From positions 1 through 37,331 of the forward strand of contig CAIWBA010000121.1 of NCBI GenBank assembly GCA_903910765.1: 37,331 bases of DNA, written 5' to 3'. The first letter of the stretch is position 1. Each line of letters opens with the position of its first letter. The notes under the pieces were generated by a model. The model saw only the letters and a program-made list of their open reading frames with translations. It was not told the origin of the DNA and made no database searches. The DNA comes from an uncultured Bacteroidota bacterium (lineage in GTDB: Bacteria; Bacteroidota; Bacteroidia; Chitinophagales; Chitinophagaceae). Position numbers and translations under genes: made by a program. Positions 1 to 37,331 of this stretch are shown here, piece after piece.

Positions 1-479
1 ACTTTTGACAATAATACATTCGAAGCATTATTTAAGAAATACATATAAGTCCACTCTGGCAAAAATGCATTTGATGCACCATATGCACGGTCGTTTCTTA
101 ATTGTAATTCCGCTTTTTGTCCAGCACCAATTGGATTTAAAACTTTTGTTCCATTATCTAATGTAACACTGATCGGATTGTCAGCAAATTTGAAACTATT
201 GTTTCCCCATGGCACGAATACATTGTCTCCCATTCCTTCATGAAATGCTTGAACAATCAATAACATACCCATGCCAAGTCCATCATCTAATGAACTTACA
301 TATTGATCTCCAAATCCGATTTTATAAAATCCTTTTGCGTATCCAATAACACCTGACTCTGAATTTAACACATCCAAAGAAGGCTGATTCAAGTTGGTCA
401 CTTCCAACTCGGTTTTTTGACATGACTGAAATCCAAAAAGACCAGTCGTTAATGTGATGATAAATAATATTTTTTTCAT
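1..479 (-). CDS. SusD/RagB-like outer-membrane lipoprotein, N-terminal part (cut by window edge)
   Basis: This is the first 159 codons of a gene that runs off the left edge of the window. The translation starts MKKILFIITLTTGLFGFQSC, a lipoprotein signal peptide ending in a cysteine at residue 20. The mature part (QKTELEVTNLNQPSLD...) has the pattern seen at the start of SusD/RagB proteins, where the N-terminus leads into TPR-like helices. SusD-family proteins sit on the outer membrane surface and form a lid over the SusC pore, capturing a nutrient that is often a glycan. The start lies 12 bases after the susC stop on the same strand, the usual susC-susD order, so the two are surely co-transcribed. 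The substrate cannot be told from the visible part. Confidence 0.85.
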   Translation of the reverse strand, partial: MKKILFIITLTTGLFGFQSCQKTELEVTNLNQPSLDVLNSESGVIGYAKGFYKIGFGDQYVSSLDDGLGMGMLLIVQAFHEGMGDNVFVPWGNNSFKFADNPISVTLDNGTKVLNPIGAGQKAELQLRNDRAYGASNAFLPEWTYMYFLNNASNVLLSK

Positions 480-491
480 GCTAATTCTTTT

Positions 492-3400
492 TTAGTTTAA
501 ACCAATGTTAATACCAATTTGATATGATTTAGTATTCGGGAAAGACCAATAATCCAATCCCTTTTGTACTGTTGTTTGTTGTGTTCCTGTTGAACCAGCA
601 CCAGTGGTGTTTTGGTTTGCCTCAGGATCCATACCAGTATACTTAGTCAATGTCATTAAGTTGCGACCGCTAAATACAATTTGTAATTTGTTGGTAAAAG
701 GAACTTTCCAAAATTTTGCAGCATCAAATGACAATGAAACATTTCTTAATCTAACAAAAGATGCATCTTCTAAGAAATAATCTTTAGTACCATTACTTTC
801 AGAAGCATCGTAGAAGCTTTTATAATAAGCAGTCCAAGGAGCTGATACACCACCAATCGTAACTGGCTTATCAAAATCGCTATGCAAACCCTCAGAATAC
901 ATCCACTCTTTGGTTTGGTTATATTGTTTTGCACCACCTACAACATCTACTTGGAAACTTAATGATAAGTAATTCTTGTAAGAGAATGCGTTTGTGAAAG
1001 ACATATTAAACTTAGGTGTTGTATTACCTAAAAGATATTTTTCAGCTGTAAATTGCGCTTTTTTAGAAGCAGTTTCAACAACTCTTCCGTCTACAATTTC
1101 ATAATTTTTAGCATCAGATGCCGCTATATATAAATTACCAGAAGCATCTTTTTGGCTAATGCTAGTTAAAGCTTTGTAACCATAGATTGTACCAATTTGC
1201 TCACCTGGACGTAAAGTATAAGTAGCTGCGCTACCCCAAACCAATGGGATATCTGTAGCACCGTGAATTGCGTCAGTGTATGATTTAGAAGTACCAAACA
1301 CAGAAGTCAAATTCCAGTTAAAGTTTTTAGACTTATAAATACTCGCATCTAAACTAATTTCAAGACCCTTTGATGATAAATCAACTGCGTTTGTTTTAAC
1401 TTCTGATGCACCACTTGAGATTGCCAAAGGCACTACCCAAATAACATCAGTTCCTTTTCTTGTCCAACTAGTTGCATTCAAATTAATATTTGAAAACCAG
1501 TTTGACTGAGTAGGTTTAAAATTCATGTCCACGCCAATTTCAGTTTCTCTTGAACGCTCCACCGTTAACAATGGATTAGCCACTCTTGAAGCATTGTAAA
1601 AAGCAGGGCCATTATCAAAGTTGATATTGTTCAAGGTGATGATACGATCAAATACACCTGGTTGAATTCCTGCCTCACCAAATGCACCTCTAATTTTGAA
1701 GTCATTGAACCAGCTTGACACTTTGTCCCAGAATTTAAAAGAAGATACCCTTAAGTAGGCATCCCCTCTAGGAAATGATTGTGCTTGCTTGGTATCACCA
1801 AATGTGGAAGAGTAATCTGAACGCATACCTGCAGAGATACCTCCAAAATCACCATAATCAAATCTTTGATTCACAAAGTATCCGAAAGTGGTAAATAAAT
1901 CATCATATACACCAACTACATATTTCGTAGCTGCTTGGTTTGCATTTGCATCATATAAAGGCAAACCTACATAACTATTGCTCGTTGAAGTGTACTTCTT
2001 TTTTCTGTAATCATACGCCGCAGTAGTTGTAGCAACGATTGGAAGTTTAAATCCAAAATCATTCGCTAAATCAAATTTAAGATTTGCAGTTGCTAATGAG
2101 TTCTGCGTTGTATATCTGCTGATTGAATTATAAATACCCCCTGTTAAACCTTCACCTGCATAACTATTAAATTGCTTAGAAGAAATGTTGGTAGATTGGT
2201 TAGCAGATTTACGATAGTAATCATTATTATTTTGATTGATTGAATATTTGTAATCCAATTCAAGAAATTTGTTCACCTTATAGTTTGCATTAAAACTAGG
2301 AATTAAATCCACTGTTTTACTCATATAAGATTGATATTGCTTATAATACTCTGGGTTAGATGAGTTTGCACCAGCACCCCCCATTTTTCTTGTGCTATTA
2401 CCATCTTTATCTTTATACATAAAGTCAGCAAACGGATACGTATATAAAGCAGAACTTATTGCAGTATTACCAATGGTGCTTTCCGTATATATAATTTGAT
2501 TAATTGATCTTATTTTAAAATCCTTAAACACTTCCACGCCAATATTCGCAGTTAGGTTGGTTCTTTTTAAAGCACCATCAATAATACTTTCTTGGTTTAA
2601 TTGAGATAAGTTAATTGCATAATCAACTTTATCCTTTGATCCAGAAATAGAAATATTTTTATTGGTTGTCATTGCTGATCTAAACAATTGTGCAATGTGG
2701 TCATAATATTGAACATTCCCTTTATATGGTTTGTCATTTTTATCTGTAGGACCTGCTAACCAAAAAGGGTTACCCCAATAGCCATATTGATCCTTAGCCA
2801 AAGGCACTGTTGCACCTGCTGAATTCTTCATTACGACATTACCACTTCCATCAACTTGGAAGGAATGATTAATCGGTTGGTGAACATTACCTAAATTAAT
2901 ATATTCATCTTGACTCACACGTGTTGAGAATTCAATTTGTGGTTTTCCGCCTTTACCTTTTTTAGTAATAATTTGGATAACACCATTCGCACCTTGCGCA
3001 CCATAAATGGTTGCAGCAGCAGCACCTTGAACCACCTCAACTTTCTCCACTGAATTTAAATCAATTGAATTTAAAGCAGAAGCACCCATCTCAACCCCAT
3101 CCACCAATACCATTGGAGATGAACCTGATTGAATTGTATTCACACCTCTTAATTGAATACTTACTGCAGCACCTGGGTTACCAGAGGAAGAAGTAACTTG
3201 CGCACCTGCAATTTTACCTACTAAGGCTTGATCAATCGAAGCCGATGGTGTAGAAGGTAATTTGTCAGCCGTAATTGACTGAACTGATATGGCTAGTTTT
3301 CTTTTGGAAACTGAAGTACCTGTACCAGTTACCACAACCTCACTCAAAGATTTTGCTTCGGTCATTAATTTAACCGTTACGTTATCCGTTGCTGGAACTG

Positions 3401-3641
3401 ACTTCGCTTCAAAGCCTACTGAAGTCACTACTAAAGTAGCACCCTTTGCAGCTTTAACGCTAAATATTCCATTTGCATCCGCTGTTGCTCCAGTTCTAGT
3501 TCCTTTCACTTGAACGGAAGCGCCAGAAATTGGATCTCCTTTTTCATCAACCACTTTACCATTGATGGTAAGATTTTGGGCTACCGCTGTGCCAAAAAAT
3601 AGGCAGGAAGCAAGTAAACTCCACAAAAGTTGTTTTCTCAT
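492..3641 (-). CDS. SusC/RagA-family TonB-dependent outer-membrane transporter
   Basis: The 1049-residue protein has a signal peptide (cleavage probably after AVAQ, residue 22). A carboxypeptidase-regulatory-like beta-sandwich follows at roughly 23-100 (INGKVVDEKGDPISGASV). The plug domain spans about 100-230, with the linker SEVVVTGTGTS and the family motifs VLVDGVE and IYGAQGANGVIQIITKKG. The rest is a 22-strand barrel ending in an aromatic-flanked C-terminus (YQIGINIGLN). It imports a nutrient across the outer membrane using TonB energy, together with the SusD-like partner encoded directly downstream. No glycoside hydrolase, sulfatase or peptidase is visible beside it, so the substrate is unknown. 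A -7-like element and overlapping palindromes lie 60-100 bases upstream and suggest regulated expression. Confidence 0.95.
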   Translation of the reverse strand: MRKQLLWSLLASCLFFGTAVAQNLTINGKVVDEKGDPISGASVQVKGTRTGATADANGIFSVKAAKGATLVVTSVGFEAKSVPATDNVTVKLMTEAKSLSEVVVTGTGTSVSKRKLAISVQSITADKLPSTPSASIDQALVGKIAGAQVTSSSGNPGAAVSIQLRGVNTIQSGSSPMVLVDGVEMGASALNSIDLNSVEKVEVVQGAAAATIYGAQGANGVIQIITKKGKGGKPQIEFSTRVSQDEYINLGNVHQPINHSFQVDGSGNVVMKNSAGATVPLAKDQYGYWGNPFWLAGPTDKNDKPYKGNVQYYDHIAQLFRSAMTTNKNISISGSKDKVDYAINLSQLNQESIIDGALKRTNLTANIGVEVFKDFKIRSINQIIYTESTIGNTAISSALYTYPFADFMYKDKDGNSTRKMGGAGANSSNPEYYKQYQSYMSKTVDLIPSFNANYKVNKFLELDYKYSINQNNNDYYRKSANQSTNISSKQFNSYAGEGLTGGIYNSISRYTTQNSLATANLKFDLANDFGFKLPIVATTTAAYDYRKKKYTSTSNSYVGLPLYDANANQAATKYVVGVYDDLFTTFGYFVNQRFDYGDFGGISAGMRSDYSSTFGDTKQAQSFPRGDAYLRVSSFKFWDKVSSWFNDFKIRGAFGEAGIQPGVFDRIITLNNINFDNGPAFYNASRVANPLLTVERSRETEIGVDMNFKPTQSNWFSNINLNATSWTRKGTDVIWVVPLAISSGASEVKTNAVDLSSKGLEISLDASIYKSKNFNWNLTSVFGTSKSYTDAIHGATDIPLVWGSAATYTLRPGEQIGTIYGYKALTSISQKDASGNLYIAASDAKNYEIVDGRVVETASKKAQFTAEKYLLGNTTPKFNMSFTNAFSYKNYLSLSFQVDVVGGAKQYNQTKEWMYSEGLHSDFDKPVTIGGVSAPWTAYYKSFYDASESNGTKDYFLEDASFVRLRNVSLSFDAAKFWKVPFTNKLQIVFSGRNLMTLTKYTGMDPEANQNTTGAGSTGTQQTTVQKGLDYWSFPNTKSYQIGINIGLN

Positions 3642-3699
3642 ACTTGGTTTGTTTAGTTTTAATCTATTTGAAATATTATTGAACGAAATTCAAAAATTA

Positions 3700-3707
3700 C
3701 AAAGCTA
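3700..3707 (-). promoter_or_regulatory. -7 promoter element of susC
   Basis: The minus strand reads TAGCTTTG, a full match to the Bacteroidota -7 consensus TAnnTTTG, and would give a leader of about 50 bases before the susC ATG. There is no TTG at the expected -33 position (about 3727-3729). That position falls inside the palindromes described separately, which is compatible with a promoter that needs an activator. Confidence 0.5.
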
Positions 3708-3714
3708 TTATTCT

Positions 3715-3737
3715 CACATATGTGTATAATATACACA
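3715..3737. promoter_or_regulatory. Overlapping palindromes upstream of susC, candidate operator
   Basis: Two overlapping perfect inverted repeats are visible: CACATATGTG at 3715-3724, and TGTGTATA-A-TATACACA at 3721-3737 (8-base arms around one central base). They lie 8-30 bases upstream of the susC -7 element, where the -33 box would be. Binding by a dimeric regulator is an inference. No regulator gene is adjacent, and the region is AT-rich. Confidence 0.4.
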
Positions 3738-3893
3738 ATCCAGATTTGGAGCTAAAATTATGAAAATGTTAATAAATTGCCAAAAAAATGTAAAATTCAG
3801 GCAGTTTAATACTACACAAACGCTGAACTTTAGCTGGTATTGTGAAAACAAGGGCCTTTTCGGTAAATACTGAAATATATTTAATCAAGCGAT

Positions 3894-3901
3894 TATCTTT
3901 A
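3894..3901 (+). promoter_or_regulatory. -7-like element directly before radA
   Basis: TATCTTTA matches TAnnTTTG at all but the last base. Only 4 bases separate it from the radA ATG, so the transcript would begin at or within a few bases of the start codon. No -33 TTG was found at the usual distance. Confidence 0.3.
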
Positions 3902-3905
3902 CAAC

Positions 3906-5276
3906 ATGAGTAAGTCAAAATCGGCATTTTTCTGTAATAATTGTGGTTATGAGGCGGCCAAATGGGCTGGCAAATGCCCCGCTTGTAATGAATGGAACAC
4001 CTTTACCGAGGAATTGGTTGAAAAAACAAAGGAGACAACTTCGGATTGGGAAGGGTACCATACGAACCAAAAAGGGAATCAAGCCATTTCCTTAAATGAG
4101 GTGGATAGTCAATCTGAAAAAAGAATAGACAGTTCCGATGTGGAACTGAATAGAGTATTAGGCGGTGGGATTGTTTTGGGTTCAATTATTTTAGTTGCGG
4201 GTGAACCAGGTATTGGAAAGAGTACCTTGTTTTTGCAACAAGGTTTGATGATGAAGGATCAAACTGTTTTATACATCAGTGGCGAGGAAAGTATTCAGCA
4301 AATAAAAATGCGTGCGGATCGATTGAACTTGCAAAATGAAAATTTTTATTTACTCACTGAAACTCATACTGCACAAATTTTTAAAGCAATTAAAAAATTA
4401 AAACCAACGGTGGTCATTGTGGATTCAATTCAAACATTAGAATCCAACTTAATTGACTCCGCTGCAGGAAGTGTATCTCAAATAAAACAAACCGCTGCTG
4501 AGTTTCAAAAATTTGCGAAAGAAACTGGAACCCCTGTTTTTTTAATTGGACATATCACAAAGGAAGGATCCATCGCTGGACCAAAAATTTTAGAACATAT
4601 GGTGGATACGGTATTGCAATTTGAAGGTGATCGCCATTATGCATATCGCATGTTGCGCACTTTAAAAAACAGATTTGGCGGCACGAGTGAATTAGGAATT
4701 TACGAAATGACCAGCGAGGGAATGAAAGTAGTCAACAACCCCTCTGCATTTTTAATCGCACAACGCAATGAATCATTAAGTGGAAGTACTATTGCAGCCT
4801 CTATGGAAGGGATGCGTCCATTATTAATTGAAGTGCAAGCTTTGGTTACACAAAGTGTGTATGGCACGCCACAGCTCACTGTGACTGGGTTTGACCTAAG
4901 AAGGCTTCAACTTTTATTAGCTGTTTTGGAAAAACGTGGGGGCTTTGCTTTTGGCATGAAAGATGTATTTGTAAATATTGCTGGCGGTTTAAAAATTGAA
5001 GATCCTTCCTTAGATTTAGCGATTATACTCTCCTTACTTTCTTCCTATGAAGATGTGCCTTTACCGCAAGGAATTTGTTTTGCAGGTGAGGTTGGATTGA
5101 ATGGAGAAATTAGGGCCGTTAATAGAATTCAACAGCGTATTGCAGAAGCAGAAAAATTAGGCTTCGAAAAAATTTATATTTCCGAGTTTAATAAAAAAGG
5201 TATCGAACAAAAAAAGTATGGCATTCAAATTATTGCCATAGAAAGAGTGGACGAAGCTTACCGATTATTTTTTTAG
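3906..5276 (+). CDS. radA: DNA repair protein RadA (Sms)
   Basis: The 456-residue protein shows the complete RadA architecture. It has an N-terminal C4 zinc finger (C10, C13, C24, C27; CNNCG...CPAC), a RecA-like ATPase with Walker A GEPGIGKST at 99-107, and the RadA-specific KNRFG motif at 254-258. A C-terminal Lon-protease-like domain from about 280 onward acts as a scaffold rather than a protease. RadA is a hexameric helicase that promotes branch migration during recombinational repair. The length is typical for the family. It is divergent from susC and is followed 29 bases later by the ComF-family gene on the same strand, so the two may be co-transcribed; both families are linked to recombination or DNA uptake in other bacteria. 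Confidence 0.97.
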   Translation: MSKSKSAFFCNNCGYEAAKWAGKCPACNEWNTFTEELVEKTKETTSDWEGYHTNQKGNQAISLNEVDSQSEKRIDSSDVELNRVLGGGIVLGSIILVAGEPGIGKSTLFLQQGLMMKDQTVLYISGEESIQQIKMRADRLNLQNENFYLLTETHTAQIFKAIKKLKPTVVIVDSIQTLESNLIDSAAGSVSQIKQTAAEFQKFAKETGTPVFLIGHITKEGSIAGPKILEHMVDTVLQFEGDRHYAYRMLRTLKNRFGGTSELGIYEMTSEGMKVVNNPSAFLIAQRNESLSGSTIAASMEGMRPLLIEVQALVTQSVYGTPQLTVTGFDLRRLQLLLAVLEKRGGFAFGMKDVFVNIAGGLKIEDPSLDLAIILSLLSSYEDVPLPQGICFAGEVGLNGEIRAVNRIQQRIAEAEKLGFEKIYISEFNKKGIEQKKYGIQIIAIERVDEAYRLFF

Positions 5277-5305
5277 TTGCTACTGATTCATTTTTAATAC
5301 CTCCC

Positions 5306-6028
5306 ATGAACTTCATCAAGTATATTGCATTGCATGTAAAAAAATACTTGATTGCATTTTTACATTTAGTTTATCCGAGTATTTGTTTGCATTGTGGAAG
5401 TACTGATATAATAAAATTTCAAGTATTATGCCCCAATTGCTATACGCAACTTCCCTTCACTGATTTTTTTGAAATTGAAGATAATAATGTCGACAAAATA
5501 TTTTGGGGAAGATTGGCTTTAGGTCCGAGTGGGGCTGGTTTATTTTTTACAAAAAATAGTATTGTACAATTATTACTATTTGAATTAAAATACAAACAAA
5601 ATAAAAGGGCCGGTTTCCTTTTAGGCAATATGATTGGTTGGGCTTTGAAAAAAGCAAACCGATTTAATGAAATTGATTATTTAATTCCCATTCCAGTTCG
5701 AAAAAATACGGAAAGGACCAGGGGCTATAATCAGTCTTTAATTATTTGCGAAGGCATTGCACAGGCCTTCCCCATCCCCATTTTACAAGCAGTTTTATAT
5801 AAAAATAAAAAGACAAACACCCAAACACGCAAGGATCGAATTGAACGAGGTCATCATAGCAACCCAGTTTTTGGGATAAAAAACACCCTGCAAATTTGGA
5901 ACAAACACCTCCTATTGGTGGACGATATTATTACCACAGGCGCTACTGCCGAAGCTGCAGGCAGCTGTTTACTTCAGGCCAACCCCGCCTCCCTTCATTT
6001 TGCCGCCGCAGCTTACACCCTATCTTAA
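5306..6028 (+). CDS. ComF-family phosphoribosyltransferase-like protein
   Basis: The 240-residue protein carries an N-terminal four-cysteine zinc ribbon (C27, C30, C42, C45; CLHCG...CPNC). A type I phosphoribosyltransferase fold follows, whose PRPP-binding loop is visible near 204-216 (LLVDDIITTGATA). This matches ComF, known in Bacillus and Haemophilus as a cytosolic factor needed for natural transformation that works with DNA-processing proteins. Whether it serves DNA uptake in this organism cannot be told, since ComF homologues are widespread in bacteria that are not known to be competent. It lies 29 bases after radA. The ATG at 5306 is well placed before the zinc ribbon. Confidence 0.9.
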   Translation: MNFIKYIALHVKKYLIAFLHLVYPSICLHCGSTDIIKFQVLCPNCYTQLPFTDFFEIEDNNVDKIFWGRLALGPSGAGLFFTKNSIVQLLLFELKYKQNKRAGFLLGNMIGWALKKANRFNEIDYLIPIPVRKNTERTRGYNQSLIICEGIAQAFPIPILQAVLYKNKKTNTQTRKDRIERGHHSNPVFGIKNTLQIWNKHLLLVDDIITTGATAEAAGSCLLQANPASLHFAAAAYTLS

Positions 6029-6100
6029 ACTTTTTTGTTTTATTCTTGTTATATTTATGCAAGCAATAAACAAACGCTTTAACTGAAAAAATAACGATAT

Positions 6101-6625
6101 ATGAAAACCATTTTAAGTTTTTTATTAATGATGACCACTTTAGTTTTAAATGCACAAAGCATCCATACTTTTAAAGTAACTGGCATTGATGGTAAGCAAA
6201 TTAACCTAGCTGCCTACAAAGGAAAAAAGATATTAATCGTGAATACCGCTTCTAAATGTGGTTACACACCGCAATACGAATCACTTCAAAAAGTGTATGA
6301 TCAATACAAAGACAAATTAGTCATTCTTGGATTTCCTTGTAATCAATTTGGTGGACAAGAACCAGGTACGAATGCAGAAATCGTAGCCTTTTGTAAAGAA
6401 AACTATGGTGTTAGTTTTCCATTGGCTGACAAAATTGATGTTAAAGGCGCTAACATAGCACCCATTTACCAATGGCTAACGCAAAAAGCTAAAAATGGTG
6501 TTTTGGATGCGAACATAAGCTGGAACTTTAATAAATTTTTGTTGGACGAAAATGGCAAAATGATCGCTTACTTCCCAAGTAATGTTAAACCAGAGAGTGA
6601 CGCAATAACCGCTTATTTAAAATAA
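6101..6625 (+). CDS. Secreted glutathione peroxidase (thioredoxin-type, cysteine form)
   Basis: The 174-residue protein begins with a signal peptide (MKTILSFLLMMTTLVLNAQS), so the enzyme probably works in the periplasm. The GPx fold follows. The peroxidatic Cys53 is in TASKCGYTPQY, the FPCNQFGGQEPG motif supplies Gln86, and WNFNKF supplies Trp141 and Asn142, which completes the catalytic tetrad. A further Cys98 (AFCKENYG) sits where thioredoxin-dependent GPx enzymes keep the resolving cysteine. It is therefore likely a 2-Cys, thioredoxin-like-reduced hydroperoxidase rather than a glutathione or selenocysteine enzyme. It is a stand-alone gene with 72 bases before it and 54 after it. Confidence 0.92.
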   Translation: MKTILSFLLMMTTLVLNAQSIHTFKVTGIDGKQINLAAYKGKKILIVNTASKCGYTPQYESLQKVYDQYKDKLVILGFPCNQFGGQEPGTNAEIVAFCKENYGVSFPLADKIDVKGANIAPIYQWLTQKAKNGVLDANISWNFNKFLLDENGKMIAYFPSNVKPESDAITAYLK

Positions 6626-6667
6626 GAACCTCCGTCGTAATTTTAAGCAGTTTTATAAAGTAAGCGC

Positions 6668-6675
6668 TATCTTCG
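6668..6675 (+). promoter_or_regulatory. -7-like element directly before holB
   Basis: TATCTTCG differs from TAnnTTTG at one base and ends 4 bases before the holB ATG, the same very short spacing seen before radA. If real, the holB mRNA would have almost no 5' leader. Support is by motif only. Confidence 0.25.
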
Positions 6676-6679
6676 TTTC

Positions 6680-7876
6680 ATGTTATTAAGCGAAGTCATT
6701 GGGCAGGAAAAACTGAAAAAACAATTGGTGGACATGGTGCACCAACAAAGGTTGCCCCATGCATTATTATTGGTGGGTCCTGAAGGATCAGGCGCTTTAC
6801 CTTTGGCAGTTGCATTTGCACAATACATTGTAAGTATCCCGAGTCAAGCTACCCCAACCGCTGATTTATTTGGTGCGCCAGCCGAGACCATAGCACAACC
6901 ATTTTATACTCCAGAACAAATTGCAGATTTGCCCGCCTATTACAGGGCCAGTCAATTGATGCATCCTGATTTGCATTTTTCATTTCCAACCATTATAGAA
7001 AAGCCAGGACAAAAAAATATCAGTGCGAATTTTATTGAGCAATGGCGTGAATTTATAAATGGCTATCCTTATGGCAATGCATTTGATTGGCTCCAATTCA
7101 TTAAAGCCGAAAACAAGCAAGGTAATATTAGTGCAGACGAGTGTAATGAAATCATAAAAAAATTATCATTTAAAAGCTTCGAGAGTGCTTATAAAGTATT
7201 GGTTTTATGGATGCCTGAATATTTGGGAAAAGAAGGCAACAAACTTTTAAAATTAATTGAGGAACCGCCCGACAATACCATTTTTATTTTAGTCGCTGCT
7301 TCAGAGGAAAATATTTTGCCCACCATCTTAAGTAGGTGCCAATTTGTAAAAGTGCCCAGACTTACAACCGATGAAATTGAATCTGCCTTAATCAGTCGCG
7401 CTAAACTAGCAACAGAAAAAGCAAAACAAGTGGCTATTTTGTCGGAAGGCAATTACAGAGAAGCGCTTCATTTAATCCAACATAGTGACCAGGACTATAT
7501 TAGTATGATTAAGGATTGGTTAAACGCCATATTAAAAATGGGACCATTGGCCCAATTGAAATGGGTGGAAGAAATGAGTAAATTGGGTAGAGAGCAACAA
7601 AAGCAATTTTTAAAGTATTTCAACCACCTATTAGAACATAGTATTAGGCTAAAAACGATGGGGTCGGACCTGCCATTGGACAGTGATTTAAAGGATTTTG
7701 CCCTTAGGATAAACAAAATTGCTGGGGTAAGCCAGATGGAATCCATTGTAAATGAACTAGATAAGTCAATTTATCATATTGAACGCAATGCAAATGCTAA
7801 AATGCTATTTATGGCACTTAGTATCAAGTTGTATCATATCATTCAGAACAAAACCTTAATTTTGACAGAAGCATAA
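6680..7876 (+). CDS. holB: DNA polymerase III delta' subunit (clamp-loader AAA+ protein)
   Basis: The 398-residue AAA+ protein starts LLSEVIGQEKLKKQL, as DnaX and HolB proteins do. The P-loop is degenerate (GPEGSGALP at 33-41, lacking the Lys-Thr of Walker A), which fits delta' as a non-ATP-binding clamp-loader subunit. The sensor region (EEPPDNTIFILVA) and the SRC arginine-finger motif (LSRCQF) are intact. The four zinc-binding cysteines of the E. coli protein are not evident. Delta' belongs to the complex that loads the beta clamp on DNA. The gene precedes ricT by 72 bases; holB next to ricT (yaaT) is also the Bacillus gene order, which supports both calls. Confidence 0.9.
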   Translation: MLLSEVIGQEKLKKQLVDMVHQQRLPHALLLVGPEGSGALPLAVAFAQYIVSIPSQATPTADLFGAPAETIAQPFYTPEQIADLPAYYRASQLMHPDLHFSFPTIIEKPGQKNISANFIEQWREFINGYPYGNAFDWLQFIKAENKQGNISADECNEIIKKLSFKSFESAYKVLVLWMPEYLGKEGNKLLKLIEEPPDNTIFILVAASEENILPTILSRCQFVKVPRLTTDEIESALISRAKLATEKAKQVAILSEGNYREALHLIQHSDQDYISMIKDWLNAILKMGPLAQLKWVEEMSKLGREQQKQFLKYFNHLLEHSIRLKTMGSDLPLDSDLKDFALRINKIAGVSQMESIVNELDKSIYHIERNANAKMLFMALSIKLYHIIQNKTLILTEA

Positions 7877-7948
7877 CAGGAAAAGTGTGATGATGCGTTG
7901 AAGCTATGCGAGGGTATTTTAATTATTAACAGTTTGAATTAACGATAT

Positions 7949-9349
7949 ATGGGATGTGGATCATGTGGAACTGGTAAACCAGGCGGTTGCAAAAGCAACG
8001 GTGGTTGTAGCACAGGCGGATGTAACCGTTTAAATGTGCATGATTGGTTAAGCGATTTACCTATTGACGATATTAATAGTCAATGTAAGGTGGTTGAAGT
8101 AAGTTTTAACCAAGGTAGTCGTAAAGAATTCTTTAAAAATTTAAGCACCCAAATTTTTGAAAAGGGCGATTATGTCACTGTCGAAGGCGTGAACGGCTTT
8201 GACTTAGGTGAAGTTAGTTTGACAGGTGAACTGGTAAGATTGCAACTTAAAAAAAGAGGTATCGAAGAAACCAGCGTTGAAATCAAAAAAATTCTTAGAC
8301 CAAGTAACGAAAGAGATATTGAAGCTTTTAAAATTAGTAAAAGCAGAGAGGCAGATATACTTGCCAAAAGTAGAGCACATGCAAGGTACTTTAGATTGCA
8401 AATGAAATTAAGCGAGGTAGAAATTCAGGCAGATGGTAAAAAGGGAACTTTCTTTTATACAGCCGATGATCGTATTGATTTTAGAGAATTAATAAGAATA
8501 TTCGCTACTGAGTTTAAAGTAAAAGTGGAGATGCGTCAAATAGGCATCCGACAAGAAGCTGCAAAAGTGGGAGGTATTGGAAGTTGTGGTCGCGAACTTT
8601 GTTGTAGTACTTGGTTACATGATTTTAAAAGCGTCAACACCACTGCCGCGCGTTATCAAAACTTATCCATTAATCAAACAAAGTTGAGTGGCCAATGTGG
8701 TCGACTTAAATGTTGTTTGAATTTTGAATTAGATACTTACTTGGATGCGTTACAAGCATTCCCTGATTATGCTGATAATTTACAAACGGTCATGGGGCAA
8801 GCGTTTTTAATTAAAAAAGATATTTTCAAAAATTTAATGTGGTATACTTTGCCTAATAACACAAAGCATTTCCCTTTAACTATTGAACGTGTAAAAGAAA
8901 TAAAAAAATTAAACCAACAAGGTGTTGCTGTTGAAGAATTGCAAGCGGTAGAGGTGACAAGTGGTAAGCCTAAAGAGGTAGAACCCGACTTTGTAGATGT
9001 AGTTGGTCAAATTAGTTTAAAGAGTTTAGAGAAAAATGATCGTCGTCGTCGCGATCAACAAAGATTCAATAACAACGATCGTCGTCCAAATAACGACAGA
9101 CCGAATAATGACAGACCATTTAATGATCGTCCAGGACCTAATCGTCCAGGAGGGCAACCAGGAAATTCTGCTGGTGGAAGACCAATGAATAATAATCGTC
9201 CACCCATGAATCGTCCGAACAACGGACCGAATAATGGACCCAATAATGGACCGAGACCAAACAATAACCGTCCACCCATGAATCGTCCGAACAACGGACC
9301 GAATAATGGACCAAGCAACGGACCAAGCACTCCGCCTTCTGCAAACTAA
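7949..9349 (+). CDS. ricT: RicT-like PSP1 domain protein with cysteine-rich head and Asn/Pro-rich tail
   Basis: The 466-residue protein has three parts. Residues 1-25 are Gly/Cys-rich, with cysteines at 3, 6, 14, 20 and 25. Residues about 45-320 are the PSP1 domain, with the RicT cysteine motifs GSCGRELCCSTW and GQCGRLKCCLNFE. From about 350 on there is a disordered tail rich in Asn, Pro, Arg and Gly, containing imperfect repeats. In Bacillus, RicT forms the Y-complex with RicA and RicF, binds iron-sulfur clusters and affects RNase Y mRNA processing. No ricA or ricF is visible here, so the partner set in this organism is unknown. The gene follows holB, as in Bacillus. Confidence 0.88.
   Translation: MGCGSCGTGKPGGCKSNGGCSTGGCNRLNVHDWLSDLPIDDINSQCKVVEVSFNQGSRKEFFKNLSTQIFEKGDYVTVEGVNGFDLGEVSLTGELVRLQLKKRGIEETSVEIKKILRPSNERDIEAFKISKSREADILAKSRAHARYFRLQMKLSEVEIQADGKKGTFFYTADDRIDFRELIRIFATEFKVKVEMRQIGIRQEAAKVGGIGSCGRELCCSTWLHDFKSVNTTAARYQNLSINQTKLSGQCGRLKCCLNFELDTYLDALQAFPDYADNLQTVMGQAFLIKKDIFKNLMWYTLPNNTKHFPLTIERVKEIKKLNQQGVAVEELQAVEVTSGKPKEVEPDFVDVVGQISLKSLEKNDRRRRDQQRFNNNDRRPNNDRPNNDRPFNDRPGPNRPGGQPGNSAGGRPMNNNRPPMNRPNNGPNNGPNNGPRPNNNRPPMNRPNNGPNNGPSNGPSTPPSAN
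9197..9312. repeat. Direct repeat inside the ricT tail (44-base exact copies, 72-base period)
   Basis: A 44-base sequence at 9197-9240 recurs exactly at 9269-9312, offset by 72 bases (24 codons). Each copy encodes RPPMNRPNNGPNNG. Shorter aataatggacc units are reiterated within it. The period is a multiple of three, so gain or loss of a unit would change tail length without a frameshift. Confidence 0.9.
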
Positions 9350-9391
9350 AATGGTGATTACCCTTTAAGTTAATAGCTTTTAGCTAAGTGA

Positions 9392-11116
9392 CTATTGGTA
9401 TAATTTTTCCAATTCATCTCTTGTAAAATCCATTAAAGTTTTTACATAACTGGGTGAGAAATCAAAGGAGATACCTGCAGTCTGATAAAGTTCTGGCAGT
9501 GTTTTAGTACCCCCTAAACTTAACGCGTTCATATAATTCTCCAACGCAAGTGTTGGATTTTTTTGATACTGCATCCACATACCAATGGCCCCTAATTGCG
9601 CGATCCCATATTCAATATAATAAAAAGGTACTTCAAATAAATGCAATTGTCTTTGCCATCCAATTTCACGGTACATATCTAATCCACTATAGTCAATGCT
9701 ATTGGTAGAAAATTCTTTTGCAATGGTTGTCCAGGCATGGGTACGCTCCTCAATGGAATGATTCGGATTTTCATACACCCAATGTTGAAATTTATCAATG
9801 ATAGCAATCCATGGAAAAATAGTAATGGTACGTTCCAATTGGTGCTCTTGTGCGCGATTTAAATCATGTACATTATCAAAAAATGCTTGCCAATGATTCA
9901 TCGTAAATAATTCCATAGACATACTTGCTACTTCCGCAATTTCCATGGGATATTCTTTAAATGCAGATAAGGGCAAGGGGTGTGCTAAAAATGAATGAAT
10001 CGCATGTCCCACTTCATGTACCATGGTGGTAACATCACTCATTTGACCAGCGGCATTCATGAAAATAAATGGCGCACCTGATTCTGCCAAAGGACAGTTA
10101 TATCCTCCCGGTGCTTTTCCTTGTCTACTTTCTAAATCAAAATGTTTTAAAGAATCCATTTTTTTCAAACAGTCCGCAAAAAATGGATTGATTTGTTCAA
10201 AACAGGTAACTGATTTATTAAATAAATCTTTTCCATCTGTAAATGGTCGCAAAGGCTTTGTGCCAGCAGGTTCTGCTTCCGTATCCCAGGGCTTTAAAGT
10301 TGCTAATCCTAATTTATTTTTTTTGCGTTCGTAAATTTTATCAATGATTGGAAGCACATGTGTTTTGATTGCCTCATGAAATTTAAAACAATCTTCCTTG
10401 GTGTAATCAAACCTGCCTAATTCTGCAAATTTATAATCACGATAATTTTCAAATCCTGCATTCAAGGCAACCTGATGTCTTTTTTGAATGAGCGAAGTAA
10501 ACAAATCATGCATTTCTTGTTTGTCTTGTAAACGACGCGCTTGAATTTTTAAATACACTTCTTCTCTTTTTGCACGATCCTCACTTTCTAAAAATTGGGC
10601 AGCTTGTTGTAAAGTATATTCTTTATCATCCACTTGAATGGTCATTCTTCCAGCGATTGTACCATATTGTTGTTGTAAAACGCTTAACTCCGCTTGTAGT
10701 GTTATATTTTCTTCTCTAAATAATTCAATGCTTTTTTTAACGGATCTTAAATAAGTAAAATAGGCTCTTTCATCCAACTCATTGGTGAATGGACATTGGA
10801 TTAATTTTTTATTTAAAGCATCTGCATAAGGCTGAATTTTGGGCTGAATCTCCATACAGAAAAAAGTAAAAGCCGCCTCCAAACTTTTATCTGTAGTATC
10901 ACAAGTCATTTTGATCTGCCTCCAACAGGCATCTTCACTTACAAAAGCTTCCAATTCACTTAGGTCCTGCATCCATGATTCAAGGGTCAATTTATTGGTA
11001 ATTTCCCTTTCCAACAGGGCCTTAAAATAGGGCTCCAGGCTATCCCATTGGGTAAGTTCAAAATTAGCAGGTAAAAATTGATGGGGTCTCTTTTGAATGT
11101 CAGCAGTTCTGTGCAT
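9392..11116 (-). CDS. M3-family oligoendopeptidase (PepF/oligopeptidase-like)
   Basis: The 574-residue protein has the gluzincin zinc motif HEVGH at 367-371 (MVHEVGHAIHSFLA). The downstream glutamate ligand falls in the segment EIAEVASMSMELFT, about 25 residues later. The fold is all-helical and the length matches the M3B (PepF-like) clan. No signal peptide is visible, so it is a cytosolic zinc peptidase likely degrading short peptides. It is divergent from mutL with only 57 bases between the starts, so the two promoters must overlap. The stop is 42 bases from the convergent ricT stop. Confidence 0.93.
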   Translation of the reverse strand: MHRTADIQKRPHQFLPANFELTQWDSLEPYFKALLEREITNKLTLESWMQDLSELEAFVSEDACWRQIKMTCDTTDKSLEAAFTFFCMEIQPKIQPYADALNKKLIQCPFTNELDERAYFTYLRSVKKSIELFREENITLQAELSVLQQQYGTIAGRMTIQVDDKEYTLQQAAQFLESEDRAKREEVYLKIQARRLQDKQEMHDLFTSLIQKRHQVALNAGFENYRDYKFAELGRFDYTKEDCFKFHEAIKTHVLPIIDKIYERKKNKLGLATLKPWDTEAEPAGTKPLRPFTDGKDLFNKSVTCFEQINPFFADCLKKMDSLKHFDLESRQGKAPGGYNCPLAESGAPFIFMNAAGQMSDVTTMVHEVGHAIHSFLAHPLPLSAFKEYPMEIAEVASMSMELFTMNHWQAFFDNVHDLNRAQEHQLERTITIFPWIAIIDKFQHWVYENPNHSIEERTHAWTTIAKEFSTNSIDYSGLDMYREIGWQRQLHLFEVPFYYIEYGIAQLGAIGMWMQYQKNPTLALENYMNALSLGGTKTLPELYQTAGISFDFSPSYVKTLMDFTRDELEKLYQ

Positions 11117-11135
11117 TAGATGAAATTTTAAGTGG

Positions 11136-11143
11136 CAAATTTA
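11136..11143 (-). promoter_or_regulatory. -7 element for the M3 peptidase gene
   Basis: The minus strand reads TAAATTTG, a full match to TAnnTTTG, 19 bases before the ATG. A -33 TTG is not evident. On the opposite strand a TACTTTTA (11145-11152) could serve mutL, so the two divergent promoters would lie back to back. Confidence 0.35.
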
Positions 11144-11173
11144 CTACTTTTACACACTTTAAAACATTAAAAC

Positions 11174-13045
11174 TTGGCTGATACCATTCATTTACTTCCG
11201 GACCACATTGCCAATCAAATTGCTGCAGGCGAGGTGATTCAAAGGCCAGCTAGTGCCGTAAAGGAATTAATGGAGAATGCCGTAGATGCAGGGGCAACTC
11301 AAATAAAATTAATTGTCAATGATTCCGGGAAGGCTTTAATACAAGTCATTGATAATGGGAAAGGGATGAGCGTTGCGGATGCCCAAAATGCATTTGCCCG
11401 ACATGCCACCAGTAAAATTAGTACGATTGAGGATTTATTTCAAATAAGAACCATGGGATTTCGCGGGGAAGCCCTCGCCTCCATTGCTGCCGTTGCGCAA
11501 GTAAGTTTAAAAACCAAAAGATCCGAAGATGAATTGGGTACTTTGGTTGAAATTGAAAATAGTAAAGTAACCGAGTGTAGTTCAATTGCACATGACACTG
11601 GTACGAGCATTTCGATGAAAAATTTATTTTTCAATGTGCCTGCACGTCGTAATTTTTTAAAAAGTAACGCAGCTGAATTAAAACATATCATTGAAGAGTT
11701 TACAAGAGTCGCACTTTCCTTTCCTGAAATATTTTTTAGTTTAACGAGTAACGGACAGGATGTATATCATTGGGAGGGCGGGAGTTTTAAACAAAGAGCC
11801 ATTCAAGTGCTGGGAAATAATTATCAAACAAAGTTGGTAACCGTAGGAGAACAAACGGACTACTTAACCGTTTCCGGTTTTGTTGGCAAGCCCGAAACTG
11901 CGCGTAAAACAAGAAGCGATCAATACTTTTTTGTGAATCGTCGTTTTATTAAAAGCGCCTATTTACATCATGCAGTTGCTAATGCATTTGAAGGATTACT
12001 TCCCAAAGACAGTTTTCCTAGCTATATATTATACATTGACGTGGACCCATCACAAATTGACATCAATGTACATCCAACCAAACAAGAAATCAAATTTGAA
12101 GACGATAAAATAATTTATGCCTTTGTGCAAGCCGCAGTTAAACATGCACTTGCACAATTTAGCGTAGCACCTTCCCTTGATTTTTCACTAGATGCGAATA
12201 TTCAACAACTAGACGCAATTCAAAAACCGTTCACGTCTGAAAAAATTCAAAGTACCACAAGCAACTCATTATACGCAGGCTTTACACAAAAAAATCAAGC
12301 GCATTTTATACCTAAGTCGAGTAGCGCTAATGATACGGATTGGAAAAGTTTTTTTACAAATATTCCGAGCACTTCCAACGATACTAGTGATATTTCAGAT
12401 CCCAGTACTTCAACAGAGTCCTATATTGTTAAACCTTCCTCCATGGGGCTATACAAAGAAGAAGAAAGTTTAAGTGTGCTTGAAGATGCCTTGTTATTGC
12501 AATTACATAATACCTATATTATCGCTCCTACCCAAAGTGGATGTATCATATTACATCAGCAATTGGCACATGAGCGTGTATTGTATGAAAAATACCAAAA
12601 AGCAAGCGCACATCCCCATGCTACTCAAAAAAGTTTATTCCCAGTGGTATTGGAATTGAGTCCAAGTGATGCCATATTGTTAGATGAGATGTTGGAGGAC
12701 CTTTCAATCATTGGATATGAAATAGAATCTTTTGGAAATAATAGTTTTATCATACAAGGGATACCTGCAGATGTATTATCAGGCAATGAAAAAAATGCCA
12801 TTGAATTACTACTAGAACAATTCAAACATTTTACTGGAGAAATCAAATACAGTAAAAGAGAAAAATTAATCCGTTGCATGTCTAGACAAATGGCCATCAA
12901 GGCTGGACAAAGTTTATCCCAAAAGGAAATGCATAGTATTATACAATCTTTAAGTGATTGTGATATCCCTAATGTCACCGCATCTGGTGCACCTACCTAC
13001 ATTGAATTTAAGGAATCCTATTTGGATGGATTGTTTTCTAGATAA
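11174..13045 (+). CDS. mutL: DNA mismatch repair protein MutL
   Basis: The 623-residue protein starts at TTG: an in-frame stop lies 3 bases upstream of the preceding codon, and the start gives the standard N-terminus (IANQIAAGEVIQRPASAVKELMENAVDAGAT). The GHKL ATPase motifs are intact (DNGKGM, TMGFRGEALASI). An acidic, Ser/Thr-rich linker follows, and then a dimerisation domain from about 430. In that domain the endonuclease motif DQHAxxE is altered to H461-Q-Q-L-A-H-E467 and the CPHGRP motif reads TASGAP at 602-607. A clamp-binding-like QKSLFP motif (485-490) remains. MutL couples MutS mismatch recognition to downstream repair. It converges on the dacB-like gene with 5 bases between them. 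Confidence 0.96.
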   Translation: MADTIHLLPDHIANQIAAGEVIQRPASAVKELMENAVDAGATQIKLIVNDSGKALIQVIDNGKGMSVADAQNAFARHATSKISTIEDLFQIRTMGFRGEALASIAAVAQVSLKTKRSEDELGTLVEIENSKVTECSSIAHDTGTSISMKNLFFNVPARRNFLKSNAAELKHIIEEFTRVALSFPEIFFSLTSNGQDVYHWEGGSFKQRAIQVLGNNYQTKLVTVGEQTDYLTVSGFVGKPETARKTRSDQYFFVNRRFIKSAYLHHAVANAFEGLLPKDSFPSYILYIDVDPSQIDINVHPTKQEIKFEDDKIIYAFVQAAVKHALAQFSVAPSLDFSLDANIQQLDAIQKPFTSEKIQSTTSNSLYAGFTQKNQAHFIPKSSSANDTDWKSFFTNIPSTSNDTSDISDPSTSTESYIVKPSSMGLYKEEESLSVLEDALLLQLHNTYIIAPTQSGCIILHQQLAHERVLYEKYQKASAHPHATQKSLFPVVLELSPSDAILLDEMLEDLSIIGYEIESFGNNSFIIQGIPADVLSGNEKNAIELLLEQFKHFTGEIKYSKREKLIRCMSRQMAIKAGQSLSQKEMHSIIQSLSDCDIPNVTASGAPTYIEFKESYLDGLFSR

Positions 13046-13050
13046 GCGAC

Positions 13051-14367
13051 TTAATTTTTTTGCGCTACTGATTTCAAATAAGCCTCTACCGCTTTTCTTA
13101 CACCCGCACTAGTTGGACTCATATGGTTAGACACCAAAATTGAAAAATATAATTTTTGGTTTTTATGCGTGTATATAAACCCACTTAAAGCAATCTGCCC
13201 GCCTAAGCTACCAGTTTTAGCATGTATCTCACCTGGAAAGTTTTTATAATACGCAGACAAAGTGCCTTCTCCGCCCGTTTCAAATATTTGCGTAACTCGT
13301 TTTTGCCCAAACTCATCTTGCATCTTTTTTAATATCGCAACATAATTTTCAGGCGTATTTAAATTATACCTACTTAAGCCACTCCCATCCACCCAACGCA
13401 TTTTTTGTGGCAAGCCAGAGAAATCGGATTTAAGTAGGGTATCAATAAATGCCGCATCATCCATCCTACCCAACAATTGCTGGGAACCCATTAATAAAAC
13501 TTGTTCTGCGAAAAAATTATCACTACGACGCATCATTATTTTTAATAAGGAATCTGTTGGAACTGTTTTAACAATGTGTTGTTGCCTTTTCAAATTATCA
13601 TCTCCAAAATTTAGTTTTACTTTTAAAGTATCTTGAAGTAAATACAAAGGCAAATTGGGTTCGAAATACGAATCAAATGGCACCTGAAAATAAGCAGCCG
13701 TATTTTTTTGACCATTGGTATAAAATTGATTACCCACTAATTTTCGCGTCCAATTTTTCTGATACACCGTGCTTATATCACTGATGTCCTTAAAAAATAC
13801 AAAGGGCTTAATTAATAATTTTCCATTGCCTTGATAAAAATGAACCACGTTGCCATATATAGGCATCCGGCTTCTTTCTGGCTGATAGTCCTCGCCATAA
13901 TCATTCCAAGCCCAACCATCTCCCATATGTCCAAATTGGTCATTGGCCATTGTTGGTTGAATAACTACTTGCTTGTTGGTATTTTTAATAAGTTCAATGA
14001 CCGGTTGATAGGTGAAATCGGGATGCAAAAAACTGGGATCACCCAACGGGGTTAAAAATAAAGTATCTGCATTTTCGGCAATACTAAAACCTGGCAAGGA
14101 ATCACCCAAGTATTTCAACCCTACATAGGTAGCTAAAATTTTAGTATTGCTGGCGGGTGTAAAGTAATGATCACTTTGGTATTGATCAACCCAAGCCTGC
14201 TTGGTATCATTATATACAGCAATACCAATATGTGCTCCCTTGAGCGCATCAGTTTGCAATAATGTTTTTTGTGCTTTTTGAATACTACACGCACTAAATA
14301 AAACAATGAATACAATTGATAATAAATGTAAAGGAGTGATTACTCTCTTTCTAAGGCCCTTAACCAT
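13051..14367 (-). CDS. PBP4-type D-alanyl-D-alanine carboxypeptidase/endopeptidase lipoprotein (peptidase S13)
   Basis: The 438-residue protein has a lipoprotein signal (LFSAC, lipidated Cys27), so it is membrane-anchored and faces the periplasm. The three penicillin-binding motifs are all present: SNTK with catalytic Ser73, SDN in MRRSDNFFAEQ, and KTG in HAKTGSLGGQ. The large insertion between SxxK and SxN is typical of S13 (DacB/PBP4) enzymes, which trim or cleave peptidoglycan cross-links. The start overlaps the end of the upstream ureohydrolase-like gene by 28 bases on the same strand, suggesting translational coupling. The stop is 5 bases from the convergent mutL stop. Confidence 0.9.
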   Translation of the reverse strand: MVKGLRKRVITPLHLLSIVFIVLFSACSIQKAQKTLLQTDALKGAHIGIAVYNDTKQAWVDQYQSDHYFTPASNTKILATYVGLKYLGDSLPGFSIAENADTLFLTPLGDPSFLHPDFTYQPVIELIKNTNKQVVIQPTMANDQFGHMGDGWAWNDYGEDYQPERSRMPIYGNVVHFYQGNGKLLIKPFVFFKDISDISTVYQKNWTRKLVGNQFYTNGQKNTAAYFQVPFDSYFEPNLPLYLLQDTLKVKLNFGDDNLKRQQHIVKTVPTDSLLKIMMRRSDNFFAEQVLLMGSQQLLGRMDDAAFIDTLLKSDFSGLPQKMRWVDGSGLSRYNLNTPENYVAILKKMQDEFGQKRVTQIFETGGEGTLSAYYKNFPGEIHAKTGSLGGQIALSGFIYTHKNQKLYFSILVSNHMSPTSAGVRKAVEAYLKSVAQKN

Positions 14368-15473
14368 CTTTCTGGAATTTCGTTATTGGAAGCTACTAAA
14401 TAATCTTTATAACTACAAGGCGCCCATTCATTATTGTGCATTTGCATCCACCATCTGCCGGTACTCTTGCTTTGTAAAAAATTGGTTTCAATATCCGAGA
14501 ATGCAATATGAAATTCTTTAAACCTATCTGATTCAGTTAATGGTGCTTCTTTTTTTCCTTTTTGTACGCCATCCATAATGTACCAAAACATTTGCGCAAT
14601 TTGGATGGCTGTCATATTATTTACATCTAGTTCAGCTTGATAACCGAACAATCCAATGGTACTTGTTTTCCAACTCATGCCTGCATACTGCATTAAAGTA
14701 CATGACTCTTCCCCATTAAAACCATTTGGCGTAATTAAATTTGCAGGCGCTTGTGCATTTTGAATAGCACTAATATCAAAACTTAACATATGGCTGTCCC
14801 TAATCACCGGTTCCATTTCCTCAATACCTTCCCGAACCTTTCCTAATCTAAAACAATCAAATCTGAGCTTATCAATGGTTTCCAACATATGCGGATGCAT
14901 AAAATAACTTTGAAAACCAATATGGCTATAATGATTCAAATGATTAGGTAAGCCTGTAAATAATTCTTCTAAAAAATGATCCCTGGGTAAACGCGCTTCT
15001 AAATCCAAATCAATTTTTGCATCCACCACTACCGCATTTACTAAAGTAGGAATAGAGGTATAGGCATGATATTGGGCTAGGGTTAAATCATGTGCCCCGC
15101 CAATAATTACGATTTTTTTGTTTTGCAAAAGCAATTCAGATATGACTGTTCTTAGTGCCGCATAACTATCTTGAATACTTTGCCCAATTTTCACATTACC
15201 AATGTCTACTACATTTACCTGCGCATGCCAGTAATACAAATCATATAAGGCAGTCCGAACTGCATTTGCAGCAGTATGGCCGTGTAAGGCATATCCTGCC
15301 CCCCTGCATTCTCCAGCCCCAATGATTACAATATCAGCATCCGCGATGTCAGGCAGGCTGTCCTCGTTTACTTTAATATGCTTTCCTAGCTGCGTATCCC
15401 GATATCCCTCATCATTCGATATATGCGCTATATTAATAGGCTCTAAAAAATCTTTAATGGACGACAATGACAT
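14340..15473 (-). CDS. Ureohydrolase (arginase/formimidoylglutamase) superfamily protein with one altered metal site
   Basis: The 377-residue protein carries ureohydrolase motifs in order: IIGGAHDLT (H128), VVDAKIDLD (D151, K153, D155) and LSFDISAIQNAQAP (D233, S235). Compared with arginase, the Mn-A ligands (His, Asp, Asp, Asp) are kept, but the Mn-B ligands His and Asp are replaced by Lys153 and Ser235. Bacteroidota proteins of this type are usually labelled formimidoylglutamase or arginase family. No histidine- or arginine-catabolism gene lies nearby, so the substrate is uncertain. The gene lies 60 bases after the response regulator and overlaps the PBP4-like gene by 28 bases. Confidence 0.8.
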   Translation of the reverse strand: MSLSSIKDFLEPINIAHISNDEGYRDTQLGKHIKVNEDSLPDIADADIVIIGAGECRGAGYALHGHTAANAVRTALYDLYYWHAQVNVVDIGNVKIGQSIQDSYAALRTVISELLLQNKKIVIIGGAHDLTLAQYHAYTSIPTLVNAVVVDAKIDLDLEARLPRDHFLEELFTGLPNHLNHYSHIGFQSYFMHPHMLETIDKLRFDCFRLGKVREGIEEMEPVIRDSHMLSFDISAIQNAQAPANLITPNGFNGEESCTLMQYAGMSWKTSTIGLFGYQAELDVNNMTAIQIAQMFWYIMDGVQKGKKEAPLTESDRFKEFHIAFSDIETNFLQSKSTGRWWMQMHNNEWAPCSYKDYLVASNNEIPERWLRALERE

Positions 15474-15533
15474 GCTGGTAGTTTAACTACAAGTATTAAC
15501 GAAAAAAAGGGTCGCAGATTGCATCCTTAGTGA

Positions 15534-16238
15534 TTAATCTTGAAATTTATAGCCGATGCCACGGATGGAGATAAAATGCAAGGGCGTTTTACTATCTAAT
15601 TCGAAATACTTTCTAAAATTTAGAATAAAATTGTCAATAGTACGGGTGTTCGGAAAAACATTATACCCCCATACAGTTTGCAGGATCCGCTCCCTCGTGA
15701 TGATGGTATTTTTATTCTCGATGAGCAACTTTAACAGCATTGCTTCCTTTTTGGTTAAATTAATTTTTTCGCCGTTGTAAAGTATGGCTTCCTGTAAATT
15801 AAAATTTACTGTATTACCCGAAAAAGAATAATGTGCAAGATTATGTTGAACTGCACTGTTGACACCTGATTTTTGTATTAATTTAGATACCCTTAATAGA
15901 AGCTCTTCCAAATTAAATGGTTTGGTCATGTAGTCATCCGCGCCAATCTTTAAACCTTGCACCCGATTTGCACTTGTATTTTTTGCACTTAAAATTAAGA
16001 TGGGTGTATTATTGTTATGAATCCGAACGGTTTCAATTATCGAATATCCATCAATGCCTGGAAGCATGATATCTAAAATAATTAAATCAAAACTAGCACC
16101 TTGAATTTGAAGTAAAGCCTTAGGACCATCAAAAGCGGAGCTAACTTCATATCCCTCCAATGTTAGGTTTAATTTAAGGGCCTCATGTAAATGCAGCTCA
16201 TCTTCAACCAATAAAATTGTATGTTTTATTGTACTCAT
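15534..16238 (-). CDS. OmpR-family response regulator
   Basis: The 234-residue protein has a receiver domain (1-120) with the acidic pocket VEDE, the phospho-acceptor Asp56 (LIILDIMLPG), and the conserved Thr/Ser-Lys region ILSAKN. A winged-helix DNA-binding domain follows (about 135-233, with ILQTVWGYNVFPNTRTIDNF and ISIRGIGYKF). Its ATG overlaps the kinase stop by 4 bases, so it is the cognate partner. Target genes are not evident from the sequence. Confidence 0.95.
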   Translation of the reverse strand: MSTIKHTILLVEDELHLHEALKLNLTLEGYEVSSAFDGPKALLQIQGASFDLIILDIMLPGIDGYSIIETVRIHNNNTPILILSAKNTSANRVQGLKIGADDYMTKPFNLEELLLRVSKLIQKSGVNSAVQHNLAHYSFSGNTVNFNLQEAILYNGEKINLTKKEAMLLKLLIENKNTIITRERILQTVWGYNVFPNTRTIDNFILNFRKYFELDSKTPLHFISIRGIGYKFQD

Positions 16239-17218
16239 CTAATTGGAAAATTTATTGTAAAAATACTTCCGTTGGTAGCATTCGCATCGACAGTAATGGT
16301 TGCATGATGAAATTCACATATTTTTTTACATAAATATAACCCCAACCCTGTGCCCTTCGTTGTTCGAGTTGATTCATCTCCAATGCGATAGAATTTTTCA
16401 AATACTTTTGTTCTTTCGTCCATAGGAATACCAACCCCTTCATCTTTAATCATTAATTGAATTTGATTTTCTTGGGTGCTAAGCAATATTGTAATCGGAC
16501 TGGTAATGTTTGAATATTTATGCGCATTATCTAATAAATTATTAAGCAGTAATTGTATTAACAACGGTTCTGCTTGTAAATATACAGCGGGGGCAATAGT
16601 GGTGATTAATATGCGATGTTCAAATCGCTCTTGAAAGGAATGGAGAATTTTTTGTACAATATCAGATAAATCTATGACTTGCATATTCGATTCATATTGC
16701 CCCATATCTAATTGTGAGGCTAATAAAATATTATTACAAAGGGCATCTAATCGGTGTGTTTCCTTTAATGTATTTTCAATGAGCATTTTTTTCTGTGCTG
16801 GATCTAATTCTCTTTTAAGTAAAGTTTCAATATTCAACTGCGTAATGGCAATAGGCGTTTTTAACTCATGCGTTACGGCCATCATAAAATTTTGTTGTTG
16901 ATTCGAATACCTTAATTGTTTTAATAACGATCTGTAAACATAAATCGCACCTAGTAAAAATAAAAAAAGAAAAGTTATGCCTTCGCCTAGATACTGTTTT
17001 GTTTTTCTTAATTCAAAGGCTTCTATGGTTTTTACCTTTTCATATAAAGCAGGGTCGTCTGTTCGAATTGATTGAAATTTAACTGTGGCTATTTCACTAT
17101 TTTGTTTTTCCAATGAAACATACCACCAAATAAATGCAGCAATCATATAGGTAAGAAAAACCCAATAAATAAAATTGACAAATTTTAATTTGCTGATATT
17201 AAACCATCTCATTTTCAT
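16235..17218 (-). CDS. Membrane sensor histidine kinase
   Basis: The 327-residue kinase has two transmembrane helices, at about 13-35 and 79-95, that flank a short periplasmic loop of some 43 residues. There is no HAMP or PAS domain. The HisKA domain holds the phospho-acceptor His117 (VTHELKTPIA). The HATPase_c motifs are complete: N-box NLLDNAHKYS, G1 DEGVGIP, F-box FEKFYRIG and G2 GTGLGLYLCKK. Its start overlaps the gldH stop by 4 bases and its stop overlaps the regulator start by 4 bases. The small sensor loop suggests sensing at or in the membrane, or via a partner protein. Confidence 0.95.
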   Translation of the reverse strand: MKMRWFNISKLKFVNFIYWVFLTYMIAAFIWWYVSLEKQNSEIATVKFQSIRTDDPALYEKVKTIEAFELRKTKQYLGEGITFLFLFLLGAIYVYRSLLKQLRYSNQQQNFMMAVTHELKTPIAITQLNIETLLKRELDPAQKKMLIENTLKETHRLDALCNNILLASQLDMGQYESNMQVIDLSDIVQKILHSFQERFEHRILITTIAPAVYLQAEPLLIQLLLNNLLDNAHKYSNITSPITILLSTQENQIQLMIKDEGVGIPMDERTKVFEKFYRIGDESTRTTKGTGLGLYLCKKICEFHHATITVDANATNGSIFTINFPIR

Positions 17219-17694
17219 AAATGCACTTTTTCAACACGCAACCCGGTAGCCAGTATACCCAATAACGGATCCTCACGCATGGTATGATGCACACTAAAAT
17301 GATACAGGCCTGGTTTTAGTTTCGTTGGGGTCGCATTGATCGGGATACGTTGGTCAAAAATATCATCCATCCCAACACCTAACCAACCTTTTTGGTCATC
17401 TGCTAACTGCAAATTAAGGGTTTGGGTAACCACCGTATCTGAAGGAGATTGGGTATTTACCTGCAGCCATATATTTTTATAATGATAGGCATTATGATGT
17501 CTGATAACAAAATAAATTTTATATAAGGAGCTTGTATCAGTAATATTAAATTGGTAGTTATTTACCTGTTTGCTGGACCAATCATGTGTAGGATAAGTAG
17601 TCGTTTGTTCATATAGCTGAATAGGATCGCAACTTGTTATAAATAAAACAAGAAAAAGATATAAAATATAAATGTTGGATTTAACGCCTGCCAT
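17215..17694 (-). CDS. gldH: Gliding motility lipoprotein GldH
   Basis: The 159-residue protein has a lipoprotein signal ending in ITSC (Cys22). The mature part shows the GldH pattern: YFVIRHHNAYHYKNIWL, then GWLGVGMDDIFDQRIPI, then GLYHFSVHHTMRED and the C-terminal GLRVEKV. GldH is one of the lipoproteins required for gliding in Flavobacterium and is widely kept in Bacteroidota, also in species not known to glide. Its exact role is unresolved. It sits 1 base after yicC and overlaps the histidine kinase by 4 bases. Confidence 0.85.
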   Translation of the reverse strand: MAGVKSNIYILYLFLVLFITSCDPIQLYEQTTTYPTHDWSSKQVNNYQFNITDTSSLYKIYFVIRHHNAYHYKNIWLQVNTQSPSDTVVTQTLNLQLADDQKGWLGVGMDDIFDQRIPINATPTKLKPGLYHFSVHHTMREDPLLGILATGLRVEKVHL

Positions 17695-17695
17695 C

Positions 17696-18571
17696 TTACA
17701 ATACGTTTAAAATTTGCTCTTTTGCTTTTTCAAGTTCATCCTTCATCATGATCACTGCTTTTTGAATATCAACATCATTGGCTTTTGATCCTGTGGTATT
17801 TATTTCTCTTCCTATTTCTTGTAATATAAAAGATAATTTTTTACCCTTACATGGATCCGCGTCATTGAGCATTGCTTTAAAATAATCACAATGATTTTTT
17901 AAACGAACTCTTTCTTCCGAAATATCAATTTTTTCGATATAATAAATCAATTCTTGCTCTAACCTATTTTGATCATATTTATCAGCGCCTACATGTTGTT
18001 CTAATAACTTAACCATTCCGTCCTTGATTTTTTCACGACGATTAGGTTCATGGATTTCAACGACCGCTTGCTGTGCTTCTATAGCAATAATTTTTTCAAG
18101 TAAATCTTTTTCAATGGACTTTCCTTCCTCTGCTCTATGTTTAATTAAATGCTGAATGGCTTGATTTAATAAATCGAAAATCAACTTCCATTCCTCCTCC
18201 GTCAATACTTCATTAGAAGAAGAAACTACATCTGGCATTTTTAAAATGGTACTTAAAATATTTTCAGTGCCAATGCCTAATTCGTTAGCGAGTTCCGCAA
18301 TAGGCTGATAATAAGATTTGGCTAATTCTTTATTGACACTTACCGGCTTACTAACGCCATTCGATTTAATGGATATGGAACATTCCACACTACCCCTAAA
18401 TAAAGTCTCATTTAATTTGTTTCTGATTTCAACTTCATAAGGTTTTAACAAAGAAGGGCAATTTAATCGAACATCAAATTGTTTACCGTTCAAGGATTTC
18501 ACTTCAATAAGGCATGTTTTGTCCTTTAAAATAGCCTCCGCCCTTCCATACCCTGTCATTGAATATAACAT
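17696..18571 (-). CDS. yicC: YicC/YloC-family endoribonuclease
   Basis: The 291-residue protein begins with the family signature (MTGYGRAE...VEVKSLNGK-like, here LIEVKSLNGKQFDVRL). It ends with the conserved DUF1732-type C-terminus (KLSFILQEIGREINTTGSKA and a final coiled helix). YicC proteins have been linked to RNA cleavage or decay in E. coli and Bacillus. The length is standard. It is the first gene of a run with gldH, the kinase and the regulator. The gmk gene that often neighbours yicC is not in this window. Confidence 0.92.
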   Translation of the reverse strand: MLYSMTGYGRAEAILKDKTCLIEVKSLNGKQFDVRLNCPSLLKPYEVEIRNKLNETLFRGSVECSISIKSNGVSKPVSVNKELAKSYYQPIAELANELGIGTENILSTILKMPDVVSSSNEVLTEEEWKLIFDLLNQAIQHLIKHRAEEGKSIEKDLLEKIIAIEAQQAVVEIHEPNRREKIKDGMVKLLEQHVGADKYDQNRLEQELIYYIEKIDISEERVRLKNHCDYFKAMLNDADPCKGKKLSFILQEIGREINTTGSKANDVDIQKAVIMMKDELEKAKEQILNVL

Positions 18572-18596
18572 AATAAAGCCGCTTTTAATTAGAGCG

Positions 18597-18604
18597 TAAA
18601 GGTA
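18597..18604 (-). promoter_or_regulatory. -7-like element for the yicC-gldH-kinase-regulator run
   Basis: The minus strand reads TACCTTTA, one mismatch (last base) from TAnnTTTG, and would place the transcript start about 20 bases before the yicC ATG. No -33 TTG was confirmed. Confidence 0.3.
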
Positions 18605-18632
18605 TCAAATTATAGGCAAGCCTACACCTTTT

Positions 18633-19340
18633 TTAAAAATCTATACCAAACCAATTTTTCTTACGCAATTGGTATGCTTTAAAGTCAAAGGAATACAATT
18701 TGCCTGGTCGATGTGTCACCTGCGTTTCCATTTCGTTAATGTCTATTAAGAAGCCCATGCTCGCAAATTTCTTTCTAAAATTTCGCCTATCTAAAGCTGT
18801 ATTCAAAATGGCTTCATAAACATTTTGCAACTGCCTTAATGAAAATTTAACAGGCAATAAATTGAAGGCCAAAGGGTGTTCTTGAATTCGCTTTTGTAAC
18901 CAGGTATGGCATATGTCCAAAATTTCCTTATGATCAAAAGCCATCTCTTTAATATCTTTTACCACATGCCAACTTAATTCATTCTCCAAAATTTTCAATT
19001 CATGGTGTTTGATATTAAGCAAGGAGGCGTAGACCGCAGTTACTACCCTTCCGCCTGGATGACGATCCGGCTTACTAAATGTATGTACTTGCTCCAAATA
19101 AACGTCTTGCATACCTGTTCGCTCTAATAAAACACGATTTGCGGCATTGTCTAGATCCTCATTTGATAAAATAGTGTCTCCCAACAATGATAACTTTTCA
19201 TCAAATTGCGGCAAATCACTTTTAATGGTAAGTACTTTTAAGGAATTATCATCAAAACCGAAAATCACACAATCCACGGTTAAGGGGACTGTTGGATAGG
19301 TTTGTACCAGCTTAAGGGCATCTTTTTTAATCAAATTCAT
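18633..19340 (-). CDS. Nudix-derived transcriptional regulator (NrtR/AraR-like)
   Basis: The 235-residue protein has an N-terminal Nudix-fold domain (about 18-150) fused to a C-terminal winged-helix domain (about 165-230, FSLRQLQNVYEAIL...RRNFRKKF). The Nudix box is degenerate: the region GDTILSNEDLDNAANRVLLE keeps R but has V and R in place of the catalytic glutamates of REUxEE, so hydrolysis is unlikely. This architecture matches NrtR-type repressors and the Bacteroidota AraR-like sugar regulators, in which the Nudix domain binds a ligand. The effector and target are unknown. It is divergent from ligA, with an inverted repeat between them. Confidence 0.8.
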   Translation of the reverse strand: MNLIKKDALKLVQTYPTVPLTVDCVIFGFDDNSLKVLTIKSDLPQFDEKLSLLGDTILSNEDLDNAANRVLLERTGMQDVYLEQVHTFSKPDRHPGGRVVTAVYASLLNIKHHELKILENELSWHVVKDIKEMAFDHKEILDICHTWLQKRIQEHPLAFNLLPVKFSLRQLQNVYEAILNTALDRRNFRKKFASMGFLIDINEMETQVTHRPGKLYSFDFKAYQLRKKNWFGIDF

Positions 19341-19403
19341 ACACTAAATCATCATTTTTATTGTCCTGCAATGGCAAGATGAACAAATTGGAATTATAGT
19401 CCC

Positions 19404-19440
19404 AAAATACGAAATAAAAGATTAAAACTATTTGTATTTT
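19404..19440. promoter_or_regulatory. Inverted repeat between Nudix regulator and ligA
   Basis: AAAATACGAAAT at 19404-19415 and ATTTGTATTTT at 19430-19440 form an inverted repeat of 11 pairs with one bulged base and a 14-base spacer. It lies just upstream of ligA in the regulator's own divergent intergenic region, so it could be the regulator's operator. The composition is AT-rich and chance is not excluded. Confidence 0.3.
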
Positions 19441-19442
19441 AG

Positions 19443-22534
<3,092 letters not shown>

Positions 22535-22647
22535 TTTTTTATTTTTTACGTTAACATTATGCTTGTCGAAAACCTCAAAGTCTTTTTTAGGACTTTAAAA
22601 TTATCAGTATTTTCTTTTTCAAGTGTTCTGTTTTACAAAGACTTAGC

Positions 22648-22682
22648 AAAAGAAAAAAGCCTTCCATTTTATTGGAAGGCTT
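22648..22682 (-). terminator. Intrinsic terminator in the asd leader
   Basis: On the minus strand AAGCCTTCC (22682-22674) pairs with GGAAGGCTT (22665-22657) around an 8-base loop. A T-rich tract TTTTTTCTTTT (22658-22648) overlaps and follows the stem. It points toward asd, whose ATG is about 115 bases further on, so it would end transcripts before asd unless the antiterminator forms. It could also simply end the pfkB-kinase transcript. Confidence 0.8.
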
Positions 22683-22722
22683 CTGAGTATATTTATTCGC
22701 ATACTAACAATCAGCACCTTCC
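22674..22722 (-). promoter_or_regulatory. Candidate antiterminator hairpin of the asd attenuator
   Basis: On the minus strand GGAAGGT (22722-22716) pairs with GCCTTCC (22680-22674, one G-U pair), CTG (22714-22712) with CAG (22685-22683), and AGTAT (22705-22701) with ATACT (22690-22686). That gives 15 pairs with a small internal loop and a 6-base bulge. The GCCTTCC arm is the same one that builds the terminator stem, so the two structures exclude each other. The 5' arm starts 2 bases after the leader ORF stop, where a terminating ribosome would cover it. Confidence 0.6.
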
Positions 22723-22724
22723 TA

Positions 22725-22769
22725 TTATAGGGGTTTCTTAATTTGTTTTGTATGTTTATTTTTCATCAT
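22725..22769 (-). CDS. Putative 14-codon leader peptide of asd
   Basis: The ORF encodes MMKNKHTKQIKKPL and ends TAA, with TAG as the next codon. Five residues are Lys, two Met, and one each Asn, Thr and Ile, so ten of fourteen belong to the aspartate family fed by Asd or its substrate pathway. It starts 7-8 bases after a -7 element, so the message may be nearly leaderless. The low GC content by itself favours Lys, Asn and Ile codons, so composition alone proves little. The position directly before the antiterminator arm is the stronger argument. Confidence 0.5.
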   Translation of the reverse strand: MMKNKHTKQIKKPL

Positions 22770-22776
22770 TGTTTAA

Positions 22777-22808
22777 CAAAATTAATTGGATGTATTGATT
22801 TTACCAAA
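22777..22808 (-). promoter_or_regulatory. Promoter for the asd leader
   Basis: On the minus strand TTTG (22808-22805) is followed after 20 bases by TAATTTTG (22784-22777), matching the Bacteroidota -33/-7 pattern. It begins 1 base beyond the pfkB-kinase stop and would start a transcript near 22770, right before the leader ORF. Confidence 0.55.
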
Positions 22809-22809
22809 T

Positions 22810-23730
22810 TTAAACCAATTCAATATCAAAATTAACCAACTGAACGAACGATTGTATGCGCTCTTTAATATCAGCCTCGTTGATTTCAGTTAATCTTTGT
22901 GTGCCAAATTTCTCCACACAGAAGCTAGCCAATGCGCTACCTACGATAATAGCAGACTTCATATTGTTAAATGAAAAATCTTTCGTTTTAGCCAAATGTG
23001 CTACAAAGCCACCAGCGAAAGTATCACCGGCGCCGGTTGGATCAAACACTTCCTCTAAAGGTAAAGCTGGAGCGAAAAATACTTCTTGACCATGGAACAA
23101 CAAAGCACCATGTTCTCCTTTTTTAATGATTAAGTATTTAGGACCCATGGCCATAATTTTTTTAGCCGCCTTAACCAAACTATATTCTCCACTTAATTGA
23201 CGCGCTTCACTATCATTGACCATTAAAACATCGACCAAGCTAATGGTATGTAATAAGTCGTCCATCATAATTTCCATCCAAAAATTCATAGTGTCCATTA
23301 CAATTAACTTTGGACGCTTTTTCATTTGTTTGATTACGCTACTTTGAACACCTGGCACTAAATTTCCCAACATTAATATTTCACAATCCTGATAACTATC
23401 TGGCACTACCGGTTCAAAATTTTCTAATACATTTAATTGTGTTTCGATGGTATCACGTGTGTTCATATCTAAATGATACTTCCCACTCCAAAAAAATGTT
23501 TTTTCATCTTTTTTAATTTGCACTCCTTCTAAAATCACCCCTCTATTTGCTAAGGCATCTAACTCGGATTGTGGGAAATCACCACCCACTACTGAAATTT
23601 GCTTAACCGTGGTAAAATTGGATGCGCACCAAGCAATATAAGTTGCTGCTCCGCCAATAATTTTATCACTTTTACCAAAGGGTGTTTCAATGGCATCAAA
23701 GGCCATGGATCCAACTACAACTAATGACAT
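22810..23730 (-). CDS. PfkB-family sugar/nucleoside kinase
   Basis: The 306-residue protein has the ribokinase fold. The N-terminal region has GGAATYIAWCASNF, in place of the family's GGxxxNxA signature. The C-terminal ATP-site signature DPTGAGDTFAGGF (230-242) supplies the catalytic base Asp236. PfkB kinases phosphorylate sugars or nucleosides such as ribose, fructose or adenosine. The substrate cannot be set from sequence, and no sugar-pathway gene is adjacent. The start faces the tetR gene across 201 bases. Confidence 0.9.
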   Translation of the reverse strand: MSLVVVGSMAFDAIETPFGKSDKIIGGAATYIAWCASNFTTVKQISVVGGDFPQSELDALANRGVILEGVQIKKDEKTFFWSGKYHLDMNTRDTIETQLNVLENFEPVVPDSYQDCEILMLGNLVPGVQSSVIKQMKKRPKLIVMDTMNFWMEIMMDDLLHTISLVDVLMVNDSEARQLSGEYSLVKAAKKIMAMGPKYLIIKKGEHGALLFHGQEVFFAPALPLEEVFDPTGAGDTFAGGFVAHLAKTKDFSFNNMKSAIIVGSALASFCVEKFGTQRLTEINEADIKERIQSFVQLVNFDIELV

Positions 23731-23849
23731 GTGTATTGTTTTAATTTTCAGCTGCGAAACTACGATTTTTACTGTTAAGTAAATTGGGTTAAGCCAAAAG
23801 AGAAAAAGCCAATTTGTAATTGCTTGATAATCAGAAAACTAACAAAAAT

Positions 23850-23873
23850 GGCATTTTATTTTAAAATGATGCC
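23850..23873. promoter_or_regulatory. Imperfect palindrome upstream of tetR, candidate operator
   Basis: GGCAT at 23850-23854 and ATGCC at 23869-23873 bound a 24-base imperfect palindrome (9 of 12 half-site positions symmetric), with further AAAA/TTTT symmetry outside. It lies 58 bases before the tetR ATG in the divergent interval with the pfkB-type gene. TetR regulators often bind such sites near their own gene. This is motif evidence only. Confidence 0.35.
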
Positions 23874-23931
23874 GATTTTAAAGAATTAAATCTATAATAT
23901 TGTACTAACGAATTGATCAAAAATTTATAAA

Positions 23932-24528
23932 ATGGCTAGAATTAAGACAGAAAAAAACGGATCTAGAAAGGATGTTATTGTGCGTAAAGCTGCTACCCTA
24001 TTTAGAGAAAAAGGATATAAAGCTGCGAGTATGCGTGATTTAGCAGAAGCTGTTGGTGTGGAAGCCGCTAGTTTATACAACCATATAAAATCAAAAAGCG
24101 AGTTGTTACACGAATTGGTATTTAGTGTCGCAAATAAGTTTGTATTAAAAATGGATGAAATAGAGTCTGAAAATATATCCTCCCTTGAAAAAATGGAAAA
24201 ATTATTACGCTTTCATATTACCGAAATGATCAATAATTATGAGGAGGTTTATGTAAGTGACAGAGAGTGGAAACACTTATCTGATCCTTATTTATCCAAT
24301 TATCAAAATCAACGAAGAGTATATCGCAAAAGGATTGCAGCCATTATTGAAGAAGGAATTAGAAATAAAGAAATTAAAACAATTGATGCACCAACGGTGG
24401 TATTAATTTTTTTACACGCTGTGAGTGGTATTGAAAGCTGGCACCGTTCCACTAAAAAAATTACCGCAAACGAATTGGAACAAAATATGGTGACCATTTT
24501 AATAGATGGTTTAAAATTAACCAAATAA
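23932..24528 (+). CDS. TetR/AcrR-family transcriptional regulator
   Basis: The 198-residue protein has a classic TetR N-terminal helix-turn-helix at about 14-60 (VRKAATLFREKGYKAASM, LAEAVGVEAASLYNHIKSK). It is followed by an all-helical ligand-binding domain of about 135 residues. The C-terminal domain resembles those of regulators of fatty-acid or aromatic acyl-CoA metabolism, but this is a weak impression. It may control itself and the divergent kinase gene through the palindrome between them. Obg follows after 76 bases but has its own -7 element. Confidence 0.9.
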   Translation: MARIKTEKNGSRKDVIVRKAATLFREKGYKAASMRDLAEAVGVEAASLYNHIKSKSELLHELVFSVANKFVLKMDEIESENISSLEKMEKLLRFHITEMINNYEEVYVSDREWKHLSDPYLSNYQNQRRVYRKRIAAIIEEGIRNKEIKTIDAPTVVLIFLHAVSGIESWHRSTKKITANELEQNMVTILIDGLKLTK

Positions 24529-24580
24529 AGTAGCGCAAAAGGTTTCATTTAATAAAAAGCAACCTCAACTAGGATTGTCT

Positions 24581-24588
24581 TAACTTTG
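24581..24588 (+). promoter_or_regulatory. -7 element of obg
   Basis: TAACTTTG is a full match to TAnnTTTG and lies 16 bases before the GTG start of obg. It includes the last in-frame stop upstream of that start. No -33 TTG is seen at the usual spacing. Confidence 0.45.
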
Positions 24589-24604
24589 CGTCAAATACAT
24601 CCCT

Positions 24605-25606
24605 GTGTCTGAAAGAAATAATTTTATTGATTACATCCGCATATTTTGTCATAGTGGACATGGTGGTGCAGGTGCGCGGCACTTAATGCGCAATAAACTA
24701 ACTGCTAAAGGTGGGCCTGATGGCGGTGATGGTGGTCGTGGAGGTCATATCATTTTAAAAGGGAATGCCCAATTATGGACCTTATTACATTTACGTTATT
24801 TTAAAAATGTAATCGCGGAAGACGGTGAAGGTGGTAGTAAAAATAACTGTACCGGAAAAGATGGCAAGGATATAATCATTGAAGTGCCATTGGGTACAAT
24901 TGCAAGAGATGAAGAAACAGGCAAAGTGGAGGCGGAGATATTAACAGACGGTCAAGAAATCATATTAGCCAAAGGGGGTCGCGGTGGTTTAGGTAACTCT
25001 AATTTTGCGACACCGACCAATCAAGTTCCCGAACATGCGCAACCTGGAGAAGATGGTATTGAAGGTTGGAAACAAATTGAATTAAAGGTATTGGCAGATG
25101 TTGGCTTGGTTGGATTTCCGAATGCAGGAAAATCAACACTGCTTTCAGTTATAACGGCTGCAAAACCTAAAATTGCTAATTACGCTTTTACCACATTAAC
25201 ACCGCAATTAGGCATGGTGGCGTATCGTGATAACCGATCATTTTGTATTGCGGATTTACCAGGTATTATTGAAGGCGCTGCTGAAGGCAAAGGATTAGGC
25301 CATCGCTTTTTAAGACATATCGAACGAAACGCAGTTTTACTTTTTATTATTCCTTCCGACAGTAATGACCATAAAAAAGAATTTGAAATTCTTAAAAATG
25401 AATTAGCAGAATTCAATCCAGAACTTTTACAAAAGGAATTCATTATTGCCATTAGTAAGTCAGATTTGTTAGACCAAGAATTAACGGATGCTATTGTTAA
25501 GGAGCTTCCTAAAAATATTCCACATATATTTATCTCCTCTGCTACGCAAAAGAATTTAGTAGAGTTGAAGGATATACTTTGGAAGGCATTGAATAAGCCT
25601 ATTTAA
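24605..25606 (+). CDS. obg: Obg/CgtA GTPase (ribosome assembly)
   Basis: The 333-residue protein starts at GTG: the reading frame has a stop at 24581 and no ATG in between, and the start gives the expected N-terminus ([17 protein letters not shown]). The glycine-rich Obg fold spans about 1-160 ([14 protein letters not shown]). The G domain has G1 [10 protein letters not shown]3 DLPGIIEGA and G4 SKSD. The variable C-terminal OCT domain is absent, as is usual in this phylum. Obg binds the large ribosomal subunit and is an essential assembly and stress GTPase. It converges on typA, and a shared two-way terminator separates them. Confidence 0.96.
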
Positions 25607-25640
25607 AATAAAACTAATTCCGCATTGAAAATATTACTCC

Positions 25641-25677
25641 AAAAAAAAGAGTCCCGATAAATCGGGACTCTTTTTTT
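25641..25677. terminator. Bidirectional intrinsic terminator between obg and typA
   Basis: GAGTCCCGAT (25649-25658) and ATCGGGACTC (25661-25670) form a perfect inverted repeat. It is flanked by an A-run (25641-25648) on one side and a T-run (25671-25677) on the other, so it works on both strands: for obg from the left and typA from the right. Confidence 0.92.
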
Positions 25678-25713
25678 ATAATTCATAAAGAAGAATTTAA
25701 AAAATCATAATGA

Positions 25714-27516
25714 TTAATTCGATGCAGCTTTCGTTGCCTTGCTTCTGTTATTTTCGTCTAAGATTGATTTACGCATACGAACTGATTTAGGCGTTACTTC
25801 AATACACTCATCAAATTGAATGTATTCCATACACTCCTCTAAAGTAAATTGCACTTTAGGGGTAATTCTTACGCTATCATCAGATCCACTCGCACGGTGG
25901 TTAGTTAATTTTTTCATCTCGACCGCGTTGATATTTAAATCACCTGGCTTAATGTGCTCCGCCAATACTTGACCTGCATAAATTTCCTCACCTGGTTCTA
26001 TAAAGAAACGTCCTCTGTCTTGTAATTTATCAATAGAGTAAGCAGTGGTTGTTCCACCAAACTTCGCAACCAATACCCCATTACTCCTTCCAGGAATAGG
26101 TCCTTTCCAGGGCTTGTATTCATTAAAGCGATGTGCCATTACAGCCTCACCTGCAGTTTGCGTAAGCATTTGTGATCTAAGTCCAATCAATCCTCTTGAA
26201 GGAATATCAAACTCTAAATGTTGCATAGTTCCTTTTGATTCCATGATCAACATCTCGCCTTTCTTTTGGGTAACTAAGTCAATGACTTTACCACTAAAAT
26301 CAGCAGGTACATCCACCACTAATATCTCAAATGGCTCATGTTTTTTACCATCAATTTCTTTCACCAATACTTGCGGATTTCCGACTGTTAACTCATATCC
26401 TTCACGACGCATGGTTTCAACCAATACACCTAAATGCAAGATACCACGGCCAAATACCAAGAAGCTATCAGCACTATCTGTTTCTTCCACACGTAATGCC
26501 AAGTTCTTTTCAGTTTCTTTCATTAAACGATCACGAATATGTCGAGAGGTTACAAACTTTCCTTCCTTACCAAAGAAAGGTGAGTTGTTAATACTAAAGG
26601 TCATACTCATGGTAGGTTCATCTACACTAATGATTGGTAATGCTTCTGGATTTTCTGGATCAGCAATTGTATCACCAATATTAAATTCTTCTAAACCAAC
26701 TACAGCACATAAGTCACCAGAAACAACTTCTGTAACCTTACGCTTTCCCATTCCTTCAAAAACATATAATTCTTTTACTTTATTTTTTTTGATGCTGCCA
26801 TCTGCTTGCACCAAAACTATATTTTGACCTTCTTTAATGGTACCTCTTTCTACTTTACCTATCGCAATACGACCTAAGAAAGATGAATAATCCAATGAAG
26901 TGATTTGCATTTGTGTATGGCCTTCCTTAACATCAGGTCCTGGTACATATTTCAAAATACCATCCATTAAAGGGAAGATATCTGTACAAGGGGTAAGGCT
27001 ATCATTGAACCAACCATTTTTACCACTACCATAAAAAGTAGGGAAATTTAATTGGTCTTCTGTTGCATCTAAATTGAAAAACAATTCGAATACTGCATCA
27101 TGTACTTCGTCAGGACGACAGTTTTCCTTGTCCACTTTATTAATAATTACAATTGGTTTTAAATTCAACTGTAATGCTTTTTGCAATACGAAACGCGTTT
27201 GAGGCATTGGCCCTTCAAAAGCATCCACTAACAAACAAACACCATCTGCCATTTTTAATACACGCTCCACCTCACCACCAAAGTCACTGTGACCTGGGGT
27301 ATCAATTACGTTAATCTTAACGTCCTTATAGGTTACTGAAGCATTTTTACTTAAGATAGTAATACCTCTTTCACGTTCTAGTTCATTGCTATCCATAATC
27401 AAGTCCCCAGTCTCCTGGTTATCTCTGAATACTTTTGTAGCGTGTAAAATTTTGTCCACCAAGGTAGTTTTACCGTGATCAACGTGGGCGATAATAGCGA
27501 TGTTTCTTATTTCCAT
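25714..27516 (-). CDS. typA: Translational GTPase TypA/BipA
   Basis: The 600-residue protein has the translation-factor GTPase motifs: G1 AHVDHGKT, G2 ERERGITI, G3 DTPGHSDFGGEVER and G4 NKVDK. These are followed by the domain II beta-barrel, EF-G-like domains III and V, and the TypA-specific C-terminal domain (GRFFIEPGEEIYAGQ, NHRASGSDD). BipA binds the ribosome at the EF-G site and helps 50S assembly and growth under stress such as cold. The length is standard. It is transcribed alone, with a -7 element just upstream. Confidence 0.97.
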   Translation of the reverse strand: MEIRNIAIIAHVDHGKTTLVDKILHATKVFRDNQETGDLIMDSNELERERGITILSKNASVTYKDVKINVIDTPGHSDFGGEVERVLKMADGVCLLVDAFEGPMPQTRFVLQKALQLNLKPIVIINKVDKENCRPDEVHDAVFELFFNLDATEDQLNFPTFYGSGKNGWFNDSLTPCTDIFPLMDGILKYVPGPDVKEGHTQMQITSLDYSSFLGRIAIGKVERGTIKEGQNIVLVQADGSIKKNKVKELYVFEGMGKRKVTEVVSGDLCAVVGLEEFNIGDTIADPENPEALPIISVDEPTMSMTFSINNSPFFGKEGKFVTSRHIRDRLMKETEKNLALRVEETDSADSFLVFGRGILHLGVLVETMRREGYELTVGNPQVLVKEIDGKKHEPFEILVVDVPADFSGKVIDLVTQKKGEMLIMESKGTMQHLEFDIPSRGLIGLRSQMLTQTAGEAVMAHRFNEYKPWKGPIPGRSNGVLVAKFGGTTTAYSIDKLQDRGRFFIEPGEEIYAGQVLAEHIKPGDLNINAVEMKKLTNHRASGSDDSVRITPKVQFTLEECMEYIQFDECIEVTPKSVRMRKSILDENNRSKATKAASN

Positions 27517-27533
27517 GTACTGTTTTGAGGCTG

Positions 27534-27541
27534 CAAAGGTA
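27534..27541 (-). promoter_or_regulatory. -7 element of typA
   Basis: The minus strand reads TACCTTTG, a full match to TAnnTTTG, 17 bases before the typA ATG. No TTG occurs at the -33 position. Confidence 0.45.
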
Positions 27542-27593
27542 CAAGGTTTAAGGCTCCTAAAAAAACAAATGGGGGAAAATGGAGTAATAAGAT

Positions 27594-28685
27594 TTACACC
27601 CTGATATATATCTTATATTTATTTAATATATAACCCAATAACCAGCATATCAACATCGCTGTAAAGGCGAATCCCATGGAACCCCAATAAGGGGCTAAAT
27701 TAGCAAAGGTATTTTGATAGATCCAGGTATATAAGGGTATGCCATTAGGCCCATGGACTAGATATAAAGTAGCCACCAGCAGCTCTGAAAAAAGGTAAAT
27801 CACCAATGGGTTTTGTCCAAAAACAGTAAAAAAGCTGGAAAACTGTAATTGTCTTTGTAATTCGACACGATAAATAATGGTGGCAATAATAACCATATCA
27901 ATACCCACCGTTAACATAACAAAGGAGCTTGTCCATAGCTTTTTATTGATCGGGAATTGGTAATTCCACATAAAAGCTAAAAATATAAAACCAGCACCCC
28001 ACATAAATAATAGCGCTAGTCCCTCATAGGTTTTTCCTTGTTCTTGGATAAACTTACCTATACGATAGCCAATTAATACATTCACTATGGAAGGTATCGT
28101 GCTTAACCAACCCTCTGGATCAAAACCGAATCCTTCACCATGGTATAAATGTGGTTCGCCCATTAACCAAGTATCTAATTTTAAACCTGCATTACCATGT
28201 ATACTATAAGGATCACCAATATCTCCAAACTTAAATGAAACATACCAATAGATTAATAATAATAAACCAGACATGATCATCACCACACGCTCATGCATAT
28301 AAAAAGCAATCAAGGATGCGAAGCCATAACAAAGTGCAATGCGTTGTAGAACACCCATGATACGCGTATTCGCAACACTACCCGTGAAAGGAAACCAATA
28401 CATTAAAAAACCTAATAAAAATAAAAGGGCAGTTCGTTTTCCAATTTTCAATAAAACGGAACTATTATTTAATTTTGCCCAAGTAGGTTCAGTAAAACTT
28501 AAAGAATTTCCTACCGCAAATAAAAAGGAAGGAAATACTAAATCAGTGGGCGTAAAACCATGCCAACTCGCATGTAAAAAAGGAGCAAAAGTGAGCGAAG
28601 GATCACCTGGTGTATTTACAATGATCATCAAGCAAATGGTCATTCCTCTAAAAACATCCAAGGCTAAAAATCGTTGATTTGACAT
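27594..28685 (-). CDS. HGSNAT/NagX-like multi-pass membrane protein (acyltransferase-type, COG4299 family)
   Basis: The 363-residue protein has about ten hydrophobic helices. Its family start (RFLALDVFRGMTICLMIIVN) is followed by the signature SWHGFTPTDLVFPSFLFAVG. This is the family of human heparan-alpha-glucosaminide N-acetyltransferase and bacterial NagX, inner-membrane proteins thought to transfer an acetyl group to amino sugars across the membrane, or linked to amino-sugar uptake. The histidine in WHGFT is kept. No amino-sugar gene is adjacent. It follows the RND permease by 80 bases and may have its own promoter. Confidence 0.85.
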   Translation of the reverse strand: MSNQRFLALDVFRGMTICLMIIVNTPGDPSLTFAPFLHASWHGFTPTDLVFPSFLFAVGNSLSFTEPTWAKLNNSSVLLKIGKRTALLFLLGFLMYWFPFTGSVANTRIMGVLQRIALCYGFASLIAFYMHERVVMIMSGLLLLIYWYVSFKFGDIGDPYSIHGNAGLKLDTWLMGEPHLYHGEGFGFDPEGWLSTIPSIVNVLIGYRIGKFIQEQGKTYEGLALLFMWGAGFIFLAFMWNYQFPINKKLWTSSFVMLTVGIDMVIIATIIYRVELQRQLQFSSFFTVFGQNPLVIYLFSELLVATLYLVHGPNGIPLYTWIYQNTFANLAPYWGSMGFAFTAMLICWLLGYILNKYKIYIRV

Positions 28686-28736
28686 AAGTTTCCTTTTGGT
28701 ATTATAAGATACACAAAATCAAACTTGAATTGCATT

Positions 28737-28744
28737 CAAATTTA
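28737..28744 (-). promoter_or_regulatory. Possible -7 element of the HGSNAT-like gene
   Basis: The minus strand reads TAAATTTG, matching TAnnTTTG, in the 80-base gap after the RND permease stop. It would allow transcription separate from the pump genes. The surroundings are AT-rich and there is no -33 box. Confidence 0.25.
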
Positions 28745-28765
28745 ATTCCCACCAATCATCGTAAA

Positions 28766-31700
28766 TTAATCAATTTTTCGTTTATGCTTACTTGAAATAT
28801 AAGTGTATACTGCTGGAATCACAAATAAGGTAAGCACTAATGAAAACATCAATCCACCTACGATAACTGTCCCAAGCGGTTTACGACTGGTAGCTGCAGC
28901 GCCAATACTAATTGCAATTGGTAGTGCCCCTAAAGCCGTTGCCAAACTTGTCATTAATATAGGACGGAATCTTTGTGAGGCAGCAACTAGCACCGCTTCC
29001 TTCAACTCCAAGCCAGCAGCTCTTTTTTTATTGGCAAACTCCACAATTAAAATTCCATTCTTGGTCACCAGTCCAATCAACATAATAATTCCAATTTCTG
29101 AGAATATGTTTAATGTTTGTCCAAAAAGCCATAAAAATATTAATGCACCTGCAATCGCTAAAGGAACAGTAATCATGATAATGAAAGGATCTTTGAAACT
29201 TTCAAACTGCGCTGCAAGTACTAAATAAATTAAGATCAACGCTAAAATTAATGCATAGGCAATATTAGAGGAACTTTCCTTATAATCTCTTGATGGACCA
29301 CTTAAAGCTGTTTGGAAACTTTCATCTAATTTTTCTTTTGAAATACGTTCCATTGCAGCCACACCATCGCCAATCGTTTTTCCTTCGGCTAATGATGCAG
29401 AAATAGTTGCTGAATTAAATCTGTTGTAATGATATAAACTTGGCGGATTACTATTTTCTGTAACAGTTAATACACTTGAAATAGGAATACTTTCACCACG
29501 ATTATTTCTTAAATATATTTTATTAATATCTGCAGGAGAGTTACGATCCGCTCTTGGCACTTGCGTAATTACTTCATATTGACGATCGTTCATAATAAAA
29601 TAAGCGGATCTGGCGCCACTGAATGCAGATTGCAAAGCTTGAGAAATATCAGCAGTGGTTAAACCTAAATCGCGCGCACGCATACGATCAATGTTTAAAT
29701 CAAATTCAGGTTTGTTGAATTTTAAATTCACATCCACATTTTGAAAAGTTTTATCTTTTCGAGCCGCATCTAAAAATTCAGGAATGACGTTGCGTATTTT
29801 TTGGAAATCCAAATTCTGAATAATAAACTGCACAGGTAATGAACCTCTAGAGGAAATACCTACTGAAATAGTTTGCTCTTCCACCACAAAAACTCTTACA
29901 TCTTTGAATTTTTTTACCTTTTTATTTAAATCATTAACAATTTCTGTTTGACTTCTTTTTCGCTCGGATAAAGGCACAAATCCAATCCTTCCGGATGCGC
30001 TACTACTTCCACTTGAACCGCCATATCCCGGAACACTACCCCAGGTAAATGCATGTTCGGGAACAGAGTCCTGCATCAATCTTATAGTTCTTAATAAATT
30101 ACTACGCATGTCCTCAAAACTAGTTCCCTCCTGTCCTGTCATCGTAACACGAACGGTCCCCTTGTCCTCCATTGGCGCTAACTCAGATTGAATGGTAGTT
30201 CCAATTAAAACGATTACCCCAACACAGGCTAACACAATCACCCAAGCCATCCAACGTATTTTTAAAAATTTAGCCAATAAATTTTTATAACCGTTTTCCA
30301 TCCCTTTGAAAAAGGGTTCTGTTTGCTCATAAAACTTTCCTTGTTTGCCATCCTTCCGATTTAAATAAACATTCAGCACTGGCGTGATGGTCAAGGAAAC
30401 AAATGCAGATACCAAAACGGCACCGGCTACTACAACGCCAAACTCTTTAAATAAGGAACCAATAAACCCTTGTAAAAATATAACTGGCATAAATACCACG
30501 GCCAGCGTTATAGAAGTAGAAATTACAGCGAAGAAAATTTCCTTACTACCTTCTCTAGCTGCATCTTTTAAAGGCAAGCCTTCTTCTAATTTTCTAAATA
30601 TATTTTCGGTGACCACAATTCCATCATCCACCACTAACCCTGTTGCTAAAACAATGGCTAATAATGTAAGTACATTGATAGAGAAACCTGCAAGGTACAT
30701 AATGAAAAAAGTCGCAATTAAAGAAATAGGAATATCTATAAGTGGTCTGATTGCTATCAACCAATTTCTAAAAAAGAAAAATATAACGAGTACCACCAAC
30801 GCAAATGAAATAAAAATTGTTTCCTTCACTTCCTCTAAAGCCCTACGTACATTTTTTGTATTATCAATAGGCACATCAAATTCAATATCCGTTTTATTTG
30901 ATTTTTTAATTTCGTCCAAACGCTTATAAAATTCATCGGCAATTTTAATATAGTTAGCGCCAGGTTGTGGTGAAAGTGTTACCATAATGGATTGCGCACC
31001 ATTAAAATAAACAGCTTGATCTTCTTGCTCTGGGCCTAATTCTACTTTAGCAACATCCCCTAATCGAATAATTCCAGTGCCATCCTGCTTTAATATGATA
31101 TTTCTAAATTCAGCCTCTGTAGATAATCGACCTAATGTTCGAATAATATATTCTGCTTTAGTACCATTAATTTTTCCTGCGGGCAATTCCACATTTTCTT
31201 TGTTCAACGCCACTTGAATATCATTAAAAGCAATACCAAATGCATTCAACAAATCTGAATTAGGAAATATACGCATTGAATAACGCTTACCTCTAACACT
31301 CACATTACTCACTTCATCTATCGTTTGAAAACGCTGTTGTAAAACATTCTCCGCATACTCCGTTAATTCATAAATGCTTTTTGATTTACTTTTTAAAGTC
31401 ATCAATACAATGAAATCCGAACTTGCATCTGATTTAGAAACAACGGGTGGACTACTAATATCTTCAGGCAAACTGCGAGAAGCCTGACTCACTTTATCAC
31501 GAACATCATTAGCCGCAGTCTCTAAGTTTACCCCTAAATTAAATTCAACAGTAATATTAGATGATCCAACAGAGCTAGATGAATTAATTGTTTTAATACC
31601 TGGAATACCATTGATTGATTTTTCAAGTGGCTCCGTTATTTGACTTTGTATTACTTGCGAATTCGCACCTGAATAATTGGTTTGAACATTTATAATGGGT

Positions 31701-31825
31701 GGATCAATCGCAGGATATTCACGTAAAGCTAAAAATGTAAAACCAACAATACCAAAAAGTATGATGGCAATATTCATAACAGTAGCAAGTACTGGTCGTT
31801 TTAAGGAAAGTTCAGATATATTCAT
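28766..31825 (-). CDS. RND efflux permease (AcrB/HAE1 type)
   Basis: The 1019-residue protein starts with the family pattern (SLKRPVLATVMNIAIILFG, REYPAIDPPIINV) and has the twelve-helix, two-loop duplication. The proton-relay aspartates are in the TM4 segment ATGLVVDDGIVVTENIF and the TM10 lysine is in LVTKNGILIVEFANKKR, so the pump should be active. It exports drugs or other small amphiphiles as a trimer with an adaptor and an outer-membrane channel. The adaptor gene lies 35 bases upstream in the same unit. No TolC-type gene is in the window, so the channel must be encoded elsewhere. Confidence 0.96.
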   Translation of the reverse strand: MNISELSLKRPVLATVMNIAIILFGIVGFTFLALREYPAIDPPIINVQTNYSGANSQVIQSQITEPLEKSINGIPGIKTINSSSSVGSSNITVEFNLGVNLETAANDVRDKVSQASRSLPEDISSPPVVSKSDASSDFIVLMTLKSKSKSIYELTEYAENVLQQRFQTIDEVSNVSVRGKRYSMRIFPNSDLLNAFGIAFNDIQVALNKENVELPAGKINGTKAEYIIRTLGRLSTEAEFRNIILKQDGTGIIRLGDVAKVELGPEQEDQAVYFNGAQSIMVTLSPQPGANYIKIADEFYKRLDEIKKSNKTDIEFDVPIDNTKNVRRALEEVKETIFISFALVVLVIFFFFRNWLIAIRPLIDIPISLIATFFIMYLAGFSINVLTLLAIVLATGLVVDDGIVVTENIFRKLEEGLPLKDAAREGSKEIFFAVISTSITLAVVFMPVIFLQGFIGSLFKEFGVVVAGAVLVSAFVSLTITPVLNVYLNRKDGKQGKFYEQTEPFFKGMENGYKNLLAKFLKIRWMAWVIVLACVGVIVLIGTTIQSELAPMEDKGTVRVTMTGQEGTSFEDMRSNLLRTIRLMQDSVPEHAFTWGSVPGYGGSSGSSSASGRIGFVPLSERKRSQTEIVNDLNKKVKKFKDVRVFVVEEQTISVGISSRGSLPVQFIIQNLDFQKIRNVIPEFLDAARKDKTFQNVDVNLKFNKPEFDLNIDRMRARDLGLTTADISQALQSAFSGARSAYFIMNDRQYEVITQVPRADRNSPADINKIYLRNNRGESIPISSVLTVTENSNPPSLYHYNRFNSATISASLAEGKTIGDGVAAMERISKEKLDESFQTALSGPSRDYKESSSNIAYALILALILIYLVLAAQFESFKDPFIIMITVPLAIAGALIFLWLFGQTLNIFSEIGIIMLIGLVTKNGILIVEFANKKRAAGLELKEAVLVAASQRFRPILMTSLATALGALPIAISIGAAATSRKPLGTVIVGGLMFSLVLTLFVIPAVYTYISSKHKRKID

Positions 31826-31860
31826 CTAGTATAACTTAATATAAAATTTATTTTAATGCA

Positions 31861-32910
31861 CTACTTAGTGATATCGGTAAGCTTCACTGTTTTGCCAATT
31901 TTAACATTACTTCCTTGTCGCACAAATAACATTCCTGCAACGATAATGCTGTCACCCACTTTTAAACCCTTAGTGATTTCAACAGAGGAAGTAGTACGGT
32001 AACCAGTTTCAACATCAATTAGTTTTGCAACGCCACCTTGTACGATTGTTATTTGCTTACTACGAGAATCCGGTATAACTACATTTGCAGGCACTAAGAT
32101 GGTTGGTTTTTGTGTATTTTCTCCAAGCATTACTTTTACATAGGAACCGGGTAATAATTTTCCCTGTAATACAGCACGTACTTTAATATTGCGTGTGGTT
32201 GCAATAATTTGAGGCTCGATAGCGGTAACTGTAGCACTTAATTTTGCATCACCCCCGCCAATACTTTCAATTTTTACTTTTTTACCAACTTTAATAAAGC
32301 CTTGATAAACTTCAGGTAAAGTAAAGTCAACTTTTAATTGATCTACTTTTTGAAGCGATGCAATGGTCGTTGTATTATTAATAAATGCCCCTAAGCTAAT
32401 TTGTCGTAACCCTAACAATCCAGTAAAAGGAGCTTTGATAATTGTTTTATCAATTTGAGATTGTGTGAATGCAATGTCCGCTCTTAAACTTTTTACTTGT
32501 TGTAATGAAATATCATAATCACTTTGATTAATCCCTTTTACATTCAACAATTGCTTATTGCGTTGTTCATTAATATTAGCTAATTCTAATTGGACCTTTA
32601 TTTTTTCAAGTTGTGCTTGTAAATCAGCATCATTTAGTTTTGCTAAAACAGTACCCGATTGAACCATTTTACCTTCGGGAATTTGTAAAAACACAACACG
32701 TCCATTGGTTTCTGGATGAAGGTCAATATAATCATTGGCTAACACGGAACCATTTACTTCAATTTGTTTATCGATTTTTTGATTCTCGATAACAGCAATA
32801 TCAACAGAGACAGGCGCATTCGGATTGAATTTATCTGCCGACTTCGGCTTTTTGGAACATGCGACCGCTAACAAAGTGGCGCATATGGCAAGTAGATGTA
32901 ATTTTCTCAA
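31861..32910 (-). CDS. RND efflux periplasmic adaptor (membrane fusion) lipoprotein
   Basis: The 349-residue protein has a lipoprotein signal (LAVACSKKP, lipidated Cys18). The adaptor domains follow in order: a biotinyl-lipoyl half (VVFLQIPEGKMVQSGTVLAKL), a helical hairpin at about 110-150, the second lipoyl half (IIKAPFTGLLG), a beta-barrel, and a membrane-proximal domain (GLKVGDSIIVAGM). It links the permease to an outer-membrane channel. It is the first gene of the pump pair. A TATCTTTA element at 32930-32937 on the minus strand could be its promoter. Confidence 0.94.
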   Translation of the reverse strand: MRKLHLLAICATLLAVACSKKPKSADKFNPNAPVSVDIAVIENQKIDKQIEVNGSVLANDYIDLHPETNGRVVFLQIPEGKMVQSGTVLAKLNDADLQAQLEKIKVQLELANINEQRNKQLLNVKGINQSDYDISLQQVKSLRADIAFTQSQIDKTIIKAPFTGLLGLRQISLGAFINNTTTIASLQKVDQLKVDFTLPEVYQGFIKVGKKVKIESIGGGDAKLSATVTAIEPQIIATTRNIKVRAVLQGKLLPGSYVKVMLGENTQKPTILVPANVVIPDSRSKQITIVQGGVAKLIDVETGYRTTSSVEITKGLKVGDSIIVAGMLFVRQGSNVKIGKTVKLTDITK

Positions 32911-32984
32911 AACAGTTCGATTTTAGCTTTAAAGATAGCCAAAAAAGCCTTTTTTTTGAAACTAAATAGATGAATGGCAGGGCT

Positions 32985-33716
32985 TTATCCCCCTTTTTTA
33001 TAAATAGCAAACCTTTTCTCAATGAATACCCCTAATTCTAAGTCATTTAGTAGGGCTAATACCGCATAATCTGGCCTACAATATTCCATGAATTTATCTA
33101 ATTCAGGGCCTTCTAAATGGGTCAATTTTTGAACGAATCTTTTGGTAAAGCGGTAGTTGATGTATTTTTCCTGCTCCTGTGACAATAACCTATTTTGTAA
33201 GAATTGCAGATTGCGGTTTCGCTTCACACGGAACATATTAATAATTTCATCTAAATCAAAGCCTATCGTTAATCCATTCGGACCAAACAAATTTTGATTA
33301 TTACTTAGTTTCAATCCAGGGGCTGAATAATTAAAAAACTTAGCATAATCTGCTCTGTTTTGTATGGAATCTATTTTATAATAGGAGTTCCGAACACGCA
33401 CTTCTGGTAAATCATAGCCTGTTACATGAATAATTATATTGAAGTGCTGCAAATCCTCGATAGTGTCAATGGTATACTTTTGCGTGTGTTTCCCAAATAA
33501 GGAAAACCAAAGGGAATCTTTTGCTTTTACAAGAATTTGGTAATGGCCTAGTGAATCAGTGATCGCACGATTTGCAGAACTATAAACAATAACAGACTCA
33601 ATGGGACGCCTCCCCGAAATATCATATACATTCCCACTAATAGATACCGATTGGGCATTTAGATTGGCAACAAAAATGAAAATAAAAAAAATGAACGCCG
33701 CGGTCCTCTTTTGCAT
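32985..33716 (-). CDS. Secreted carboxypeptidase-regulatory-like domain protein
   Basis: The 243-residue protein has a signal peptide ending near NLNAQS (residue 22). A carboxypeptidase-D-regulatory-like beta-sandwich follows at about 23-110 (SISGNVYDISGRRPIESVIVYSS). An uncharacterised, charged helical part makes up about 120-243 (FDLDEIINMFRVKRNR...). Such stand-alone proteins are common in Bacteroidota envelopes, and the domain resembles the N-terminal extension of SusC proteins. Function is unknown. It precedes the pump adaptor by 74 bases on the same strand. Confidence 0.8.
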   Translation of the reverse strand: MQKRTAAFIFFIFIFVANLNAQSVSISGNVYDISGRRPIESVIVYSSANRAITDSLGHYQILVKAKDSLWFSLFGKHTQKYTIDTIEDLQHFNIIIHVTGYDLPEVRVRNSYYKIDSIQNRADYAKFFNYSAPGLKLSNNQNLFGPNGLTIGFDLDEIINMFRVKRNRNLQFLQNRLLSQEQEKYINYRFTKRFVQKLTHLEGPELDKFMEYCRPDYAVLALLNDLELGVFIEKRFAIYKKGG

Positions 33717-33724
33717 ATTGACTG

Positions 33725-33732
33725 CAAACTTA
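33725..33732 (-). promoter_or_regulatory. -7 element of the carboxypeptidase-regulatory-like gene
   Basis: The minus strand reads TAAGTTTG, matching TAnnTTTG, only 8 bases before the ATG. This again suggests a very short 5' leader. No -33 TTG at the standard spacing. Confidence 0.35.
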
Positions 33733-33788
33733 TGAAAGGATTTATAATAATAGCAGATGAAGGATTATAATTAACAGGTTTTTACCTT

Positions 33789-35054
33789 TTAAAATAATAA
33801 ATATAATAGCGTACCCATACAAACACAGCTTAAAGCAATCCATTGCGGGGCAAGCTTTTGATAATATAATAAAAAAGTGCTAGCCAAAAATACAATGGGG
33901 AAAGTGATCAAATTCATAGCATCACCCAGTTGCAATTGCACTAACACATCCTTTAGTAAATAAAAAGTAGATCCAATCATGATCCCTACGATGCATGCAT
34001 AAATGCCTTCCAATGAGCGATAAAAAACGGCATACTTTTGTAATTTTTGCCATAATGGGAAAAAAAATAACACAATTAAAAAACTAGGTAAAAATACGCC
34101 GATACTTGCAATCACTGCGCCCAAAACCTGTCCTGGAATTCCCTTTTCCTTTAATGCAACTGCGCCTGTATAACTTGCGATTGAAAAAACGGGACCAGGA
34201 ATTGCTCTAACAAAACCAGAGCCCGTTAAAAATTCTGTACTTGTTAGCTTCAATACGTCGCGTTTATTTTTTTTAACCACCGCTGATTTCGGCCTAGTAA
34301 CATATTGTTCATACATCATTGGTATTAGCACATCGCCGCCGCCAAAAACAAAACTTCCAAAACGATAATTATTTTCAAATAAGTTAAATGCTTTTCGATA
34401 TTCCCAATTTTGACGAGTTGCTTGTTCAGATAAAAACCCAGCGCAAAGAAATAAGAAAATAAAAATAAATAGCCCACTCCATTTTATTTTTTTAGGTGGG
34501 GGGCCATCATTTGGAATTCTTTTGCCACTAAAATTAGTAATGATGCCTGCTAAAACAATGATAATAGGAATGGTCCAAGGCGTTTTAAAACCAATATAAG
34601 TAACGATGGTAGTTGCTAAGAAAATAAAGAAGGTTATCGTACTTTTTATCGCTTTTTTATATAACAATAAACCTGCGCTCGCTAAAAATCCAACGGCCAT
34701 CGGTTGGAGTAATACCAAACTTTTTAAACCTTGCGTTAATTCAAAGTGGGTAGTAATAATTGCCAAGGAAGTCATAAAAATAGTTGCTGGTAGGATCCAA
34801 ACTAATAAAGTAATGAATGCGAGTGTTGCACCCCCTCTTTTATAAGCGATTAAAGTAATGGTTTGGGTAGAGGAAGCGCCTGGCAATAATTGACAAAAGG
34901 CATTGTATTCTAGTAATTCCTCGGCAGTCACATCCTTTCGCTTTTGAACAAATCGGTTTTGCATCAAAGCAACAGCCACCTGCGGGCCCCCAAATGCTGT
35001 AATACTATAGCTAAATACAGCGCGTAAAAAAGGGATATGGCGTAATAAATACAA
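33789..35054 (-). CDS. chrA: Chromate transporter ChrA, long two-domain form
   Basis: The 421-residue membrane protein has two homologous halves. The first has FGGPQVAV and the motif FCQLLPGASSTQ; the second has FGGGDVLIPMM and a matching loop GSGFVRAIPGPVFS. This is the long-chain CHR layout, with about ten to twelve helices, that exports chromate or related oxyanions. The start is TTG: upstream the frame reaches a stop at 35085-35087 without an ATG, and an internal ATG would cut into the first motif. Actual chromate export is inferred from the family, since no chrB-type regulator is near. It is divergent from the DUF3089 gene. Confidence 0.9.
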   Translation of the reverse strand: MYLLRHIPFLRAVFSYSITAFGGPQVAVALMQNRFVQKRKDVTAEELLEYNAFCQLLPGASSTQTITLIAYKRGGATLAFITLLVWILPATIFMTSLAIITTHFELTQGLKSLVLLQPMAVGFLASAGLLLYKKAIKSTITFFIFLATTIVTYIGFKTPWTIPIIIVLAGIITNFSGKRIPNDGPPPKKIKWSGLFIFIFLFLCAGFLSEQATRQNWEYRKAFNLFENNYRFGSFVFGGGDVLIPMMYEQYVTRPKSAVVKKNKRDVLKLTSTEFLTGSGFVRAIPGPVFSIASYTGAVALKEKGIPGQVLGAVIASIGVFLPSFLIVLFFFPLWQKLQKYAVFYRSLEGIYACIVGIMIGSTFYLLKDVLVQLQLGDAMNLITFPIVFLASTFLLYYQKLAPQWIALSCVCMGTLLYLLF

Positions 35055-35129
35055 AAGCGTTGTTTTTCTTAAAATTAATTGTTTTTATAGAAACACCCTA
35101 TAAAAAATACCCACGCACAATCCTAGATG

Positions 35130-35159
35130 TTGTGATTGCCATATTTATATTTAACTTTG
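35130..35159 (+). promoter_or_regulatory. Consensus Bacteroidota promoter for the DUF3089 lipoprotein gene
   Basis: TTG at 35130-35132 is followed after exactly 19 bases by TAACTTTG at 35152-35159, a full match to the -33/-7 consensus. Transcription would begin near 35165, which supports the ATG at 35192 and argues against starting at 35060. Confidence 0.7.
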
Positions 35160-35191
35160 TAAGCAGCAATCACACATTAATCCTTCATTTT

Positions 35192-36247
35192 ATGCGTTTC
35201 CCACTTTCTTTTATCCTACTGCTCATGTTAGGCAGTTGTGCGCAAAATAATTATGTCAAATATTCCCCGACCTACGCTAAGGAAGCTTATAATGAAGTGC
35301 CAGACTATAGTAATCTAATTTACTGGGCCGCACATCCAAATAAAAAGGACCCATCGGATAGTTTACCAATTGTTTTAGCTAAGCAATACCAACCCAATGA
35401 TAAAGTAGATGTATTTTTTTTACACCCCACCACTTATTTGGATTCAACAAAGCCTTACGGATGGAATGCGTCATTTAAAGATATAAAAACCAATATTCAA
35501 ACTGATTATACGACCATTTTAAATCAAGCAAGCTTATTTAATATTGCAGGTCGTGTTTTTGCACCAAGATATCGCCAAGCGCATATTAAAAGTTACTCGC
35601 CCGTTGGTCATGCAGATACACTGAAAGCAATTGCTGCTTTTGAATTAGCCTATCAAGATATCAAATCGGCATTTGACTATTACATGAAAAACGAAAATAA
35701 TGGCAGACCCATTATAATTGCATCTCATAGTCAGGGATCAACCCATGCCATTAGATTATTAAAAGAATATTTTGATGACAAACCACTCGCAAAAAAATTA
35801 ATTGCTGCTTATGTGGTTGGAATGGCGATTAACGCTGCTGATTATACACAATTAAAGCCCTGTGCTACACCCACTTCATTGGGTTGTATCTGTGCATGGC
35901 GCACCTATAAAGAAGGTTATATTCCTGATTGGATAAATCAAGAAAAATATCTTTCTATAGTAACAAATCCATTGAGCTGGAGTGAAAAAATAACAGAAAT
36001 TGATAGAGTAAAAAATAATGGATCGGTATTGTATAATTTCAAGACGATTACACCAAAGGTAGCAGGCGCTTATAATCACGGAGGTGTTTTATGGACTAAG
36101 AAGCCTAAATTTTTTGGAAATTTTTTATACAACACTCCTAATTATCACTTTGCGGATTATAATTTATTTTATTTAAGCGTTCGTAACAATGTAAGCGAAA
36201 GAGTAAATACTTATTTAAGTATTGGAGAAAACTATAGCAATAAATAA
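35192..36247 (+). CDS. DUF3089 lipoprotein, predicted alpha/beta hydrolase
   Basis: From the ATG at 35192 the protein is 351 residues and begins with a lipoprotein signal (MRFPLSFILLLMLGSC, Cys16). An ATG at 35060 in the same frame would add 44 residues that mask this signal and lies upstream of the promoter. The mature part shows DUF3089 features: DVFFLHPTTYLD, RYRQAH, and a nucleophile elbow IIIASHSQGS with the likely catalytic serine. The family is related to lipases/esterases of the alpha/beta hydrolase fold. The substrate is unknown. It converges on recQ with 61 bases between. Confidence 0.88.
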   Translation: MRFPLSFILLLMLGSCAQNNYVKYSPTYAKEAYNEVPDYSNLIYWAAHPNKKDPSDSLPIVLAKQYQPNDKVDVFFLHPTTYLDSTKPYGWNASFKDIKTNIQTDYTTILNQASLFNIAGRVFAPRYRQAHIKSYSPVGHADTLKAIAAFELAYQDIKSAFDYYMKNENNGRPIIIASHSQGSTHAIRLLKEYFDDKPLAKKLIAAYVVGMAINAADYTQLKPCATPTSLGCICAWRTYKEGYIPDWINQEKYLSIVTNPLSWSEKITEIDRVKNNGSVLYNFKTITPKVAGAYNHGGVLWTKKPKFFGNFLYNTPNYHFADYNLFYLSVRNNVSERVNTYLSIGENYSNK

Positions 36248-36308
36248 ACGACGCTTCTTATATATTTTTGCCGAGCATCATTGAATGTGCAATTATAAAA
36301 ATAAGCGC

Positions 36309-37331
36309 CTAGTTCCCTACAACGCTTAAGAATTTGATGCGCATAATTTTTAACTGTTCCCAGCTATAATCATTTTCACTTAATTCTTCCTGTGCAATTT
36401 GTAAAGAAGAAGTATCGCAGTTTTTGAAGTATTCTAAAATTTCTGCTTGATCATATTCATCTAACCATTCGTCAATAGCGTAATCCAAATTCAATTTTGT
36501 ACCACTAGCCGCAATCGTTTCCATTTCCTCTAACAAGGCCTCTAATTTTAAGTCTTTATTTTTCGCGATGGTTTCTAATGGAATTTTTTTATCTACATTT
36601 TGAATAATGTAAATTTTATTATTCGATTTATTGGCAACGGATCGCATAATAAAGTCATCCGGTTTTTCTATATTATTCTCTGTTACATATTGGGCAATCA
36701 TTTGAATAAAAGGTTTGCCATACTTGATGGCCTTTCCTTTACTCACGCCTTGACATCTTTCCAATTCTGCTAAAGTAGTAGGATATAATGTAGCCATATC
36801 CTGTAATGAGTTTTCTAAAAAAATCACAAAAGGAGGCAAGGCAATTTTTTTAGCTTCGGTTTGTCGTAAACCTTTGAGCATTTCAAATAATCGGTCATCC
36901 GCTGCAGCGCCAACGGTGGCTTCACTTTCGCTATCATCATCTTCTGCATTTTCATCAAATACATTGTTCAAGGTAATGTTGAATGCGGTTGGCTTTTTTA
37001 AATATTTTTTTCCTTTCGCCGTCACTTTTAGTAAACCATATTCTTCAATATCTTTTTCAATCATTTGTTCAAGCATCGCTTGACGAATCATACTATTCCA
37101 AAATAAATTATCGTAGTCTTTTCCAATACCGAATACAGCTAATTTTTCATGTCGATACAAACCAATTTGCGGAATATATTCTCCCGAAATAATTTTTACC
37201 ACATAATCTGCAGCAAACCTTTCATCTAAAGCTTGTATGACTTGTAACAAATTAACCAATTGTTCTTTTGCTTCAATTTTCGCTTTTGGATGTAAACAGT
37301 TATCACAATTGCCACAATATTCTTCTGGCCA
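36309..37331 (-). CDS. recQ: RecQ DNA helicase, C-terminal part (cut by window edge)
   Basis: Only the last 340 residues are inside the window. The frame is open to the right edge and begins with WPEEYCGNCDNCLHP, which holds cysteines of the RecQ zinc-binding module. The winged-helix RQC domain follows (LLQVIQAL...IPQIGLYRHEKLAVFGIGK), then an acidic linker (DENAEDDDSESE), an HRDC domain (LPPFVIFLENSLQDMATLYPTTLAELERCQGVSKGKAIKYG), and a C-terminal extension with a helix-turn-helix look (IPLETIAKNKDLKLEALLEEM). RecQ unwinds branched DNA in recombination and repair. The helicase core lies beyond the window. Confidence 0.93.
   Translation of the reverse strand, partial: WPEEYCGNCDNCLHPKAKIEAKEQLVNLLQVIQALDERFAADYVVKIISGEYIPQIGLYRHEKLAVFGIGKDYDNLFWNSMIRQAMLEQMIEKDIEEYGLLKVTAKGKKYLKKPTAFNITLNNVFDENAEDDDSESEATVGAAADDRLFEMLKGLRQTEAKKIALPPFVIFLENSLQDMATLYPTTLAELERCQGVSKGKAIKYGKPFIQMIAQYVTENNIEKPDDFIMRSVANKSNNKIYIIQNVDKKIPLETIAKNKDLKLEALLEEMETIAASGTKLNLDYAIDEWLDEYDQAEILEYFKNCDTSSLQIAQEELSENDYSWEQLKIMRIKFLSVVGN

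Follow-up and report, generated by a model that had tools for sequence, protein, structure and literature searches.

A putative lysine-codon leader-peptide attenuator upstream of asd in a Bacteroidota family

The window, the whole stretch of DNA analysed here, comprises 37,331 nucleotides from an uncultured bacterium of the family Chitinophagaceae (Bacteroidota; contig CAIWBA010000121.1), and all the features described below lie on its minus strand. The asd gene (21536..22534), which the putative switch would control, encodes an aspartate-semialdehyde dehydrogenase (NCBIfam PRK14874, 437 bits with a cut-off of 223; TIGR01296, 425 bits with a cut-off of 324). Its upstream neighbour, outside the switch, is a PfkB-family kinase gene (22810..23730; Pfam PF00294, 121 bits with a cut-off of 26; all NCBIfam matches below cut-off). 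Between the two genes the sequence contains, in the direction of transcription, a promoter element TTTG at -33 (22805..22808), a -7 box TAATTTTG placed 20 nt after it (22777..22784), a predicted transcription start at ~22772 and a leader ORF of 14 codons, MMKNKHTKQIKKPL (22725..22769, with the ATG at 22769), which ends in TAA with TAG next. The putative regulatory codons are K-H-T-K-Q-I-K-K (22734..22757); the Lys codons conserved at four columns in relatives have their first bases at 22757, 22748, 22739 and 22736, and a fifth, less conserved one is at 22763. The 5' arm of a first helix (helix 1), CATACAAAACAA, lies within the ORF (22743..22754), a mini-hairpin of four pairs, CCTA-TAA-TAGG, encloses the stop codon (22721..22731), and the 3' arm of helix 1, TTGTTAGTATG (22700..22710), was located by folding in the loop of the antiterminator. 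The antiterminator is formed by GGAAGG (22717..22722) and CCTTCC (22674..22679), the latter being also the 5' arm of the intrinsic terminator, whose hairpin and T-tract (22646..22684, stem 22684-22655) precede asd.

On re-reading the sequence, every element named in the preliminary description of this DNA (promoter, 14-codon ORF, antiterminator, terminator and asd) was found at its place, including the antiterminator 5' arm 2 bases after the stop, at 22722-22717, and the terminator with the common CCTTCC arm and the T-tract. For the terminator stem 12 pairs were counted in the scan, as against 9 in that description, and helix 1, the stop-codon hairpin and the predicted nearly leaderless position of the ORF are new. 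With its 12 pairs the stem has the most pairs among the seven terminator-like sites in 9 kb (5.8 sites in shuffled sequence). The fold of the leader RNA gave z = -3.43, and none of 200 shuffles was as good.

The Asd protein was searched in the genome of the window, in 36 others of the genus and in 23 of the order, and 57 of these 60 genomes gave a match. Upstream sequence was read for the best 30 asd loci, all within the genus. The same leader layout was present in 25 of the 30 upstream regions, and 23 of these 25 leaders have 14 codons. In the five loci without a leader (L005, L016, L017, L019, L021) asd lies directly behind the kinase gene and is thus presumably co-transcribed with it. The 25 genus leaders served to build a covariance model (R1), the promoter lying outside the model. 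At E <= 0.001 it gave 99 matches in 93 of 396 genomes of the order, and 29 of the 60 relatives had matches. At E <= 1e-4 the element was called, by score, in 102 of 195 genomes of the family, representing 61 of 101 genera and overlapping the genomes searched before, and nothing was found at this threshold in 93 of the 195.

All 99 order matches were tested for a downstream asd by tblastn, and the remaining 13 were read individually. In 86 of the 99 the match is followed on the same strand by asd, at a distance of 22-233 nt. The gene downstream is dapA in five cases (L079, L093, L095, L105, L110), prephenate dehydratase in two (L127, L131) and, behind the Lys-rich leader MTRKLHKSKKHLPNR (L132, 1462-1574, minus), a class I aminotransferase in one, its best NCBIfam match being an aspartate aminotransferase model, below cut-off. 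Five matches are plain terminators (L114-L117, L119), including all four outside the family, and two weak genus matches (L134, L135) were also read as such. Both asd and dapA are lysine-pathway genes. Among the best 30 dapA loci, those closest to the query in the family, six carry the leader, i.e. the five already known and L225. At one locus (L126) a dapA-like gene follows asd, so that one leader may control both. The leader model was matched at E < 0.01 by 24 of 80 asd loci in named records, among them Sediminibacterium roseum, Limnovirga soli and Niastella yeongjuensis and records titled Flavihumibacter, Filimonas and Parafilimonas. No match at this threshold was obtained at the asd loci examined of Mucilaginibacter, Pedobacter, Sphingobacterium, Dyadobacter and Flavobacterium, and none in several records titled Chitinophagaceae, Sediminibacterium or Chitinophaga pinensis; a record titled Bacteroidetes (L137) has the closest Asd among the named records, yet no leader. 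From these record titles the family can be described as Chitinophagaceae-type. The switch layout before asd is more than chance, since it recurs across the genus and in numerous further genera of the family.

A comparable ORF was parsed in 103 of the 104 leaders of the leader set (L101 was unparsed), 5 of the 103 standing before dapA. Second copies of counted leaders (L032, L033, L035, L036) were dropped, the plain terminators L114-L117 and L119 and the hisG leaders L120, L121 and L133 were excluded as Lys leaders, and L122-L136 are outside the set of 103. In 94 of the 103 leaders a box TAnnTT(T/C/A)(G/A) begins 12-19 nt upstream of the start codon, compared with 43 of 2048 tests (2%) in the background further upstream, and TTTG stands 18-22 nt upstream of it in 81 of these 94. 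In Flavobacterium psychrophilum the sigma-A box TAnnTTTG is placed at -12 to -5 (PMC9723704). By the Flavobacterium rule the predicted 5' UTR is 0-7 nt long, and in 46 of the 94 box-containing leaders its length is 3 nt; the leader ORF of the window is predicted to be nearly leaderless, with a 5' UTR of ~3 nt, if transcription starts as in Flavobacterium promoters. Such an ORF would be unusual, since leaderless mRNAs made up only 5.5% in the count given in PMC9723704, which also describes translation start in the phylum as independent of Shine-Dalgarno sequences. This raises the question of how a nearly leaderless ORF gets translated fast enough to keep up with the polymerase. In 24 of 96 loci no more than 40 nt lie between the end of the terminator and the start of asd, which leaves little room there for another promoter.

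The motif of the 103 leaders is K-H-T-K-(R/Q)-(T/I)-K-K, with Lys at its four columns (K1 to K4) in 96, 97, 98 and 91 leaders, respectively (88-95%); the conserved short Lys-rich ORF for which a search among relatives had been advised is thus present. The concern that low GC favours Lys codons was not borne out: the leaders contain on average 4.50 Lys codons in frame, whereas the two other frames contain 1.27 and 1.74 and dinucleotide shuffles 2.47. Each of the 101 leaders compared exceeded its own shuffled Lys mean, 61 of them singly at p <= 0.05. The Lys codons are exchanged silently (AAA 62 and AAG 35 at K2, AAG 79 and AAA 19 at K3); of the four, K3 and K4 are not part of helix 1. By parsimony, the Asd tree of 97 loci required at least 17 silent versus 4 amino-acid changes at K2 and at least 14 versus 4 at K3; the same count for the column between R and K3 (Thr/Ile) was 16 silent versus 33 amino-acid changes, and no clear silent excess was seen on this tree at K1 (6 versus 6) and K4 (6 versus 9). 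The silent changes at the Lys codons point to selection on translation, and the pattern of silent and amino-acid changes supports the predicted translation of the leader ORF.

The preliminary description had named shortage of charged Lys, Met, Thr or Ile tRNA as the signal. Lys was borne out by the conserved columns. Thr and Ile are rejected, because their column varies freely, and so is Met, because the residue preceding the motif is not conserved. Judged from the codons, the signal of the putative attenuator is lysine, narrowed from the aspartate-family set. Some leaders have one Lys less, K2 being Met in L107 (KHTTMTKK) and Asn in L108 (KHTTNTKK). One further asd leader (L140, 1003-1120) reads MINFTNTTIKTIKGFPRGKA, which contains more Thr and Ile than Lys, and perhaps has a changed signal.

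Taken together, helix 1, the stop-codon hairpin and the terminator are 93.8% paired across the 25 genus leaders. The number of double-change cells in them was 42, as compared to 16.7 in shuffles (0 of 500 reached the observed value); slid controls gave 0-7. Less striking was the count of pairs having a double change (9 versus 6.2 in shuffles, reached by 25 of 500). Three pairs were counted in the stop-codon hairpin, and in two of these both sides have changed; its variants in the relatives are CTA/TAG, CTC/GAG and CGC/GCG. Covariation of the antiterminator was not significant in the same 25 leaders (93.8% paired, 2 double-change pairs, reached by 41 of 500 shuffles). Thus, of the compensatory changes to be sought in both hairpins according to the preliminary description, those of the terminator were found and those of helix 1 could be added, whereas the antiterminator varies too little to be tested in this way.

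RNAalifold predicted no pairs on the family-wide alignment A3, which we think is due to a misregister of the terminator arms by MAFFT, and therefore per-sequence duplex and partner-swap tests were used instead. Arm finding gave no ungapped arm in L030 and L096 and a wrong arm in L037; the latter was kept in the counts of 101 leaders, hand-corrected for the masked folding and omitted from the duplex test, which covers 100. The helix 1 duplex reached -10.3 kcal/mol with its own partner, -3.7 with shuffled partners and -8.1 with partners from other leaders, and its pairing with the inter-arm region was better than 95% of mononucleotide shuffles in 94 of the 100 leaders. When partners were swapped, the own partner of helix 1 outperformed the foreign mean in 78 of the 100 leaders, i.e. 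the pairing is fairly specific. In the case of GGAAGG/CCTTCC the own partner was better in 57 of 100; these arms are nearly identical in all leaders, so little covariation is to be seen outside the odd sequences. In three of these (L025, L091, L108) the antiterminator arm and both terminator arms have changed together.

In 96 of 101 leaders the antiterminator arm is separated by 11-17 nt from the final Lys codon of the motif. Relative to the first base of the stop, the arm starts at an offset of -15 to +6 in the 101 leaders: 2-6 nt downstream in 52 of them and 6-15 nt upstream in 49. The leading edge of a ribosome is located ~13 nt downstream of the A-site codon. In both forms, a ribosome with the last Lys codon in its A site would end just short of the arm, and a ribosome at the stop would cover it. 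When a ribosome footprint of assumed size was masked during folding, the antiterminator formed in 100 of 101 leaders with K1, K2 or K3 in the A site, in 98 of 101 with K4, and in 0 of 101 with the ribosome at the stop, a result which follows from the mask itself. Equilibrium folding without a ribosome preferred the antiterminator in 78 of the 101 leaders. Since the untranslated leader favours the antiterminator at equilibrium, termination by default would need kinetic folding.

The sequence-level features by which an attenuator is recognised were thus found at this locus: a terminator and a mutually exclusive antiterminator with a common arm, a 1:2 helix joining the coding arm to the antiterminator region, a short 5'-proximal ORF whose codons match the amino acid of the controlled gene, and a geometry in which a ribosome at the control codons leaves the arm free and one at the stop codon covers it. 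In our opinion the asd leader is very probably a ribosome-mediated transcription attenuator that reads the charging of tRNA-Lys, a reading based on the parts, their conservation, covariation and spacing, the selection on Lys codons and the gene linkage. The attenuation suggested earlier was therefore right in kind and is supported at the level of sequence, the leader ORF being conserved and the terminator and helix 1 covarying. As to its operation, we infer translation of the ORF, stalling, a response to starvation and a default state of the untranslated leader as follows. Transcription would begin ~3 nt before the leader ATG, with the ribosome trailing the polymerase. When Lys-tRNA is ample, the ribosome would get to the stop codon and cover GGAAGG, so that CCTTCC would pair with the second GGAAGG and the terminator would end transcription at ~22650. 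When Lys-tRNA is scarce, the ribosome would pause at a conserved Lys codon with its leading edge just before GGAAGG, which would stay free to form the antiterminator with CCTTCC, and asd would be transcribed. If the leader is untranslated, the arm in the ORF would pair with the antiterminator loop and the stop-codon hairpin would tie up the first G's of GGAAGG; these pairings should favour termination.

Leaders of similar construction were observed at other biosynthetic genes of the family. Weak R1 matches (L120, L121, L133) led to leaders before hisG in which a repeated arm and a terminator were read; their codons are for His (MLLNNHIHHFHPLSNR type) and their arms, differing from those of the asd leader, contain GCTTAC. 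When the upstream regions of the 30 closest hisG loci of the genus (L247-L276) were examined, 29 contained a His-rich leader ORF, defined as at least 3 His in 8-30 codons. A hisG gene was found in 38 of 41 genus genomes searched, and no hisG match in the window's own assembly, which may reflect a gap or a loss. Two leaders in another genus of the family (L127, 1396-1540, minus; L131, 558-702, minus, the leader being on the strand opposite to the R1 match) are rich in Phe and Tyr codons (MNKQTTFGFFGFYYFWYQE and MITQTTFGFFGFYYFWYQK), share the GGAAGG/CCTTCC arms with the asd leader and precede a prephenate dehydratase gene (Pfam PF00800, 188 bits; NCBIfam below cut-off). Both kinds resemble the asd leader in having a short ORF matched to the pathway, a repeated arm and an intrinsic terminator. 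Leader peptides in the family thus seem to follow a common general plan in which the codons match the pathway. In Flavobacterium, strong clues for leader-peptide attenuation of amino-acid operons have been described, with structured elements upstream of pheA and hisG (PMC9723704); the word lysine does not occur in the main text of that paper.

A leader acting through its peptide, in which a basic nascent peptide (KHTKRTKK) arrests the ribosome, or the peptide or a small RNA acts elsewhere in the cell, seems quite improbable to us. The stretch is indeed basic, the His and Thr columns are also conserved (85 and 88 of 103 leaders), and the terminated leader would be an RNA of ~120 nt. However, the His and Thr codons sit in helix 1, which explains but does not prove the cause of their conservation, and in L026 and L029 they change along with the partner arm (seen by eye in the genus alignment A1). 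The second Lys codon is shifted by one position in L067, L076 and L097 (KHTTKTKK, KHTTKIKK), which suits the counting of codons better than a fixed peptide. Moreover, the hisG leader is rich in His and that of prephenate dehydratase in Phe and Tyr.

It is very unlikely that the element is a metabolite-binding riboswitch or a T-box with an open frame in its aptamer by coincidence. Alternative helices are conserved together with a terminator before a biosynthetic gene, and helix 1 and the antiterminator could form a pseudoknot, as this explanation would have it; against it, the silent changes at the Lys codons show selection on translation, the element is only ~110 nt long and without a large conserved core, and the codons of the similarly built leaders are for His before his genes and for Phe/Tyr before phe genes. 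Rfam 15, the families of which include the T-box and the asd RNA, gave no match at gathering score in the window. A relaxed search gave 8 matches, all below gathering; in one of them the terminator hairpin was called ctRNA_p42d, and another was Phe_leader with 25 of 55 bits. The covariance model of the L-box (RF00168) matched nothing in the window and none of 98 family genomes, while 4 of 14 control genomes were positive in the same search. A riboswitch, a T-box or a known Rfam leader is therefore rejected.

The worry that the terminator, 126 nt past the kinase gene end in an AT-rich region, merely ends the kinase transcript, the ORF and the second hairpin being chance, can be dismissed as extremely unlikely: the genus loci and six from other genera (L045, L047, L096, L100, L113, L126) do have a kinase match upstream, but it is absent from 15 of the 17 other-genus loci with 1.5 kb of upstream sequence (L045-L061), where the element stays with asd, the element also stands before dapA, and the promoter, the ORF frame, the Lys codons and the spacing are all conserved ahead of the terminator in other genera.

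The attenuator proposed here for asd is similar to the trp, his and thr attenuators of Proteobacteria in its layout, no sequence similarity being claimed: a leader ORF contains codons for the product amino acid, a biosynthetic gene lies downstream, 1:2, antiterminator and terminator helices can be formed and the stop codon is at the antiterminator arm. It differs from them in its lysine codons, in a start codon ~3 nt from the predicted 5' end, in a helix 1 that pairs with the antiterminator loop, and in a stop codon which can come before or after the start of the arm while the last Lys codon keeps its distance. Leaderless short ORFs whose codons report amino-acid supply are described in mycobacteria (Canestrari et al. 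2020, cited in PMC9031893); these use cysteine codons, belong to another phylum and apparently have another downstream mechanism, and no conserved terminator hairpin was seen in the mycobacterial cys operons according to PMC1262725. The latter source lists lysine genes under control of the L-box at the RNA level, in which the L-box resembles the asd leader, but it is a riboswitch and not a leader peptide.

No lysine leader-peptide attenuator was found in the open-access literature searched. We consider it probable that the asd leaders represent a lysine-specific class of leader-peptide attenuators which does the work of the L-box across a large family of Bacteroidota, has nearly leaderless ORFs, keeps the last Lys codon one ribosome footprint from the arm whatever the position of the stop, has spread from asd to dapA and to an aspartate-aminotransferase-like gene, and is part of a wider set together with the his and phe leaders. 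If this is true, lysine would join the amino acids sensed by leader peptides, and Bacteroidota would gain a defined attenuator whose promoter, ORF and hairpins are sufficiently conserved for testing. It would also be an example of such a switch spreading along a pathway, and the covariance model together with the codon table would make its annotation in many genomes direct.
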